Origin: Paenisporosarcina sp. FSL H8-0542
Lineage (GTDB): Bacteria; Bacillota; Bacilli; Bacillales_A; Planococcaceae
Direction: 5' to 3'
NCBI RefSeq assembly: GCF_038632915.1
Contig: NZ_CP152050.1
Coordinates: 664,501-728,500, forward strand
DNA: 64,000 nucleotides
Under the pieces are notes generated by a model, which did no database searches, had not been told where the DNA came from, and worked only from the letters and a program-made list of their open reading frames with translations. Each line of letters starts with the position of its first letter. Position 1 is the first letter of the stretch. Shown here one piece after another: positions 1 to 64,000 of this stretch. The position numbers were made by a program, and so were the translations under genes.

Positions 1-325
1 GGTTTTCTGACAGCTCTGCTTTCAGCAGCGCAGTTTGCTCCGTGATGCTGCGCTCGACAATTGTTTCAAAAGGGCTAACGGGTTCTGCAACTTCCGAAAG
101 GTCGAGGCTGCTTTCCCAATCTTCCAGGCTTCGGTAAAATCTCGTTTCTTTAAAATAACGGAAGCATAAAAAGACGATAAAAAGTAAGAAGGACAAGAAA
201 GAAATATAGAGTATGGGGCCGAATGGGATCGCCGCGTCAATATATGCAATGAACAGGCCGAAAACTTGCAATGCAGCGAACAGGAGAATCCAGCTGACTC
301 GTTCAGTCAGGAAGTTACGAATCAT
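1..325 (-). CDS. Sensor histidine kinase, N-terminal part (BceS-like), cut by window edge
   Basis: From an ATG at 325, 108 codons stay open to the left edge, so only the sensor part is present. It starts MIRNFLTERVSWILLF and shows two hydrophobic segments (about residues 10-30 and 36-56) with a very short outer loop, then a charged linker; the dimerisation and ATPase domains lie outside. Two helices with almost no extracellular loop is the layout of intramembrane-sensing kinases such as BceS. The ATG overlaps the stop region of the preceding response regulator by 11 bases, implying translational coupling. Such pairs usually respond to cell-wall-active peptides together with an ABC transporter, which would lie to the left; that role is inference. 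Confidence 0.75.
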   Translation of the reverse strand, partial: MIRNFLTERVSWILLFAALQVFGLFIAYIDAAIPFGPILYISFLSFLLFIVFLCFRYFKETRFYRSLEDWESSLDLSEVAEPVSPFETIVERSITEQTALLKAELSEN

Positions 326-1013
326 AATTCTTTGCCTCTTCAAGCGCCATATATCCCTGTCCGACTTTCGTTAGTATGTATTGTCCGAGTCCTAGCTCAT
401 CAAGGCGCTTGCGCAGCCGGTTGACATTGACCGTCAGCGTATTGTCGCTGATGAAGCGCTTGTCGTCCCAAAGGCTGTTCATCAACTGGTCTCTGGTGAC
501 GATTTTATTCTTCTGCTCTATGAGGAGCTGAAGGATGAAGCTTTCATTCTTGGTCAGTTCAATTGAACCCAAATCATTCGAAACCGTACTCTTTTCAAAA
601 TCAACCGCGGCACCGCACCACGTCCGCAGGCTTACCGGATCGGAACTATAGTTGTAAGCTCGGCGAAGAATCGCCTGGATCTTCGCAATAAGAACCTCAA
701 AATGGAAAGGCTTCTGGATAAAGTCATCAGCTCCAAGCTGCATCGACATGACCATGTCTGTGGGATGGTCACGGGAGGACAGGAAGATGATCGGCACATT
801 CGAATGCGACCGAATCATCCGGCACCAATGAAAGCCATCAAATTTGGGCAGCTGGATATCAATAATGACCAGATCAGGCTTAACGGAAATAAACTCATCC
901 ATGACATTGTTGAAATCATTGATTCCGTAAACTTCGTAAGACCACTGCGAGAGCCTGTCCTGTATTTCATCAAACAAGGAAGCATCATCTTCAATTAACA
1001 ACAATTTGAACAA
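315..1013 (-). CDS. OmpR-family response regulator (BceR-like)
   Basis: Receiver domain followed by a winged-helix DNA-binding domain. The N-terminus FKLLLIEDDASLF holds the acidic pocket, VIIDIQLP holds the phospho-acceptor Asp, and QKPF holds the conserved Lys; the C-terminal part from about residue 125 ends with the LTKVGQGYMAL wing. Length (about 232 residues) is normal for BceR-type regulators. The start is uncertain: TTG at 1013 gives the family-typical MFKLLLIEDD, while GTG codons at 1025 and 1022 lie just upstream; no strong ribosome binding site decides. It is co-transcribed with the sensor kinase that overlaps its 3' end and probably controls a peptide-resistance transporter (inference). 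Confidence 0.88.
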   Translation of the reverse strand: MFKLLLIEDDASLFDEIQDRLSQWSYEVYGINDFNNVMDEFISVKPDLVIIDIQLPKFDGFHWCRMIRSHSNVPIIFLSSRDHPTDMVMSMQLGADDFIQKPFHFEVLIAKIQAILRRAYNYSSDPVSLRTWCGAAVDFEKSTVSNDLGSIELTKNESFILQLLIEQKNKIVTRDQLMNSLWDDKRFISDNTLTVNVNRLRKRLDELGLGQYILTKVGQGYMALEEAKNYDS

Positions 1014-1100
1014 AAAAATCACCACACAGCCGTTTAGTATTACTTAAATTGTATAGCAATTTCTGTCAGTTTGCTAATTGAAATTAACAGCAAGTAAACG

Positions 1101-1123
1101 AAAAACACTGCCCGGGGGCAGTG
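1101..1123 (-). terminator. Rho-independent terminator of the lipoprotein gene
   Basis: Stem CACTGCC / GGCAGTG with a GGG-type loop (1106-1123), followed on the minus strand by a run of T (A at 1101-1105 on plus). It lies just past the lipoprotein stop, separating it from the two-component system. Confidence 0.75.
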
Positions 1124-1142
1124 CTAATATACGTTCATTAAT

Positions 1143-1802
1143 TTATTGATCTTGTTTTTGAAGCCCTCCGTCATCAAGGAATCTAATACGCCCGATTTTG
1201 CCTTCTTCAGGACAAATGGCATCTCCAGTAATTTTAAATTCCATGGATTTCTCACCTTTTTTGGTGTACTCAACCAGCACGGTAAAATCGTAAGTTAGAG
1301 GTGTATTCGGGTTATTGCTTTTTACCACCTGAATGTCGAGGACCTTTATTTCATAAGAATAATCTTCCCCCATGTGGTGAGGATGCAACGCAAGGGATCT
1401 AATGTAGAAATCATACTCGCTATCCGTGAAATATGGTCCATACGCCTTTTTAAAGAAATCCATATAAGCCTCCCGTTCAGGAGTGCCTTCCGTTGGGTCC
1501 GAAGTATAGACCGTTCCTTCTGCATCATTTTCGTAAATCTCATCGTATTTTTTGGTAAGGTTTTCCCATAATTTTATATATTCCTCATTCGGAACCGTAT
1601 AATCATGTTCAAGCACAGCCGTGATCGCAGCTATGTTTTTTTCATCGTCCAACACAACGTCATCCTTGCCTTGATTTTCAACTTTTTCATCGGTCGACAC
1701 AACTGTAGTTTCACCTTGAACTTCCGTTTTTTCCTTCGTACAGCCAGTCATCAGCAAGCAAGCAATTAGCATGAAGCCACTTATGCACCTTATCTTATGC
1801 AA
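1143..1802 (-). CDS. Uncharacterised secreted lipoprotein
   Basis: Signal peptide with lipobox LMTGC (Cys about residue 21 from the TTG start), then a low-complexity charged spacer and a compact domain of about 150 residues (AAITAVLEHDYTVPNEE... to the C-terminus). The start is chosen at TTG 1802: a perfect GGAGGAGG sits 6-8 bases upstream, whereas the upstream ATG at 1820 overlaps that ribosome binding site and would add six residues. The mature protein is expected to be anchored on the outer face of the membrane. No family was recognised; it is monocistronic with its own terminator. Confidence 0.75.
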   Translation of the reverse strand: MHKIRCISGFMLIACLLMTGCTKEKTEVQGETTVVSTDEKVENQGKDDVVLDDEKNIAAITAVLEHDYTVPNEEYIKLWENLTKKYDEIYENDAEGTVYTSDPTEGTPEREAYMDFFKKAYGPYFTDSEYDFYIRSLALHPHHMGEDYSYEIKVLDIQVVKSNNPNTPLTYDFTVLVEYTKKGEKSMEFKITGDAICPEEGKIGRIRFLDDGGLQKQDQ

Positions 1803-2043
1803 CGTTCCATCCTCCTCCATTTAATACACCTTTCTTTGGTATACGATTCAGCAGTTGAAAAGTTCCAATATTCTTATAAATATCCTGTTAATGGAAAGGG
1901 TGGACTTAGCCACTTTAGCACGCAACAAAAGAAGGAGTGGTAAACAAAAGCTAATGGAATTCGTGCTTTACAAATTTCTGACTATCTAGTTTACACGGAA
2001 CATTCACAGACTTGAACGTTGAGCAAAATAATATTATGAACAC

Positions 2044-2077
2044 AAAAAACTGGAGCACCAAAAGGCTCCAGTTTTTT
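2044..2077. terminator. Bidirectional-looking terminator
   Basis: Perfect stem AAAAAACTGGAGC / GCTCCAGTTTTTT around a short loop. On the minus strand it lies directly after the BCCT transporter gene. The 240 bases between 1803 and 2043 hold no recognisable gene. Confidence 0.85.
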
Positions 2078-2081
2078 CGAT

Positions 2082-3641
2082 TCAAATATTCTTAAACGAA
2101 GATGGCATCGTTTTCCTTACCACTGTTCTATGACTTTTATTTATTGGCTGTACTATCAACTCACTTTGCAGTCCTTTCAGCAAGGAGTAGCACATGAAGA
2201 TCATAATGATCGCAAATGGAAATGCCGCTGCAATAGATGCAGTTTGCAATACTTCTAATCCACCCGATATGAGCAGGACCGCTGCCACTGCGGATTGAAT
2301 GATGCCCCATGTCATTTTGATTTTATTGGAAGGATTTAATGTTCCACCTTCACTCAGCATACCTAATACAAATGTAGATGTATCTGCAACGGTTACGTAA
2401 TAAATGGCAACTAGAGCAAATCCCATGATGCTTAATACGGAACTTAACGGAAGATGATCAAAGAATGTGAAAATTGCCAGAGACACATTGTCCTTTATAT
2501 AAGTGGCCAGTTCATGGTTTCCTGAGTCGACTACCATATCAAGAGCGGAACCGCCAAAGATGGACATCCAAATACATGTACCTAGAGTCGGAACGATTAA
2601 CACGCCAATGACAAATTCTTTAACTGTTCTCCCCCTAGAAATACGGGCGATGAACATCCCGACAAATGGTGCCCATGCAATCCACCAAGCCCAATAAAAT
2701 AATGTCCAGGATGCAATCCATTCGCCTTCACCAAATGGTCTCATCCTTAAACTCATTTGGACAAAATCATTGATATAGAGCCCAGAAGTATTAAAGAATA
2801 CTTTAATGATGGTCAGGGTTGGACCGACAATGAGAATTAATAATAAAATGGCAAACGAGATAATCATTGCCGCGTTGGATAAGTATTGAATGCCCTTCTC
2901 CAAGCCAGTGTTGATTGAAATAAGGAAAATAACTGTAGCTACTACAATGACAATCAGCTGAACAGGTAACGTATTCGGAGCACCGAATATGGAATGCATC
3001 CCTGCAGTAACTTGCAAGGCTCCAAGGCCAAGAGATGTTGCAATGCCAAAGACAGTTGCAAATACCGAGAGAATATCAATTGTTTTCCCAATGGGTCCAT
3101 AGATTTTATCTTTCAGAATCGGATAGAAAACAGAACTAATGGCTGCAGGCAGTTTTTTGTTGTATTGGCAAAGAGCAAGAGCCAGTCCAATAACCGTGTA
3201 AATCGCCCATGGATGCAGACCCCAATGGAAAAAGGTATATTTCATGGCAGTATTGGCTGCATCAATAGTATAGCCTTCTCCGTATGGAGGGGTCGTATAA
3301 TGGGTGACCGGCTCGGCTACACTCCAGTAAACAATCCCTATTCCCATCCCAGCTCCAAACAACATAGCTAGCCAGGATGCGGTATTGAAATCAGGCCGGT
3401 CTGTCGACTTCCCTAACCGAATATGGCCATATTTAGAAAACAACAAATAGATGGAAAAAATCACAAAGAAAAGGGTAGCGCCGATATAAACCCATCCAAG
3501 ATAATCAATCGATGCATTATAAATGGTATCGGTCACTTTGGTAAGAAGATCTGTGAAAAAGATCCCCCAGACAATAAAGATTAGTGTCAGTAACAGTGAG
3601 ATGATAAATACACTGTTTTCTTTTAGCTTGTTAACGTTCAT
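2082..3641 (-). CDS. BCCT-family glycine betaine/choline-type transporter
   Basis: About 519 residues with roughly twelve hydrophobic segments. The family signature is clear: AWWIAWAPFVGMFIARISRG is the BCCT motif between helices 8 and 9, and MLFGAGMGIGIVYWSVAEP is the glycine-rich segment of the substrate/sodium site. Members such as OpuD and BetP take up betaine or other quaternary ammonium compounds with Na+ for osmoprotection. The start is set to ATG 3641, five bases after GGAGG; an upstream in-frame TTG overlaps this site. It is a single gene with its own terminator. Substrate cannot be decided from sequence alone. Confidence 0.93.
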   Translation of the reverse strand: MNVNKLKENSVFIISLLLTLIFIVWGIFFTDLLTKVTDTIYNASIDYLGWVYIGATLFFVIFSIYLLFSKYGHIRLGKSTDRPDFNTASWLAMLFGAGMGIGIVYWSVAEPVTHYTTPPYGEGYTIDAANTAMKYTFFHWGLHPWAIYTVIGLALALCQYNKKLPAAISSVFYPILKDKIYGPIGKTIDILSVFATVFGIATSLGLGALQVTAGMHSIFGAPNTLPVQLIVIVVATVIFLISINTGLEKGIQYLSNAAMIISFAILLLILIVGPTLTIIKVFFNTSGLYINDFVQMSLRMRPFGEGEWIASWTLFYWAWWIAWAPFVGMFIARISRGRTVKEFVIGVLIVPTLGTCIWMSIFGGSALDMVVDSGNHELATYIKDNVSLAIFTFFDHLPLSSVLSIMGFALVAIYYVTVADTSTFVLGMLSEGGTLNPSNKIKMTWGIIQSAVAAVLLISGGLEVLQTASIAAAFPFAIIMIFMCYSLLKGLQSELIVQPINKSHRTVVRKTMPSSFKNI

Positions 3642-3715
3642 GGAAACCTCCAACAGAAATAAAGTGTGAAACTAATAAGGAAGATAAGTCCGAATGTGAA
3701 AATGAAATAAGGAAA

Positions 3716-4372
3716 TCATTGATCAAGAAGGTTATATAGAAATTCCCATTTTTCAATGTTCATCAACTCTTCAAGTGCTAACTCTAAATTGCCACCGAGA
3801 AATACAGAATTGCCTTGGATGGCAATAACCATCGCTTCGATTGATTCATCTTTATCATTGCTTCTATACACATCGCCAATAGACGGCAGCATATCAGCAT
3901 TAAAGTTTGACAGGTCATTCAGGCTGCTGTCATCAATATTTTGAATGTCTCGGTATTCAATCGGGTTGCTGTGTTCATGGCGGCCCGGAACCATCAAAAG
4001 ATACTCATTATGCTTAACCCCGTTAGACTTGCTTGTAACAACCCCTTTAGATTCAGCGGATGCCACTACCTCAATTTCATTTAAAGAATAATGATCCAAG
4101 TAATCAGGATTGGGATGTGTAATTAAGATGTAATCTCCTTCTTCAGCTTTTCGATCCTTGCTGAGGGTATAGATGTTTTTATTGAAAATAAAGCTATCCA
4201 GCTCCTTTGGCTGGTACTTATCGATTTCCGCCGCACTGCTTAAATGCTGTGATAAATCCCTCAATTTCATAAGATGGACAGATTTTCTATACATAGGTTT
4301 TACCGAATAAACCTTGTGCAATTCATTTTGAAAATATACAATTTGTCCTTTTCTAACCTGATACAGTTTCAC
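3716..4372 (-). CDS. Unknown protein with a small beta-barrel-like N-terminus
   Basis: A GTG at 4372 follows GGAGGGTGAGG by five bases and is preferred over the ATG at 4402, which lies upstream of that site. The N-terminus VKLYQVRKGQIVYFQNELHK resembles the KOW/EF-P-like strand pattern (KGQIVYF...KVYSVKP), but I do not recognise the family. The remainder is soluble, mildly acidic and has no signal or membrane segment. It sits upstream of the BCCT gene on the same strand with a 74-base gap from its stop to that ATG, so co-transcription is possible. Confidence 0.7.
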   Translation of the reverse strand: MKLYQVRKGQIVYFQNELHKVYSVKPMYRKSVHLMKLRDLSQHLSSAAEIDKYQPKELDSFIFNKNIYTLSKDRKAEEGDYILITHPNPDYLDHYSLNEIEVVASAESKGVVTSKSNGVKHNEYLLMVPGRHEHSNPIEYRDIQNIDDSSLNDLSNFNADMLPSIGDVYRSNDKDESIEAMVIAIQGNSVFLGGNLELALEELMNIEKWEFLYNLLDQ

Positions 4373-4460
4373 AGAAACCTCACCCTCCAAATAATTACGC
4401 ATTTTATTTCTAGTTTTTTTTATAGACCCTATGATTATTTAAGGATACTAAATGTCCATA

Positions 4461-4802
4461 TTAAGTATCCCCTAACCAATTCAAATTAAACAAAATCATC
4501 TTTTTACAGAAAAATTTGACTTTTAACCCGACAGGCTTGCTATAACGTTTTGCTTGGACAATAATGCATTTTCCGGATTTTTTCAGTATTAAATCTGCCC
4601 GGAAATCTCCTAATGTTTTCGTTGGCAATACTCTATATCCCCTTAATTGAAATCTGGAGTAGCGAAATAGATATCGATTTTCATCATCTACAACATGTGG
4701 ATAATGGCGCTCTATTTTATAGTCAGCTAGCGTTCGAACGTCTTCAATTGACCAAAAGTTTGCAGCGTATAAAAAAGTACTTACGCGCAGATGGAGATTC
4801 AT
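4461..4802 (-). pseudogene. Chimeric remnant: selO fragment joined to an Mrr-like endonuclease fragment
   Basis: Bases about 4660-4802 encode [20 protein letters not shown]...[15 protein letters not shown], matching the middle of the intact selO at 7260-7390 ([20 protein letters not shown]); by eye the DNA is about 80-85% identical over about 125 bases. It then runs in frame into [20 protein letters not shown] and [15 protein letters not shown], the catalytic core of Mrr-like restriction endonucleases (D...QAK). The endonuclease part is also truncated, losing its beginning and its end. No ribosome binding site precedes the ATG. This is a fused pair of dead fragments, not a working gene. Confidence 0.75.
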
Positions 4803-4910
4803 AAAAAAGAAAATATTGGAAGGTTATTCAGTTTAATTGTCGAAATTAAGAAGGTACTGACTAGATTAATGAAGACATGAATCGTGTGCAATCATTTAGC
4901 AATAAGGGGA

Positions 4911-5624
4911 ATGATTTTCTTGGAGAACAACAATGTGGTGGAAGTGAGTGTGACGATATTAGCGTGGTGTGTCATCGTATGGATTGCCTATCGTCTATAT
5001 AACAGGCAATCAGATAAACCGAAAATATGGAAAGTGCTAGTGGTCATGCTAGTCGGGTTGTTTTCGTTCGCATTCAATACTGAGATTTTCGGTACGGTGA
5101 TGAGAGTATCGATTTTGCCTCTGGGTGTATGGGTTTTATATGCATATTTCAGAAAAAATACCGAGGAGTGGCAGACGTACCGGCCTTTTGCCTGGTTTGG
5201 TTTTGCTGCCAACTTTATCTTTCTCATCTTCTCGCTACTTGCGGTTCCTATTTTTCAGGTCATTTATCCAGGAAGTGAACCGTCAACTTATATTTCGAAC
5301 ATTGACGACGCTTCCATTATTCCCATTCACCCTGGGGTAAAGCATCAGGAGCTGGATAAAGAAAACGCTTTGGTAACCATCCTTGATTTCAGTGAAGAAC
5401 CGATACATAGCTCAGACTGGTATTACGGAGCGAATTTGGGAGAGGATTCGACAAACACACAAGAAAAGTTTCCTTACCAACTTATCGGTGCTATCCCAAA
5501 ACGGGGAAGTGGACTGATTTCCGTAGTTTATATCGAAGAGGATGGAAAAGGACTTTTGATATCCACTCCAAAAGAACAGCGTTATTTTCGCTTTAAACAC
5601 TCTCTGATTGAGGGGGTAAATTAA
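4911..5624 (+). CDS. Membrane protein with extracellular C-terminal domain
   Basis: About four hydrophobic segments in the first 120 residues (VSVTILAWCVIVWIAYRLY; KVLVVMLVGLFSFAF; VSILPLGVWVLYAYF; FGFAANFIFLIFSLLAVPIF), then a soluble domain of about 115 residues. The start is uncertain: ATG 4911, TTG 4920 (AAGGGGA nine bases upstream) and GTG 4935 (TTGGAG upstream) are all in frame. It is followed after one base by the next gene, so the two form an operon and probably act together at the membrane. No family recognised. Confidence 0.75.
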   Translation: MIFLENNNVVEVSVTILAWCVIVWIAYRLYNRQSDKPKIWKVLVVMLVGLFSFAFNTEIFGTVMRVSILPLGVWVLYAYFRKNTEEWQTYRPFAWFGFAANFIFLIFSLLAVPIFQVIYPGSEPSTYISNIDDASIIPIHPGVKHQELDKENALVTILDFSEEPIHSSDWYYGANLGEDSTNTQEKFPYQLIGAIPKRGSGLISVVYIEEDGKGLLISTPKEQRYFRFKHSLIEGVN

Positions 5625-5625
5625 G

Positions 5626-6372
5626 ATGTCAAAGAAAAAACTACTGGTCATAATAAGTGTACTAGCCATATTACTGGTCATCAGTTTGATTTATTGGATT
5701 ACTTCTACCAATCCGGGTTCCTTTCCACATAAGCAAGAATTGATTAAGGAAATCAATCACATTTTTCCGCAAGCAAATGTAAAAGAGATTCAGGACACCA
5801 TCGCCCTTGATGAAAAACATGTATTTGTCCCGTTTATATCGGAAGAGAACAAATATGGAGTCAGTCATTGGGTATGGAAAAAAAGAGAATGGGAGCTAGC
5901 GTCAGTTAATACAGGTGGTGAACCACATTCATGGCGTATTGAAGATGGAGATTACTCCACTACCCACTTGGTGTGGAACATTGCTCCTGAAACACCGATT
6001 GAAAAGCTGAAGTTCTATCTGATAAAAGATCGGTCATTCCACATTACGGAAGGCATCGATTACTATGATCCAGGTGTTCAGCTCGAGGAAATAGTTGAAC
6101 TCTCGGAAACATCATACGGTGTTATTCCATTGCCAGATAGATGGTCATCTATTTTAGCTTCATATACAAAGTTGGAGACAGCAAGACAGCCAGATGTGTT
6201 CAGCAATTCCTTTAATATAGAATACTATATGTATTTTGGCTGGATGGCCTATGATCATTTCGGCAAAGTGCTACCCCCAGTTAATTCGCTGTATGGAAGT
6301 GGCTTTGGTGGGGATGAACACATTGAGCATATTAGGTTACTGGATGAGTTAGAGATTGAAACAGTCGAGTAG
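5626..6372 (+). CDS. Single-span membrane-anchored protein of unknown function
   Basis: N-terminal anchor (KKKLLVIISVLAILLVISLIYW, positions 3-24) followed by about 220 residues predicted to be outside the cell. The ATG is one base past the upstream stop and the ribosome binding site GAGGGGG lies inside the upstream gene, so translation is coupled. The external part is rich in Trp and Tyr (YGVSHWVWKKREWEL) without a motif I can name. A strong terminator follows. It may be the partner of the upstream membrane protein. Confidence 0.75.
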   Translation: MSKKKLLVIISVLAILLVISLIYWITSTNPGSFPHKQELIKEINHIFPQANVKEIQDTIALDEKHVFVPFISEENKYGVSHWVWKKREWELASVNTGGEPHSWRIEDGDYSTTHLVWNIAPETPIEKLKFYLIKDRSFHITEGIDYYDPGVQLEEIVELSETSYGVIPLPDRWSSILASYTKLETARQPDVFSNSFNIEYYMYFGWMAYDHFGKVLPPVNSLYGSGFGGDEHIEHIRLLDELEIETVE

Positions 6373-6389
6373 CGATTCGAGTAATTATT

Positions 6390-6436
6390 AATGCCTGTCA
6401 TCGAATGACGTATTCGATGACAGGCATTTTATTTTG
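6390..6436 (+). terminator. Rho-independent terminator of the two-gene membrane operon
   Basis: Long stem AATGCCTGTCATCGAAT paired with ATTCGATGACAGGCATT, loop GACGT, followed by TTATTTTG. It may also stop selO transcripts from the other strand. Confidence 0.9.
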
Positions 6437-6460
6437 TATTTATTACTAATTGATTTTTAA

Positions 6461-7936
6461 TCAAGTACCACAAAAAGTCCGATAAGACCCTGATGAATCC
6501 CCAGGCACCATACAATAATCAGCTTTTTCGCTAGCGTGTTCAAAAGGACTAGAAAGTACTTCAAGTAATTTCTCCATCACGCCATAATCTCCACGTTCAA
6601 CTGCAGCTTCAAGTGCTTCTTCAACCAGGTGGTTACGAGGAATAATCGCAGGATTTGAATCCCTCATCAACTGTTGAGAAGATTCTTTAGATTCTTCTTG
6701 TCTTCCCAATCTCGTATGCCAACGCTTATTCCACTCCACAAATTCATCACTGTTGAACAGGTCCGTATCTTCAAGCTTATCGAAAGTCAGTGCACGGAAT
6801 GTATTGGTATAGTCCGCACGATACTTCTGCATCATATTAAGAAGGTCTTCAATCAAGGTTTCATCTTCTTTCTCTTCATTGAAAATTCCCAGTTTTGCTC
6901 TCATTCCTGCATACCAGTTCTCGTGATACAACTTATTAAATTCTGCAATCGCGTCTTGGGCGATTTTGATTGCTTGCTCCTGATCATCATGGAACAACGG
7001 CAATAAAGTTTCTGCAAGGCGCGCTAGATTCCAACCTGCCATGTATGGCTGATTGCCGTATGCATAACGACCTTGGTGGTCAATGGAACTGAATACCGTT
7101 GCTGGATCATATTCATCCATAAATGCGCAAGGACCATAGTCGATGGTTTCTCCGCTGATGGTCATGTTGTCGGTGTTCATGACCCCGTGGATAAAGACAA
7201 CGAGTTGCCATTTTGCGATCAAGTCAGCCTGACGTTTGATGACTTCTAGGAGTAACGATAGATATCGATTTTCATTACCTGCAACATATGGATAATGACG
7301 CTCTATTGTATAGTCAGCAAGCGTCCGGACGTCTTCAATTGTGCCGAAATTTGCAGCGTATTGAAACGTACCAACGCGTAGATGACTGGCTGCGATACGG
7401 GTTAGAATGGCACCAGGCAGTTCGGTTTCGCGGATGATTGACTCACCAGTTGCCACTACTGCGAGGCTTCTGGTTGTAGGTATACCAAGAGCATGCATGG
7501 CTTCACTGATGATGTATTCACGTAGCATCGGACCAAGTGCCGCTCGACCATCACCCCGGCGGGAATAAGGTGTTGGTCCTGAACCCTTGAGTTGAATATC
7601 AAATCGTTCACCTGAAGGCGTGATTTGTTCGCCAATCAGCAGTGCACGGCCGTCTCCTAACATGTTAAAATTCCCGAATTGATGCCCGGCATAAGCTTGC
7701 GCTAGCGGAATTGATCCATCAGGAATGCTATTGCCTGCAAGCTCCGCTACGCCGTCTTTACTTTTTAACTCATCAATATTCAATCCAAGTGATGTTGCCA
7801 AGGAATCATTAAATTTTATCAACTCAGGCGAATGCACAGCATTTGGGGTGATCTTGGTAAAAAATGATTTAGGGAGTCGGGTATAACTGTTATCTAAGTT
7901 CCATCCGTTTTCAATTGCAGCTTTTTCTTTAGTCAT
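6461..7936 (-). CDS. selO: Protein adenylyltransferase SelO (YdiU family)
   Basis: Pseudokinase-fold enzyme that transfers AMP to Ser/Thr/Tyr of proteins. Family hallmarks are visible: [77 protein letters not shown] (metal/catalytic loop) and the C-terminal SYRTFCGT. The antepenultimate Cys occupies the position of selenocysteine in animal SelO. The start is ATG 7936 after GGAGG, not the ATG 36 bases upstream. Length, 491 residues, is normal. The gene stands alone; a broken second copy of its middle lies at 4660-4802. Known SelO enzymes are linked to oxidative stress. Confidence 0.95.
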
Positions 7937-8127
7937 TGTATCGCCTCCATATTTCTTATGATAAATAATCATTTAGTTATTTCTATGATATTGAGTACTA
8001 TGCTTTATTCACTGAACAAGGACATTCTATTTTAGTGTTTTCTACTGTACTTTTATTATACCCATGGTACTTCTAGATATCGCTCTTGAAACACTTTTAC
8101 GTATGTACCGAACTTTGAGTGGTTGAA

Positions 8128-8250
8128 ATGTTCTATTTAAATGAAGAACCGGTTGTACTGAATGGTGAAAAGCTGATAGGAAAAGTCCCAACTACTTCAT
8201 ATGAAGAAGGCTTGAAACAAACCATTGCATATATGAAACAGAACCAATAG
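8128..8250 (+). pseudogene. C-terminal remnant of an NAD-dependent epimerase/dehydrogenase-like gene
   Basis: Forty codons from 8128 read FYLNEEPVVLNGEKLIGKVP then TTSYEEGLKQTIAYMKQNQ and stop. The closing pattern (P-T-S-x-E-E-G-L-x-x-T-I-x-x-x-x-x-N) is that of the C-terminus of sugar epimerases and related Rossmann enzymes. A stop lies at 8116 in this frame, while another frame just upstream reads FEWLK, suggesting a frameshift. No start signal. The rest of the 7937-8355 gap shows no gene. Confidence 0.4.
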
Positions 8251-8355
8251 AAAACCATTTCACGTTCGTTGTCAGCTTGGCGCTTCATTTCTTTTATCAC
8301 AAGGTTTTCATGATACGATAGGGGTAGATAAAACAATGAAGTGGGGGGAGAATCA

Positions 8356-8970
8356 ATGTTCCTGGAAAAGATAAAAAATGGATTAAATCAAAATCAACCT
8401 CTGTTTATTGGCGAGGAGACCGCGATGCGTTCGGCAGTTCTGATTCCGCTTGTTCAAGTGGAAGGAGAATGGCATGTTCTGTTTGAAGTGCGTTCACTGA
8501 CGATGAGAAAGCAACCGGGAGATATTAGTTTTCCAGGTGGACGAATCGATCCGACAGATGCATCCCCAATGGGCGCAGCTATTCGAGAAACACATGAAGA
8601 GTTGGGAATTGATCCATCAGCCATTCACGTCCTGGGGCAGATGAGCGTATTTATTCCAACATCGTCATTGGTGGTCTATCCATTCATTGCAACCATTGAC
8701 CACCATCAAACCTATTCGTTCAATCCAGATGAAGTGAAAGAGACATTTACAATCCCTGTCAAGTGGTTGTTGGACCATAAACCGTACGTGCACATGGTAC
8801 CCGTTCAACCGATGCCGATGGAGGATTTTCCTTATGATAAGATCGTGAACGGCAGTGAGTACAAATGGAGAGCACGGATGATGGAAGAATGGTTTTATGA
8901 CTACGAGCAGTATACGATTTGGGGTTTGACTGCGCGGATTTTAAAGCATTTTATTGAAACGATTAAATAG
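8356..8970 (+). CDS. Nudix hydrolase, CoA-pyrophosphatase type
   Basis: The Nudix box GGRIDPTDASPMGAAIRETH EELG is preceded by RSLTMRKQPGDISFP, the extended LLTxR-type signature that marks the CoA diphosphatase subgroup (YeaB/NudL-like). One acidic position of the box is Asp rather than Glu. Length of 204 residues is normal. The start ATG 8356 follows GGGGGAG by six bases; the GTG at 8341 overlaps that site. Expected reaction: hydrolysis of CoA or CoA esters to phosphopantetheine and 3',5'-ADP. An acetyltransferase gene follows after 28 bases, so the two may be co-transcribed. Confidence 0.88.
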   Translation: MFLEKIKNGLNQNQPLFIGEETAMRSAVLIPLVQVEGEWHVLFEVRSLTMRKQPGDISFPGGRIDPTDASPMGAAIRETHEELGIDPSAIHVLGQMSVFIPTSSLVVYPFIATIDHHQTYSFNPDEVKETFTIPVKWLLDHKPYVHMVPVQPMPMEDFPYDKIVNGSEYKWRARMMEEWFYDYEQYTIWGLTARILKHFIETIK

Positions 8971-8998
8971 AAAAGACTTTTGTTAGGAGAATTTTATC

Positions 8999-9781
8999 AT
9001 GGGGAAACAAGATATTTTCCAATTGGATTTTGCCTATTTAGAAACTTTTTCAAAACGTACTGAGACCACTTGGGGATCGTTATTTTGTAATGAAAATCAA
9101 CCATCTTATTATGATGCCAACCATGCACATGTTAGCGATGCTTACGATAATCCACAAGCGATCATTGATGAAGTCGTTGCCTTTTATGAGTCACGTCAAC
9201 TGATTCCTAGATTCTATCTGTATAATCTGGACTCGCTTCAGAATCTAATTGCTTCATTAAAAGAAAATCAATTCGGCTACGAAGAATTAATTAGTCCAGT
9301 ACAGCTATGGGACAAAAAGACAATAGAAAAAGATCAAAATGAAAATGTCACGATCGAAATTGTCACCGAAGAGAATTATGAGGATACCTTGCTTATTGAA
9401 TGCAGCATTAAAGAATTTGGTGGCAAAGAAGTGAGGGAGAAAGCATTTGAAGAAGAATTTAATCACCCAAGCTTTGTTCACTATTTACTCCGCTACAAGG
9501 GGGTAGCTTGTGCCACTGCCTGTCTATTTATTAATGAGATGCAAGCACGGTTGGAAAGTGTCGCGACATTAGAAGAATACAGAGGAAAAGGATTGATTGG
9601 AGAACTTATTCGATACATCCAAAAAGAAGCAGTCAAACAAGAAGTCGACAACCTTTGGGTGTTCCCAATCGACGAAAAAATAGAAAACGTCTATCGTAAA
9701 TATGGATTTCAGTCAGTTGAAAAACGGACAACAGGACACGCATTTTTAGGTGGGAAAAGTATTACGGAAATTCGAGGGTAG
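8999..9781 (+). CDS. GNAT-family acetyltransferase (two-domain)
   Basis: The C-terminal half holds the acetyl-CoA binding motif SVATLEEYRGKGLIGELI (about residues 190-207) and a final YRKYGFQSVEKRTTGHAF typical of the fold's last strands. The N-terminal 100 residues are poorly conserved. Good ribosome binding site TTAGGAG. It lies 28 bases after the Nudix gene and is followed by a terminator, giving a two-gene unit. Substrate unknown. Confidence 0.85.
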   Translation: MGKQDIFQLDFAYLETFSKRTETTWGSLFCNENQPSYYDANHAHVSDAYDNPQAIIDEVVAFYESRQLIPRFYLYNLDSLQNLIASLKENQFGYEELISPVQLWDKKTIEKDQNENVTIEIVTEENYEDTLLIECSIKEFGGKEVREKAFEEEFNHPSFVHYLLRYKGVACATACLFINEMQARLESVATLEEYRGKGLIGELIRYIQKEAVKQEVDNLWVFPIDEKIENVYRKYGFQSVEKRTTGHAFLGGKSITEIRG

Positions 9782-9815
9782 ATTAAAACGATTATAAAAG
9801 AACGAAAGTGTAAAG

Positions 9816-9848
9816 AGCGTCGCTTCTAGCGGGGCTTTTTTTGTTTTT
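9816..9848 (+). terminator. Terminator after the acetyltransferase gene
   Basis: Stem AGCGTCGCT / AGCGGGGCT with loop TCT and one G-G mismatch, followed by a run of T. Confidence 0.7.
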
Positions 9849-9879
9849 CTTTGTTTATTAGGGGAAGGGGGTTAATAAA

Positions 9880-9985
9880 GTATTCCTTATTCAACTAACC
9901 TGTCCCGTTAGTCAAAAAGGGTTCAATAAAAGTAGGCAGCGTAAACAGCCCGGTGATTTCTATCTAAAGCACCCAGTAGAAAAAG
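9880..9985. repeat. Degenerate interspersed repeat, copy 1
   Basis: Begins TTCAACTAACCTG...CCGTTAGT and ends CTAAAGCACCC, and can be aligned by eye over about 100 bases with the element at 11210-11310. It is more decayed than that copy. No coding sequence. Probably a small non-autonomous palindromic element. Confidence 0.45.
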
Positions 9986-10114
9986 TGCACTACGAATCCC
10001 TTTATTATTCTCCTTCACTTTTGCTCAATGTAATGCGAGGATGGTCAAATTTAAATTCATTAGCATTAAATAAAAGTGTGACTTTAAAAACGATTACCTA
10101 AGGAGGCCAAATCA

Positions 10115-10305
10115 GTGAAAGAAGTCATTCCTGACCAAGGAAAACAGAATTCTATATCGCCAGAAATTTATGCAGCAAAACTCTGATTGCAGGAGTAATT
10201 TCAATACTTGGAGATGCATGTGTGCTTCAAAGGGAAATTTTGATACGAGAACGTTCTCTTTTGTTACTTCACAAAAAATTCATTGCAAGCATTAAATATA
10301 CCTAG
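10115..10305 (+). pseudogene. Frameshifted paralogue of the following small protein
   Basis: GTG at 10115 has a perfect AAGGAGG site. The frame reads KEVIPDQGKQNSISPEIYAA and stops at once; after a shift near 10180 it continues as KTLIAGVISILGDACVLQRE. That segment aligns with LDLIGSVLSTLGDAFSTVAA of the intact gene at 10350, so this is a broken copy of the same family, lacking the coiled-coil tail. Confidence 0.55.
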
Positions 10306-10349
10306 GTCAAGAAGTCTGTTCATTACAAATCTTTTTAGGAGGAAAAGAA

Positions 10350-10610
10350 TTGAATCGTAGTGTGAATGGGAAAATGGTTCAAGATCCCTTTTCTGTTGGA
10401 ATTCTCCCTGAGAAGCTTGATCTAATAGGCTCAGTGCTTTCTACACTTGGTGATGCATTTTCAACTGTAGCAGCAGCACTTGCCTTAGAAGAAGCTATAA
10501 AGAGTGATATTCAAGACCAACAAAGTCAAAGTGATCTAGAAAAACAAGTGGCAGAATTGCAGAAACAAGTTGAATATTTAACCACTCAGATGAAGAAAAA
10601 TAATTCTTGA
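10350..10610 (+). CDS. Small protein with hydrophobic helix and C-terminal coiled coil
   Basis: 86 residues. A TTG start follows AGGAGGAAAAGAA. Residues about 25-47 (LDLIGSVLSTLGDAFSTVAA) form an amphipathic or membrane-seeking helix, and the end (QSDLEKQVAELQKQVEYLTT) has clear heptad spacing for a coiled coil. I do not recognise a named family, though proteins with the LIG..ISTLGD pattern occur in Bacillales. The frameshifted paralogue upstream shows the family was duplicated here. The DUF1259 gene follows 121 bases later. Confidence 0.65.
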   Translation: MNRSVNGKMVQDPFSVGILPEKLDLIGSVLSTLGDAFSTVAAALALEEAIKSDIQDQQSQSDLEKQVAELQKQVEYLTTQMKKNNS

Positions 10611-10731
10611 ATTACAGAAAACGATTTGAGGAATTGTTTGTAATTACTTTACTATTCAATTTACCACCTAATACAATTCACTAAGTTACTGGCACAAGCA
10701 TAAACTGAATAAAATATTAAGGACGTGCCTA

Positions 10732-11130
10732 ATGGATAATTTCAACACTATATGTCAACAGTTTGGCCAAATTCTTAACGGAAAACCAGATATCGAAAAT
10801 GGTATTTGCTCCGTAGAACTCAATCGTGATATTCCAGTCACAATTCAAGGACGTCCAGTTCGAGGAAACATTGAGACTGAAATCATGTTTGAAAATTTAG
10901 ATCAAAACGGGTACGCTCTAAATCGCGGAGTAACAGTTATTCTTGAAAAAGAAGTTCCTTATTTTGTTCACACACTTGTGAAAAATGGAATAATTATCAG
11001 CGCATTGCATAGCAATTGGCTATATACGAAACCGAACATCCTTTATATTAATTTTCAATCTGTAGAACCACCATTAACTTTTGCTCATAAAGTTGCAGAA
11101 GCACTAAGTACTCTAAGGGTAAGTAGATAA
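10732..11130 (+). CDS. DUF1259 (LppY/LpqO-like) protein
   Basis: 132 residues with the family pattern seen directly: FNTICQQFGQILNGKPDIEN, then a central strand region, then FVHTLVKNGIIISALHSNWL, IDVxN-like LYINFQSVEPPLTFAHKVAE and ALSTLR. The invariant block H-x-H/N..L in this family is here ALHSNWL. No signal peptide. Function of the family is unknown. It precedes the laccase region on the opposite strand; a metal- or oxidation-related role would only be a guess from the neighbours. Confidence 0.65.
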   Translation: MDNFNTICQQFGQILNGKPDIENGICSVELNRDIPVTIQGRPVRGNIETEIMFENLDQNGYALNRGVTVILEKEVPYFVHTLVKNGIIISALHSNWLYTKPNILYINFQSVEPPLTFAHKVAEALSTLRVSR

Positions 11131-11209
11131 AATACTTTTTTTAACGCACCACGGTTTCCTGTGTTTTTACTTCGTATAATAGGTCTTATATGACATAACA
11201 ACCCTGTTT

Positions 11210-11310
11210 TTCTTATTAAACTAACCTGCCCTCGTTAGTTCAATAAGAAAAAGAGCTACATAATCAGCCAGCTGATCTTCAACTAAAGCACCCGTTAGTT
11301 AAATAAGAAA
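11210..11310. repeat. Palindromic interspersed repeat, copy 2
   Basis: TTCTTATTAAACTAAC at 11210 pairs with GTTAGTTCAATAAGAA ending at 11249 (16-base arms with one mismatch). About 60 bases later a second, shorter pair AACTAA / TTAGTT encloses AGCACCCG. The same layout, more decayed, is at 9880-9985, and a partial piece (GTTAGTTGAATAAGAAAA) is at 13341-13358. It resembles a miniature element; no transposase is present. Confidence 0.55.
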
Positions 11311-11462
11311 ATCCACTTGCTTCTGTAACCGAGCCTGGCGGATGTATTCGTCCGACAAATTGCCAATCCCTCGTGCCAGTGATTGTATACCACATGGCAC
11401 ATGCACAACAGATTTACATAATCCCCGGATTAGGAAGTATTCGAATTCATCACTCAATAAGA

Positions 11463-11495
11463 AAAGCTGCCATGTAAAAAGGCAGCTTTTTAAAA
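11463..11495. terminator. Terminator, probably for the laccase gene
   Basis: AAAAGCTGCC / GGCAGCTTTTT stem with an 8-base loop. On the minus strand it lies about 50 bases past the laccase stop. The sequence AATAAGAAAAGCTGCC before it recurs near 13350. Confidence 0.65.
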
Positions 11496-11544
11496 AAAAT
11501 TAACGATTTTAACTAAAATTTTGATTATAGTTTGCAAACCAATC

Positions 11545-13137
11545 TTACATCCAAGGGGGATAAGGTAACCTGGAAATGATGGGTGTTGTTGTTGTTGTTG
11601 TTAATGGAACGTCAAAAATCTCAAAGGGACGCATCATTTCGTGATCTTCATGCTCCAGCATATGACAATGCCACACATATCGCCCGGTGAATGGTCCAAA
11701 TCGAGCTATTATGGATGTGACGTAACCAAAGGGGGTCTGAACTGTATCTTTTAACCCCATTTCATAGGGATTAGGAGGAGTGGGAGGTCCCGTAAAAATA
11801 AGGGTTCCGTTTTTTTGAAATTGAGAAACATCAAAAGGCTGGCGATTAAGAATTTGAAAATCAACCAAATGGAGATGGATGGGATGAGGATCATCATCGA
11901 TTATATTAATGATGCGCCAAATTTCAACGGTATTTACTTCAATTCTTTCGGATATCCGATCTATCCACATTTTCCCATCTAATAAGTTCAAGGATCGACC
12001 ATATTGATCCTTGGTTCTGACGAGTGTTAAATCTCTTGTTCTCTTTGCCATACTTATTGAAAGTCGTTCGATTTTCCCTAAATAAAAAGGAAGGGAACTG
12101 GTATCTATACTTCTTAACGGAACAGTTACCCTAAATTGCATGACATCTGTTGTCTCGACGGATGCACTCTTGGTGACATTTTTGAGAATAATGGTTTGAC
12201 CGTAGTATTGAGAAAAATCAATGATCACATCTACACGCTCGGCACTCATAATAATAAATTCATTTAATACTACTGTTGTCTCAAGAAAGCCACCATCCGT
12301 GCCAATTTGATAAAAAGGCTGATTGGATTCCATTTTTAATGTAAGGATTCGACTATTGGATGCGTTTAAAATTCGAAATCGGTATTTTCTTGGTTCAACG
12401 TCCAGATATGGATAAACCGTCCCGTTTACAAGAATCGTATCTGCATCAAAAGGAGGGACAAGAGAAGGATAAGGAAGACCTTTATCGTTTTGATCCGGTG
12501 TGCTGGGGTAGTAAAGTGATCCGTCTGGGTTGAAAGAGCGGTCAACAATTAAAAGAGGGATTTCATATTTTCCTTTCGGAAGATTAAGGAATTGTTCATG
12601 ATTGTCGCGAATGAGATAGAATCCCGCGAGTCCCGCGTAGATGTTCAATCTTGTAATACCTACCGTGTGGTCGTGATACCACAACGTTGTCGCTCGCTCA
12701 ATGTTTGGATACGAATAAACCTCTCGTTCAAATAAAGGTCCCGTTTCTTGAAAATTTCTCGTAAACCACGCTTCGGGGTAACCATCGCTATGGGCAGGCG
12801 TTCTTCCTCCGTGTAAATGGACAACACTTCTACCCTCTGGAAGAGTTATTTCAGAACCATGAATCGTTGTATCAACAGGAAGAAAATGCTTATTAGGCAG
12901 ATCATTAATCCATTTAACAAACACTGTTTCATTCTTCCTTACTTCGAACGTAGGACCCGGAAAAGTTCCATCATAACCCCATAAACGAGTTGGTCCAAGG
13001 TCTCTGTGTAGCTTCTGAGAAAACTCCTTCATGGTCACTTCGTAATATGAACTGTAATTACTTCGCATCTTAGGAGATAAGGTGTTTGGAATAGGCAGTT
13101 TATCAACGAATTTTTGTAGCTTTATCTTTTCACGCAT
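11545..13137 (-). CDS. cotA: CotA-like multicopper oxidase (laccase)
   Basis: 530 residues, close to CotA (513). All copper motifs are present: HLHGG, WYHDHTVG, HPIHLHLVDF and HCHMLEHEDHEMM, the last holding the type-1 Cys and the axial Met. No signal peptide, as expected for a spore-coat laccase. Expected reaction: oxidation of phenols, Mn(II) or bilirubin-like substrates coupled to reduction of O2 to water. The C-terminus carries six consecutive Thr from an ACA microsatellite (11584-11605). A broken small reading frame lies directly upstream on the same strand, and histidine-rich YmaF is divergent. Spore-coat location is inferred by homology. Confidence 0.92.
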   Translation of the reverse strand: MREKIKLQKFVDKLPIPNTLSPKMRSNYSSYYEVTMKEFSQKLHRDLGPTRLWGYDGTFPGPTFEVRKNETVFVKWINDLPNKHFLPVDTTIHGSEITLPEGRSVVHLHGGRTPAHSDGYPEAWFTRNFQETGPLFEREVYSYPNIERATTLWYHDHTVGITRLNIYAGLAGFYLIRDNHEQFLNLPKGKYEIPLLIVDRSFNPDGSLYYPSTPDQNDKGLPYPSLVPPFDADTILVNGTVYPYLDVEPRKYRFRILNASNSRILTLKMESNQPFYQIGTDGGFLETTVVLNEFIIMSAERVDVIIDFSQYYGQTIILKNVTKSASVETTDVMQFRVTVPLRSIDTSSLPFYLGKIERLSISMAKRTRDLTLVRTKDQYGRSLNLLDGKMWIDRISERIEVNTVEIWRIINIIDDDPHPIHLHLVDFQILNRQPFDVSQFQKNGTLIFTGPPTPPNPYEMGLKDTVQTPFGYVTSIIARFGPFTGRYVWHCHMLEHEDHEMMRPFEIFDVPLTTTTTTPIISRLPYPPWM

Positions 13138-13160
13138 AATTATGGAAAACTTCCTCCCTG

Positions 13161-13256
13161 TTAATATCTACTGAGTAAGTTTATGAACGTGAACTTGTCC
13201 ATTATGTCTATACGTATCCCTTCTTCAAATAAAGGTTGCGTTGAGTATCCAGACAT
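13161..13256 (-). pseudogene. Frameshifted small His-containing reading frame upstream of the laccase
   Basis: ATG at 13256 follows a strong GGAGGGAG. It encodes MSGYSTQPLFEEGIR and then, in this frame, IDIMDKFTF to a stop at 13161. Shifting by one base gives TYRHNGQVHVHKLTQ and a stop at 13168. The HVH-containing tail resembles the His pairs of the nearby YmaF protein. A single indel in a short gene co-oriented with the laccase is the simplest reading, but the unshifted 31-residue peptide could also be real. Confidence 0.4.
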
Positions 13257-13599
13257 CTTGTCTCCCTCCATTGCGGAAGCTTAACCATACAATAGCTCAC
13301 TATATAGAAAAATCCTTAGAATCTAATTAATTCTAAGGAGTTAGTTGAATAAGAAAAAAGCTGCCTAAGTAAATCGATTAGGACCATTACAAATAGTATC
13401 CTTTCTTGATACCTTGTCTGCTTTTTCATTAGCCTAGAACTAAACAAATTTTACTACCTATCTTGTTATTCCCCTTTACCTCCACTGTCAGTTCTTCCAA
13501 TCCAAAGTACTGATAGGACAGACAATTTCTATGTGATGAATTAGATTTTTGTTACATAGAAATATATAGAAGTATCTAAAGGAATAAGGAGGAGATTTT

Positions 13600-13923
13600 G
13601 TGCACGAGCATGAAATTTTAGGCATAAGATGGAACGACAACAATTTACATGTTCACCAATATTCCACGGAAACGACGATAAATGATGGTCATTCACATTT
13701 AGTTCAGGGAACGACTGCCCCAGCAAATTTCACGATGGACCATGTTCATTATTATGAGGGAACTACCACTTTTGTAGGGCATGTTCATCAATTTTCAGGT
13801 AATACGGGACGTCCTATCTACTTGAACGATGGAACACATTACCATGAATTTTCAGGAACCACAACATTTAATGACGGACATGTCCATTATTACTCAGGTT
13901 TTACAGGAAGAAATATGTCCTAG
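13600..13923 (+). CDS. ymaF: YmaF-family histidine-rich protein
   Basis: 107 residues, GTG start six bases after AAGGAGGAG. Five spaced motifs of type DGHxH or HVHxx (LHVHQY, DGHSHL, MDHVHYYEG, GHVHQFSG, DGHVHYYSG) separated by GTT-type turns give the repeat pattern of YmaF. His pairs suggest metal binding. No signal peptide. It is divergent from the laccase and could share its condition of expression; a metal-handling role is inference. Confidence 0.85.
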   Translation: MHEHEILGIRWNDNNLHVHQYSTETTINDGHSHLVQGTTAPANFTMDHVHYYEGTTTFVGHVHQFSGNTGRPIYLNDGTHYHEFSGTTTFNDGHVHYYSGFTGRNMS

Positions 13924-14015
13924 CATCCTTACTGAAAAAACAAAGACATACTGATTTATCAATATAGCTGCAAAACTTCATATTAACTTTCCACTATATT
14001 TTTCTACACAAACTC

Positions 14016-14117
14016 CTAAAATGTCTGGAAGACTTTCACCCTTTGTTCCACTGTCAGCTCTTGCAATTCAAAGTAATTTTCAGCCAGGGCTGATGATTTC
14101 CATTCTCGCAAAGATGT
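14016..14117 (-). pseudogene. Gene fragment of unknown family
   Basis: Thirty-three open codons read SLREWKSSALAENYFELQEL then TVEQRVKVFQTF and stop at 14016. A second fragment on the same strand around 13450-13530 reads QYFGLEELTVEVKGN, so both derive from related genes; at DNA level 13480-13508 and 14048-14076 differ at only a few positions. They flank ymaF. Neither has a start. Family not recognised. Confidence 0.35.
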
Positions 14118-14176
14118 TTATAAGAACGAGGTTTCACGATAATAATGATGGAACTTGGAAAAATATCATCAATAAG

Positions 14177-14208
14177 AAATGAGCGGTGACTTAGTCACTG
14201 CTCATTTT
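14177..14208 (+). terminator. Intergenic terminator
   Basis: AATGAGCGGTGAC / GTCACTGCTCATT stem, loop TTA, then TTTT. It ends any transcript coming from ymaF. Otherwise the 13924-14310 gap holds only the fragment at 14016-14117. Confidence 0.75.
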
Positions 14209-14310
14209 TAATTCTAGAATAGGCAAACAGGTGATTAACAATAATAACAGGACAATTCATGTACTTTGTAGAATCTACTAATAACACTAAAAGATAGGGA
14301 GTGTGGGAGT

Positions 14311-14796
14311 ATGTTTCATGCAAAAGATGTTTTAGCAGATCAGTTGTTAGCAAATGCGAATGACCCTAGCTGGTACGTTCCATTTTCAGAATCAGTGAAA
14401 AACTTGTCTGAGGAAGAAGCATTTTGGAAGCCAAACGAAAATAGTAACAGTATAGCTGAAATAGTTCAGCATCTCTTATATTGGAATCAAACATGGCAAA
14501 CAAGGTACCAAAAATCTCACGTCAATGCTGTGCCTTCTATAGGAAATAATGATAAAAGCTTTATCATTCCTGAACATCAAACATTTACTGACTTAAAAAA
14601 ACAACTGTTAGAAGTGCTATTACAATGGAAAGGTTTATTAACTGAAGAAAAAGTTGAAAGTGAAGTGAATGGTTTCCCTGAACATGTTGAGTGGTGGGAA
14701 GTACTCGGTAATGTCTCAACTCATAACGCCTATCACATTGGCCAAATCATTTATATTAGGAAGTTACAAAATAGCTGGAAAATAGAAGAGGAATAA
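14311..14796 (+). CDS. DinB-family metal-dependent protein
   Basis: 161 residues, a four-helix DinB fold judged by the His positions: AEIVQHLLYWNQTW near the middle and THNAYHIGQIIYIRKLQ at the end supply the His triad. Members act as thiol- or nucleophile-dependent transferases or detoxification enzymes (bacillithiol transferases belong here). Start ATG after GGGAGTGTGGG. Followed by a second DinB gene. Confidence 0.85.
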   Translation: MFHAKDVLADQLLANANDPSWYVPFSESVKNLSEEEAFWKPNENSNSIAEIVQHLLYWNQTWQTRYQKSHVNAVPSIGNNDKSFIIPEHQTFTDLKKQLLEVLLQWKGLLTEEKVESEVNGFPEHVEWWEVLGNVSTHNAYHIGQIIYIRKLQNSWKIEEE

Positions 14797-14847
14797 TAAA
14801 GTTTTTTGGTTTTAAGATTATCTTCTTTTCTTAAAGGGGTGTATGAA

Positions 14848-15339
14848 ATGAATCAAACTGAATATGAATGGGTTAAACAGACTCGAGAAATCGTTTTCGA
14901 TTTTTGTAGTGAACTAGAACCAGATGATTTTACTCGCCAAGTGGATGGATTCGGTTTTCAAAGTATAAGAGACTCACTAGTACATATATCTGACTGTTAT
15001 TATGCTTGGTTAGGTTCCTATATTTTATTAAAAACGAAGAAGCCACTTACGGTAAAGGAAGATTTATCCGAAAAAGGTTTGGATGAAATAAAAGTTCGTT
15101 TTAATCAAGTAGATGCGTTTGTAAATGAGGTATTTGAAGTATTCTCGAATCAAATGGATGTGCCAATTGAAAGAGAGATTCCCTGGAGAGTAGGAGGAGA
15201 GATCATATCTATGACGCCTGCTAAACTGCTTATGCATGTTATCACTCATGAATTTCATCACAAGGGTCAGATCGTAGCTATGGCGCGTCAAATGGGGTAT
15301 GAACCCCCAAACACAGATGTGCTAGGAACTAGAGGTTAG
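14848..15339 (+). CDS. DinB-family protein
   Basis: 163 residues. His positions in DSLVHISDCYYAWLGSYI and LLMHVITHEFHHKGQIVAMA match the DinB triad, and the ending MGYEPPNTDVL is typical of one subgroup. ATG 14848 follows AAAGGGGTG and is preferred over the longer frame from 14806. Its distance of 51 bases from the previous DinB gene suggests co-transcription; the two are not close copies. Confidence 0.85.
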   Translation: MNQTEYEWVKQTREIVFDFCSELEPDDFTRQVDGFGFQSIRDSLVHISDCYYAWLGSYILLKTKKPLTVKEDLSEKGLDEIKVRFNQVDAFVNEVFEVFSNQMDVPIEREIPWRVGGEIISMTPAKLLMHVITHEFHHKGQIVAMARQMGYEPPNTDVLGTRG

Positions 15340-15385
15340 TGAGATCTAGCTTCTCTAAGATCTAATTAGGTTTAAAGATGTCCCT

Positions 15386-15548
15386 TTAATTTTTCAACTT
15401 AGGATTCAATTTGCCAGTTGATAAAATCACTTGATATAACTTAAAGCCTTTCTCCGGAAGTCTACTGTTGTCATCATCCAAAAGCCGTAGCATTCTTTCA
15501 TCCTTATGTACATATGGTTCGGGTAAGTGATTTTGTACAATACATTTG
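15386..15548 (-). pseudogene. Possible gene fragment, unknown family
   Basis: Fifty-four codons open on the minus strand with protein-like composition: CIVQNHLPEPYVHKDERMLR followed by LLDDDNSRLPEKGFKLYQVI and LSTGKLNPKLKN, then TAA. No start codon or ribosome binding site; a stop lies a few codons upstream. It ends under the 5' flank of the VOC gene. Best read as the truncated C-terminus of a lost gene. Confidence 0.3.
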
Positions 15549-15559
15549 AGGTGTTGAGA

Positions 15560-16603
15560 ATGAAGATTCTAAAAATCGTATTTGAAACCGTGAACATTCA
15601 CGAAATGAAAAAGTTTTATACGGAAACTTTGGAGATGTCAATTGTAAGAGAAAATCAAAGCTTCTTTACCGTAAGAGCCGGAAATACACTTATTACATTT
15701 CAGCAATCGCCCAATGTAGAGGCTCCTCTGTACCACTTTGCATTAAGAACCAGTTTACCTTTCTATGAATACATGTTTAAGAAATTGAAAAAATGTAACG
15801 TCAAGATTTTGCCTAATTCTGAAGGGGAATTGAGCGGGTATTGGAAGGGGAAACAAGTTTACTTTACCGATCCTGACGGGAATATAGTGGAGATCCTTGA
15901 GCGCAAAATTCTTGAAAGTGAAGGTTGGTACGATGTTTGTGAAGTCGGGCTTCCTTGTGCAGATGTGAAGGACATGAGTGATTTCTTGTCACCGATTAAA
16001 AATGTAAATCAATCTGAATCAGCTAACTTTAGATTTTATGGTGATGATATTGGGAGTTTTGTGGTGGTGAAAGAAGGCCGGCATTGGTATCCGACAAACC
16101 GACCAGCTACGATTCATCCAATAATAGTGGAAGTTGAAGGCGATCATTATCAAATTTTGAAGCATGCGATTTTGCCTATTACTGTTAAGGTGAAAAAGCC
16201 CTGGTCCAGTGCACTTCCTGTGGTGCAGATGAGAATCGCCAGACCAACGGATCAACTTGAAAGAATAGTAGAGTTTTATGAAACAGGGTTGGGTCTCCAA
16301 AGAGTAGGAGAGTTCTGGGACCATGACGGATATGACGGGGTGATGTTCGGGCTTCCCGACAAAAACTATCACTTGGAGTTTACGAGTCATGTATCAGGGA
16401 CACCATGCCCAGCACCAACTAAAGACAATTTACTTGTTTTTTATTTACCGAATTGGGATGTAATTACTGATGTTGCAAAGAAATTAGATGACATGGGATA
16501 CCCCGAGGTTGAAGCGGAAAATCCATATTGGCAAGACGATAGCATTACAATTGAAGATCCAGATGGGTGGCGGGTTGTCTTGTTTTGCTCAACTGGGTTG
16601 TAG
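15560..16603 (+). CDS. Fused double VOC (glyoxalase/dioxygenase fold) protein
   Basis: 347 residues made of two vicinal-oxygen-chelate units. The first (about residues 1-200) contains a complete module ending VYFTDPDGNIVEILE plus a partial second one. The second (about 215-347) runs from QMRIARPTDQLERIVEFYET to SITIEDPDGWRVVLFCSTG and closely resembles the stand-alone YycE protein of B. subtilis, including ENPYW and HLEFTSH. Start ATG 15560 after GAGGTG; an upstream ATG at 15527 lacks a site. Metal-dependent isomerase, lyase or resistance roles are possible; no substrate can be named. Confidence 0.85.
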   Translation: MKILKIVFETVNIHEMKKFYTETLEMSIVRENQSFFTVRAGNTLITFQQSPNVEAPLYHFALRTSLPFYEYMFKKLKKCNVKILPNSEGELSGYWKGKQVYFTDPDGNIVEILERKILESEGWYDVCEVGLPCADVKDMSDFLSPIKNVNQSESANFRFYGDDIGSFVVVKEGRHWYPTNRPATIHPIIVEVEGDHYQILKHAILPITVKVKKPWSSALPVVQMRIARPTDQLERIVEFYETGLGLQRVGEFWDHDGYDGVMFGLPDKNYHLEFTSHVSGTPCPAPTKDNLLVFYLPNWDVITDVAKKLDDMGYPEVEAENPYWQDDSITIEDPDGWRVVLFCSTGL

Positions 16604-16645
16604 TAACAGAAGCACCTTTAAAGGTATGTCACAAGCTTGTATAGC

Positions 16646-16689
16646 AGACAAAGCAGTTAGGAGATATCTTCCTAACTGCTTTGTCTTTT
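16646..16689 (+). terminator. Long palindromic terminator (shared sequence with 26140)
   Basis: Arms GACAAAGCAGTTAGGA and TCCTAACTGCTTTGTC pair perfectly over 16 bases around GATATCT, followed by TTTTT. The inner 14-base arms GCAGTTAGGAGA recur at 26140-26175. Bases 16690-16974 hold no gene I can support, although the sequence remains open in one frame. Confidence 0.85.
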
Positions 16690-16974
16690 TCACTAATGGA
16701 TACTCGTCGGAAAAAATTACAATTGGTCATTCAGATGCTTTGACTTTTTTGGCTGGATTATGTGAGGTTGCAATCAAAAAAATATGCAAATACATATTAA
16801 ATATAATAGTGATCTATATCAACGTCTGTTATAAAAATAAAATACTAAAAATTATTCAGTAATATTTTGTAAATTGAAAAAAATAAGAGGTTACTATAGG
16901 ATATTAGAGAGATTGTAACAGATGCAATACAAATTTCATGAGGTAAATACGCTACAAGAAAGCTGGTGAAAAAG

Positions 16975-18243
16975 ATGAATGCCAATCTTTCCGAAAAAAT
17001 TTACCAATGTATGCAAGAAATGAAATTAAGCAGAACGGATTTGGCAAAACAATCCGGCATCCATTTAAGTGAAATAAGCCGTATTTTGAATCATAAACAG
17101 TCACTTTCCGTGTGTAATTTGGATGTAATCACTCTTTCACTAGGGCTAACGGAAGGCGCTTTATATTCTTATTTTGCTGAGGAATGTTTTAATGTTAGCC
17201 GGTATTTGGATAAGCGGAAAAGTGAGCAATTTTTATATAAATGTGCAGTGATGGGATTTAAAGAGCAGCTCCACTCCATTTTGGATGCAGTATTAGAAGA
17301 AAGGTCTAAAACTATTCGAAACAAAAATTTCGTTCACATTTTTGCTGTGGCTGAGCAGCTTTTTGAAGAAGGAAAAGAAGAGAAGGCATTGTCACTGTAT
17401 GAATTCATCATAGAGAACATGCCCGATCACTTCTCGCAAGAAGTAGCGATTAGTTATGTCAGAAGGTTTTATATAGTTCGATTGACAGAAGAAGGACAAT
17501 ACGCCCTTGGGCATGTGCTGGAACATATAGCTTATATGCCAGAAGAATTTCAAGAATTATCTTATATGTTGATAACGGCTACATTTTTTATACGAGAGGA
17601 ATGGAAAAAAACACTCTATTATGCTCGGAAACTAGAGAAAATAGCTAAAGAAGGGGAACATTATGGAAGAGCCCTTGTGTACCAGAGTCTTGCATTACAA
17701 CGCCTAGGGAACTCTTTAGAAGAAGTATTAGCCCTTATAGATCGTTATGAGCAAGTCAATGATTATTATGCAGGTGCAGCTGTTGGGAATCGATTTTGTG
17801 TTTTTTTAGATTTCGGTCAGTTCGAATATGTGGATGAATACTTAAATTGGTTAGAAAGCAGGGACGATATGTTTGCCGGTTTACCGCGAGTGTTGGAGGC
17901 GTATGTCCATCTGCATCGATTAGAAGATGTTGAGCGATTGATATATAGATTTCAAGATGTTATCCAAGACTGGGCTGCGAGTATTCATCCGTATCAGCAA
18001 CAATTGTACTTGCGTTTCCGTTATGCTTATGCTTTGTACCATTTTGCAAGCAAGCGGTTTTCAGAAGGGCTTTATGAAGTGTTGGATGTAGCATATGCGG
18101 CAAATCAAATCGGAAATAGAGAGAGATTTAAACAATGCATTCTTATTTATTGGGAATATAGAGAATACGTCACAGTCGAACATGAAGCAATGTATGTGAA
18201 GTTATTCCAAACAGAAAATATGATCAAGCAACATTTAAAATAA
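16975..18243 (+). CDS. HTH-TPR regulator of RNPP-like architecture
   Basis: About 422 residues: an N-terminal XRE-type helix-turn-helix (LSRTDLAKQSGIHLSEISRI, about residues 20-40) followed by about 340 residues of paired helices with TPR-like spacing (AEQLFEEGKEEKALSLYEFI; GRALVYQSLALQRLGNSLEE; LYLRFRYAYALYHFASKRFS). This is the size and layout of NprR/PlcR/AimR-type peptide receptors. No small exported peptide gene is visible immediately downstream. A shred of a paralogue lies at 18403-18561 and a secreted subtilase follows, recalling the nprR-nprA arrangement. Start ATG 16975 after GGTGA; GTG 16966 is an alternative. Peptide sensing is inference. Confidence 0.75.
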   Translation: MNANLSEKIYQCMQEMKLSRTDLAKQSGIHLSEISRILNHKQSLSVCNLDVITLSLGLTEGALYSYFAEECFNVSRYLDKRKSEQFLYKCAVMGFKEQLHSILDAVLEERSKTIRNKNFVHIFAVAEQLFEEGKEEKALSLYEFIIENMPDHFSQEVAISYVRRFYIVRLTEEGQYALGHVLEHIAYMPEEFQELSYMLITATFFIREEWKKTLYYARKLEKIAKEGEHYGRALVYQSLALQRLGNSLEEVLALIDRYEQVNDYYAGAAVGNRFCVFLDFGQFEYVDEYLNWLESRDDMFAGLPRVLEAYVHLHRLEDVERLIYRFQDVIQDWAASIHPYQQQLYLRFRYAYALYHFASKRFSEGLYEVLDVAYAANQIGNRERFKQCILIYWEYREYVTVEHEAMYVKLFQTENMIKQHLK

Positions 18244-18348
18244 GAAGCGGTTTAGTCTCCTATAATTTGTTGGTTATTCAATTCACCTAGAAGAAAGCAA
18301 GCGGAATTTTTCATTATTAAAAATTAACATGCGCATGAATAAGTAATA

Positions 18349-18382
18349 AAAAAGAGGTCTCAAAATGGAGACTTCTTTTTTA
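18349..18382 (+). terminator. Terminator of the regulator gene
   Basis: AAAAGAGGTCTC / GAGACTTCTTTT stem with loop AAAATG and a T run, between the regulator and the remnant of its paralogue. Confidence 0.7.
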
Positions 18383-18402
18383 TTATCTTTTTAAAAAAAT
18401 TG

Positions 18403-18561
18403 ATAAATGCGGCAAATCAAATAGGGAATATGAAAAGATTGAAACAATACCTTCAAGTTTACTGGGAATATAGATCTTATGCGACTGCTGAACCTGAAGA
18501 AAAATATATACAATTATTAAGATTAGAAGAATTTAACTGTCCAAATATGCTGGCTAAGTAA
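18403..18561 (+). pseudogene. C-terminal remnant of a second HTH-TPR regulator
   Basis: Fifty-two codons and a stop read INAANQIGNMKRLKQYLQVY then WEYRSYATAEPEEKYIQLLR. The intact regulator ends AYAANQIGNRERFKQCILIY then WEYREYVTVEHEAMYVKLFQ, an evident match. The remnant begins directly after the terminator with no start. It shows that two receptors once stood here, or that the gene's tail was duplicated. Confidence 0.75.
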
Positions 18562-18747
18562 CAGTTTGTTTTGATTCACATTAAACGAATATGTTCATCA
18601 GATATATGGTAGAAAGAGAAAGCACTATTTTAAGATTTCTGATTTTTATTAAAAAAATGAACTTGATAGAATTTTTCAAAAACTAATATTCTATCAACCT
18701 TATATACAATAAAGATGTAACCAACGTAGTAAGAAGGGGAGAGGAAT

Positions 18748-21700
18748 ATGATAAAGAATTTTGTAAAGAATACCGCAATCATTGCGCTCAGCACCGGAGT
18801 TATGCTTAGCACCTTGCCAAACATCAGCAATAATGCCGCTGTTAGCGCAAAATCACAAACATCATTCGAACAAGTATTATCAAATCTTACGCCAGCTCAG
18901 AGACAAGCTATTAGACAGCTGAAAACGAGTGACCAAGGAGGACTTCAATTATCTCCTGAAGTAGATTTAAAAAGTGATGCTCCGGTTTCAATCATTGTTG
19001 AATTTAAGGACAAGCCAGTAAAAACCGCAGTTTTAGTAGCACAAGCGGAAGGCAAATCTCTTGATTCTGCTGAGGCAAAACAAAAAGTAGAGGCTGCACA
19101 TGAAACGTTTCAAACCGATTTGAAAGTGATTTTCAAAAATGAGCTAAAAGAAAAGAAAAATTCTTACACAGTTAAGCGGACATATAAACATGCGTTTAAC
19201 GGGGTTGCCATGACACTTCCTGCCAACAAGGCCAAAGCTTTGCTTCAATCAAAGGCAGTAAAGACAGTCTGGAGCGATATGCAGGTACAGGCGGAGTTAC
19301 CTGTAGAAGAACAAGCATCGAAACAGCAAATTGATACACATACAATGGTAACCTTTCCAGGCATCGAAAAGCTTCATCAAGAAGGCTTTACGGGAAAAGG
19401 TGTGAAGGTTGGGATTCTCGATACAGGAATTGACTACAATCACCCGGACTTAAAAGCTGCCTATAAAGGCGGATATGATTTCGTGGACAACGATAACGAT
19501 CCAATGGAAACAACGTATGATGATTGGGTGAAAGCAGGACAACCGTCAGGTAAAAAATATTATACCGAACATGGAACGCATGTGGCTGGAATCATTGCTG
19601 GACAAGGAGAAAATAGCACGGACTTAGCAGTTACAGGTGTGGCGCCAGACGCTGACATTTATGCGTATCGTGTGTTAGGTCCGTACGGTTCTGGTAGTAC
19701 CACAGCAATATTAGCAGGGATTGATCAAGCGGTAGCGGATGGCATGGACGTCATAAACATGTCCCTCGGCGCGAATATTAATGACCCGTTGTTTGTGACA
19801 AGCATTGCGGTTAACAATGCCGTAATGGCAGGCGTAACTGCAGTGGTGTCAGCAGGAAATTCCGGAAATAAAATGTATACGCTTGGCGCACCTGGAGGTT
19901 CTCCATTGGCGCTTACTGTTGGGGCTAGCGACACATCTGTAACTATTCCAACATATAAAGGAACGCTTCATGCGAGTACGATTGTATCAGCTGATTTGAA
20001 GCTGGTTACAAGAGGATTTAGTGATAAAATCGAGGAGTTCCAAGGTCAAAACATGCCAGTCGTGGATGTAGGGGCAGGTGGTGCTTCCTCATATAAAAAC
20101 AAGGATGTGAATGGAAAACTTGTTCTCGCGGCTCGTGGAACATTTGATCTGAATAATATTATGGCTACGGCGAAAGCAAATGGAGCCATGGCGGTTCTAT
20201 TGTACAATACAAATCCGCCGTTACAAGATGTGTATTTAAGAGAAGGATTTAATTCTATTCCAGTATTCTCTCTAAATAATGAACAAGGAACAGCAATAAA
20301 GGAAAAATTAACTTCCGGCAATCCAACGTTCTCCTTTGATGATATGAGTCAAGTAGTAACAGAAGGGAGCGTATTAGCTGACTTCAGCTCTCGTGGACCA
20401 TCCCGTGTATTGTATGATATTAAACCCGAAGTAACCGCGCCTGGGGTATCTGTATTATCGACTGTGCCGTCTTATGTGCACGGACCCGATCAAATAGGAA
20501 ATTATCAATATGCTTACGAACGCTTATCCGGCACATCTATGGCAGCTCCTAACGTTTCAGGCGTGGCGGCATTGTTATTGCAAGCCAATCCGAAGGCCAC
20601 ACCATCCGAAGTGAAGGAAAAATTGATGAACACAGCTGATCCGTTAAACGGGGACTATAGCGTATTTGAAGTTGGGGCAGGACAAGTCGATCCGTACGAA
20701 GCGGTTCATTCTCAAACACGAATCGAGGTAGTCGATAAAACGGAAGGGAAATATGATAAAAAAGGAAATCTGAAAAACATAAAGGATGACACAGGAGCAA
20801 TCAGCTTTGGTACATTTGCGCCAAATGGAAAAAATGTGCAGGATAGCCGTTCTCTAGTTATCTACAACAACAGTAAACAAGCAAAAGAGTTCGATGTGAA
20901 GGTACAGTTCCAGCCGGACCGAAGAGGTTCAAAGGATGCGGCTGCAAATGGTGTTCAAATCGTAACTGATAAGACAATGACAGTAAAGGGCAATTCGAAA
21001 AAGAATTCAAACGTCTTAATTAACGTACCAAAGGCAGCAGCATTAGGAACGTATGAAGGATATATCACGTACACAAACAAAAATAACCTGGAAGAAACAT
21101 ACCAAGTTCCGTTTGCAATTCGTACAGTGGAAGAAGGAATCGATCATATCGCGGTAGATCCACCTGCCTTTACGACAGCGGTTGAGGCAGGGTATAACGG
21201 AATAAGATGGTCAGTCGGCCTTTTATTCCAATTAAAATCTCATATGCGCACAATGGATCTATTCCTTGTAGATCCGAAAACGAACCAAGAAATTGGCTTC
21301 CTTGGCACATTGGAAGGCCTCGGTGCGGGTGAGAATATTGAATATTATCTAAGAGGCGTAATGAACGAAGGGTATTATTATCCGTTAACGGGAAATCCGG
21401 ATCACCCGATTGCGTATGATTATGAACAAACCGAACCGGGAATGTACAAAATCAGGCTTGTAGGGACAAATGACCAGGGTAAAACCTTTAGCTCAGATGC
21501 TCCGGTTTACTATAGTGTTGCGCAGCCAACTCTCAATCTCAGCGCGGACTCTGGTGTATATGAATATAGCCCAGATCAACAAACCGCATCGTTAACAGGC
21601 TCAGTATATGATAAAGATGTCGAAGAGATGAAAGCTGGCGGCATGAATGTCTCTCAAGCAGATAATAAAGTAGTCTATACAATGCCGGGTAGTGGGGGAG

Positions 21701-22887
21701 GACTGGGAGGAGGGACTAAGAGCGTATCGGTACCGGTTGACGCCAACGGAAAGTTTATCACACAAATCCCAATGAATCCCAATGTACAACCATTACGAGT
21801 GCAAATGTATGCAGAAAACAAGGCGACAGTACGGAACTATTCTAGTTATAAATCTCTATACTATGTGAAACAAGGCACGCCGTATGGGACAGCCATTCCT
21901 GATAAACAGAAAGTAAAAGCGGGCGATACAGTGACGGTTACTCTTTCCATGAACAATATGACAAACATGAAGCAAGCAGTGTATACATTTATTGATAGTG
22001 CTGCATCGAAGAATGTCGATGTGGTGAGTATTAAACCACATGAGACATTGGATGGGAAATTAGATCTAAAGACAGAGAATATAGATGTAAATGGAAACGG
22101 AACTACAATAAAAACGAACATCACTGCTACATTAACTGGTGATGCAGCACAAACAGGAATTTCTGGAAAAGTTCCGTTGGTAGATATCACATACAAAGTG
22201 AAAGATGATTCTAACAGTGTAAGCCGGGAGTTAACACAATTCAATGCATCGTATACAAATACAGATGGCACGACGAATTCCGCATTTGGTATTAGTCTTC
22301 CTTATCAGGTTGAACGAACTTACTCCTACATGAAATCGTTTGTCTATGGAGAAGCGTTTATGATTCCTCATCTTGATGAGCCATCATCGGCATTGGATTA
22401 TGTAAAGGCAGGTACAAAAGTCAAAGTGACAGATGAAGCAGGAAAGGAATATTCAAATAAGATAGGAAGTATTGCGTTTCCTTGGTCGTTATCATCTAAT
22501 TTACCGCTAACGGATAAACCATTTACACTAGAGGTAGATATGCCGGGACATTTCACTGTTAAGAAAACCTTTACGATCGGGTTGAAAGAAAATGGTGAAG
22601 TTAAACCTTATTCGAAAGCACTCTATTATAGCAATGCACCTGCAGGAGATGTGAATAAAGATCATGTTATCGATATTCATGATGCGCTTAACATTCAATC
22701 CAATTGGAAAACAAACAAACGCGAAGCCGACATCAACTATGATGGTGTGGTAGATGAGAAAGATATGCAGTATGTGGTGAATAACTACTTAATTCAAAAC
22801 CCATGGATGTTGGACAAGGCTCCAAAACCAGAGAAGAAATACAAAAAGAAAACAGTAGATGATGTTCTTCTCGAGGTGGGAATGTAG
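18748..22887 (+). CDS. Secreted S8 subtilase (Vpr-like) with cohesin-like and dockerin domains
   Basis: 1379 residues. Signal peptide (about 1-34), I9 propeptide (VSIIVEFKDKPV to about 190), then a subtilisin domain with Asp225 (GILDTGIDYNHPDL), His275 (EHGTHVAGIIAG), oxyanion Asn in VSAGNSGN and Ser597 (LSGTSMAAPNVSG). A PA-type insert lies at about 400-500 (NGKLVLAARGTFDLNNIMAT). After Fn3-like regions come a cohesin-type domain (about 1045-1185, KVKAGDTVTVTLSMNNMTNM) and one dockerin (about 1300-1350, GDVNKDHVIDIHDALNI ... ADINYDGVVDEKDM) with both calcium loops. Good site AAGGGGAGAGG. Expected to be an extracellular protease; it follows the RNPP-like regulator on the same strand. Confidence 0.93.
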   Translation: MIKNFVKNTAIIALSTGVMLSTLPNISNNAAVSAKSQTSFEQVLSNLTPAQRQAIRQLKTSDQGGLQLSPEVDLKSDAPVSIIVEFKDKPVKTAVLVAQAEGKSLDSAEAKQKVEAAHETFQTDLKVIFKNELKEKKNSYTVKRTYKHAFNGVAMTLPANKAKALLQSKAVKTVWSDMQVQAELPVEEQASKQQIDTHTMVTFPGIEKLHQEGFTGKGVKVGILDTGIDYNHPDLKAAYKGGYDFVDNDNDPMETTYDDWVKAGQPSGKKYYTEHGTHVAGIIAGQGENSTDLAVTGVAPDADIYAYRVLGPYGSGSTTAILAGIDQAVADGMDVINMSLGANINDPLFVTSIAVNNAVMAGVTAVVSAGNSGNKMYTLGAPGGSPLALTVGASDTSVTIPTYKGTLHASTIVSADLKLVTRGFSDKIEEFQGQNMPVVDVGAGGASSYKNKDVNGKLVLAARGTFDLNNIMATAKANGAMAVLLYNTNPPLQDVYLREGFNSIPVFSLNNEQGTAIKEKLTSGNPTFSFDDMSQVVTEGSVLADFSSRGPSRVLYDIKPEVTAPGVSVLSTVPSYVHGPDQIGNYQYAYERLSGTSMAAPNVSGVAALLLQANPKATPSEVKEKLMNTADPLNGDYSVFEVGAGQVDPYEAVHSQTRIEVVDKTEGKYDKKGNLKNIKDDTGAISFGTFAPNGKNVQDSRSLVIYNNSKQAKEFDVKVQFQPDRRGSKDAAANGVQIVTDKTMTVKGNSKKNSNVLINVPKAAALGTYEGYITYTNKNNLEETYQVPFAIRTVEEGIDHIAVDPPAFTTAVEAGYNGIRWSVGLLFQLKSHMRTMDLFLVDPKTNQEIGFLGTLEGLGAGENIEYYLRGVMNEGYYYPLTGNPDHPIAYDYEQTEPGMYKIRLVGTNDQGKTFSSDAPVYYSVAQPTLNLSADSGVYEYSPDQQTASLTGSVYDKDVEEMKAGGMNVSQADNKVVYTMPGSGGGLGGGTKSVSVPVDANGKFITQIPMNPNVQPLRVQMYAENKATVRNYSSYKSLYYVKQGTPYGTAIPDKQKVKAGDTVTVTLSMNNMTNMKQAVYTFIDSAASKNVDVVSIKPHETLDGKLDLKTENIDVNGNGTTIKTNITATLTGDAAQTGISGKVPLVDITYKVKDDSNSVSRELTQFNASYTNTDGTTNSAFGISLPYQVERTYSYMKSFVYGEAFMIPHLDEPSSALDYVKAGTKVKVTDEAGKEYSNKIGSIAFPWSLSSNLPLTDKPFTLEVDMPGHFTVKKTFTIGLKENGEVKPYSKALYYSNAPAGDVNKDHVIDIHDALNIQSNWKTNKREADINYDGVVDEKDMQYVVNNYLIQNPWMLDKAPKPEKKYKKKTVDDVLLEVGM

Positions 22888-22982
22888 TAATGGATAAGAG
22901 CACTATATGTTAGACTAGATTCAATTGTAATAACCTAAACTTAAAAATCGGTGACGATCGTTTAGTAAGAAAAAACAAAAAA

Positions 22983-23017
22983 AGTCGATTCCCTAGTGTA
23001 AGGGAATCGGCTTTTTT
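22983..23017 (+). terminator. Terminator of the subtilase gene
   Basis: AGTCGATTCCC / GGGAATCGGCT stem, loop TAGTGTAA, followed by TTTTTT. Confidence 0.9.
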
Positions 23018-23126
23018 ATATCAAAATATAATTTCACTAAATAATGATAATAAATAATTTGTTCAATCTAGATTGTTGATTATATTGAGAAAGGCCTCTT
23101 CCATAAAGACAGAGACCCCTTATAAC

Positions 23127-23264
23127 TCAGTCAGCTTCAATTCGAATAGCAATAATCTCTTGACAGTCTATGATAAGTGTTGACCCAGGTTCTGTTGTTG
23201 GATCAGTAAAGAATGCACAGCAATTCTCTTGGTCTATGGTTATAAAAACAACTTCTTCTATCAT
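23127..23264 (-). CDS. Small hypothetical protein
   Basis: Forty-five codons from ATG 23264: MIEEVVFITIDQENCCAFFT then DPTTEPGSTLIIDCQEIIAI and RIEAD. Composition and strand alternation look like a real beta-rich peptide, and the same frame is open for about 19 codons before the ATG without a better start. No convincing ribosome binding site, so it may be the end of a degraded gene. No family recognised. Confidence 0.35.
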   Translation of the reverse strand: MIEEVVFITIDQENCCAFFTDPTTEPGSTLIIDCQEIIAIRIEAD

Positions 23265-23334
23265 AACTACATTCTTTCGTATAAGAATTTTATTTTTCTT
23301 AAAATAAATTCGTAAAAAAGAAGTCCATTATCAC

Positions 23335-23583
23335 TTAAAACCGATAAGGGATTAGAATTTCTAAACTAAATTCAACATGGGCATCGCTGGTTGGGGAATG
23401 GAAGGAAGGCTCAGATTGAAATTGATTAGGACAATCAAGAGCGGACGAAATAGTATCTTCGGCCGCTTGGTCTCGTGCTATGGGTGTCCATTCATTCATT
23501 AGCTGCAATAAAATTTCAAATCAATTTGGAATGATAACTGTATTTAATAGATAACCATTATCGCTTTCTTCTCTTCGACACAT
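23335..23583 (-). pseudogene. Reading frame interrupted by one in-frame TGA
   Basis: From ATG 23583 the frame reads MCRREESDNGYLLNTVIIPN, then TGA at 23523-23521, then FEILLQLMNEWTPIARDQAA, EDTISSALDCPNQFQSEPSF and on to TAA at 23335. Both sides look like protein and join without a shift. It overlaps the end of the vWA gene by 26 bases in another frame. A single nonsense mutation is the simplest explanation; the remaining part could start at ATG 23484 (54 residues). Family not recognised. Confidence 0.45.
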
Positions 23584-24148
23584 TTTCATTGACCATTTCA
23601 TACATGGATTCAACACCTATTTCAGAAGCTACAAAGTTAAATGCGTTCTCTGCTTGGATACCCATACTACCGGCTTCCTTTTCCGCATCCATGTTTGCAC
23701 CGATGAAAATGAACTCCCATGAATATTGATCTTCCTGTTGTTTAATGAGTTTTTTCACTTTATCATGCGTAAATTCACAACTAGCATTTTCCATTCCGTC
23801 AGTCGTAATGACAAATATGACTTTGCCTGGTTTTAGTTCTTCTGCTGTTTTCGAAAGTCGATGACCGACATCCACAATTGTCTTTCCTACTGCATCCAGC
23901 ATGGCAGTAGTGCCTCTTACATAATAATCATCATGCGTTATCTTTGCTCCAGCCGCATTGATGCCGTCCCATAGTATTTCGTATTGATCGTCAAACAGGA
24001 CTGTCGTGAGTGATACTTTCCCATCAAGTTGGCATTGCTTTTCAATAAACGCATTAAAACCACCGATAGTATCACTTTCAAGTCCAGACATAGATCCACT
24101 TCGATCAAGCAAGAAAATAATTTCTGTACGATTGTTATTCAAAGTCAT
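23558..24148 (-). CDS. vWA-domain protein (TerF/YfbK-like)
   Basis: The whole protein (197 residues) is one von Willebrand A domain. The MIDAS motif is complete: FLLDRSGSMSG, the Thr in VRGTTAMLDAVG and the Asp in VIFVITTDGMENAS. No signal peptide, so it is cytoplasmic. The start is set at ATG 24148 after AAAGAGGA; an upstream frame from 24247 overlaps the divergent gene. Its promoter region (85 bases) is shared with the divergently transcribed HTH-like gene. Metal-dependent protein-protein binding is expected; the partner is unknown. Confidence 0.85.
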   Translation of the reverse strand: MTLNNNRTEIIFLLDRSGSMSGLESDTIGGFNAFIEKQCQLDGKVSLTTVLFDDQYEILWDGINAAGAKITHDDYYVRGTTAMLDAVGKTIVDVGHRLSKTAEELKPGKVIFVITTDGMENASCEFTHDKVKKLIKQQEDQYSWEFIFIGANMDAEKEAGSMGIQAENAFNFVASEIGVESMYEMVNENVSKRRKR

Positions 24149-24233
24149 CATCCTCTTTCGTTTGTTGGTAAGATAATCATAACCAGTTTTTAAAATGATT
24201 TGGTCGCCTGCAAAGCGACATTTTAGGAGGCGG

Positions 24234-24734
24234 ATGTTTTTGCTCAATCAGCACATTTTGAATGACATAGAAGTTTACATACAGAATCACTTACATAACG
24301 AGATAATGACCATGACATTAGAGTCTCAAGTGGATTTGGAGTACTGCCGACAATCGGAAAATATCACGATTGATTTGGAGGACTATATAAAAAATCGTCG
24401 CAAGCCTACATTGAATCAAGTGTTATTTCGCTTCATTGATCATGCCGGAGTGAGTGATGTCGATATTTACAAAAAAGCGGGAATCGATCGCAAACTGTTT
24501 TCGAAGATTCGCTCCAATCCTGACTATCGTCCAAGTAAAAATACAACCATTTCGCTTGCTTTGGCATTGCAGCTCGATAGCGATGACACTGAAGAGCTTT
24601 TGAGTGCTGCAGGATACTCATTATCAGATAGCAATGTCTTTGATCTAGTCATCCAGTACTGTCTGGAAAATAACATTCACGACATGTATTCGGTCAATGT
24701 AGCGTTAGATCATTTCAATCAGAAAACGTTATAG
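24234..24734 (+). CDS. HTH-like protein of the type found with macro/vWA-domain proteins
   Basis: About 166 residues. The C-terminal block AGIDRKLFSKIRSNPDYRPS, KNTTISLALALQLDSDDTEE and LLSAAGYSLSDSNVFDLVIQ is a well-conserved lambda-repressor-like module that I recall as the tail of macro-domain proteins or as a free-standing partner. The N-terminal 60 residues are unremarkable. TAGGAGGCGG precedes ATG 24234 closely; TTG 24240 would give better spacing. Divergent from the vWA gene, so the two may be a functional pair. Confidence 0.7.
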   Translation: MFLLNQHILNDIEVYIQNHLHNEIMTMTLESQVDLEYCRQSENITIDLEDYIKNRRKPTLNQVLFRFIDHAGVSDVDIYKKAGIDRKLFSKIRSNPDYRPSKNTTISLALALQLDSDDTEELLSAAGYSLSDSNVFDLVIQYCLENNIHDMYSVNVALDHFNQKTL

Positions 24735-24787
24735 GGGATTGATACTGCTTAAGAAGCAAGACAGAAAATAGAGGTGTTTCATTAAAG

Positions 24788-25318
24788 ATGATAAGAGAAA
24801 AGAAAGTGCGTGGAAAAACAAGGAAGTTCCGTAATTTTAGAAACAATATTGAGGAATGGTCACAAACGCTACCAGTCCCACCAGACTTAAGCCCTTCGTA
24901 TCTTGGATGTAGATCCTATAGTTTTGATGATATATACGAAGATTTTGGGGATTACAGTAAGTTTTCTAAATCCCAAAAAAGAGAGTTCTTACAAATGATT
25001 ATTAACTTTGTTAAAGCATTGCATGATTTGAAAACAGAAAAAGAAAAGGAATATAGAATCATCTGTTTTCTACCGATACCAGATTTATATCGAGTCTTGG
25101 TTATGGTCGGTTACACTCAAGCAGGATTAGAAAGTTTTTATGCAGGATTAAATCATAACGGCGAATTCAATAAAGAATTCTCACCCTCTACTAATGTCCA
25201 GTATCTTCAAAATGAATGGGGTCTGCATATACCTGATGGATTAGAAGTTAAAGGATTCGAGGGAAATGATGAATCTTTTGAAAGGGACTCCATTTGGTTT
25301 ATTGGAAACGTAAACTGA
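24788..25318 (+). CDS. DUF3916-family hypothetical protein
   Basis: 176 residues. It starts MIREKKVRGKTRKFRNFRNN and ends EWGLHIPDGLEVKGFEGNDE...IWFIGNVN, a pattern I associate with DUF3916 (LRGxKRK at the start, EWNLxxPxGFxxxGF and WxIGE-like end). Soluble, no catalytic motif known. Ribosome binding site is AGGTG 12 bases upstream. It follows the HTH-like gene by 53 bases and may be in the same transcript. Confidence 0.6.
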   Translation: MIREKKVRGKTRKFRNFRNNIEEWSQTLPVPPDLSPSYLGCRSYSFDDIYEDFGDYSKFSKSQKREFLQMIINFVKALHDLKTEKEKEYRIICFLPIPDLYRVLVMVGYTQAGLESFYAGLNHNGEFNKEFSPSTNVQYLQNEWGLHIPDGLEVKGFEGNDESFERDSIWFIGNVN

Positions 25319-25427
25319 TGAAATATCAAAGACCAATGAACGTATTTGGCAGTATCAACATCTGCTGAAATTGCAGAACAGAAATCAGAATCTTTAACTA
25401 CACATCATAAAAATCGGAGGTGTCCAT

Positions 25428-25943
25428 ATGTATGATCCAACCGTTTTCGAGAACTTAAAAGTCGCATTTGAAAATCAGGTGTACGACCTGGATACGATCG
25501 ACCGAAAAATTGACATTACAAACCGGGTCGATCAAATGGATTTCTCCGTTATGGGCAGATATTTTGCTATCCAATTTACAATGGCAGGTCAACCAGAAGT
25601 GACAGCGGAAATTGTTTTGGAAGCTTCTTTGGAAGAGTTAGCTGCGGAGATTTTGGAGAAGCCTGATACAAGCCCAGGGTGTTCCCTCGTATTAAGATTT
25701 CATAAACGTGTTCAACAAGTATCCGAGCAGTGCATGAAGATCGAGCAAGCTTTGCATGGTATATGGGAACCGGACCAGAAGGTAAAACAAACATTGAGTT
25801 TTGAGTATGGACAGGAAGAGTCAAGTTACTTGAACAAAATTGAAGTGGCATTTAATCATAAAATCAATGAAGAGCACATGGGGGAGCTGGAGGATTTTCT
25901 TGAACATGTGTTGGAAACGTTGGTCGTGTTGACGGATATTTAG
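25428..25943 (+). CDS. Hypothetical cytoplasmic protein
   Basis: 171 residues, ATG after GGAGGTGTCCAT. Begins MYDPTVFENLKVAFENQVYD and ends with a helical acidic segment (HMGELEDFLEHVLETLVVLT). No membrane segment or motif. Similar-length proteins with this start occur in Bacillales as far as I recall, but no function is known to me. Confidence 0.75.
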   Translation: MYDPTVFENLKVAFENQVYDLDTIDRKIDITNRVDQMDFSVMGRYFAIQFTMAGQPEVTAEIVLEASLEELAAEILEKPDTSPGCSLVLRFHKRVQQVSEQCMKIEQALHGIWEPDQKVKQTLSFEYGQEESSYLNKIEVAFNHKINEEHMGELEDFLEHVLETLVVLTDI

Positions 25944-26014
25944 CATGTACTGCACATTATAGATATTCAAAGTATTCACGAGCTCACTTCCTTGTTTTAA
26001 AGTACGGATAACCT

Positions 26015-26085
26015 AATTTTGTACAACCTGGAAAGCAATTCTGTCTACCTGGAAAGCAAAACTGTCTACCTGGTTTCGAAATTGA
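26015..26085. repeat. 21-bp periodic array, family A, three units
   Basis: The core TACAACCTGGAA / TCTACCTGGAA / TCTACCTGG recurs with ACCT ending at 26029, 26050 and 26071, exactly 21 bases apart; between the cores lie AGCAATTCTG and AGCAAAACTG. The same unit occurs inverted at 59224-59303. The period equals seven codons, and one plus-strand frame reads YNLESNS / VYLESKT / VYLVSKL. Function unknown. Confidence 0.8.
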
Positions 26086-26139
26086 TTGCGTGCCATCATA
26101 AATCACACCGTATTTACTGTGGTTTTGAAATTAACCACA

Positions 26140-26175
26140 AAAAAGCAGTTAGGAGATACTTTCCTAACTGCTTTT
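26140..26175. terminator. Palindromic terminator, near-copy of the one at 16646
   Basis: AAAAGCAGTTAGGAGA and TTTCCTAACTGCTTTT pair around TAC. It lies between two convergent genes (25428 plus and 26178 minus) and can serve both. The inner arms are the same as at 16646-16684. Confidence 0.8.
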
Positions 26176-26177
26176 CC

Positions 26178-26639
26178 TTATGCTTCTCCGTTTTTAGCTT
26201 TCATCCAAACCCATCTTGAATTGAATGTTGTACGTAGACTCAAATCTTCTATAAATCCTGCGCCTGTGTAGCATTTTTTTGCACGGCTATTTTCAGGCTC
26301 GATTCTTAAAAAAACCCATGGGTAATCATAGGCTAGACATTCCTTCTGAAGCATTCGCACAAGTTGTTTTCCGATTCCTTTGTTGCGATAGGAAGGGTGG
26401 ACAATCAAGTGAGCCAGTTCCAAGTCCTGCTCTTCAACGTCTACCCAAATTTCTCCATAAGCTACAGCATGGTTTTCCTTCATAAAAATGTAGCCAAATT
26501 GGTCAGGAGCTTCATGCCAGCTACGATACATATCCGCAGAATAGACGTCTTCACCTGTTGCATAAAAACAATCTGTATCATTTTGTAACCAATCAGCGAT
26601 TGTAGGTTCATCCGATAATTTAGCATTTCTTATTTCCAT
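26178..26639 (-). CDS. GNAT-family acetyltransferase
   Basis: 153 residues. Acetyl-CoA motif LIVHPSYRNKGIGKQLVRML (about residues 80-100) and closing ENSRAKKCYTGAGFIEDLSL. Start ATG 26639 after AAGGAG; the ATG 36 bases upstream lacks a site. Single gene, opposite to its neighbours. Substrate unknown. Confidence 0.88.
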   Translation of the reverse strand: MEIRNAKLSDEPTIADWLQNDTDCFYATGEDVYSADMYRSWHEAPDQFGYIFMKENHAVAYGEIWVDVEEQDLELAHLIVHPSYRNKGIGKQLVRMLQKECLAYDYPWVFLRIEPENSRAKKCYTGAGFIEDLSLRTTFNSRWVWMKAKNGEA

Positions 26640-26831
26640 TATAACTAGCTCCTTACCAACAGGTACTTGATGCATTAAATTATATACGAAAACTAGATGG
26701 AGCCATCTATTTAGCTGCTGTTGGGAATAATGAATTTCTTTTCTGAAATCTAGAGCATATAATTATTTTGATAAACAATACAAGATTCAGTAACTTCATA
26801 GAGATGTATCTTAAGAAAAGAGGACAAACCC

Positions 26832-28133
26832 ATGTCGCCAAAACCTGATGATTCAGGAGTCAACAACAATCAATCTGATTGGATAAAGAGTTATGTAGAT
26901 TCTCCGGAAAAACAACAACAGCTATATCGAAGGACTTTATGGATTGTAGTCATTTCGCAAATATTCGGAGGGGCAGGTCTAGCTGCAGGAATAACAGTAG
27001 GAGCACTCCTTGCACAGGATATGCTAGGAACAGATAGTTTTGCAGGAGTTCCTGTCGCATTGTTTACACTAGGTTCTGCTGGGGCTGCACTGGTGGTAGG
27101 GAGACTTTCTCAACGCTACGGGCGCAGTTTTGGACTCGCGACTGGATTCCTTGCAGGTGGTATTGGGGCAATTGGTGTGGTGATTGCAGCATTAACTAAT
27201 AACATCTATCTGCTTTTTGCTTCCTTGCTGATCTACGGTTTCGGCACTGCTACAAATCTACAGGCACGTTATGCGGGTACTGACCTGGCAACTTCCAAAC
27301 AGAGGGGAACTGCAATCAGCATTGCCATGGTTTCCACAACACTCGGTGCAGTTGCGGGTCCGAACTTGGTCGGTGTCATGGGCAAGTTTGCTACGTCACT
27401 TGGTGTCCCTGCACTGTCGGGTCCGTTCATTTTAGCAGCCGCAACTTATATTGTTGCAGGTCTGGTACTTTTAGTTTACCTTCGTCCTGATCCGCTCGTC
27501 GTAGCAAATGCTATTGCAGATGCGCAGATAAAGAACGAGAGTAATCTAGTTGATACGACTTCCCACACATTAACAAACAACAATCGAGGAATCGTTCTTG
27601 GAGCAACAGTCATGGTCATAACCCAAATGGTTATGGTTTCCATTATGACCATGACTACCGTACATATGAGGCATCATGGACATGGATTGGATGAAGTCGG
27701 AATGGTCATAGGCCTTCATGTTGCGGCCATGTATCTGCCTTCCTTGGTGACCGGAGTTCTCGTTGACAAGTTTGGAAGAATGGTCATGACCATCGCTGCT
27801 GGTGCCACATTACTGGCTGCAGCAATTGTAGCGGCTGTTGCACCCGCCGATTCCATGCTAGTACTTATCATTGCACTAGTTCTCCTAGGTCTTGGTTGGA
27901 ACTTTGGATTGATTTGTGGCACAGCGTTAATCGTGGATTCAACTCACCCAACCGCACGCGCAAAGACTCAAGGGAAAGTGGATGTTTTGGTAGCATTAGC
28001 AGGGGCAACCGGAGGAGGCTTTTCCGGAATGTTTGTGGCTCTAACTAGTTACTCCACTCTGTCACTTGTTGGAGGCTTCCTCTCATTACTGCTCATTCCA
28101 GTTGTGATCTGGTCACGTAAACACACAAAATAA
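26832..28133 (+). CDS. MFS transporter
   Basis: 433 residues with about twelve hydrophobic segments and a soluble middle loop (about 225-255). Motif A is VVGRLSQRYGRSFGLATGF after helix 2 and repeats as VTGVLVDKFGRMV after helix 8, confirming two MFS halves. Ala/Gly-rich helices and a hydrophilic 35-residue N-terminus. Ribosome binding site AAGAGGAC. Substrate cannot be told; drug or metabolite efflux is likely. Confidence 0.9.
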   Translation: MSPKPDDSGVNNNQSDWIKSYVDSPEKQQQLYRRTLWIVVISQIFGGAGLAAGITVGALLAQDMLGTDSFAGVPVALFTLGSAGAALVVGRLSQRYGRSFGLATGFLAGGIGAIGVVIAALTNNIYLLFASLLIYGFGTATNLQARYAGTDLATSKQRGTAISIAMVSTTLGAVAGPNLVGVMGKFATSLGVPALSGPFILAAATYIVAGLVLLVYLRPDPLVVANAIADAQIKNESNLVDTTSHTLTNNNRGIVLGATVMVITQMVMVSIMTMTTVHMRHHGHGLDEVGMVIGLHVAAMYLPSLVTGVLVDKFGRMVMTIAAGATLLAAAIVAAVAPADSMLVLIIALVLLGLGWNFGLICGTALIVDSTHPTARAKTQGKVDVLVALAGATGGGFSGMFVALTSYSTLSLVGGFLSLLLIPVVIWSRKHTK

Positions 28134-28136
28134 GAA

Positions 28137-28175
28137 AAAGGGAGTTCAATTCGCAAATGAATTGAACTCCCTTTG
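28137..28175 (+). terminator. Terminator of the MFS gene
   Basis: AAAGGGAGTTCAATT / AATTGAACTCCCTTT, a 15-base perfect stem around CGCAAATG, then GTTTATT. Confidence 0.9.
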
Positions 28176-28258
28176 TTTATTGAAAATCAACCAATTTTTC
28201 TGTAAAATTATGTTAAAATAAATAAAGTGAAAATTTGATCTTTTGGGAGTGGGGAGAT

Positions 28259-28600
28259 ATGCCAATGGAACAGGAAACAATGGGTATGTTAGTCGCTGGG
28301 TTTTCAATCGTAATGGGTATTGCGTTTATTGTGGTATTGAGATTGTTATTCTCAAAAGAACGAAAACCATTCAGAGCGGCGTATGCATTGGTACTTGGTT
28401 TTTTTATATTTTTTAGTTCGGCCGTAAGCCAAGCATTAAAGGCGATTACTTTTGATATAAATCATCCAATGGCATCCGAAGAAATCTCTCTGCTTCTAGG
28501 AATTGCGGGAGTTTTATGGGCAGTAAGTATGTTGTTTTTATTGTTGGGGTTAATCAAGCTTTCATCTGTCAAAAAAACAACAGTGGTAATCAATAATTAA
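28259..28600 (+). CDS. Small membrane protein, three hydrophobic segments
   Basis: 113 residues: MLVAGFSIVMGIAFIVVLRLL, AAYALVLGFFIFFSSAVSQA and LLLGIAGVLWAVSMLFLLLG are membrane segments. ATG 28259 lies nine bases after GGGAG; ATG 28265 is an alternative. No family recognised. Confidence 0.65.
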   Translation: MPMEQETMGMLVAGFSIVMGIAFIVVLRLLFSKERKPFRAAYALVLGFFIFFSSAVSQALKAITFDINHPMASEEISLLLGIAGVLWAVSMLFLLLGLIKLSSVKKTTVVINN

Positions 28601-28611
28601 ATTATGGATCG

Positions 28612-28634
28612 CCTTTTAAATCTAAAAGGTTTTG
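28612..28634 (+). terminator. Weak terminator
   Basis: CCTTTTA / TAAAAGG stem with a short loop and TTTTG after it, immediately before the amidase region. Confidence 0.45.
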
Positions 28635-28649
28635 AAAAAGGAGAACTAC

Positions 28650-30119
28650 ATGGAAATTAAGTTTAATGATTTTTTTAAAGAAGAATTAACAATCAATGAG
28701 ATACAGGTCGCTTTAGAAAACGGTGAAATAACCTCAAAAGAGATGGTTATGTATTAACTTCAAAGAATAGCCAAGTATGACCAGGACGGTCCAAAAATAA
28801 ATTCTGTCCTTGAAATAAATCCGGATGCAATATTTATTGCAGAAGCAATGGACTATGAAAGAAAAACAAAAGGAACGAGGGGGCCTTTACATGGTATCCC
28901 AGTTTTTCTTAAAGACAATATTGAAACAAGTGATTCCATGCATACCAGTGCAGGAACACTTTCACTAGAAAATAATATTGCAATGGAAGACGCGTTCCTT
29001 GTTCAAAAACTCCGTGAAGCAGGTGCAGTCATCCTAGGTAAGGCAAATATGACAGAACTGGCTAATGGAATGTCGAATGAAATGTGGGCAGGCTATAGCT
29101 CCAGAGGCGGACAAGTATTAAATCCATATGGAGATGAGAACCTTTTTGTCGGTGGATCAAGTTCAGGATCAGCCGTTGCCGTTGCTGCAAATTTCACCGT
29201 ATTGTCTGTAGGCACTGAAACAGATGGTTCCATTCTGAGTCCTGCAATTCAAAACTCTGTTGTTGGAATTAAACCAACAGTAGGTTTAATCAGTCGCACA
29301 GGGATTATTCCATTTACATATTCACAGGATACAGCCGGACCTTTTGCAAGAACGGTTACTGACGCTGCTATCTTATTAGGTTCCTTAACAGGTTTCGATA
29401 AAGGCGATCCAGCTACATATAAAAGTGAAGGTATTTCACTCCAGGATTATACGATCTATTTGGATTCCAATGGATTAAGAGGTGCCAGAATCGGCGTATT
29501 CAATAATGCTTCTGACGATTACCTTCAATCAGGAGAATATGATAAAACTCTGTTTATCAATGTACTTCAAACCTTACGTGGCGAAGGCGCAGAAGTCATC
29601 GAGGATATCGAAATTCCTTCCTACCATCGGGAATGGAGTTGGGAAGTATCTATCTATGAACTAAAACATAGTTTAGGAAATTATTTATCTCAGTTACCAT
29701 CCTATGTTCCAGTTCATTCTTTCACAGAACTAATTCAATTCAATAAACAGCATGAACAGAGGGCATTAAAATATGGTCAGGGTAAGTTGGAATATCGAGA
29801 GACCTTGCCCAACACGTTAAGAAATCCTGAATATTTGAATGCGAAATTGGAAGATCTGTATTTTTCGCAGGACATGGGTATTGATTTTACTTTGAAAAAA
29901 TATAATCTTGATGCGATCATTTTCCCTTCTTATATTGGTTCCACAATATGTGCAAAAGCTGGGTATCCGTCTATTGCTATTCCTGCTGGATACATGGAAA
30001 GTGGTAAGCCATTTGGTATTACTTTTGCTGGTGCTGCTTTTAGTGAAGGGATACTAATCAAACTCGCTTATGCTTTTGAACAAGCTACTAAACATCGGAA
30101 ACCACCGAAGTTAATTTGA
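28650..30119 (+). pseudogene. Amidase-signature enzyme interrupted by a nonsense codon
   Basis: ATG 28650 after AAAGGAG opens a frame that reads EIQVALENGEITSKEMVMY, hits TAA at 28755-28757, and continues in the same frame LQRIAKYDQDGPKINSVLEI into a full amidase. Catalytic residues are intact: Lys in GIPVFLKDNIE, cis-Ser in GTETDGSILSPA and the Ser in GGSSSGSAVAV. So only codon 36 is wrong, probably a former TAT/TAC Tyr. The downstream part from ATG 28848 (423 residues) lacks a ribosome binding site and the N-terminal helices. Amidases of this type hydrolyse amides to acid and ammonia. Either a recent pseudogene or a sequencing error. Confidence 0.85.
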
Positions 30120-30141
30120 AATTAAATATGGAGGTGTTACA

Positions 30142-30495
30142 TTGAATAGTCCTATTCTAAATCAAATCGGAACGGTCTTTATTCCAGTAAGTAACATAGA
30201 ACAAGCTCGAGATTGGTATTGTGACATATTAGGTGTACCAGCAGATGGAGAAATTCAGTTCGGTCATATTTATGTAATACCTATGAATGGTACGGGGATT
30301 GTATTAGATAGCAAAATTTTCTCTGAAGAAAATATTTTTAAAAACCCTGTATTTCATCTCAATACAGAAAATATAGAAGAAGCTTTTCAATACATGAAGA
30401 AAAATCAAGTTGAGTTAACAAGTGATATCGAACATAATCACTATTTCAATTTTAAAGATCCTGATGGAAATCATTTAATGATTTGTAAGTGTTAG
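30142..30495 (+). CDS. VOC-family (glyoxalase/bleomycin-resistance fold) protein
   Basis: 117 residues; TTG start after GGAGGTG. Starts IGTVFIPVSNIEQARDWYCD and ends YFNFKDPDGNHLMIC, the two ends of a single VOC module. Conserved Glu of many enzymes is absent at the end (ICKC). Substrate unknown. Confidence 0.85.
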   Translation: MNSPILNQIGTVFIPVSNIEQARDWYCDILGVPADGEIQFGHIYVIPMNGTGIVLDSKIFSEENIFKNPVFHLNTENIEEAFQYMKKNQVELTSDIEHNHYFNFKDPDGNHLMICKC

Positions 30496-30546
30496 AGAAT
30501 CATTTTACGATAATGAGTCCTAATAAATTGAAGGGAGTAATAAATA

Positions 30547-30975
30547 ATGAGTTTTCAAATCACAAGAGAATTAAATAATGACGACAAAAATCACATTAAT
30601 AATGAGCTATATAAATATAACTTGGCTCATTTTCCAGAGGATTTAAGAGGGCGGTACGAACAAATCAATTTATTTCTTAAGGATGAAAATGGTCTTGTTC
30701 GTGGTGGTTTATTAGGTGAAGTGTGCTGGAATTGGTTAGAAATCCACACTTTAATAGTTGATGAAGAAACTCGGAAATTCGGGTATGGCTCCAAGCTATT
30801 GATGGAAGTCGAGCAAATCGCATTAGAGAAAAAATGCGATTTCATCAAGGTAGATACATTAAGTTTTCAGGCGTTAGATTTCTATAAAAAAAACGGTTAT
30901 CAAGTATTCGGAAGTATTGATAATGTGGGCAGAGAATTCACTCATTATTATTTAAAAAAGGATTTGAATATTTAA
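30547..30975 (+). CDS. GNAT-family acetyltransferase
   Basis: 142 residues. LEIHTLIVDEETRKFGYGSK is the acetyl-CoA motif with GYGS, followed by LSFQALDFYKKNGYQVFGSI. Ribosome binding site GAAGGGAG. Part of a series of same-strand small enzymes from 30142 to 32573. Confidence 0.87.
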   Translation: MSFQITRELNNDDKNHINNELYKYNLAHFPEDLRGRYEQINLFLKDENGLVRGGLLGEVCWNWLEIHTLIVDEETRKFGYGSKLLMEVEQIALEKKCDFIKVDTLSFQALDFYKKNGYQVFGSIDNVGREFTHYYLKKDLNI

Positions 30976-31035
30976 TAATAGGCGATATGAAAAGTTACAA
31001 AAAGTAAAATATTTCGAAGTCATCGGAGGTACATA

Positions 31036-31392
31036 ATGGAGTTTTATCAATTTAATAAAGAAAGTGGTAAGCAGATTTCAAAATTCAACTCAGATTTTAT
31101 TATGTCTCGTATTATTCAAACTGATAAGACAACTAACATTGGTTGTATGCATTTAGACAAGAATGGTATTGTAGGCTATCACCAAGCGGTAGTTCCTCAA
31201 CTCTTGTTAATCTTATCCGGAGAAGGTACTGTTCGTAACGATAAAGAAGAATACTTTAAAGTCCAATCTGGAGATGCTGTATTTTGGGAGAAAGATGAGT
31301 GGCACGAAACGAAATCAAATGATGGATTAACTGCTATTGTAATTGAAAGTACAGAATTAAATCCTTCTTTATATATGCCATTAAAGAAATAG
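31036..31392 (+). CDS. Cupin-domain protein
   Basis: 118 residues with one conserved cupin barrel: motif 1 region GYHQAVVPQLLLILSGEGTV, glycine turn VQSGDAVFWEKDEWHET with the motif-2 His. Only a subset of usual metal ligands is visible. ATG after CGGAGG. Function unknown. Confidence 0.82.
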   Translation: MEFYQFNKESGKQISKFNSDFIMSRIIQTDKTTNIGCMHLDKNGIVGYHQAVVPQLLLILSGEGTVRNDKEEYFKVQSGDAVFWEKDEWHETKSNDGLTAIVIESTELNPSLYMPLKK

Positions 31393-31455
31393 TTATAGTT
31401 TTGCTAACGGGTGTTTTACATCAAAATCGTTGAACGATAATGGAGGTAGACATAA

Positions 31456-31893
31456 ATGAGAATTCAAAAAGCAACATTAAACGAGCTTGAGTCGCTAACA
31501 GAACTATTTGATTTATACAGATTGTTCTATGAACAAACGTCTAATCTGGAAGGTGCAAGAAAGTTTTTGAGAGAAAGGTTGATTAACGAAGAGTCAGTAG
31601 TTTTTATAGCATTTGATGAGAATAATCCTGTTGGTTTTGTTCAGCTATATCCAACATTTTCATCAGTTAGTATGCAGCGGTCATGGGTGTTAAATGATTT
31701 ATATGTGAAAGAAAATGCTCGTAAAAAGGGATTTGCTGAGAATTTAATAAAGAAGGCCATACATTTTGCAGAGGAAACAGGTGCAAAAGGAGTTTCGCTT
31801 GAGACAGGTAAGGAAAACATAACAGCACAAAGTCTTTACGAAAAAATTGGTTTTATAAAAGAGTCAAATTGTTTTTATTATTTTTCAGTTTAA
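31456..31893 (+). CDS. GNAT-family acetyltransferase
   Basis: 145 residues. WVLNDLYVKENARKKGFAEN is the acetyl-CoA motif with a KGFA variant of the usual GxGxG; ETGKENITAQSLYEKIGFIK follows. ATG after TGGAGG. Substrate unknown. Confidence 0.87.
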   Translation: MRIQKATLNELESLTELFDLYRLFYEQTSNLEGARKFLRERLINEESVVFIAFDENNPVGFVQLYPTFSSVSMQRSWVLNDLYVKENARKKGFAENLIKKAIHFAEETGAKGVSLETGKENITAQSLYEKIGFIKESNCFYYFSV

Positions 31894-32012
31894 TAGTAAT
31901 CAAACCAACGAGTGCGGCAAATTAAATTATTTGAAAATAGTTTGGAAGGCAAAACAATTTGGATTGAGAAAATATCTAAAAGAAGGATAGTTCAAGAAAG
32001 GATTGTTAATTT

Positions 32013-32573
32013 ATGATGAAAAATGAAGAAAACTTGAAGATAGAAAAGGTCATAGAGTGCGAAATTGATAACGAAATAACTGAGAAGATTCAAGAGTTAT
32101 TGACTGAGAGTTTTGAGGGTATTTATCCAAACAATAGAATTTATTTTAAACAAGTGCCTCATTTTAGATTCTTAGCCTTTAACGAGGATAAACACCTACT
32201 TGCACAGGTTGGGTTAGATTACCGAGTTATGAACCTTAATGGAAAACTTATAAAAGTGCTTGGGATAATTGATTTATGTGTTTCACAGGAATCCCGTGCA
32301 AAAGGAATAGCTTCACTTTTACTATTAGAAATCGATAAGTACTGTGTAGGGAAGGAGATTGATTTTATAATTTTATTTGCCGACAATCAAACATTGTATT
32401 TAAAGAACGGCTACAAATCTGTTAAGAACAAATGTAAATGGTTGAAAATCGATGATAGAAATCAAACTATGCTGGGAATAGGCTATGAAGAAATTAGTGA
32501 ATTGATGATTAAGAAAATTGGTATGAATGAATGGACTGAAGGCGATATAGATTTTCTAGGTTATCTCTATTAA
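32013..32573 (+). CDS. GNAT-family acetyltransferase
   Basis: 186 residues. IDLCVSQESRAKGIASLLLL is the acetyl-CoA motif. The N-terminus and C-terminus are longer than in its neighbours; ADNQTLYLKNGYKSVKNKCK closes the fold. Two ATGs in tandem at 32013 and 32016; site GAAAGGA is 10-13 bases away. Confidence 0.85.
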   Translation: MMKNEENLKIEKVIECEIDNEITEKIQELLTESFEGIYPNNRIYFKQVPHFRFLAFNEDKHLLAQVGLDYRVMNLNGKLIKVLGIIDLCVSQESRAKGIASLLLLEIDKYCVGKEIDFIILFADNQTLYLKNGYKSVKNKCKWLKIDDRNQTMLGIGYEEISELMIKKIGMNEWTEGDIDFLGYLY

Positions 32574-32903
32574 GATGGGGAATTAAATTAAGAATTTAAT
32601 TGAGTCCTGGTGGGTGATGAAGTATCATTTTTCGTCAACTACGGCGCAATGCTTTCCGTCATGTCCTCCACAACCGTTTTAAAGAAATATATCCATACCA
32701 TATAAAAGAGAACTAATGTCTATAACTTTAAAAATCTCCTGGAAGTTTTATATCCTCGAATGTCCCTCCTTTATCTCCTCTTTTTACTTTCTATCTATAA
32801 AAATCCTTTTATTTACATAGCTTTTACTTCTGCTTCATAATACGCATACAATTCTCCCGTAAACTGATGATGGAATATATTTACTTGGGAGGAATTTTGC
32901 TAG
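32574..32903. other. Intergenic region before the SLH surface protein
   Basis: No gene is supported. A short minus-strand frame reads NGCGGHDGKHCAVVDEK near 32610-32665 and could be a shred of something, but it has no start. The rest is AT-rich and presumably holds the promoter of the large gene. Confidence 0.4.
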
Positions 32904-35900
32904 ATGAACAAGAAATTTTTGGTGCCAATTGCGTTGATGAGTAGTTTAACATTTTCCACGGTAATTCCTTCACCAACCGAGTTATTGCAGAAAAGCCAAA
33001 CACATGTCGAGGCAGCAGCATTCTCTCCAATCCTCATTACGGAACTGTTGCCTAACAGCAATAATGTAGCTGATACGTCAACGGATGCGTTTGAGTTTAT
33101 CGAACTATATAACAATAGCACCCAATCAATTGATTTAAAGAATTACAAGTTAGTCTACGGATATCCAGATGGGAAAATGGTAGATTGGACATTTAATGAA
33201 GACAAAGCGATTGCCCCAGGCGAGACACTCGTCGTGTGGGTCAAAAATAAAGCAAATACGAATCTGACTCTTGCAGATTTCAATACTGAATTCAATACGC
33301 AGTTATCGGAAAGTCAGTTTACCTACATCGAGTCGGATGGAATGGCAAACTCTGATGAGCGAACGATATCGGTTGCGGATACGTCCAATAATATTTTCAC
33401 TTCAGCAAAATATGTGAAAGCTGATGTCGGCCTGAATAAAGGCATTCAATACAAAGCCGGGGAAGACGGAAAAACGATGGACATTCTTACGTCTTCAGAA
33501 GCACCGACACCAGGTAGATTGATCACGGGACAAGCCCCTGCAGACCCAATAGTCGAGGATAAAGCAGCACCTGTCATTGCACATCAAGCGATCGACAAAG
33601 TGGCGGTTGGTGAACCAGTTAACATCAAAGCAGTGGTTACGGATGAAACAAAACTCGAAAACGTAAAACTATTTTACAAACTGACGGATAATGGCAGTTG
33701 GCTTCATAAGGATATGGTCGGTTCATCTGAAGAAAATACGTTTGAAACCCAAATCGACCAATCGGAAATATTGACGAACAAAGTAACCTACCGCATTGAA
33801 GCATTTGATGGGCAAAATACATCCAGGACAGAAGATTATCAAGTGTTGATTGAAGGTATGGACGTTAACCCACAAAATGTTCCTGCACTTCTTGTGACAG
33901 AGCTCGTTCCAGACTCGACGAATGTCGGATCACTGGATGGCTATGAGTTTATCGAAGTGTATAACAATTCGGCAGAAGCCATTAACTTGAAAGATTACAA
34001 GATTCGCTATCGTTATCCAGCGGAAGGTCCGGAAGCGGACTTAATATGGAAAGCGGATAAAGAGGATATTATCCTGCCTAGTGGCAAAACCATCGTCTAC
34101 TGGATTAAAAATGCGAGCAATCAAGAAAAGACTGTGGCAGATTTCAACCAAATTTACAATGTGAACTTGATTGAAAATGTAGACATCGCGGAAATCCAAT
34201 CTGGAGGAATGGCCAACTCGAGTCATCGCGGTTTAGCCATCGCAACAAATACAGGCATTGATATTTCATCTGCCTATTATTACGACCAGCCGGATGTAGA
34301 TGACGTGGCTGCGAACAAAGGCATTTTATACACGTATCCTTCAGATGGCAAATCCACTGTCATGAAAAAATACAGCCACAGCTTGGAAAATGCGACACCA
34401 GGGAGCCTATCACCAATCCAGATACCAAAAGCCAGGGTTACTTTTACTGAGGACAAAACAGCGCCTTCAATCAGCGATTTGACTGAAGCTATCCCGACGT
34501 CGGGACACGAAAATCTTGAACTTTCATTCGATGTAACGGATGAGTCCATGGTCAAAACGGTGCGTCTTTTCTATAGAACAAATGAAACCGACGAATATCG
34601 TATGGTCGATTTAACCAAAACCTACGATTCTACTGTTTATTCTCATACGGTTGCTTCACCAGAGTTACTTGGGAAGGAGAACTTAAGTTATTACGTTCAG
34701 GTATCAGATGGCACAAATGAGGTGGCTTCGGATGTTAAGAAAATCGAAATATTAAACGACGATTCGATTGTAACAGGATTGAACGTGGAAGATGGCTCTT
34801 ATTTAAGTAAAACGGTTTTGCTGAAAACGTATGGCAAGGATTCAAAACTATTAATTAATCAAAAGGATGTCACGGGCGAAACCAAACCTGCGCTACCAAC
34901 ACAGGCTTACTTCGCCTTTGATGCGAAAAATGTCAATCTATACTTTAAAAACGGGGTCACGATTGGTGATGAAACGCTCCACATTTTCGATGACACAATT
35001 AACACTTATACAACCTTGACCATACCGGTGGATCCTGATCACTTTACGCAAGGACTCGATACCAAAATATCGATACGTGCAGGTACAAAAGTGTCTCCTT
35101 TCGATACAAATTCAGAAGAAAATCGCGATGACTTCTATGTCAAAAATGTACGATTAGTTTTAGCGGATGGTACCACTCTTTACGATCCTCAATACAAAGA
35201 TATCGAAAAAGAGCTATCGGTCGGAGACGGTGCGAGTGCCAAGCCGGTAATCGATTTCAGCTTCCATCTGCCGGATGAGAAATTTAGTGCAAAGGCCTAC
35301 GCTTGGGACACAACTGGAGAAACTGAAGGAACGCATACGGTCGAAGCGCAGGATGCAGAAAATACAAAAGCTGAAGTTATTATCGATAACAGTGCACCAA
35401 TCATTACCCCTTCGATAGAAGAAGGAAAGGAATACAAAGGTGCCTTTACGATTCAGGCGGAGGTTGAGGATAAGTACTCTGCAGTTGAAAGCGTGACTGC
35501 GTTGCTGGATGGGGAAGAAATCACAATGCCTTTTGAGACGTCATCCGCAAAATTGTCACAAGGCGAACATACAGTTTCATTCACGGCAAAAGATGTTGCC
35601 ATGAATGAAGTACAAAAAGATATTCACTTTACCGTATTGGAAGAAAAACCATACATGCCGGAAATCATTTCTCCGATAGACGGTACGGAAAACGTCAACC
35701 CGAACGAGACGAAACTGCAAGTGAAAGTGACGGACCCTACAAAGGATGAGCTGAATGTTTCATTCTATAAGGGACACAAGTTTGAAGCGGATGCAGAGGA
35801 AATCAAAGTATTTGAAAACAGTGCAGACCGGGAACCGCCTAAAGAGCTGATTCCAGCAGGTGAATCCGTTGTCACGGCAAAAGATAAAATGGCCAAAGTG

Positions 35901-38408
35901 GACGGAGAGTACATTGAAACTACTTCACTGGATAAATTCCCGTATCACCGATTTGAAGTTACTGTAGGGGAAGAGCTTGATAAAAATGACGAAATCGTCC
36001 TGAACTGGGAAGGGAAATCACTGATCGGCCGTAAAGTATCAATGTACGTTTGGAATCATGTAAATGCTTTATGGGAACTGCAGGAATGGAAAGTTGCAAA
36101 AGACGACAAGAACTTCACTTTACATGGATCCGTCAACGTGAAAGAGTTTGTCAAGGACGGAAAAGTACAAGTGATGGTACAGGATGAAATTGCGTCCACA
36201 ACGGATTTCGATTATTCGTTCATCTGGATGTCGGATACACAATATTATTCCGAAAGTTACCCACATATCTTCGAAAGAATGACGAAATGGATGGCTGAAG
36301 CGAAACAAAACCTGAACTTAAAATACGTTTTCCATACAGGCGATTTGGTCGATGAAGCTGACCAGCCAATTCAGTGGGAGCGTGCGGATACATTCATGGG
36401 CACGCTTGACAATGCAGACATTCCTTACGGTGTATTGGCAGGAAATCATGATGTCGGTCACAAAACAGGGGACTATAATGAATACAGTAAATACTTCGGG
36501 GAACAAAGATTTATGGACAAGGATTATTATGGGGAATCCTATAAAGACAATCGTGGCCATTACGATCTGATCAGTTCTAATGGCAATGATTTCATCATGA
36601 TGTACATGGGCTGGGGAGTGAATGAAGAGGACATTGCATGGATGAATGAAGTCCTAGCCAAGTATCCTGAAAAGAAAGCCATTCTTTCCTTCCATGAATA
36701 TTTATTGGTATCCGGCAACAGAAGCCCAATCGGTGAAAAAATATTCAACGATGTCGTCAAGACGAACGAAAACGTAATTGCGGTATTGTCAGGCCATTAC
36801 CATGACGCTGAAACACTGGTTGACGAACTCGATGATGATAAGGACGGTACAGCCGATCGGAAAGTGTATCAAATGTTAGCCGATTATCAGGGAGGACCTG
36901 AAGGCGGACAAGGCTTCCTGCGTCTTATGAAAGTAAATCCGGTTGAAAACACCATCCAGATGCAGACATACTCGCCTTATTTGGATCAGTATAACTACTA
37001 CAATCCAGTAGATTATCCTGGAAAAGATGAATTCACGATTGAAACGGACTTGACGCCGAAAGAAAAAGTTGTTGCTACAGATATGTTCAAGGCAGAAGTA
37101 TTCACGACTGAACGAATTGGTGAAGTTAAAAACATCACGGATGGTTCGATTGCGGAAGTAAATTGGAATAATCTCGAACGTTCGACTAAACATGGCTGGT
37201 ATGTTCAAGTGAAGGATTCATTTGGCGGAGAAATGCGCTCTGATGTTTCCGTGTTCACAACAGGTAACCAAGAAAGTAACAACGGTGGAAACGAAATTCC
37301 ACCTGCGCCTATACCACCAGTTACAGGTGAACAAATCTTTAACGTAAACGAAGGTCAACTAACAAAAACGAATGATTCTTGGACTTTTGACCAAATGCCA
37401 ACTTCCGATAGCGCGAAATGGGTCATTCCAAAACAAGTAATATCCAATGCAATCATTGCGGACAAACCCCTACGTTTCTTGACGAAGAACGGTCATGAAG
37501 TTGTGTTGCCAGTTAAAGCTGCGAAACAATTGCAGCAGAATCAAGACAGCATCTCGATTATTTCAACTGTTAAGGCTGAAAAAGAAGCCGGTCTTCCAAC
37601 TGGCAAGCGTTACACTGATATTGTGGACATCGCTTTAATGGCAGGAGATAAAGAGATTGACTCACTTGAGTATCCAGTCGAACTGAAACTGAAGTTAGCT
37701 CAAATTATTAATAAACATCGAACGACAGCAGTCTATTACGACAATGGAGCGAACGCGTGGGTTTATGCTGGCGGAAAAGAGAAGAATGGCTATTGGACCG
37801 TTTCAACCAAGAATCCATCCATGTTCACGGTCATGTCTGCAAATGTCGCATTCAAAGATACTGCCAAGCACTGGGCTAATAAAGAAATTGACTCCATAGC
37901 TTCACGCTTTATAACAGAAGGAAAAACAGCTGAATTATTTGCACCGGAACAAAAATTGACACGTGCTGAATTCGCTGTCCTTCTTGTAAGAGCACTGCAA
38001 GTGCCTTTGGAAGACTATAAGGGAACATTCAAAGATGTCCCAGCTTCAAAAAAATGGGCAGCCCAACAAATTGAAGCGGCTCATCGCATGGGTATCGTAA
38101 ACGGTAAGGACGACGGCTCATTCGATCCAGACGCAGATATCACACGTGAGCAAATGGCGGCCATGATGATGCGTGCTATTGACTATTCAAATCCAGAACT
38201 GACGACGAATTTGCCTCAAAAAGACAAATTCAAGGATGACTCGAAAATCAGTATGTATGCGAAAGAGGCAGTAAGCAATGCAAGTAAACTGGGTTTAATC
38301 AATGGTCGATCAAACGGAGCGTTCGATCCTAAAAAGCAAACGACAAGAGCGGAAACAGCTGTAGTTTTATATCGCATGCTCGACAAACTTGAATCTGTTG
38401 AAAAATAA
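32904..38408 (+). CDS. Giant SLH surface protein with two lamin-tail domains and a metallophosphoesterase
   Basis: 1834 residues. Signal peptide, then two lamin-tail domains (about 40-170, ILITELLPNSNN; about 328-460, LLVTELVPDSTN...YEFIEVYNNS), Ig-like spacers, a calcineurin-type phosphoesterase (about 1105-1330) and three SLH repeats (about 1650-1830). Phosphoesterase motifs: Asp1111 in SDTQ, GD at 1146-1147 (HTGDLVDE), GNHD at 1180-1183, His in LSFHEYL and GHYH at 1297-1300. The first motif is D-x-Q instead of D-x-H. SLH repeats bind the cell-wall polymer, so the enzyme faces outside, perhaps to release phosphate from nucleotides or DNA. Site GGAGGAA. Confidence 0.92.
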   Translation: MNKKFLVPIALMSSLTFSTVIPSPTELLQKSQTHVEAAAFSPILITELLPNSNNVADTSTDAFEFIELYNNSTQSIDLKNYKLVYGYPDGKMVDWTFNEDKAIAPGETLVVWVKNKANTNLTLADFNTEFNTQLSESQFTYIESDGMANSDERTISVADTSNNIFTSAKYVKADVGLNKGIQYKAGEDGKTMDILTSSEAPTPGRLITGQAPADPIVEDKAAPVIAHQAIDKVAVGEPVNIKAVVTDETKLENVKLFYKLTDNGSWLHKDMVGSSEENTFETQIDQSEILTNKVTYRIEAFDGQNTSRTEDYQVLIEGMDVNPQNVPALLVTELVPDSTNVGSLDGYEFIEVYNNSAEAINLKDYKIRYRYPAEGPEADLIWKADKEDIILPSGKTIVYWIKNASNQEKTVADFNQIYNVNLIENVDIAEIQSGGMANSSHRGLAIATNTGIDISSAYYYDQPDVDDVAANKGILYTYPSDGKSTVMKKYSHSLENATPGSLSPIQIPKARVTFTEDKTAPSISDLTEAIPTSGHENLELSFDVTDESMVKTVRLFYRTNETDEYRMVDLTKTYDSTVYSHTVASPELLGKENLSYYVQVSDGTNEVASDVKKIEILNDDSIVTGLNVEDGSYLSKTVLLKTYGKDSKLLINQKDVTGETKPALPTQAYFAFDAKNVNLYFKNGVTIGDETLHIFDDTINTYTTLTIPVDPDHFTQGLDTKISIRAGTKVSPFDTNSEENRDDFYVKNVRLVLADGTTLYDPQYKDIEKELSVGDGASAKPVIDFSFHLPDEKFSAKAYAWDTTGETEGTHTVEAQDAENTKAEVIIDNSAPIITPSIEEGKEYKGAFTIQAEVEDKYSAVESVTALLDGEEITMPFETSSAKLSQGEHTVSFTAKDVAMNEVQKDIHFTVLEEKPYMPEIISPIDGTENVNPNETKLQVKVTDPTKDELNVSFYKGHKFEADAEEIKVFENSADREPPKELIPAGESVVTAKDKMAKVDGEYIETTSLDKFPYHRFEVTVGEELDKNDEIVLNWEGKSLIGRKVSMYVWNHVNALWELQEWKVAKDDKNFTLHGSVNVKEFVKDGKVQVMVQDEIASTTDFDYSFIWMSDTQYYSESYPHIFERMTKWMAEAKQNLNLKYVFHTGDLVDEADQPIQWERADTFMGTLDNADIPYGVLAGNHDVGHKTGDYNEYSKYFGEQRFMDKDYYGESYKDNRGHYDLISSNGNDFIMMYMGWGVNEEDIAWMNEVLAKYPEKKAILSFHEYLLVSGNRSPIGEKIFNDVVKTNENVIAVLSGHYHDAETLVDELDDDKDGTADRKVYQMLADYQGGPEGGQGFLRLMKVNPVENTIQMQTYSPYLDQYNYYNPVDYPGKDEFTIETDLTPKEKVVATDMFKAEVFTTERIGEVKNITDGSIAEVNWNNLERSTKHGWYVQVKDSFGGEMRSDVSVFTTGNQESNNGGNEIPPAPIPPVTGEQIFNVNEGQLTKTNDSWTFDQMPTSDSAKWVIPKQVISNAIIADKPLRFLTKNGHEVVLPVKAAKQLQQNQDSISIISTVKAEKEAGLPTGKRYTDIVDIALMAGDKEIDSLEYPVELKLKLAQIINKHRTTAVYYDNGANAWVYAGGKEKNGYWTVSTKNPSMFTVMSANVAFKDTAKHWANKEIDSIASRFITEGKTAELFAPEQKLTRAEFAVLLVRALQVPLEDYKGTFKDVPASKKWAAQQIEAAHRMGIVNGKDDGSFDPDADITREQMAAMMMRAIDYSNPELTTNLPQKDKFKDDSKISMYAKEAVSNASKLGLINGRSNGAFDPKKQTTRAETAVVLYRMLDKLESVEK

Positions 38409-38419
38409 TAAATAAAAAT

Positions 38420-38605
38420 CAAAAGGCTTCCGCACCACTTTGGCTCATGTATCGTCAGCAAGTAAAAGGGCACGGTTGGGATTCCATTCGTCCTCTTTTT
38501 CGCAGAGAAGAGGTTCTTTGCACCTTTCGCTGGTGGGCTAGGAGCAAACAGGCCAAGTCGGTAGCGATTTCGTCGCCATTATCAAGAAATAAAAAGCGTC
38601 AATAA
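38420..38605. other. Structured non-coding stretch of unknown nature
   Basis: GC-richer than its surroundings and rich in short stems: CCTCTT/AAGAGG around 38490-38515, CACC/GGTG near 38521-38535, GCGA/TCGC near 38562-38575. It contains GGCTAGGAGCAAACAGGCCA. No reading frame is convincing on either strand. It may be a dispersed intergenic repeat or a structured RNA; I cannot name a class. Confidence 0.35.
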
Positions 38606-38609
38606 AATT

Positions 38610-38656
38610 GCAAAAAGGAAAGACACCGCCAATTTGGCGGTGTCTTTCCTTTTTGC
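38610..38656. terminator. Bidirectional terminator
   Basis: A 47-base nearly perfect palindrome: GCAAAAAGGAAAGACACCGCC pairs with GGCGGTGTCTTTCCTTTTTG C. It separates the convergent surface-protein and GGDEF genes and has T runs on both sides. Confidence 0.93.
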
Positions 38657-38671
38657 ATGGATTCTAATTTC

Positions 38672-39625
38672 TTAGACTAATACTGGTTTGACGTAGAAAC
38701 AGCTTTCACTTTTCATTTTGCATATTTTTTTTAATCGAGTAGCCTCCGAGACAATATCTTCAACACAGGTAAATTCTTCATGCTCGTTTGTAACGACGGC
38801 AATCGATATAGAAACTAACGGAATCTTTTCCATTTGATACTCACGATTTGTGGTATAGATAAAATTTTCTTTTAGATGCTCATTGGTATAAAACTTTTTG
38901 ATTTGCTCATCAAATGCATTGATTACTCTGTCACAGTAATCTTCATAGTAGTAATGGTTAAAGAGAACAATAAAATCGTCGCCTCCGATATGACCTAAAA
39001 AACTTTCTTCATTATCAAGTGAGTTAGTTAATAGATCTGCAGTTATCTGAAGAATTTCGTCTCCTTTTTTAAAGCCATAATAATCGTTATAAGCTTTGAA
39101 ACGGTCTAAATCTATATATAAGAGACTAAACTCTTTTTTATGCTCCAAAACTTTGTTTAGATTTTGATTAATAATAATGTTTCCTGGCAGCCTAGTCAGG
39201 GGATTTAAATAACTAGCAAACTCAACTTGTATGTCAGAAACTTTCATTAAAAGGCTTTTAATACTCACTACACCGACGATTATATCGTCTAATTGTATAA
39301 TTACGTCATCATATATTTCTTCTTCGGATCTATCCATCGCTAACTTACTGACATCAACAATGGAAGTGAAAAAGTTCACAATCAATGGATTATTATTGGC
39401 TAATATTTCAATAGGCTTCTTAATGTAAAGGTTATAACCATATTGTGTACCCATTTTTTGATAAAAATTAGTTCTAGTAATTAAGGCTGTAGCTGAATTT
39501 TGCTCAGTGATAACAATGCCTTGCAGACTTAAATCGTTATGAAAAATTTGGTCCACCTGGTGACAAGGCGTTCCAAAAGGTACCTTAGGTATTTCTTTAG
39601 CAATATCTCCGATATAAGCAATCAT
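38672..39625 (-). CDS. GGDEF-domain protein with CBS-like sensor part
   Basis: 317 residues. The first 140 look like a pair of CBS-type modules (GTPCHQVDQIFHNDLSLQGI...VVSIKSLLMKVSD). The C-terminal half is a GGDEF domain: NPLTRLPGNIIINQNL, LLYIDLDRFKAYNDYYGFKK and the signature GGDDF. GGDDF is a tolerated variant of GGDEF; the inhibitory RxxD site upstream is not seen. Start ATG 39625 after GGGGGTT. It probably makes cyclic di-GMP and pairs with the EAL gene upstream on the same strand. Confidence 0.85.
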   Translation of the reverse strand: MIAYIGDIAKEIPKVPFGTPCHQVDQIFHNDLSLQGIVITEQNSATALITRTNFYQKMGTQYGYNLYIKKPIEILANNNPLIVNFFTSIVDVSKLAMDRSEEEIYDDVIIQLDDIIVGVVSIKSLLMKVSDIQVEFASYLNPLTRLPGNIIINQNLNKVLEHKKEFSLLYIDLDRFKAYNDYYGFKKGDEILQITADLLTNSLDNEESFLGHIGGDDFIVLFNHYYYEDYCDRVINAFDEQIKKFYTNEHLKENFIYTTNREYQMEKIPLVSISIAVVTNEHEEFTCVEDIVSEATRLKKICKMKSESCFYVKPVLV

Positions 39626-39815
39626 ATAAACCCCCATGATTAGTAATTTTGTCGTAATTTCTTATTCACTTGAACATTGTGGTAAGAGTTGTACTTAAAC
39701 TAAAGAAGATAATTAATACTTTTAAGTTCAATTGGTAAAAACGTGAAACATATTATCTATACTATAATAGTTCTTTTAGTTTATATAAAGGAATATATTA
39801 GGTTAATTTTTGTAT

Positions 39816-39864
39816 AAAAACAACCCTTCACAAAATCTAATTAAAAATGATGTGAGGGGTGTTT
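39816..39864 (-). terminator. Terminator after the EAL gene
   Basis: AACACCCCTCACA and TGTGAAGGGTTGTT (minus strand) pair imperfectly, followed by TTTTTAT. The stem separates the EAL gene from the GGDEF gene, so each may have its own promoter. Confidence 0.55.
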
Positions 39865-39927
39865 ATGTTGAATTCAAAAAAGGAAATACATGCGCATGTT
39901 TCTTCTAATCTGTACTTATTTAGAATT

Positions 39928-40812
39928 TCATTTAGCTCGATATAAATTTGCAGGTGTGACAATCGGTGATTGAGTTAAGGGTACTATTCCATTTTTTAAT
40001 AGAGGATTCGGTTTTCCTAATGCATAACCTTGTCCAAAATGAACGCCAAGTTTTTGAATAAACTCCAATTCTGACAATGTTTCAATGCCTTCTGCAATAA
40101 CGTCGGTTTTGGATTGCAGTGCAAACTCGACCAGAAGTTCGACTAACTGTTGTTGAGCTGGTTGAATGTTAATATTACGGATCAGCGATTTATCAATCTT
40201 GATGAATTCAGGTTTTAAATATGCAAGCGTTTTGAGACTATTATAACCGGTTCCAGCATCATCCACGGCAACTCTAAATCCCTGTAGACGATAATTCTCT
40301 ATTATTTTTTCAAATCGATTATAATCAATCACAGCTTCTTTTTCCGTCATTTCTAATACAACTTGGCTAGGAGAAAGATTAAATTTATCTAATAGCTCCA
40401 ACGTTTTTCCACTTCGATACGCCGAATCTGTTAGTACTTGTGGTTGAATATTAAGAAAAACCAACCGATTTTTATACTCTTGCGAATGCTCTAACTGCTC
40501 CGAATATCTCTCAAGTGATAGATTGCGCAAAAAGGCTTCGACCATAAAGACGTTATCACTTTGACCCACATAATCATAAAATTTTTCTGTTGATGGAAAC
40601 AAGGATGTGATCTCAGGACGATTCAGTATTTCATATCCAATGGTTTCATTTTCCACAAGAGATAAAATCGGCTGAAATACAGTTGTTATCTTTTGCTTAC
40701 TAATAAGTCCCTTAAACTCTTCACTTTTTTTAAATTCTTGAATAACAAAATTATGGTTACTATGTAAATATCGTAAATATTTAAACATCGTACTTATCTG
40801 GTTAATCTTCAT
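39928..40812 (-). CDS. EAL-domain cyclic di-GMP phosphodiesterase
   Basis: 294 residues, nearly all one EAL domain. The signature is YEILNR (EIL rather than EAL). Other catalytic residues are present: Asn in FLNIQPQ, Glu in LEMTEKE, AVDDAGTGYNSL, Lys in KIDKSLI, Glu in AEGIET, and GQGYALGKP. It should therefore be active, cutting c-di-GMP to pGpG. No membrane segment. Ribosome binding site GGGAG. Upstream of and co-oriented with the GGDEF gene. Confidence 0.9.
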   Translation of the reverse strand: MKINQISTMFKYLRYLHSNHNFVIQEFKKSEEFKGLISKQKITTVFQPILSLVENETIGYEILNRPEITSLFPSTEKFYDYVGQSDNVFMVEAFLRNLSLERYSEQLEHSQEYKNRLVFLNIQPQVLTDSAYRSGKTLELLDKFNLSPSQVVLEMTEKEAVIDYNRFEKIIENYRLQGFRVAVDDAGTGYNSLKTLAYLKPEFIKIDKSLIRNINIQPAQQQLVELLVEFALQSKTDVIAEGIETLSELEFIQKLGVHFGQGYALGKPNPLLKNGIVPLTQSPIVTPANLYRAK

Positions 40813-41025
40813 TTAATCTCCCTTAACATTGCGTTCTATTTGTGTACTTTTATATAGTATAGCGATGCAATATTTCTTGAGTATTAAGGAATTGTAAAAA
40901 GTTTCTAGCTATTTAGGATTTATAGCACGTCTGTATAAGAGCGATGAATAAAATTAGTTTAAAAAGGAAAACAGGTAGTTTAAGAGAATTGATATAGTAA
41001 GACTTACATAATCGAGGTGAAAAGC

Positions 41026-41748
41026 GTGTCCAAAATAGCTCTCTTGACAGTTACTCACGATCCAAATGGAAGAAATATTAAGCAATTTAATGAGTTACAA
41101 AAAGAATTTGAAGGTATTTATTCTGAGCTTTTTATTACGATTAGTGATGAATCGTCGATTGAATTAATTAAAGAAATGGAAAGAAGCAAGTTTAATGTGA
41201 AAATTATACCCAAAGAAGGTGCAGCCAAGGCACGTAGAGAAGCATTAAAGTTTGGGCTATTGGGTCAAAGTGAATATTACCATTACTGTGACTTTGACCG
41301 AATATTAACTTGGGGAAAGAACCATTTAGATGAATTAAAAAACATAGTATTAGACATTCCAAATCACGATTATTTAATTTTAGGTCGTACTGAAAGAGCA
41401 ATGAAAACACACCCTGTAGAATGGATTGAAACAGAGAAGATTACAAACAAAATCTGTTCTTTAGAGTTAGGGATAGAAGTTGATATAACTGCTGGTTCTT
41501 GTTCTTTTACCCAGGAAAGTGCTGAATATATTAACAGAAATTCGAAAGAAAAGATGACAGATGCAGAATGGGCAATGATCGCACTTCGAATCGCAAAATT
41601 AGATGTAGACTATCGTTCTGTGGAAGGCTTAGAATATCACGAAGAAACGAATGGAATCTCTAGGATTATTAGTGATACCGAAAAATGGTTAGACCGATTG
41701 CAACTTAGTTTAATTATCAGTGAAACTGCATTCAAAACAGGCAAATAA
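41026..41748 (+). CDS. Glycosyltransferase-like protein (GT-A fold)
   Basis: 240 residues. GTG 41026 lies five bases after CGAGGTGAA. Starts SKIALLTVTHDPNGRNIKQF, contains AAKARREALKFGLLGQSEYY and CDFDRILTW, which has the form of a DxD-type nucleotide-sugar site. No membrane segment. I recognise the fold pattern but not a specific enzyme. Confidence 0.6.
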   Translation: MSKIALLTVTHDPNGRNIKQFNELQKEFEGIYSELFITISDESSIELIKEMERSKFNVKIIPKEGAAKARREALKFGLLGQSEYYHYCDFDRILTWGKNHLDELKNIVLDIPNHDYLILGRTERAMKTHPVEWIETEKITNKICSLELGIEVDITAGSCSFTQESAEYINRNSKEKMTDAEWAMIALRIAKLDVDYRSVEGLEYHEETNGISRIISDTEKWLDRLQLSLIISETAFKTGK

Positions 41749-41826
41749 TTCTTTGTTGAACCAACGAGGAAGGTTTGTGAAATATGGATTAACCTAAATT
41801 GAAAACTTGAATTAGGGGGGACTAGC

Positions 41827-42420
41827 ATGGAAGATTACATACTTACTCTATTAAATGAAATTCCACCCGTTGAAAAAGGTAAAAGAGTCGTTCTTGGAAT
41901 AGACGGTTTAAGCCGTTCTGGGAAAACAACCTTTGTAAAAAAAGTTCAACACTATCTTCAAGAAAAAAATATCCCAGTCTGCATTTTCCATATAGATGAC
42001 TACATTGTGGAGAAAAAAAGGCGTTACGATACCGATTATGAAGAGTGGTATGAGTACTACCATTTACAATGGGATACCGAGTGGTTAAAAGAGAATTTGT
42101 TCAACAAACTAAAAACGTCTGAAGAACTAAACTTGCTAACCTATGATAATCAATCTGATACACACAATATACAAGTAGTTAGATTACCTGAAACTTGTCT
42201 AATTATCGTTGAAGGAGTATTTCTACAACGAAATGAGTGGCGAAGTTTCTACGATTATTTAGTTTATTTGGATTGTCCGAGAGAAATAAGATATAACCGT
42301 GAAAGTGATGTGACACAAAGTAATATCGAGAAATTTAGAAATAGATACTGGAAAGCAGAAGAGTATTATTTGGATACAGAATCTCCAAAGAAGCAAGCAG
42401 ACCTAGTATTTCAAAATTAA
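41827..42420 (+). CDS. P-loop kinase, uridine-kinase-like
   Basis: 197 residues. Walker A LGIDGLSRSGKTTFVKK (about 22-38), an Asp pair in FHIDDYIVEKKRRY and a lid region RESDVTQSNIEKFRNRYWKA. This matches small uridine kinase-like proteins of Bacillales. Start ATG after GGGGGG. Substrate probably a nucleoside or sugar alcohol. Confidence 0.82.
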   Translation: MEDYILTLLNEIPPVEKGKRVVLGIDGLSRSGKTTFVKKVQHYLQEKNIPVCIFHIDDYIVEKKRRYDTDYEEWYEYYHLQWDTEWLKENLFNKLKTSEELNLLTYDNQSDTHNIQVVRLPETCLIIVEGVFLQRNEWRSFYDYLVYLDCPREIRYNRESDVTQSNIEKFRNRYWKAEEYYLDTESPKKQADLVFQN

Positions 42421-42480
42421 ATGGGAATCTAGTTTTTAAAGGGAATACACTTTTCACACTAAAGACCTTGAGGTAAATAT

Positions 42481-42503
42481 TGAGCTCAAAAGAGAGCTCT
42501 TTT
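42481..42503 (+). terminator. Short terminator
   Basis: GAGCTC AAAAGA GAGCTC followed by TTTT, about 60 bases after the kinase gene. Confidence 0.5.
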
Positions 42504-42536
42504 AATTTAATGGATGTAGAAATAGGGAGGATAATT

Positions 42537-42932
42537 TTGAGAGACAGAGCTTCGGTTATTCTTGTAGAAAATAATAAGGTTGGTCTGATTAAACGAATTA
42601 GGAACGGTTCAATTTACTATGTTTTTCCTGGAGGCGGAATTGAAGAAGGTGAACATCCTGAAACAGCTGCAAAAAGAGTGGCCTTTGAGGAGTTAGGTGT
42701 AATAGTAAACGTTAGTAAGTGCATTGCAAAGGTGGACTGTAACGGTACACAATACTTTTTCTTAGCTGAAATACTCGATGGGATTTTTGGTACTGGACAA
42801 GGAGAAGAATACACTGATAATAATCGAGATAGAGGTACATATTTGCCAGTATGGGTTGAAATAGAAAAATTATCATACATTGACGTTAAGCCTAAAGAAG
42901 TTGCTATCACAGTACAATCAATTTTCAACTAA
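42537..42932 (+). CDS. Nudix hydrolase with altered Nudix box
   Basis: 131 residues from TTG 42537, five bases after GGGAGG; the longer frame from 42480 has no site. The box is GGGIEEGEHPETAAKRVAFE ELGV: the usual R-E of REUXEE is R-V, while the two metal-binding Glu remain. Activity may be changed. Substrate unknown. Confidence 0.82.
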   Translation: MRDRASVILVENNKVGLIKRIRNGSIYYVFPGGGIEEGEHPETAAKRVAFEELGVIVNVSKCIAKVDCNGTQYFFLAEILDGIFGTGQGEEYTDNNRDRGTYLPVWVEIEKLSYIDVKPKEVAITVQSIFN

Positions 42933-42934
42933 AC

Positions 42935-43053
42935 GACATTTTGGTAGGACATTCCTTTGGTGGCGTCAACATGAAAATAGTGCTCATTATATCCAAAACG
43001 ATGAACCCCAGATTGTTGTCGAGGCAATAAAAAGACTAATAACTTATAGTTAA
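42935..43053 (+). pseudogene. Alpha/beta-hydrolase remnant with internal deletion
   Basis: 42935-42967 reads DILVGHSFGGV, the nucleophile elbow of alpha/beta hydrolases. About 15 bases later another frame reads SAHYIQNDEPQIVVEAIKRL ITYS and stops, which is the typical C-terminus with the catalytic His. About 150 residues between are missing, so only two ends of the gene remain. Confidence 0.7.
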
Positions 43054-43095
43054 TTTGCATTTAGTTCAAGATCATTGAAAGAGGGAGTGATATTA

Positions 43096-43635
43096 TTGCA
43101 ATATTTTATTGGGATTGTACCTTCAGATGAATACAAAATGAAACTAATAGATTTTCAGCATAAGTGGAAAAATAATCTGATTACAAATTTTGTGGAACCA
43201 CATATAACTCTAAAAGCACAAGGTGGATTAACCCCAGATGAAGAGTGGCTAAGTAGAGTTAGAAAAGTATGTAATAACTTTCAACCCTTTCAAATTACAC
43301 TTGATAAACCAATGTTCTTTGGTGAAGACATTCTTTATTTAAGTGCAAATTCCCATGAATTATATAAACTACATAAAACTATAGTTCGAGAAATTTCTCC
43401 TTCCAACGAATTAATTAAACAGTATTTTGAGCTGGACGATTTTGTACCACATATGACTTTGGGGAAAACAAATTATGGTTTAACAAAAATAGAACTTATA
43501 GATATGAAAGACTTAGCAGAACAAGAACTTAGTCCTTATCCAACTTTTGATGTTAAATTTGTAAGGGTTTATCAAGAGGTTGAAACAAATAAATATATAA
43601 AGTATATAGATATCCCATTAAATGGATTGAACTAA
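43096..43635 (+). CDS. 2H phosphoesterase (2'-5' RNA ligase family)
   Basis: 179 residues from TTG 43096 after GAGGGAG. Two HxT motifs define the family: EPHITLKAQGG and VPHMTLGKTNYG. The fold cleaves or forms 2'-linked phosphodiesters, or cyclic phosphates; the actual substrate here is unknown. Confidence 0.85.
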   Translation: MQYFIGIVPSDEYKMKLIDFQHKWKNNLITNFVEPHITLKAQGGLTPDEEWLSRVRKVCNNFQPFQITLDKPMFFGEDILYLSANSHELYKLHKTIVREISPSNELIKQYFELDDFVPHMTLGKTNYGLTKIELIDMKDLAEQELSPYPTFDVKFVRVYQEVETNKYIKYIDIPLNGLN

Positions 43636-43692
43636 AATTCTGTTTTTGTGGTAAAATTTAGTAATTATTGATTAATTATGGGGGGACTTTAA

Positions 43693-43878
43693 ATGCAGAC
43701 TATTGTTATATCAATTGCCTTTTTTTTGGTTGGCGTAGTTATTTTTATGAACGTTATTGAAATAGCAGTAAGAAACGGAATAAACAGATCAGTAATTGGT
43801 CAATTTCTTGAAAAAGAGAATGGAATAAAAGAAAATGAAAAATCTTTTCTTGATAGTGATTTAGATAACGATAAATAA
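43693..43878 (+). CDS. Small single-span membrane protein
   Basis: 61 residues: TIVISIAFFLVGVVIFMNVI is a membrane helix, followed by a charged tail ending DLDNDK. Good site GGGGGACTTTAA. First of three tiny membrane genes in a row. No family known. Confidence 0.65.
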   Translation: MQTIVISIAFFLVGVVIFMNVIEIAVRNGINRSVIGQFLEKENGIKENEKSFLDSDLDNDK

Positions 43879-43930
43879 AACTCTTAACATTAACTGATTC
43901 TTACATCATAGATCTGGATTACATTAGGAG

Positions 43931-44227
43931 ATGCATTCTATTTTGAATATATATGTTCTATTAATAATTTCATTCATTTTAGTATTATTGGTTGGAAATG
44001 CTTTTTATGTTGCTTTTAAGAGATACGAAGAGGATGACGATTTTACCGGAGGCATTAACACATTTTCATTTGTTGAAATGTTACTAGGAGGCCTACTGTT
44101 CATTTCAGAGAAATTTTTCCCTGAAAGATACCATATTGCTATTTTTAAATTTATCTCTTTTATATTTGGGGTAATCAACTTAGGCTTACTAATTTTATTG
44201 TGGCTATATTGTTCACCTTTTGAATAA
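43931..44227 (+). CDS. Small membrane protein
   Basis: 98 residues with hydrophobic segments NIYVLLIISFILVLLVGNAF, FVEMLLGGLLFIS and FKFISFIFGVINLGLLILLW. AGGAG touches the ATG at 43931, so TTG 43943 may be the true start. No family known. Confidence 0.6.
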   Translation: MHSILNIYVLLIISFILVLLVGNAFYVAFKRYEEDDDFTGGINTFSFVEMLLGGLLFISEKFFPERYHIAIFKFISFIFGVINLGLLILLWLYCSPFE

Positions 44228-44334
44228 TTAATATGGAAAGTATTTCTAAGTCGAGCTAATCAGTGAGTATAGATAAATAAGATAAAAAATGATTTTTTTA
44301 AATAAGGAATAACAACACTCGGGGGTGTGTCAAA

Positions 44335-44499
44335 ATGAACAAATTTGTTATTGGGTGGAGAATCTTATTTTTAGTAATTCTAACATCACTACTATTACTC
44401 GGAGGGATTAGTAGAAATATATTTTTCGCTGTGATACTAGGCATAATTATTTTTTCAATCATCCCTGAAGTTTATTCAAAAAAGTTAGTCGATAAGTAA
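44335..44499 (+). CDS. Tiny membrane protein (54 residues)
   Basis: MNKFVIGWRILFLVILTSLL continues LLGGISRNIFFAVILGIIIF and ends SKKLVDK. Two hydrophobic segments. CGGGGGTG lies five to eight bases before the ATG. It is short but has a proper site, start and composition. Confidence 0.6.
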   Translation: MNKFVIGWRILFLVILTSLLLLGGISRNIFFAVILGIIIFSIIPEVYSKKLVDK

Positions 44500-44572
44500 A
44501 TGTTAATTCTAAAAATAGTATTAGAGGGGATGTTAACAACACCGGGCTAATGAGCGGATCTGTACGAGCAAA

Positions 44573-44611
44573 TTAAAAACAGGTATCGGAAGTATTATCC
44601 CAGATACCTGT
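44573..44611 (-). terminator. Terminator of the acidic-protein gene
   Basis: On the minus strand ACAGGTATC / GATACCTGT flank a 15-base loop and are followed by TTTTT. Confidence 0.8.
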
Positions 44612-44619
44612 TAGTGAAG

Positions 44620-45321
44620 TTAAAGCTCTTTATATTCAGTCATCGAGTCCATATGGCTCGCAATCATAGCAATCATTGTGCTGGCCTCTTCTTTAGAAAA
44701 CGTAAAGATGCTTTCGTCTTTATGGAGCTCGTCATCCAGCCAATAACGGTTGACTCTTTTGAGGACGCCGTGACCCGTGTCCCCAACCAGTCCAAACTGA
44801 TAGGTGATTTCTACTTCATCTTCTATATGAAATGCGGTGACTTCAGGAGATTCCCAATCAACGCCGACCTCTTCAGGATCATAATCATCATGTACAATTT
44901 CATCTACATAATACTCTTCACCGTCTTCATCTTCATCTGTTACATAAGTTTCTTCCAATACATAATCATCTTCATCATCTATTTCATCCACGTAAAACGC
45001 TTCACTATCTCCGTTCATAAAAGAATGGAAGCTTTCGTGGACGGCGTCAATAACATCTTCAATATCTGGCAAAATAATCCGAGCTTGCATTTCATATTCG
45101 AAATCAAATGTTTCAATGTAAAATTCTTCGTTATGTGGATCAAAGAGGAGGGTACAGAAAAACTCCCTGTCATCATCTTCAGTCTCGACGAAAAATTCAA
45201 TTCTCGGATGTTTGGCACTTTGATCAATCGTCATTTGACCGACTTTATCGTATTCATCGCAAAGCGAATTCAGATGATCTTGCAGCTCTGCAGTTACTCG
45301 GTTAAACCATTCCATGGCCAT
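44620..45321 (-). CDS. Acidic hypothetical protein
   Basis: 233 residues, start ATG 45321 after AAGGGGCGGG; the frame open from 45393 is longer but without a site. The middle is very acidic (VDEIDDEDDYVLEETYVTDE). The first part (WFNRVTAELQDHLNSLCDEY) and the end (TFSKEEASTMIAMIASHMDS) look like ordered helices. Similar proteins exist in Bacillales but I know no function. Confidence 0.7.
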   Translation of the reverse strand: MAMEWFNRVTAELQDHLNSLCDEYDKVGQMTIDQSAKHPRIEFFVETEDDDREFFCTLLFDPHNEEFYIETFDFEYEMQARIILPDIEDVIDAVHESFHSFMNGDSEAFYVDEIDDEDDYVLEETYVTDEDEDGEEYYVDEIVHDDYDPEEVGVDWESPEVTAFHIEDEVEITYQFGLVGDTGHGVLKRVNRYWLDDELHKDESIFTFSKEEASTMIAMIASHMDSMTEYKEL

Positions 45322-45542
45322 GTTATACCCGCCCCTTAAAATATATTCTCCATTCAATTTTTTATCTTTTCCCATTTCATGAATTTGTTGCATGCCATTT
45401 ATATCCTTTTTTCAATTAAATGATTTTTTAAGAATAAAGGTTGGAAAACAGGGGAATTTAGAATGATAGATATAGTAAGTTAATGAGCAATAATAGATAA
45501 CAGAAGAGAAGACGTAAACTCAACTGAAAAAGGAGTGTTTCA

Positions 45543-46805
45543 ATGAATTCCCTAGAGCAATCCATTAAAAAATATGCTATTCCTTTTGAAACACAAGATG
45601 ATCTTACACCTATTATAGAAGCAATCGGCGAAGCGAAAATCGTTCTATTGGGAGAAGCAAGCCATGGTACTTCAGAGTTTTATTCGATTCGTGCTGAACT
45701 GTCAAAAAGGTTGATTGAGGAAAAAGGATTCACGGTTATTGCTGTTGAAGGTGATTGGCCATCTAGCCAACAAGTTAATCGTTATATTAAAGGGTATTTA
45801 GAAGAAAAAGAAGATGTAAAAGATGTGTTAAAGGCGTTCAACCGTTGGCCAACATGGATGTGGGCTAATGAGGAAATTGCTGACTTTATCACATGGCTCA
45901 AGAGACACAATACCAAAAGTGGAGGTGGCCAAAACGTAGGTTTTTACGGAATTGATGTCTACAGTTTGTGGGAATCATTGGACGAAGTAATCACTTATTT
46001 AAGCAAGACGGATCCGGAAAGTGAGGATCTGGAGCTGGCAAGGAAAGCGTTCGCGTGCTTTGAACCTTTTAATCGACATCCTGAAACGTATGCCATGTCT
46101 TCGGTAAATATATCGGAAGCATGTATCGATGAAGTGACTAAGCTACTAAAGTCTATACGCGTTCATGAAGATAACTATAATGATGTACAGGAAGCCGATT
46201 TGAACTTGAAAATCAATGCAATGGTTGCACAAAACGCTGAAGAATATTACCGGGCTATGGTTCGTAGTGATGACATCTCCTGGAATGTCCGTGATGAGCA
46301 TATGGTTGAAGTGATAAACGAAGTCATGGATTATCATGGAAATAATGCAAAAATCATCATTTGGGAACACAACACTCATATCGGGGATGCTTCCGCAACG
46401 GATATGGAAGCGGCTGGCATGGTGAACGTGGGACAGATTCTCCGTCTACAGAACAGAAAAGAAAATGTCTTCGCTGTCGGGTTTGGCACATACAAGGGAA
46501 CAGTGATCGCAGCTGACCAGTGGGCAAACCCATATGAAATGATGGTCGTGCCACCAGCTATGAAAAAATCATGGGAATACGCTATGCATGCAGCTGGTGA
46601 ATTTAATAAGTTATTGATTTTTGATGATGACAATCGCCACCTGTTTGATGAATGGATTGGTCATCGGGCAATTGGCGTGGTTTATAATCCTGAGTTCGAA
46701 GCTTACGGGAATTATGTACCTTCAAAAATGGGAAGTCGCTACGACGCTTTCATTTATCTGGACGAAACCAAAGCCCTTACTCCAATTGAGCATGACAACC
46801 CATAA
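45543..46805 (+). CDS. Erythromycin-esterase-like protein
   Basis: 420 residues with the family's conserved residues: LLGEASHGTSEFYSIRAELS (Glu and His of the active site), AVEGDWPSSQQVNRYI, FYGIDVYSLWES, IIIWEHNTHIGDASAT and VGFGTYKG. Members hydrolyse macrolide lactones or related esters; most chromosomal copies have unknown natural substrates. ATG after AAAGGAG. Own terminator. Confidence 0.9.
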   Translation: MNSLEQSIKKYAIPFETQDDLTPIIEAIGEAKIVLLGEASHGTSEFYSIRAELSKRLIEEKGFTVIAVEGDWPSSQQVNRYIKGYLEEKEDVKDVLKAFNRWPTWMWANEEIADFITWLKRHNTKSGGGQNVGFYGIDVYSLWESLDEVITYLSKTDPESEDLELARKAFACFEPFNRHPETYAMSSVNISEACIDEVTKLLKSIRVHEDNYNDVQEADLNLKINAMVAQNAEEYYRAMVRSDDISWNVRDEHMVEVINEVMDYHGNNAKIIIWEHNTHIGDASATDMEAAGMVNVGQILRLQNRKENVFAVGFGTYKGTVIAADQWANPYEMMVVPPAMKKSWEYAMHAAGEFNKLLIFDDDNRHLFDEWIGHRAIGVVYNPEFEAYGNYVPSKMGSRYDAFIYLDETKALTPIEHDNP

Positions 46806-46818
46806 TCACTCACTAATT

Positions 46819-46844
46819 GCACCGCATTTGCGGTGTTTTTTTGT
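46819..46844 (+). terminator. Terminator of the esterase gene
   Basis: CACCGC / GCGGTG stem, loop ATTT, followed by seven T. Confidence 0.88.
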
Positions 46845-46929
46845 TTTCGTTATTTAATTCAACAATGAAAGAATGGTAAAATGTAACAATAATTAATTAT
46901 GTACGACTAAAATTCCAAGGGGTGAGCTG

Positions 46930-47016
46930 TTGAAAATAAGTGTGCAATTTATTCCTGTGATATTAACAGTTGATACCTACTTGTCGAATACAATCAACAA
47001 CTTAAGAAATATTTAA
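46930..47016 (+). CDS. Very short reading frame with a good ribosome binding site
   Basis: TTG 46930 directly follows GGGGTGAGCTG. It encodes MKISVQFIPVILTVDTYLSN and ends NNLRNI (28 residues). It may be the first part of a truncated gene. Low confidence that it is expressed. Confidence 0.25.
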   Translation: MKISVQFIPVILTVDTYLSNTINNLRNI

Positions 47017-47060
47017 TGCTTGTAGAAGGATGAAACTAAAGGAAAAGGACTGGTGGACGA

Positions 47061-47603
47061 ATGATTATCATGATAAATGGAGCATTTGGAGTGGGGAAGA
47101 CCACTGTTTCCAATGAACTACAGAAAGAAATCGAAAATAGTATGATTTTTGATCCGGAACAAATAGGTACTTTGTTAGTCAAAATTCTCCCAGTAGATGT
47201 TATGGCTCTTGAAGCAAAAACAGGAGATTTTCAGGATTTGGAGCTTTGGAAAAAATTAACCGTTACCGTTGCTGAGCACTTAATCGCACAGTATAAAGTG
47301 AACTTAATTGTTCCAATGACTATTCGGAAAGTAGAATATTTTAATTACATATTTGATGGATTTAAGAAGATTGATGAACAAACAACCCATTTTTGTTTAA
47401 CAGCAAATCAGGAAACTATTTTCAATAGACTTAGGGAACGTGGGGAGGAAGAAGGAAATTGGTGTTTCCAACAAACATCGAAATGCCTGAAAGCATATAA
47501 AGAACATGATTTTGGGGATTACATCAACACGGAGAACGTCCCAGTACATACGATTGTTCAAATCATAAAGGAAAAACTAAAAACAGGAGAAGCTGTTAAA
47601 TAG
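47061..47603 (+). CDS. TmrB-like P-loop ATPase/kinase
   Basis: 180 residues. It starts MIIMINGAFGVGKTTVSNEL (Walker A) and continues FDPEQIGTLLVKILP and NLIVPMTIRKVEYFN, which match the tunicamycin-resistance protein TmrB in spacing (INGAFGxGKT, DPExxG, LIVPMTI, EYF). Lid region RLRERGEEEGNWCFQQ. A resistance or small-molecule kinase role is likely. Confidence 0.78.
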   Translation: MIIMINGAFGVGKTTVSNELQKEIENSMIFDPEQIGTLLVKILPVDVMALEAKTGDFQDLELWKKLTVTVAEHLIAQYKVNLIVPMTIRKVEYFNYIFDGFKKIDEQTTHFCLTANQETIFNRLRERGEEEGNWCFQQTSKCLKAYKEHDFGDYINTENVPVHTIVQIIKEKLKTGEAVK

Positions 47604-47664
47604 ATGAAGACTTTTGAGTTACATGGGACATGTGACGGAAACTAATTTTGACGGAGGAATGACG

Positions 47665-48102
47665 ATGGATGATTCAACCTATAAAATCTTAGAACTAACC
47701 AAACCAGAACAATTCGAACGTGCATTTCCACTAATGAAACAGTTAAGATTGGATTTGACGATAGAGTCTTTTCATGATTTGCTCGGACAAATGACACAAG
47801 ACGGATATCGACTTTTTGCCTTATTTGCTCAAAATCAAATCGTAGCTTTGGCAGGCGTGAGCTTGAGAACAAATTTTTATAGCGGCCGTCACGTTTATAT
47901 TTATGATTTAGTTACGGACGACTCTAAACGTTCGCTTGGATATGGAGAAACATTGTTGGAGTTCATACATGAGTGGGCAAAAGAAAATGGTGCCGAATAT
48001 GTAGCGCTGGAATCGGGAATCCAAAGAACCGATGCTCATAGGTTCTATGAAGACAGAATGGATTATGATAAATGGTGTTTTTCGTTCAGAAAAAAATTGT
48101 AA
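47665..48102 (+). CDS. GNAT-family acetyltransferase
   Basis: 145 residues from ATG 47665, six bases after [26 protein letters not shown] is the acetyl-CoA motif; [20 protein letters not shown] closes. Close behind the TmrB-like gene, possibly the same transcript. Confidence 0.85.
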
Positions 48103-48182
48103 ACGATGATGAAATGAGTTCTTTGAAGGAGTTGAAGGGTTTTTTCATTCATGATGGAAACTGAAATTACTCACCACGATTC

Positions 48183-48210
48183 TTGAGATTTCCTGATAGT
48201 GTGCTAGTAT
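48183..48210 (+). promoter_or_regulatory. Candidate sigma-A promoter of the thiamine operon
   Basis: TTGAGA at 48183-48188 and TAGTAT at 48205-48210 are separated by 16 bases, just before the first TPP riboswitch. Both boxes differ slightly from consensus. Confidence 0.45.
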
Positions 48211-48226
48211 GTAAGTAATTAAAATA

Positions 48227-48307
48227 GTTGCGGGGGGACGCATTGGCGTTGAGAAGGTTAAAACCTGACCCTTTGAACCTGTTCGTTAAGACGAACGTAG
48301 GGAGCAA
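48227..48307 (+). ncRNA. TPP riboswitch, first copy
   Basis: Conserved THI-box elements in order: GCGGGGGGAC, GTTGAGAAGG, ACCTGACCCTTTGAACCTG, GTTA and ACGTAGGGAGCAA. Followed by its own terminator at 48344. Binding of thiamine pyrophosphate should favour termination. Confidence 0.95.
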
Positions 48308-48343
48308 AGTACATAGCGGTTTAACGCTTTTGTTTTGTACTGT

Positions 48344-48369
48344 AGCTCTCCATTATGGAGGGCTTTTTT
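48344..48369 (+). terminator. Riboswitch terminator 1
   Basis: AGCTCTCC / GGAGGGCT around ATTAT, then TTTTTTG; the regulated stem of the first aptamer. Confidence 0.85.
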
Positions 48370-48390
48370 GTTTCTAATTCAATATTTTAA

Positions 48391-48469
48391 TTGCGGGGGG
48401 ACTTTTTAGTTGAGAAGGTTAAAACCTGACCCTTGGAACCTGACAGTTAACACTGACGTAGGGAGCAAT
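48391..48469 (+). ncRNA. TPP riboswitch, second copy
   Basis: Repeats the core of copy 1: TTGCGGGGGGAC, GTTGAGAAGGTTAAAACCTG, CCCTTGGAACCTGACAGTTA and ACGTAGGGAGCAATG. The inner AAGGTTAAAACCTGACCCT is identical to copy 1, while the P3/P5-side bases differ. It is followed by a second terminator. Confidence 0.95.
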
Positions 48470-48480
48470 GTTTCATCAGA

Positions 48481-48517
48481 AACGCTCTTTTGTCATACGC
48501 AAAAGGGCGTTTTTTGC
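48481..48517 (+). terminator. Riboswitch terminator 2
   Basis: AACGCTCTTTTG / CAAAAGGGCGTT around TCATACG, then TTTTTG, 33 bases before tenA. Confidence 0.88.
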
Positions 48518-48549
48518 ACTTGCGTCCATCCAAAGAAGGAGGACTAGTA

Positions 48550-49230
48550 ATGACATTTTGTGAAGAAGTACGAAAAGAAACGGATCTTTATTGGCAAGGC
48601 AGTTTTGATCATCCCTTTGTAATGGGACTGGTGGACGGGACATTGCCACTTGAGAAATTTGCGTATTACATGATGCAGGACGCCTATTATTTAAAGCACT
48701 ACACAAAAGTGCTGGCGATTGCCGCCACGAAGGCTGAAACGAATGAAGACATAGCATTCTTTTTAGAATCTGCTCGCTACATCAATGAAGCCGAGCTTGA
48801 GTTGCACCGAACTGTTTTCAAAGAGCTCGGTATTACGGAGGAAATGGAAGCACACTTTGAACCTGCTCCGGCTGCCTACAACTACGTATCGCATATGTAC
48901 AATGCAGCTCATAACGGGGATGTGGCAGAAGCGTTTGCCGCCATGTTCCCTTGTCCATGGCTCTATCAGGAAATCGGGGAGAAGTATAAAGACGCTAAAC
49001 CAGGTGTCAAAGCTTATGAAGATTGGATTGCCATATATAGTGCACCAGGTTACAAAGAAAAAATCGAGCAGCAAATGCAAATGATGAATCGATATGCAGA
49101 GGCAAATCCGAATAAGAGAAATGTGCTGAAAGGTCATTTTGCTAAGAGCTGCTATTACGAGTGGAAATTCTGGGAAATGCCTTGGACACTTGAGAACTGG
49201 GAAAACGAGGTGAAAGTCTATGCCTATTAA
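48550..49230 (+). CDS. tenA: Thiaminase II TenA
   Basis: 226 residues. Cleaves aminopyrimidine breakdown products of thiamine to give hydroxymethylpyrimidine for re-use. FPCPWLYQEIG carries the catalytic Cys, and KSCYYEWKFWEMPWTLENWE the catalytic Glu and aromatic cage. ATG 48550 follows AGAAGGAGGAC; the frame open from 48490 covers the riboswitch terminator and is not the start. First gene of tenA-thiM-thiD-thiE; overlaps thiM by 11 bases. Controlled by the two TPP riboswitches. Confidence 0.96.
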   Translation: MTFCEEVRKETDLYWQGSFDHPFVMGLVDGTLPLEKFAYYMMQDAYYLKHYTKVLAIAATKAETNEDIAFFLESARYINEAELELHRTVFKELGITEEMEAHFEPAPAAYNYVSHMYNAAHNGDVAEAFAAMFPCPWLYQEIGEKYKDAKPGVKAYEDWIAIYSAPGYKEKIEQQMQMMNRYAEANPNKRNVLKGHFAKSCYYEWKFWEMPWTLENWENEVKVYAY

Positions 49231-49975
49231 ACAAATACGTCAAAAAAAGCCTCTCGTTCACTGCATGACAAACTATGTCGTGGCGAACTTTACCGCGAAT
49301 GGGTTGCTAGCAATCGGTGCGTCACCGGTCATGGCGGATGAAATATCAGAAGTAGAAGAAATGGTTGCCATTTCCTCGGCCCTATTAATTAATATCGGCA
49401 CAATCAATACACGAACGAAAGAAGCGATGCTTCTGGCTGGTAAAAAAGCGAATGAACTTGGTACACCAGTTGTTTTGGATCCAGTAGGCGTAGGAGCTAC
49501 ATCATTTCGCAAACAGGCAGTGAGGGATTTGCTGGAACAAGTTCGGTTTAATTTAATCAGATGTAATGCAGGTGAACTGGCTGCAATCGCAGGTGTTTCG
49601 TGGCAGTCAAAAGGAGTAGACAGTGGAGAAGGTGACATGGACATCGCGGACGTTGCCAAGCAAGTAGCAAAGGATTGGAATTGTATCGTAGCTGTGACTG
49701 GTGCTTCGGATTATATTACCGATGGAAACAAAGAATTTTGGATAACTGGCGGGCATGAACGAATGACAGCGGTAACCGGTACTGGGTGTTTGTTGAGTGC
49801 AATTTGCACGGCGGCTTTAAGTTTGGATGGAGAGGTCCTCCTAAACTTACGCAATCTCCTTCAAGCTTATAAACAAATATCCGAGCAAGCATCGTCTCAG
49901 GCACAACTTCTTGGTTCTTTCCAGACTGAAGTACTAAATGCTTTGCATCTCTTTTCCAAAGGTGAAGGAAAATGA
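49220..49975 (+). CDS. thiM: Hydroxyethylthiazole kinase ThiM
   Basis: 251 residues. Phosphorylates salvaged 4-methyl-5-hydroxyethylthiazole. PLVHCMTNYVVANFTANGLL and GASPVMADE begin the fold, VVLDPVGVGAT and GTGCLLSA are the ribokinase-like ATP and anion-hole segments. The ATG lies 11 bases before the tenA stop and its own stop overlaps thiD by 4 bases (ATGA). Confidence 0.97.
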   Translation: MPIKQIRQKKPLVHCMTNYVVANFTANGLLAIGASPVMADEISEVEEMVAISSALLINIGTINTRTKEAMLLAGKKANELGTPVVLDPVGVGATSFRKQAVRDLLEQVRFNLIRCNAGELAAIAGVSWQSKGVDSGEGDMDIADVAKQVAKDWNCIVAVTGASDYITDGNKEFWITGGHERMTAVTGTGCLLSAICTAALSLDGEVLLNLRNLLQAYKQISEQASSQAQLLGSFQTEVLNALHLFSKGEGK

Positions 49976-50796
49976 ACATTGTCATGACGATAGCAGGCTC
50001 GGATAGTGGGGGCGGAGCCGGTATACAAGCCGATTTGAAAACATTTCAGGAACTTGGCGTATTTGGTACGTCTGCGATTACAGCGCTGACTGCTCAAAAC
50101 ACACTGGGTGTAGAAGGGATCTTTCCAGCATCACCCGATTTCGTGGCACAACAAATAGATGTTGTCTTTAAGGATATGCCCATCCAAGCAGTCAAAACAG
50201 GCATGCTCTTTTCAACAGAAATCATTGAAGAAGTAGCAAATAATTTGCGAGAAAAAAATGTACAGCTTGTCGTCGATCCCGTGATGATTGCCAAAGGAGG
50301 CGCAAATCTTTTACAGAATCAAGCCGTGGAAGCTTTACAGACTAACCTTTTGCCACTTGCAACAGTATTGACCCCAAATATTCCAGAAGCCGAGGTACTG
50401 GCTGGTTTGGCAATCCAATCGGAGTCGGATATGCAAAGAGCAGCTAAAGTGATTTTGGGAATGGGTGTCAATTGCGTGGTCATGAAGGGCGGTCATCTAG
50501 AAGAACGAGATACGGCAACAGATACAGTATTTATGGCCGATGGGACTAGCTTCAAAATGGTTACCCCTCGTATCAACACCAAGCATACACATGGAACGGG
50601 CTGTACGTTTTCTGCCGCATTGACTGCATTTTTGGGACAAGGAATTCCTTTGAAGGAAGCTTTGATCGAAGCGAAAAAATTTGTCCAGCTGGCTCTCGAG
50701 AATCCTCTTGGTATCGGCCATGGACATGGACCGACCAACCATTTCGCTTATAAGCAATTAAAAGCAATTTGTGAGGTGACCATCATTGAACCGTAA
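49972..50796 (+). CDS. thiD: Hydroxymethylpyrimidine (phosphate) kinase ThiD
   Basis: 274 residues. Two successive phosphorylations of HMP. TIAGSDSGGGAGIQADLKTF is the classic N-terminus, VVDPVMIAKGG and HTHGTGCTFSAALTAFLGQG follow. ATGA overlap with thiM and an 11-base overlap with thiE show tight coupling. Confidence 0.97.
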   Translation: MNIVMTIAGSDSGGGAGIQADLKTFQELGVFGTSAITALTAQNTLGVEGIFPASPDFVAQQIDVVFKDMPIQAVKTGMLFSTEIIEEVANNLREKNVQLVVDPVMIAKGGANLLQNQAVEALQTNLLPLATVLTPNIPEAEVLAGLAIQSESDMQRAAKVILGMGVNCVVMKGGHLEERDTATDTVFMADGTSFKMVTPRINTKHTHGTGCTFSAALTAFLGQGIPLKEALIEAKKFVQLALENPLGIGHGHGPTNHFAYKQLKAICEVTIIEP

Positions 50797-51424
50797 AGAT
50801 TTGGCAGTATACCTCATAATGGGTACACCCAATTGTGTGGAAGATCCCTTGGTTGTTTTAAAGGATGCGTTGGAGGCTGGAGTAACGATGTTTCAGTTGA
50901 GGGAAAAAGGTGATGGGGCGTTGAAAGGGGATGAACTGGAAGGGTTTGCTCGGCAATGTCAGGAAATATGCAAATCTTACAAGGTACCATTCATTATCAA
51001 TGACGATGTGGAATTAGCGATAAAATTGCATGCAGATGGGGTGCATGTAGGGCAGGATGACATCGCCCTTACGGAAATAAGAGAAAAGTTCACGGGACGA
51101 ATCGTGGGAGTTTCCGTACATACCCAACAAGAGCTAGAAGGTGCCATCAAAGGTGATGCGGATTATGTTGGGATTGGTCCGATATATGAAACAAGGTCGA
51201 AATCTGATGCAAAGGCTCCAGCAGGTCTAACATTCTTGCGACAAGCCCGAGGGTTACTTCCCGATTTCCCAATCGTTGCTATTGGAGGAATCACACCTGA
51301 AAATGCACACGAACCGCTGCAGGCTGGTGCCGACGGTGTGGCGATCATTTCAGCGATTTGTCAATGTCAGGACCGTCATGCAACAGTTTCCTTGATATTA
51401 AGCAAAGATGGAATTAGGAGATAA
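50786..51424 (+). CDS. thiE: Thiamine-phosphate synthase ThiE
   Basis: 212 residues. Joins HMP-PP with thiazole phosphate. TTG start inside thiD. MFQLREKG, PFIINDDVELAIKLHADGVH, VGQDD, YVGIGPIYETRSKSDA and AIGGITPENA are the family motifs. Last gene of the operon. With no thiC, thiG or thiF nearby the operon serves salvage. A 21-bp repeat array begins six bases past the stop. Confidence 0.97.
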   Translation: MNRKDLAVYLIMGTPNCVEDPLVVLKDALEAGVTMFQLREKGDGALKGDELEGFARQCQEICKSYKVPFIINDDVELAIKLHADGVHVGQDDIALTEIREKFTGRIVGVSVHTQQELEGAIKGDADYVGIGPIYETRSKSDAKAPAGLTFLRQARGLLPDFPIVAIGGITPENAHEPLQAGADGVAIISAICQCQDRHATVSLILSKDGIRR

Positions 51425-51430
51425 TTGGTT

Positions 51431-51514
51431 AGTTGCCCCAATAACGGGGAAAGTTGCCCCTATAACATGAAGAGTTGCCCCTATAGCTCGAAAAGTTGCC
51501 CCAATACATCAAAT
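51431..51514. repeat. 21-bp periodic array, family B, four units
   Basis: AGTTGCCCC begins at 51431, 51452, 51473 and 51494, exactly 21 bases apart each time. The 12 bases between cores vary (AATAACGGGGAA, TATAACATGAAG, TATAGCTCGAAA, AATACATCAAAT), with an AATA/TATA start kept. Directly after the thiE stop. The same spacing but another core occurs at 26026 and 59224. No stem or coding role is obvious. Confidence 0.88.
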
Positions 51515-51525
51515 GAAGACATGAA

Positions 51526-51560
51526 TGAAGCCTTCCCAACTTTTGCAGGGAAGGCTTTTC
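51526..51560 (+). terminator. Terminator of the thiamine operon
   Basis: GAAGCCTTCCC / GGGAAGGCTTTT with a 10-base loop, after the repeat array. Confidence 0.82.
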
Positions 51561-51668
51561 ACTTCTTTTAATACGATTTGCTCAACAAAGTCATTGTCGA
51601 ATTAAGTTCTAATTTGCGTTCTTTCTTATTACAGTGTAAGACAACGACTTGAAAAAAGGAGCGTAAAC

Positions 51669-52589
51669 ATGTTAATAGATGGGGTGTTTTCTGGAGGAGG
51701 CTTGAAAAATTTTGCATTAGTTGGTGCATATCAAGTAATGGAGGAAAAGGGATATCGCTTTCAACGAGTAGCGGGAACAAGTGCAGGGGCTATTCTTGCC
51801 TGCTTTATTGCTGCTGGATACACTGGTAAGGAAATAGAAGAGATGCTGGATGATTTAGATTTCAAAACCCTACTCGATACACGAAAATCAATCGTTCCAT
51901 TACCAATTATGAAATGGATTTTCCTGTATTGGCACATGGGGCTGTACCAAGGCAATGCACTGGAAAACTGGTTCATGGAAAAATTGGCGGCAAAAGGGGT
52001 ATATTCTTTTGGTGATTTACCGGAAGGTACATTGAAGCTCGTGGCTTCAGATTTGACGAATGGCAAAATAATTGTTTTTCCAGATGACTTGGCAAGTTAT
52101 GGGCTATCAGCAGATACCTTCCCCATTGCCCGTGCTTTACGTATGAGTTGTGGCATCCCTTTTTTCTTTGAACCAGCCACTTTGAAAGTCAAGAATGGGG
52201 AGACAATTTTTGTTGATGGGGGAGTGTTGAGTAACTTTCCTTTGTGGTTATTCGATGATAAAGATGGAAATAGGGAACGACCCGTTCTTGGTTTGAAAAT
52301 CAGTCGTGGCCACCACGAATCGAAAGGAAATAAAATCAACAATGGACTCAATTTATTCGAAGCGCTTTTTTCAACGATGCAAAATGCACATGATGAAAGG
52401 TACATCTCCAGGAAACATGAGAAAGATATTATCTTCATACCAGTAGATGATGTTAACACTACAGATTTTGATCTTAGTAAAGAAAAGAGGGAGGCTCTGA
52501 TTGAAAGAGGACGGAGTCGAACCGAGCAATTTCTGAAATCTTGGACACCGCCAATTCATGGAAGAAGCTTTCAAACTTCAAATCGTTAG
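51669..52589 (+). CDS. Patatin-like phospholipase
   Basis: 306 residues. Oxyanion loop SGGGLKNFALVG (residues 8-19), nucleophile Ser38 in GTSAG and catalytic Asp in FVDGGVLSN. Ser-Asp dyad hydrolase cleaving acyl groups from lipids. Related to the NTE-type YlbK of B. subtilis. No signal peptide. Site AAAAGGAG. Confidence 0.9.
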   Translation: MLIDGVFSGGGLKNFALVGAYQVMEEKGYRFQRVAGTSAGAILACFIAAGYTGKEIEEMLDDLDFKTLLDTRKSIVPLPIMKWIFLYWHMGLYQGNALENWFMEKLAAKGVYSFGDLPEGTLKLVASDLTNGKIIVFPDDLASYGLSADTFPIARALRMSCGIPFFFEPATLKVKNGETIFVDGGVLSNFPLWLFDDKDGNRERPVLGLKISRGHHESKGNKINNGLNLFEALFSTMQNAHDERYISRKHEKDIIFIPVDDVNTTDFDLSKEKREALIERGRSRTEQFLKSWTPPIHGRSFQTSNR

Positions 52590-52785
52590 TATTAATATCT
52601 GTGAGTTTCGATTAACAACCTGCTTTCAAAATAGTTGAAAACCTTCCTTTTATTCTTTGAATGAATGGGGGTTTTTCTTGCTTATAACCTTAAAAATCAC
52701 TGGATATAATTGCAGTTTTCAAGAAGAAGAGTTATTAAACGATTCAATTAGTTGATTTTAATAATGCATCGTATTATAGTAGTTG

Positions 52786-52806
52786 ATGGGTCAATTGTTG
52801 ACCCGT
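52786..52806 (+). promoter_or_regulatory. Candidate MarR operator
   Basis: GGGTCAATTGTTGACCC (52788-52804) is an inverted repeat of GGGTCAA, 23 bases before the MarR start and 10-20 bases past a TATTAT box at 52772. The position suits autorepression of the MarR-nitroreductase operon. Confidence 0.65.
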
Positions 52807-52828
52807 CAAACATTGAAGGGGTGGTTTT

Positions 52829-53269
52829 ATGTCCAACTCATGTTCAGATGAAGGAAAAATTGTCTATCGATTATATGAGATAAATAAGCAAACAAGCCCG
52901 AAGTTTGAGCGCTGTACAGGCATCAGTCAATCCCGATTGGATTTGTTGAACAAGTTGTTTGAAGTGGATGAAATCAGTCAGACGGAGCTTCAAAAAGAAG
53001 TGAATATAGATCATGCAGCTGTAACGAGGCACTTAAAGCAATTGGAAGAAAAGGGAATGGTCACACGACGTAAGAATCCCGCAGATAATCGATTTACGTT
53101 TGTTCGTCTGACGGATGAAGGTCGTGAAAGAATTGTTGCTTACCAAGAAGAGAAACAGCAATTCATTTCGAAGGTTTTAACTGGATTCAATGCAGAGGAA
53201 CGCTCTTTACTTTTGGACATGCTGACACGGATACAAGACAACGTCAAAAACATTAATCCAAATGAGTAG
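52829..53269 (+). CDS. MarR-family regulator (YdgJ-like)
   Basis: 146 residues. Winged helix with QTELQKEVNIDHAAVTRHLK, QLEEKGMVTRRKNPADNRFT and FVRLTDEG. Cys5 and Cys19 near the N-terminus could be redox-sensing, as in YodB-type members; this is a guess. Ribosome binding site AAGGGGTGG. First gene of a three-gene unit. Confidence 0.9.
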   Translation: MSNSCSDEGKIVYRLYEINKQTSPKFERCTGISQSRLDLLNKLFEVDEISQTELQKEVNIDHAAVTRHLKQLEEKGMVTRRKNPADNRFTFVRLTDEGRERIVAYQEEKQQFISKVLTGFNAEERSLLLDMLTRIQDNVKNINPNE

Positions 53270-53312
53270 TCGCAATACGACAAACTAGTATAAATATAAA
53301 GGAGAATGAAAA

Positions 53313-53948
53313 ATGAACCATACACTTATTAATGACTTTAATGAAATCGTAACAGGACGTCGTTCCATCCGGAATTATGATCCAACTGTGAAAATAACAA
53401 GACTGGAAATGACTGAAATACTAACAACTGCCACGCTTGCCCCTTCATCCGTTAATCTTCAACCTTGGCGTTTTGTTGTCATCGATAGCCCAGAAGGTAA
53501 AGCGACATTGGCTCCCCTGGCCAAATTCAATCAAAACCAAGTGGCAACATCTGCTGCAATGATTGCCGTATTTGCAGATATGAACAGCATCGACTATGCT
53601 GACGACATTTACGGTAAGGCAGTGGAACAAGGTCTGATGCCAGCTGAAGTCAGAGATGCACAGCTACCAGCTATCAAAGGATTGGTTTCAACCATGTCAC
53701 CGGAACAATTGAAGGAAATGAACTTAATTGATGCTGGTTTAGTATCCATGCAACTGATGCTCGCAGCAAGAGCTCACGGCTATGACACGAATCCAATCGG
53801 TGGTTATGAAAAGGACCAAATTGCTGAAGCTTTTGGTATGGACAAAGAGCGTTACTATCCCGTTATGCTAATTTCGATTGGAAAAGCGATAGATAAAGGG
53901 TATCAGTCTGTCCGTCTACCTGTGGATGCCATCACAGAATGGAAATAA
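53313..53948 (+). CDS. Nitroreductase-family protein (YdgI-like)
   Basis: 211 residues. FMN-binding features GRRSIRNYDP, APSSVNLQPWRFVV, LMLAARAHGYDTNPIGG. Reduces nitro or quinone compounds with NAD(P)H. The order MarR-nitroreductase resembles B. subtilis ydgJ-ydgI. Start after AAGGAG. Confidence 0.9.
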   Translation: MNHTLINDFNEIVTGRRSIRNYDPTVKITRLEMTEILTTATLAPSSVNLQPWRFVVIDSPEGKATLAPLAKFNQNQVATSAAMIAVFADMNSIDYADDIYGKAVEQGLMPAEVRDAQLPAIKGLVSTMSPEQLKEMNLIDAGLVSMQLMLAARAHGYDTNPIGGYEKDQIAEAFGMDKERYYPVMLISIGKAIDKGYQSVRLPVDAITEWK

Positions 53949-53986
53949 AGCTAACAGTCAAGTAACAGAAAAGAGGAACTGAATCG

Positions 53987-54283
53987 ATGTTTATTATTCA
54001 TGCTGAATTTCAAGTGCAAGTAGAAAAAGAACAAGCATTTTTGGAAGAAATTCATCCACTAATCACAGCCTCTAGAGCTGAAAGTGGAAATGTTTCATAC
54101 GACTTAATGAAAGATATAGAGAAAGAAAACTTATACACGATGGTCGAAGTATGGCAAGATATGAACGCTGTCGAAAGTCACAACAAAAGTGATCACTTCA
54201 CTTCCTTTTCAAGTAGAGCTGCAGAATATCTAGCCGGACCTTTGAATGTGAAAATCTACGAAGGTAATGAAAGAATCAAATAA
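53987..54283 (+). CDS. Antibiotic-biosynthesis-monooxygenase (ABM) fold protein
   Basis: 98 residues. FIIHAEFQVQVEKEQAFLEE, SRAESGNVSYDLMKD, YTMVEVWQDMNAVESHNKSD and HFTSF are the ABM dimer pattern, as in quinol monooxygenase YgiN. Third gene of the unit, consistent with quinone detoxification. Terminator follows. Confidence 0.88.
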   Translation: MFIIHAEFQVQVEKEQAFLEEIHPLITASRAESGNVSYDLMKDIEKENLYTMVEVWQDMNAVESHNKSDHFTSFSSRAAEYLAGPLNVKIYEGNERIK

Positions 54284-54295
54284 TAAGATGGTAAA

Positions 54296-54336
54296 AAGAC
54301 ACTTCCAGTAATATAGATTGGAGGTGTCTTTTTGCT
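54296..54336 (+). terminator. Terminator of the MarR operon
   Basis: AAGACACTTCCA / TGGAGGTGTCTT with a loop of about 14 bases, followed by TTTG. Confidence 0.8.
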
Positions 54337-54419
54337 TTTGTAACTATACTTGCATAATGAATGACGAACGATTTATGAACAAGGTTAATTGATGCTAGGA
54401 TGCAGAGGGACAAATTCAT

Positions 54420-55703
54420 TTATGAAATAACTTGAAATTTAGATTTAGGCAACAACACTTCCACGCTAGTTCCTTTATCGACTTCACTTGATATATTAAT
54501 AGTTCCTTTATGAGATTCAATAATACTAAAACTAACAGTCATTCCTAAGCCAATACCTTTTTCTTTTACGCTATAGAATGGCTCACCAATGTGTTTCAAA
54601 CGGCTTTCCTCAATCCCACACCCATTATCTTCAAATTTAATCGCAAAATAGTTTTCATCTTTTTCGGATAAAGTGACATTGACTTCACCTTGAGTGGATA
54701 TAGATTCTATAGCATTTTTTAGAATATTGATAAACACCTGTTTTAATTTACTATCATTACAATATGTATCAAAGTTTTCTAATTCATTTAAATTCAGTTG
54801 AATGTTTTGAAGCGATGCTTCTGTCGATAACAATTGAATGACTTCTTTAACAATTGTATTTATGTTTTTGTTGGAAAAAATAACTTCCGATGGTCTTGAA
54901 ACAATCAATAGTTCGTTAACGATGGTATTAATTCGGTCTATTTCATCAATCAACATCTCGGTATGAGGCTCAAGATTAATGGCCTTATCTTTCCCCATTT
55001 GCAAAAAACCTTTAATAGTGGTCAAAGGGTTACGTATTTCGTGAGCAATGCCTGCAGCCAGTTCACCAATAACAGACATTTTTTCTGACTGTCTCAACAT
55101 ACTTTCCGTTTCTTTTAATGCGGTAATATCTCTCCCGATTACGACCAGCCCTTTTCTCGAACCATCAGGATTGAAAATGGGCACTTTGAATGCATCGAAC
55201 GTTTTGCTTGAGCCATCTCTTAATTGAATGGTTTCTTCACAGCGAGTGACTTTCCCAGCCCTCCAAGCTTCCTCGTCGGTATCAATACAATAAATCAAAG
55301 CATCATGATAATAATCAGTGTACTGGGCCATCTCTCTATCGTCCTTGCCCCTGTAATCGATGCCTTCTAGTTCGAATAATTGAGCACCAAATTTATTGAT
55401 TTGAAGCCACTTGCCTTCACCATCTTTAAATGAAACACAGTCTGGCATGGTATCTATTAGCAGTGTGAGCTTCTCTTTTTCTTCTTCAATTAGTTTTGAA
55501 TCTCTCAAATTTTTAATATAAAAATACAAAAGAATGGCGGTAAAGAAAACAAATAACAGACTTTTGAATGTCTGAAGGAGAAGGACTTTTTCAAAAATGG
55601 TGTTAGGATCATATAATAAATAATCTGTCCCTATAACCCAGACTGGACCTATAATCAAATAGACAAACGGAATTATTCGGTAAAAATCGGTGCTTTTTTT
55701 CAT
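54420..55703 (-). CDS. PAS-domain sensor histidine kinase (sporulation-kinase-like)
   Basis: 427 residues. Two membrane helices (about 10-28 and 45-63), one PAS domain (about 75-200, LLIDTMPDCVSFKDGEGKWL), HisKA with His in GELAAGIAHEIRNPLTTIKG, and HATPase boxes NAIES, DNGCGIEES and GIGLGMTVSFSIIESH. No response regulator beside it, so it is an orphan of the KinA-E layout, which feeds Spo0F; that link is inference. No clear ribosome binding site besides AGGGG. Confidence 0.9.
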   Translation of the reverse strand: MKKSTDFYRIIPFVYLIIGPVWVIGTDYLLYDPNTIFEKVLLLQTFKSLLFVFFTAILLYFYIKNLRDSKLIEEEKEKLTLLIDTMPDCVSFKDGEGKWLQINKFGAQLFELEGIDYRGKDDREMAQYTDYYHDALIYCIDTDEEAWRAGKVTRCEETIQLRDGSSKTFDAFKVPIFNPDGSRKGLVVIGRDITALKETESMLRQSEKMSVIGELAAGIAHEIRNPLTTIKGFLQMGKDKAINLEPHTEMLIDEIDRINTIVNELLIVSRPSEVIFSNKNINTIVKEVIQLLSTEASLQNIQLNLNELENFDTYCNDSKLKQVFINILKNAIESISTQGEVNVTLSEKDENYFAIKFEDNGCGIEESRLKHIGEPFYSVKEKGIGLGMTVSFSIIESHKGTINISSEVDKGTSVEVLLPKSKFQVIS

Positions 55704-56092
55704 TGTTGTACCCCTTAAATATTGGAAAGTATGATGCTATTTAGTTATATTGTCACATACAAATGAAATTTCAGCAATTTAACATTACGTTTACTGCACG
55801 CTGGGCCTCACAATTTATAGTTTTTCCAGAAGAGATTGGCCATCGGACATATTGTAAAGCAGTTCGTCAAAAGAGGGAATATGAATATGATTAGAGAAGA
55901 TAAACCTTACACAATAACTTCATAAATACGTACAAGAAGGTTCATTAATGCAGCAAAAGATTAAAATAGCTAAATGGTTACTGGAAGTTGATATTTTGTG
56001 CTGGATTACATCACTCTACCTATTGTTCAGTTAGATTTTGTTGCTTTAATGCCATGGAGTCACGGGAAAAATAAATTAAAGTAGGTGCGAAC
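55704..56092. other. Intergenic region with decayed coding traces
   Basis: No gene is supported. A short frame at 55948-56034 reads MQQKIKIAKWLLEVDILCWI TSLYLLFS after AGAAGG, and 55815-55892 reads IVFPEEIGHRTYCKAVRQKR without a start. Both could be remnants. Confidence 0.3.
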
Positions 56093-56668
56093 ATGATTAA
56101 ATTCCACGGAACACCAACGCTGGAAACCGAACGATTGATTCTTAGAAGACTGGTTATTGAAGATGCACAAAGCTTCTTTACCCATTGGATGTCTGATGAA
56201 CGGGTTACGGACAATCTCATAAAAGGAGCACATAAATCAATCAAGGAGTCAGTTGAGAGGGTAACGAATATTGTCAATGAATATGAGGAACAAGAATTTT
56301 GTTATTGGGGCATTGAATTAAAAGCAACTGGTGATCTTATCGGAGCAATCGATTTTTATCATTTCGACCTCGGCACGGAAAATTGCGAAGTAGGATTTAC
56401 ACTCGGTTACGACTGGTGGAATCAAGGATATGGAACAGAATCGTTGAAAGCCGTTATGGAATTTGGCTTCAGGCATATGAATATTCATAAGATATCTGCA
56501 GCACATAACAGTGATAATCCTGCATCCGGAAAAATCATGCAAAAAGTTGGAATGAAACAAGAAGGGTCGATACGGCATATGATTCGTAACGCTAAAAATC
56601 AATACAAAGACTGTGCAATCTACGGGATTCTCCAGGAAGAGTACTTACTACAAGTAAAGATGGGGTGA
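56093..56668 (+). CDS. GNAT acetyltransferase, RimJ/RimL type
   Basis: 191 residues. TLETERLILRRLVIEDAQSF is the typical start; VGFTLGYDWWNQGYGTESLK is the acetyl-CoA site; HNSDNPASGKIMQKVGMKQE is the conserved end. Ribosome binding site GTAGGTG. Could acetylate a protein N-terminus or an antibiotic. Confidence 0.92.
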   Translation: MIKFHGTPTLETERLILRRLVIEDAQSFFTHWMSDERVTDNLIKGAHKSIKESVERVTNIVNEYEEQEFCYWGIELKATGDLIGAIDFYHFDLGTENCEVGFTLGYDWWNQGYGTESLKAVMEFGFRHMNIHKISAAHNSDNPASGKIMQKVGMKQEGSIRHMIRNAKNQYKDCAIYGILQEEYLLQVKMG

Positions 56669-56782
56669 TTACTCATGTCGACAAAACCAGATTTACATGA
56701 TCTAGTATTCACTCTTTTTTTATTTAAAAAATATCATAATTTAATAATAGGAAACATCATAGATTGATTGGGGCGTAATAAT

Positions 56783-57245
56783 TTGAATATAGTTAGTCTG
56801 GAAAGAGCAACAATACCCGATGCAGAAGCTATTTTTAATATGCAAGTCAAAGCATTCATGCCGCTTATGGAAAAGTATAAGGATTACGATATAAACCCAG
56901 CGAATGAAACAATAGACCGAGTTGTTTCGAGGATCACTAATCCTCAAGGCATATTTTATAGATACAAAACTTGTAGGTGGAATCCGTATCTTTTGGAAAG
57001 AAGATGTTCATTTTTGGATTAGCCCCATGTTTATCAGTCCAACCCATCAAGGGCAAGGTATAGCAAAAAAAGCGATATTGTTAGTAGAAGAAAGCTTTCC
57101 TCAAGCCATCAGTTGGGAACTGGCAACAATCCTGGAGGAAGAACGTAACTGCCATTTGTATGAAAAAATGGGGTATATACAGACGGGGGAAAAACGGCGT
57201 ATTAATGATAATACCACACTGGTTTTTTATAAAAAGTCTGTGTAA
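56783..57245 (+). pseudogene. Frameshifted GNAT acetyltransferase
   Basis: The first part reads MQVKAFMPLMEKYKDYDINP ... SRITNPQGIFYR. Near 56955-56970 the frame shifts and continues DTKLVGGIRIFWKEDVHFWI, SPTHQGQGIAKKAILLVEES and LYEKMGYIQTGEKRRI. Joined, they form a complete single-domain acetyltransferase. The shift lies in ATATTTTATAGATACAAAAC. Confidence 0.82.
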
Positions 57246-57438
57246 AGTGAATCGCCAAAAACAAATGGGAGTGTATTATCATTAAATTTCATGCCAAGCC
57301 TAATTTTGGTCATCATATGACAACAAGTTAACAATTCGATGACATGAAGGGGTATGGGTTTAACTATCAGGGATTCTCCGTTAAGATGCAGACTATGCTT
57401 TAGTTATAAAGCGTAGCTTTGAATCGAAAGGGGTTTAC

Positions 57439-58227
57439 ATGAGAATGAATATTAAAAAAATTATATTACCGTTTGCAGCAGGTGTATTGGCATTGAGTTT
57501 AACTGCTTGCAACGGAGAAGATAAAGCAACAAAAGAAGAAAAGCCACAAGAAGAAACGAAGCAGGAAGCAACAAAAGCACCATCTGAACAAGACCAAGCA
57601 GCTGCAGCTAAAGAAATGCAGGCAAAGCTTGCTAAGCAAGAAGTAGACGAGAGCAAAGTTGTTGCGGTAGTCAATGAAGAAGAATTAAAAGGTGAGGAAT
57701 ATAATGCAGTATTGGCTTCCGTTCAAGGGCAAATGCAGCAGACAGGTCAAGATCCTAGTAGCAAAGAAGCAGCAAAACAGGTAAAAGAGCAAGTACTTAA
57801 TACGCTTGTTGGACAAACGTTGATTTTACAAAAAGCGAAAGAAGCAAAAATTACTGCTACAGATAAAGAGATTGATGAACAATATAAATCTTTTGTAGAG
57901 CAATACGGTGGAGAAGAAGCAATGAATAAAGCGTTGAAAGCACAAAGCATGGATACTAAAATGCTGAAAACCCAAATTGCTGACTCCATTCTGTTTGAAA
58001 AATATCAGGATAAAGTAGTACCTGCCAAAGAAGTAACAGAAAAAGAAATTAAAGCCTATTACGATCAAGCTGCTTCTCAAGCAAAATCGGCTGGACAAGA
58101 TCTTCCTCCACTTGAAGAAGCAAAAGAAGAAATTAAAGGGATTCTTAAACAACAACAACAGCAAGAATTATTGACTAAACATGTTGAAGAGTTAAAAGCT
58201 GACGCTGAAATTGAATTGAAAATCTAA
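57439..58227 (+). CDS. SurA_N/PrsA-like lipoprotein chaperone
   Basis: 262 residues. Signal peptide and lipobox LTAC with Cys24, an acidic linker, then a SurA N-terminal domain (about 72-195, KVVAVVNEEELKGEEYNAVL ... ILQKAKEAKITATDKEIDEQ) and a C-terminal helix. There is no parvulin domain, so it is a chaperone without isomerase activity. Expected on the outer membrane face. Site AAAGGGG. Own terminator. Confidence 0.88.
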   Translation: MRMNIKKIILPFAAGVLALSLTACNGEDKATKEEKPQEETKQEATKAPSEQDQAAAAKEMQAKLAKQEVDESKVVAVVNEEELKGEEYNAVLASVQGQMQQTGQDPSSKEAAKQVKEQVLNTLVGQTLILQKAKEAKITATDKEIDEQYKSFVEQYGGEEAMNKALKAQSMDTKMLKTQIADSILFEKYQDKVVPAKEVTEKEIKAYYDQAASQAKSAGQDLPPLEEAKEEIKGILKQQQQQELLTKHVEELKADAEIELKI

Positions 58228-58241
58228 TGTATAACTTGCAT

Positions 58242-58277
58242 GGCCTCCCATTAATCTGATTAATAGGGAGGCTTTTG
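58242..58277 (+). terminator. Terminator of the PrsA-like gene
   Basis: GCCTCCCATTAA / TTAATAGGGAGGC around TCTGA, then TTTTG. Confidence 0.88.
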
Positions 58278-58329
58278 CATGGGTATACTAATCATTATTC
58301 ACTAAATTAATTATCAGGAGCTATATGTC

Positions 58330-58563
58330 ATGAAAGAATTCAAAATCACTTATTTTTTTGATGAAGACCATTACATCCGGCGATTTATCCATGTTGAATC
58401 CATGGAAATTGCAGAAGAGCTGATACAAAGTGAAAGAGAACAAACCATTTCATTTCGTGATAGCAGAGATATATACCATGAGTTGAATACGCGAAATGTT
58501 CGAGTCATTCAACTTTCGGAATATCACCGGGTGGATAAAAGCACAAAAAGAGAGGGGCGATGA
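58330..58563 (+). CDS. Small hypothetical protein
   Basis: 77 residues: MKEFKITYFFDEDHYIRRFI HVESMEIAEELIQSEREQTI. Looks like a small alpha/beta protein. Site CAGGAG. The stop codon lies inside the following terminator stem. Confidence 0.65.
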   Translation: MKEFKITYFFDEDHYIRRFIHVESMEIAEELIQSEREQTISFRDSRDIYHELNTRNVRVIQLSEYHRVDKSTKREGR

Positions 58564-58586
58564 CCATGTCACCGTCCCTCTCTTTA
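58548..58586. terminator. Bidirectional terminator
   Basis: AAAGAGAGGGGCGATGA / TCACCGTCCCTCTCTTT around CCATG. Serves both the 58330 gene and the minus-strand lipoprotein gene. Confidence 0.85.
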
Positions 58587-58605
58587 TTGTGACTACGAAC
58601 ACACC

Positions 58606-59142
58606 TTATTCAGCAGAAAGTTCACTTTCAGTTACCCATTTATGATTCTTTACTTCTTCACCATCAGTCGAAGTGTAATCTACCATATACACAGTTGTTT
58701 CCTCAGCTGAGTCGATAACTGCGGTGGTGCCTTTCATCCCTTCCGTATGATCTCCCTCGACAATTACTTCATCGCCTTCTGCATATGGTTCAGTAGCAGC
58801 GTCTTTTATTTCCTCATGAATGATCCATTTATGGTCTTCTACTTTTTCTCCACCAGTCGTTGGTGTATAAGAAATGGTATATACTGTCGTATCGTAAGCT
58901 CCAACGATTGTAGCTTCGGCATCCTTCATGCCTTTCATGTGATCTGTTGTAATGGTTGCTTCGCTACCAACTTTAAAAGTTGGATTTGTTGCGTCTTTTA
59001 GCCCTTCAGGAATCTCACCAGAGCTGGAATGTGAACCTCCATGATCCATCTCACTATGGTCGGATTCCTTGCTCGTTTCATTTCCACAACCGCTCAGTGC
59101 CACTAGTAATGCAAAACTCAATAAGTACCGTTTCTTTTTCAA
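58606..59142 (-). CDS. DUF1541 (YdhK-type) lipoprotein with His/Met-rich spacer
   Basis: 178 residues from TTG 59142, seven bases after AGGGGAG. Lipobox ALSGC, then a spacer DHSEMDHGGSHSSSGEIP rich in His and Met, then two similar DUF1541 repeats: NPTFKVGSEATITTDHMKGM ... DHKWIIHEEI and EPYAEGDEVIVEGDHTEGMK ... NHKWVTESEL. Likely on the outer surface. The promoter holds a CsoR-type box, which with the spacer points to copper handling; this is inference. Confidence 0.85.
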   Translation of the reverse strand: MKKKRYLLSFALLVALSGCGNETSKESDHSEMDHGGSHSSSGEIPEGLKDATNPTFKVGSEATITTDHMKGMKDAEATIVGAYDTTVYTISYTPTTGGEKVEDHKWIIHEEIKDAATEPYAEGDEVIVEGDHTEGMKGTTAVIDSAEETTVYMVDYTSTDGEEVKNHKWVTESELSAE

Positions 59143-59183
59143 TGGTATATACTCCCCTATCATTTTGATTTCTTAAATGTAGT

Positions 59184-59200
59184 ATACCCTAATGGGGTAT
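59184..59200 (-). promoter_or_regulatory. CsoR-like operator
   Basis: ATACCCTAATGGGGTAT on plus (same reading inverted on minus as ATACCCCATTAGGGTAT) fits the CsoR copper-repressor box of Bacillus (ATACCC-n4-GGGTAT). It lies 42 bases before the lipoprotein start and overlaps a TATACT box. Confidence 0.65.
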
Positions 59201-59223
59201 ATAATAAAAGTGAAAAGTCTGTC

Positions 59224-59303
59224 AGGTAGACAGAATGGGATTCTAGGTTGACAGTTCTGGATTCCAGGTAGACAGTTCTGCATTCCAGGTTGCACAAAAT
59301 TCC
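59224..59303. repeat. 21-bp periodic array, family A inverted, four units
   Basis: AGGTAGACAG, AGGTTGACAG, AGGTAGACAG and AGGTTGCAC begin at 59224, 59245, 59266 and 59287: exactly 21 bases apart. Between them lie AATGGGATTCT, TTCTGGATTCC and TTCTGCATTCC. Complement of the array at 26015-26085, including the flank TTGCACAAAATT. No gene overlaps. Confidence 0.88.
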
Positions 59304-59368
59304 GTTCTGCTGAAAATCGTCTCGCTAGCTAAAACTTTCGACGCCGATAATGTCCCACTCTATGAAAA

Positions 59369-59403
59369 AACCCTTGAATACGTCGATTACGTATCCAAGG
59401 GTT
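59369..59403 (-). terminator. Orphan terminator in a gene-free stretch
   Basis: AACCCTTG-ATACG / CGTAT-CAAGGGTT with a T run on the minus strand. No gene precedes it on that strand back to 59587. A second stem GTTTGG / CCAAAC is at about 59418-59442. The pair may end a small RNA; otherwise 59304-59586 shows nothing. Confidence 0.55.
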
Positions 59404-59586
59404 GCTCTTATATTTAGTTTGGTGGGGGAATCAGCCAAACGTTATCTTTGTTAACACGTAACAATTTGGCACCATGCGTTAAATACTACAAAACGTTATT
59501 ACTTTAATGATGCGAAGACAAAACATTATATGTTTCTGTCGAAGAAGAATAAAGAAAACAGATAAAAATCAAGTAACACTTAAACG

Positions 59587-59616
59587 AAAAGGGCTACCAA
59601 ATCGGTAGCCCTTTTT
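59587..59616. terminator. Terminator of the SgrR-like gene
   Basis: AAAAGGGCTACC / GGTAGCCCTTTT stem, loop AAATC, just past the gene stop at 59640. Confidence 0.9.
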
Positions 59617-59639
59617 AGTACCATGGATGATCTTTTATT

Positions 59640-61292
59640 CTAAAGTTCGGGTATTACCCATAACTTGGAAAAATCAACGTATCCAAAATGCTTGATATTG
59701 ACGTTCATTAGATCGGTAGAGAAGGGGATTTGACGTTTTTCATAATATAAAGGAATCATCAGCGAAGCTTCCAAAAGAGCTCTTTCCATTCTCAAGTTCA
59801 AGGTAGTCCACTTTTCAAAAGGGGTATGCACATATTCCTTTAAATACATGCTGGCCGTTTCATCGGCCTCAATCATTTTTGCTAATGGGGAGTACCCATT
59901 TTTAAGAAAATAGTAAAAGGACAAATCTTGATTCAATTCGAATACTTCACCGTGAATGAACAGATCGGCTTCCTGGTTTCTTGGACTGTTTTGAACTGTC
60001 TCGGCAAAGGGAAGCCAAGTGACTTCCACAGGGACGCCTTCTTTTTCGAATACTTCCTTCAGCCACATAGTGGTTTTTTCCGTATAGTTCACTCCTTTTA
60101 AAATCAATGGTTCTGAAAAATGGGGGCGTTGCATCACTGGTACTTTGTATTGCTGATCATGACCTATGAGGCAGCTCTTATCGTTGGCCCAAGCACGTGA
60201 ATGTACGAGTGGAATTTCATGGCGATGCTTCGCTATTACATAGTGCAGATAGTCTCGGACTTCCTTGCACTGAATCTGTGAATCGCGAAACGCATTCATG
60301 ATTACGACTCCGAAACCTGAGCTACTTTCTACTTGAAAAGTGCCATCTACTGGGTCTTTAGTTGCAGAACGGTAGGCGGTATCGAAGTCTTTTGGTACCT
60401 GCACAAATTCCACTGCATCCAATAAAGGTCTTTCCAAAAAATAATCCTTGAAAGCACAGATCGTGGTTTTTAAGTCATTGCTTTCTTCTAAATAAAATGC
60501 TCCAGTGCCAAGTAACTGTCCTTTAGTTTCCTTGTAAATGCTTGCAGTTAACGTACCCAAAAGTTGGAGGCAATAGCTGCAACCGTTTGGGAATTCAATA
60601 TCAATTACTAGAGGTGCCACGATTTCAATGCGCTGAATGGGCTCCCATAAATCCCGGAAATGCTTATGACACATCAATTTTTCCAGACAGAACTTCACAT
60701 CTTCCGCGGTCAGTATGGATGCATCATGGAACTTAATATCTTTTCTCAAATAGAGTCGGAGTTTCGATGGGGTTACATCCCAACTGTGGGCAAGTTCAGG
60801 TGAAACCATCCCCTTTTCGTCAATGGCCACTAATCGATTGAATAGATTCGCCACCAAGCTCGCGCTATGTACTTCTGCCGCTTCCAGTGGATGCATCGTT
60901 AGGAAGGTGTATCTTCTTGGAATGATGAGCTTGTCCATGTGGTTTGTGCTTTGGTTGTAGCCGAATTTGGAATGGAACTTATTCATCAAACGCATTTTGC
61001 TGTCGCTTGACCACTCGTAGAGTAAATATTTCCCGATCGTTTCGACTGGTTCTTCATCAATCATTTTCATGACCAAGTCTTCATAAACTTCTTCCACATT
61101 TTTTTGCCATTGAATCTTCGATGCTTTGCCTCTCCCAAGTCCTGAAGTAAAGATGAGCCAGCCTTCTTTTGTCCACTTCTGCAAGTATCTTGCCGTTTGT
61201 TTCCTACTCAGACCGAGGAGTTCCGTTAGTTCATCCAGCCTGATGCTCCCTGATGAAACCGAACGCCATACGGTCAATAAATGTCTATCCAT
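59640..61292 (-). CDS. SgrR-like regulator (HTH plus solute-binding domain)
   Basis: 550 residues. N-terminal winged-helix region LDELTELLGLSRKQTARYLQ (about 20-40) of the SgrR_N type, then an extracytoplasmic-solute-binding (SBP_bac_5) domain without signal peptide: LDKLIIPRRYTFLTMHPLEA, VSPELAHSWDV, LRLYLRKDIKFHDASILTAE DVKF. Such proteins sense a small ligand and control a neighbouring transporter. Start ATG 61292 after AAGGAG; ATG 61295 is also possible. Divergent from the MFS gene. Confidence 0.88.
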   Translation of the reverse strand: MDRHLLTVWRSVSSGSIRLDELTELLGLSRKQTARYLQKWTKEGWLIFTSGLGRGKASKIQWQKNVEEVYEDLVMKMIDEEPVETIGKYLLYEWSSDSKMRLMNKFHSKFGYNQSTNHMDKLIIPRRYTFLTMHPLEAAEVHSASLVANLFNRLVAIDEKGMVSPELAHSWDVTPSKLRLYLRKDIKFHDASILTAEDVKFCLEKLMCHKHFRDLWEPIQRIEIVAPLVIDIEFPNGCSYCLQLLGTLTASIYKETKGQLLGTGAFYLEESNDLKTTICAFKDYFLERPLLDAVEFVQVPKDFDTAYRSATKDPVDGTFQVESSSGFGVVIMNAFRDSQIQCKEVRDYLHYVIAKHRHEIPLVHSRAWANDKSCLIGHDQQYKVPVMQRPHFSEPLILKGVNYTEKTTMWLKEVFEKEGVPVEVTWLPFAETVQNSPRNQEADLFIHGEVFELNQDLSFYYFLKNGYSPLAKMIEADETASMYLKEYVHTPFEKWTTLNLRMERALLEASLMIPLYYEKRQIPFSTDLMNVNIKHFGYVDFSKLWVIPEL

Positions 61293-61315
61293 CATGTTCT
61301 CCTTTTTTTGAAAAG

Positions 61316-61340
61316 TGGACATAATTATTTATTTTGTCCA
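61316..61340. promoter_or_regulatory. Candidate operator between SgrR-like and MFS genes
   Basis: TGGACA (61316) and TGTCCA (61335) form an inverted repeat with 13 AT-rich bases between, in the 100-base divergent promoter region. Likely a site of the SgrR-like protein. Confidence 0.5.
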
Positions 61341-61394
61341 TTTTTAATGTCAATAGTCTAGTTTAATATACATAAGTAATAGGAGGGGTTCAAC

Positions 61395-62645
61395 ATGGCC
61401 TTTAAAGACTATCCACAAAATATAAAAGTTCGGTTGATTACATCGTTTTTCAACCGTGCGGTATCATCAGCGGTCATGCCTTTCATGGCATTATTTTTTG
61501 CACAGGAAATGAGCAAGGTATGGGCAGGTATGTTTCTGGTATTCACAGTCATCGTCAGCTTTTTCACTAATTTGATCGGGGGCTATATTTCGGATCGATT
61601 CCCACGCAAAAGGGTGTTGCTCCTCACATCTTCCTTAAGTGCGTTGCTGTTTCTATTCATGACCTTGAGTCTATTACCTGAAGACAACTTGATTTGGTTA
61701 TTTGCGATTGCCTATGCAGCATTCGTAGTGACAAGCAGCCTAGGGCGACCTGCCATGCATGCGATCATCATCGATTCGACCACGCCTGAAAATCGAAAAG
61801 CAGTCTATGCCATTGAATACTGGCTCGTAAATCTATCTATGGCAATCGGTGCGGCACTTGGAGGATTGCTTTACGTCAACCATCAAATTGAACTGTTTGC
61901 CATGTTGACGGTCACATCGGCCAGTTTACCGATTGCTTATCATATATGGCTGCGGGATGAGTCCACAAGTAGATTGGAAAAACAGCATCAAAATGTATTA
62001 CTGGATGTAATTCAAAATTATAAAATTGCTTTTCAAGATATACCGTTTGTCAAAGTTGTCGTAGGCTCGATGTTTATTTTTGCCGCTGAGTTTTCACTTA
62101 ACAGTTACATCGGCGTTCGTCTCGCAGAAACGTTCGAGACGGTACAAATAGGGGAGTTCCAAGTGGGGGGAGTAAGGATGCTGAGTTACCTCAATATCCA
62201 AAATATGCTTCTCGTTGTGTGTTTTACGTTTATCATCAATAAACTCACTGATAGGTTCAATAAGAAAAATGTCTTACTGTTTGGACTTCTACTATATGGA
62301 ATCGGTTATGTAACGGTCACATCTGCCAACACGTGGTACATTTTAGTTCTCTTTAATATCATTGCAACACTGGGAGAACTGATTTATTCACCGATTCGAA
62401 ATACGGAAGAGGCAAACATGATGCCAGCCAATAAGAGGGGATCTTATTCTGCCTTTTCGAACCTATCATTCAGCGGTGCAGACTTGGTTGCTCGCTCCAC
62501 GATTATCATGGGTGCATACCTGGTCCCGACCATGATGTCCGTTTACATTGGAGTGATTCTGATGGCTGGTATCGTCTTGTTATATGCAGGTTTATTTATG
62601 AGCAAAAATGTTTCAAATGAAGGAATAATAAATGCAACTGTTTGA
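61395..62645 (+). CDS. MFS transporter, probably controlled by the SgrR-like protein
   Basis: 416 residues with about twelve membrane segments. Motif A GGYISDRFPRKRVLLLTS follows helix 2. Starts after AGGAGGGG. Paired SgrR/MFS genes are common in Bacillales, often for sugar or drug efflux; substrate unknown here. Confidence 0.9.
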   Translation: MAFKDYPQNIKVRLITSFFNRAVSSAVMPFMALFFAQEMSKVWAGMFLVFTVIVSFFTNLIGGYISDRFPRKRVLLLTSSLSALLFLFMTLSLLPEDNLIWLFAIAYAAFVVTSSLGRPAMHAIIIDSTTPENRKAVYAIEYWLVNLSMAIGAALGGLLYVNHQIELFAMLTVTSASLPIAYHIWLRDESTSRLEKQHQNVLLDVIQNYKIAFQDIPFVKVVVGSMFIFAAEFSLNSYIGVRLAETFETVQIGEFQVGGVRMLSYLNIQNMLLVVCFTFIINKLTDRFNKKNVLLFGLLLYGIGYVTVTSANTWYILVLFNIIATLGELIYSPIRNTEEANMMPANKRGSYSAFSNLSFSGADLVARSTIIMGAYLVPTMMSVYIGVILMAGIVLLYAGLFMSKNVSNEGIINATV

Positions 62646-62649
62646 AGGA

Positions 62650-62681
62650 AAAAGACCATCCAAAAGATGGTCTTTTTTCGT
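62650..62681 (+). terminator. Terminator of the MFS gene
   Basis: AAAAAGACCATC / GATGGTCTTTTT stem around CAAAA. Confidence 0.9.
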
Positions 62682-62827
62682 GCAAAGTGAATGATTTTAA
62701 AGTTGAAGCAGTTCATTTGTTATAATTGCATCGTGCAATATTTTACGAACCATTCAAAATCCGATAGTATAAGTAATAATTTAACATCAAATATCGAAAA
62801 GTATTTATTTAAAGGAGTACACTCAAG

Positions 62828-63667
62828 ATGTCTACACTCGCAATATCCAACTACTTGAAAGATCATGCACATCAAATAACGGAAGAATGGTTGACTGAGA
62901 GAGTAAAAGAGCCGGGTTCATTTTATTCTAATCAAGCTTCACCAGATGTGGAGAAACTCTTGAGAAAGCAGCATCAACATACCATTCAGTTATTGATATC
63001 AAGCTTTGATCAAAATGATTTCGATTTTCGGGAAAAACTTGATGAATGGGCTCAAACTGTAGCAAAGTCGCGAGTGGAACATCGAATAGCTATTCATGAA
63101 GTTATTAAATTTCTTGGAAAAACGAGAACGCTCTTTTGGGAATATATGAAACAATATATCGATCAAACGAATGAAGATGTTTGCAAACATCAAGTATCGG
63201 AATGGAGTGAAATGCTGAATTCCGGATTTGAACTGATGATTGTCAAGTTCTCTGAGTATTACCATGAATTCAACGAAAAACGATTGACCGAGCATCAGGC
63301 CTTGATAAAATTACTGGAAATACCACTCATCAAGATTTGTGATAAAATTTCTGTTCTTCCGGTAATCGGTGTGATTAATTCGGAACGTGGATTGTCCTTA
63401 CTTAATGATATCCCGATGAAGTGTAGTGAAAACATGGTAGAAAGTTTAATTATCGATCTTTCTGGTGTGATTGAAATTGAAGAAGTCGTTGCATTCCAGC
63501 TGACTCAACTTGTTCAAGTTTTGAACTTGATGGGGATTGAAAGCTTTATCTCCGGTATTCGGCCAGAAGTTGCAAGAAAAGCAATCAGTTTTGGAGAAGA
63601 ATTTCATGCAATTTCTAAAATATCTTCAGTTCAAGAAGTGATTGGAAAAAAGAACAATCAAATGTGA
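62828..63667 (+). CDS. RsbR-like stressosome protein
   Basis: 279 residues: N-terminal RsbRD-type helical part (MSTLAISNYLKDHAHQITEE ... IHEVIKFLGKTRTLFWEYM) and C-terminal STAS domain (about 160-275, LIIDLSGVIEIEEVVAFQLT). RsbR proteins form the stressosome, controlling general stress. The usual DxTGV loop is DLSGV here, with Ser in place of Thr. It is alone, without rsbS or rsbT. Own site AAAGGAG and terminator. Confidence 0.85.
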   Translation: MSTLAISNYLKDHAHQITEEWLTERVKEPGSFYSNQASPDVEKLLRKQHQHTIQLLISSFDQNDFDFREKLDEWAQTVAKSRVEHRIAIHEVIKFLGKTRTLFWEYMKQYIDQTNEDVCKHQVSEWSEMLNSGFELMIVKFSEYYHEFNEKRLTEHQALIKLLEIPLIKICDKISVLPVIGVINSERGLSLLNDIPMKCSENMVESLIIDLSGVIEIEEVVAFQLTQLVQVLNLMGIESFISGIRPEVARKAISFGEEFHAISKISSVQEVIGKKNNQM

Positions 63668-63689
63668 GTATCATTAAAATTCAAAAATA

Positions 63690-63727
63690 GGACACCTCCA
63701 ATTCTTTTCAAATTGGAGGTGTTTTTT
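63690..63727. terminator. Bidirectional terminator
   Basis: ACACCTCCAATT / AATTGGAGGTGT around CTTTTCA, T runs on both strands; between convergent genes. Confidence 0.9.
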
Positions 63728-63750
63728 CTTCTATTCAGTTTCACGATACT

Positions 63751-63954
63751 CTAGGACTTGTAAGATTTTTCTCTTTCACTTTTTTTCCGATGATTCGATG
63801 TCATTGGCTCATGTTTTGGTTTTAAGAATCCCTGCTCCACTAATTCCATCGAAATCTCTTCTTTTGGTGAAGTTGCATTAAAATCTTTCTTCTTTGGTGT
63901 TTGAGACAAGGGACCTGTAAAGTTAATAGCACCTTTATGATTGTCACTTCCCAT
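63751..63954 (-). CDS. Small hydrophilic hypothetical protein
   Basis: 67 residues: MGSDNHKGAINFTGPLSQTP KKKDFNATSPKEEISMELVE. ATG 63954 follows AAGGAGG at ideal spacing. Lys, Ser and Pro rich, probably disordered. Similar in style to small sporulation-type proteins, but no family recognised. Confidence 0.65.
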   Translation of the reverse strand: MGSDNHKGAINFTGPLSQTPKKKDFNATSPKEEISMELVEQGFLKPKHEPMTSNHRKKSEREKSYKS

Positions 63955-64000
63955 CAAAAAACCTCCTTAAAAGTATCGTTCCTTCTTAACATGGTTATAA

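Follow-up and report, generated by a model that had tools for sequence, protein, structure and literature searches.

Short direct repeats spaced about two helical turns apart are found in the iterons of plasmid origins and in centromere-like tandem site arrays. The ends of Tn7-, Mu- and IS21-type elements carry a distinct outer unit starting with TGT, followed by repeated inner sites in a fixed direction. REP and BIME elements are short dispersed intergenic repeats whose palindromic units fold into hairpins, and CRISPR arrays are composed of repeats and spacers that are each longer than about 20 bp.

The arrays described here were found in the window, i.e., the whole 64,000-nucleotide stretch of Paenisporosarcina DNA that was analysed, and in the genome that it comes from (G000; one contig of 3,629,232 bases, 3.63 Mb). 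By kind, they are a dispersed intergenic repeat with iteron-like anatomy, since they are direct repeats at constant pitch with a conserved core. They share with iterons and centromere-like arrays the conserved core, the less conserved spacers and the small number of units per array, but here sixteen small arrays are spread over one chromosome, and there is no replication or partition gene among the neighbours scanned. Like REP and BIME elements, they are short, intergenic, present in many copies, limited to a lineage and often near gene ends. Unlike those elements, they are direct repeats at a fixed pitch without palindromes, and no RNA fold beyond that of shuffled sequences was predicted for the three window arrays on either strand (z from -1.48 to 0.27). 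A constant repeat alternating with variable spacers, with units gained and lost, is also seen in CRISPR arrays; in contrast, the core here is 12-13 bp and the spacers 8-9 bp (whole unit 21 bp), with 2-6 units in each of many scattered arrays, and no cas gene was matched among 28 scanned neighbours of the G000 arrays. In the Rfam scan of the window, no family was matched by the arrays, and only two tandem TPP riboswitches (Table 1) reached the gathering score. In that part of the open literature which full-text search covers, no publication on such arrays was found; since letter-string queries are too unspecific, this is weak evidence of absence.

Array anatomy in the window and along the chromosome

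The original prediction placed four AGGT(A/T)GACAG units at 59224, 59245, 59266 and 59287 and three more, on the complementary strand, at 26029, 26050 and 26071. The observation as a whole is real and its coordinates hold, with the difference that the outermost unit of each array reads TGTRCAACCTGG in place of CTGTCWACCTGG. An exact search of the window for AGGTWGACAG returned positions 59224, 59245 and 59266 on the plus strand and 26041-26050 and 26062-26071 on the minus strand; the units at 59287 and 26029 are instead a cap (AGGTTGCACA / AGGTTGTACA). The 21-bp spacing was recovered by Tandem Repeats Finder, which gives a period of 21 at both arrays. A lone core with one mismatch is not rare by itself, being found nine times in the window versus 4.9 expected. 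The common flank ATTTTGTRCAACC was correctly seen and recurs with small variation at other arrays. It is also true that the two copies are inverted relative to each other, but this is no mark of a pair, as the orientations of the 16 arrays of the genome split 10 versus 6. In P. quisquiliarum (G005), the orthologues of both window arrays are also mutually inverted, about 24 kb apart versus 33 kb here (contig C35, at about 93.7 kb and 117.3 kb).

Table 1. Arrays and other features in the window, with positions counted from its first letter.
Feature	Position	Strand	Composition	Span in genome-wide listing	Neighbouring genes
Family A array 1	26020..26082	+	2 internal units + 1 cap; cap TGTACAACCTGG at 26020, internal units CTGTCTACCTGG at 26041 and 26062, 21 bp apart	26020-26073	Convergent
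Family A array 2	59222..59296	-	3 internal units + 1 cap; cap at 59285-59296, internal units at 59264, 59243 and 59222	59222-59296, inverted	Tandem
Family B array	51411-51514	+	Leader GAATTAGGAGATAATTGGTT at 51411-51430, four AGTTGCCCC units at 21 bp from 51431; matched by model R2		
TPP riboswitch	48222-48320	+	Rfam RF00059, 62.4 bits		
TPP riboswitch	48385-48481	+	Rfam RF00059, 63.9 bits		
Palindrome	59183-59203		ATACCCTAATGGGGTATA-like		Between array 2 and DUF1541 gene

Family A comprises 16 arrays of 2-5 units in G000, both window arrays included; the count was made by a script run over the loci around pattern matches and the window, and it leaves aside, on grounds of score or unit number, one weak array located in a gene (window 61900) and the rows with a single unit (L168, L170). 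With the cap included, a two-unit pattern gave 11 exact matches in the whole genome versus 0 for the reversed control; for a pattern of two internal units, with at most 2 mismatches allowed, the figures were 37 versus 0. The layout is polar: a terminal cap TGTRCAACCTGG is followed by 1-4 internal units, each of them CTGTCWACCTGG plus 9 variable bases, and the arrays start with the cap or a cap variant, preceded by ATTT or a close variant. The logo of the internal unit, built with 32 caps and 100 internal units from G000 and G005, reads CTGTCWACCTGGA (13 conserved positions), followed by some five positions that are almost free and by a weak AWW.

The pitch is held closely. Core-to-core distances were taken over 55 loci plus the window (56 sources, 1.03 Mb on both strands, identical stretches counted once) for cores with a score of 9 or more out of 12; there were 155 at 21 bp, 90 at 42 bp and 50 at 63 bp, with two at 20, four at 22, three at 19 and one at 23 bp. 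An earlier script that allowed only intervals of 20, 21, 22 and 42 bp found exactly 21 bp in 117 of 121. The free spacer sites differ between pairs of spacers at 0.64 in G000 (chance 0.71) and at 0.70 in G005 (chance 0.74). In G003 the figure, from only 12 spacers, is 0.48 versus a chance value of 0.72, and this set looks younger or recently homogenised.

Seven codons also make 21 bp, and the original prediction had offered a repeated heptapeptide as one reading of the pitch; the family B array stands behind a ribosome-site-like leader and is readable as SCP(Y/N)xxK. Such a peptide is scarcely credible for either family. Every one of the six frames of family A is stopped in some arrays, with stops in 6 to 36 of 40 arrays depending on the frame; the frame with the fewest stops runs through 34 of the 40 (eight of which, from Paenisporosarcina sp. 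HGH0030, are near-copies of G000 arrays), but the open stretches are short, and no ribosome-binding site was seen by eye before the cap. In family B, the related core of G006, AGTTGATCA, puts TGA in frame although the leader is kept.

Distribution and turnover in the genus

The recurrence of such arrays was proposed as the check on the original observation, and a search of the whole genome and its relatives found arrays elsewhere with the 21-bp spacing kept. Model R1, a sequence-only model of the cap and two units built from 33 arrays, was run on 261 genomes of one bacterial family with strict filters, with which decayed copies can be missed. Strong matches were obtained only in five of the nine genus genomes, namely G000, G115 (the window species), G005, G003 and G004, with best E-values from 1e-18 to 3e-13. 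Seven genomes of other genera have a single match each (E 0.001 to 0.008), which we take as chance. In G004, the places L171 and L172 are weak R1 matches at which the script gave no array. Named genomes with pattern matches are Paenisporosarcina sp. HGH0030 and P. quisquiliarum SK 55. The genome-wide pattern matches and the genus-limited R1 matches bear out the common origin that had been suggested for the two window arrays. Viral contigs gave 0 matches in three exact-pattern scans, and the only plasmid matches, to 2 records with the family B array and to 10 with array 2, had E-values of about 9.

The arrays are largely inherited in place. In the sister strain G115, 15 of the 16 G000 arrays were paired by flank, and a decayed form of the sixteenth is present, so that all 16 of 16 sites are accounted for. 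G005 has a counterpart in the same orientation at the orthologous flank for 14 of the 16, L138 and L144 being without one; the two L135 arrays correspond to one array there, and the match at L142:5027 rests on a single flank. Both window sites carry an array in G115 and in G005. In G003, four of 18 arrays (L151, L158, L160 and L162) are at sites that have an array in G000 too. Array sites are retained across about 15% divergence. The gap between lplA and a response regulator gene holds an array in G000, G115, G005 and G003 and none in G004 and G007, where more than the array is missing. At the L176 gap there is no array in G003, G004, G006 or G007, and G000 seems to keep a decayed array remnant.

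Unit number differs between G000 and G115 in five of 15 pairs (L136, L138, L140, L141 and L143; in the L141 pair the G115 array was cut by a rearrangement). In the 10 pairs of equal unit number, differences were counted at 8 of 445 sites in core positions 1-13, 15 of 200 in spacers and 196 of 5914 in flanks (core vs. spacer p = 0.0008; spacer vs. flank p = 0.004; core vs. flank p = 0.09). The cores are steadier than the spacers, and are not provably steadier than ordinary intergenic DNA. That the spacers change faster than the flanks points to replacement or exchange of units. Unit types also change by lineage. In G003, most arrays are built of YCGTCAACCTGG units with a TGTACA cap, alongside some of G000 type, and each of the two genomes has its own unit type at their orthologous site L151 (G003) / L136 (G000). 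At L153, a unit has been duplicated with identical spacers, and repeated spacers occur in G261 as well.

This turnover could be that of a dispersed minisatellite without function, in which slippage and recombination spread and re-copy the units and no protein reads them. The differing unit numbers of the sister genomes, the fast spacers and the repeated spacers at L153 and in G261 are all as such a repeat would have them. It explains less well a pitch that stays fixed over drifting spacers. In the flanks, under other gap costs, there are 51 indels and, among 5880 sites, 152 substitutions, or roughly one indel for every three substitutions, which speaks against it, as does the distinct terminal unit that is retained in all species with family A. 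Overall, we regard a repeat of this kind as doubtful.

Two G003 loci, L153 and L166, are about 96% identical over the 147 bp that precede the array and the 83 bp that follow it. The L166 stretch overlaps the end of a histidine-phosphatase gene, i.e., a piece comprising the array and the gene end was copied; the duplicated segment also includes a terminator-like hairpin. Copying with flanks would be in keeping with the arrays being orphan ends of DDE transposons in the style of Tn7, Mu or IS21, with the TGT of the cap as the cleaved terminus, the internal units as transposase sites and single ends left behind. The outer TGT unit and the directed inner repeats of family A resemble such ends, and this account explains both the cap and the direction. 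It lacks, however, a second end, the arrays being single or in the same direction, and an rve transposase nearby: no array lies within 1.5 kb of the 25 rve loci examined (from 26 rve matches in eight of the nine genus genomes), and the sole rve match in G000 looks by eye like an IS3-type fragment. The IstB model PF01695, used as a check on IS21, gave four partial matches in G000 (37 to 20 bits, three over the cut-off) and also had matches in 13 of 14 control genomes. No transposase was found beside the G003 arrays among the 20 of 32 flanking proteins scanned. Stability in place across the divergence given above also speaks against transposon ends, and no target duplication is readable at the two loci where array-free orthologous gaps were aligned, the flanks being too diverged there to read boundaries. 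We consider this origin unlikely.

Genomic neighbourhood and a putative binding protein

The gaps that hold arrays are of all three kinds, convergent, tandem and divergent. Within 150 bp of the array, terminator-like hairpins that read toward it were found on the cap side in 18 of 52 cases and on the far side in 14, versus 5 and 5 of 52 for hairpins reading away (one G005 array is counted twice; the random control, 58 of 1500, was not limited to intergenic DNA), and this excess indicates that the arrays tend to sit at gene ends. Several arrays, such as array 2 before the DUF1541 gene, are upstream of a gene read away from the array, as would be the case for operators through which a transcription factor controls the adjacent genes. 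A regulon is nonetheless highly improbable, because several arrays, array 1 among them, have convergent genes on their two sides and because the 28 of 29 flanking proteins scanned in G000 have no common function. These include YebC, an amino-acid permease, Usp, a lipoate ligase, a response regulator, glutamyl-tRNA reductase, an impB/mucB-type polymerase, a 2-oxoacid dehydrogenase acyltransferase, NERD, a LuxR-type response regulator, a nuclease and DUF1541. The palindrome next to array 2 (Table 1) resembles the motif of CsoR-type copper operators and is a candidate site of this kind.

Two arrays flank a NERD gene in G000 (2.667 Mb, L141:4961-6277), and also flank the matching stretch in G005 and in G004, where it is two open frames. 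In G115 (L304), about 8 kb with genes for a LysR-type regulator, an MFS fragment and a subtilase replaces most of the NERD gene between these arrays, leaving about 200 bp of the NERD region. The NERD gene was considered as a required partner of the arrays and rejected, since G003, with 18 arrays, has one at this place without a NERD gene.

The pitch, the contrast between core and spacer, the terminal unit and the lineage-wise change of whole sets together favour a row of protein sites on one face of the DNA, and the copying of an array with its flanks in G003 is counted in favour of this reading too. We hold with middling confidence that the arrays are polar tandem sites of iteron-like kind for a putative dedicated, sequence-specific DNA-binding protein, and that they spread in the past as non-autonomous repeats. 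The 12-13 bp core CTGTCWACCTGGA would return on the same helix face every two turns, so that several copies of the protein could assemble side by side, presumably binding cooperatively, and the odd terminal unit would set the direction of the array. The original suggestion of a protein on one face fits the exact spacing, the conserved core and the free spacers, with the protein itself a putative one. The arrays may have entered the gaps between genes as short non-autonomous repeats and would now be mostly inherited in place, with units lost, gained and exchanged; any role in the cell is likewise a putative one. Against protein-binding arrays we count the core-to-flank comparison, which is not significant, and the identical spacers at L153, which show that simple tandem duplication is at work too. 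Where the arrays occur and how they are arranged is not in itself proof of a function.

Arrays that are multi-copy, polar and exactly phased suggest a dedicated protein, and none is annotated near them; the direct search, which covered transposase families, found no candidate. If the protein is found, the set-specific cores would be natural experiments on the joint change of a binding specificity and a chromosomal set of sites. If no such protein exists, the arrays would be a clean bacterial case of dispersed repeats in which the sequence drifts and the pitch is kept.

Family B and a probable wider 21-bp class

A second family, B, has six arrays in G000. In the window array, the leader (AATTAGGAGRNAAWTGGTT) overlaps the stop codon with which the open frame before it (50786-51424) ends. 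With model R2, family B arrays or arrays like them were detected in seven of the nine genus genomes, with a similar leader and other cores in G003 (CGAC) and G006 (ATCA). Beyond the genus, the pattern AAGTTGCNNNWA-N9-AAGTTGCNNNWA occurs at 89 places in 22 of the 261 genomes of the family, in nine of 19 genera, versus six single places for the reversed control. Without the fixed C, the pattern is in 52 of 261 genomes, no better than the reversed control (58), but the control never exceeds 3 matches per genome, whereas 16 genomes reach 4 to 39 (row sums for both searches were added by hand).

Cores among these AGTTG arrays include GGCA, GGAG, ATCG, CTCG and CCAG, sometimes several per genome. 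Family B and the arrays of other genera have in common the pitch and a GTTG-type core, with neighbouring bases specific to the set. In the genera g8 and g6, AGTTG arrays of at least three units have 3-6 units (4 or 5 in 22 of 25), AGTTG and position 10 being fixed by the search. The last unit differs in g8: AAA stands at positions 11-13 in 17 of 21 last units versus 34 of 73 others (p = 0.006). In the AGTTG direction, family A reads AGGTWGACAGAAT, and its last unit reads AGGTTGCACAAAAT. We infer that family A and the AGTTG arrays probably form one class, judging by the pitch, the GTTG-type half, the odd A-rich last unit and the placement rather than by an alignment score.

Tentatively, the genomes of this bacterial family may possess sets of small iterated 'address' sites with a common 21-bp pitch, a GTTG-type half and a set-specific block, each set possibly read by its own fast-diverging DNA-binding protein. 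Such a system of site recognition on the chromosome would be an undescribed one; it could be mobile or structural, and one genome would have several orthogonal sets.

A third 21-bp set, with AAGTTGGAAAAA cores, was seen at L336 and L312 in G007 and at L313 in G003, and the L336 array is itself embedded in a larger tandem repeat, of about 308 bp.
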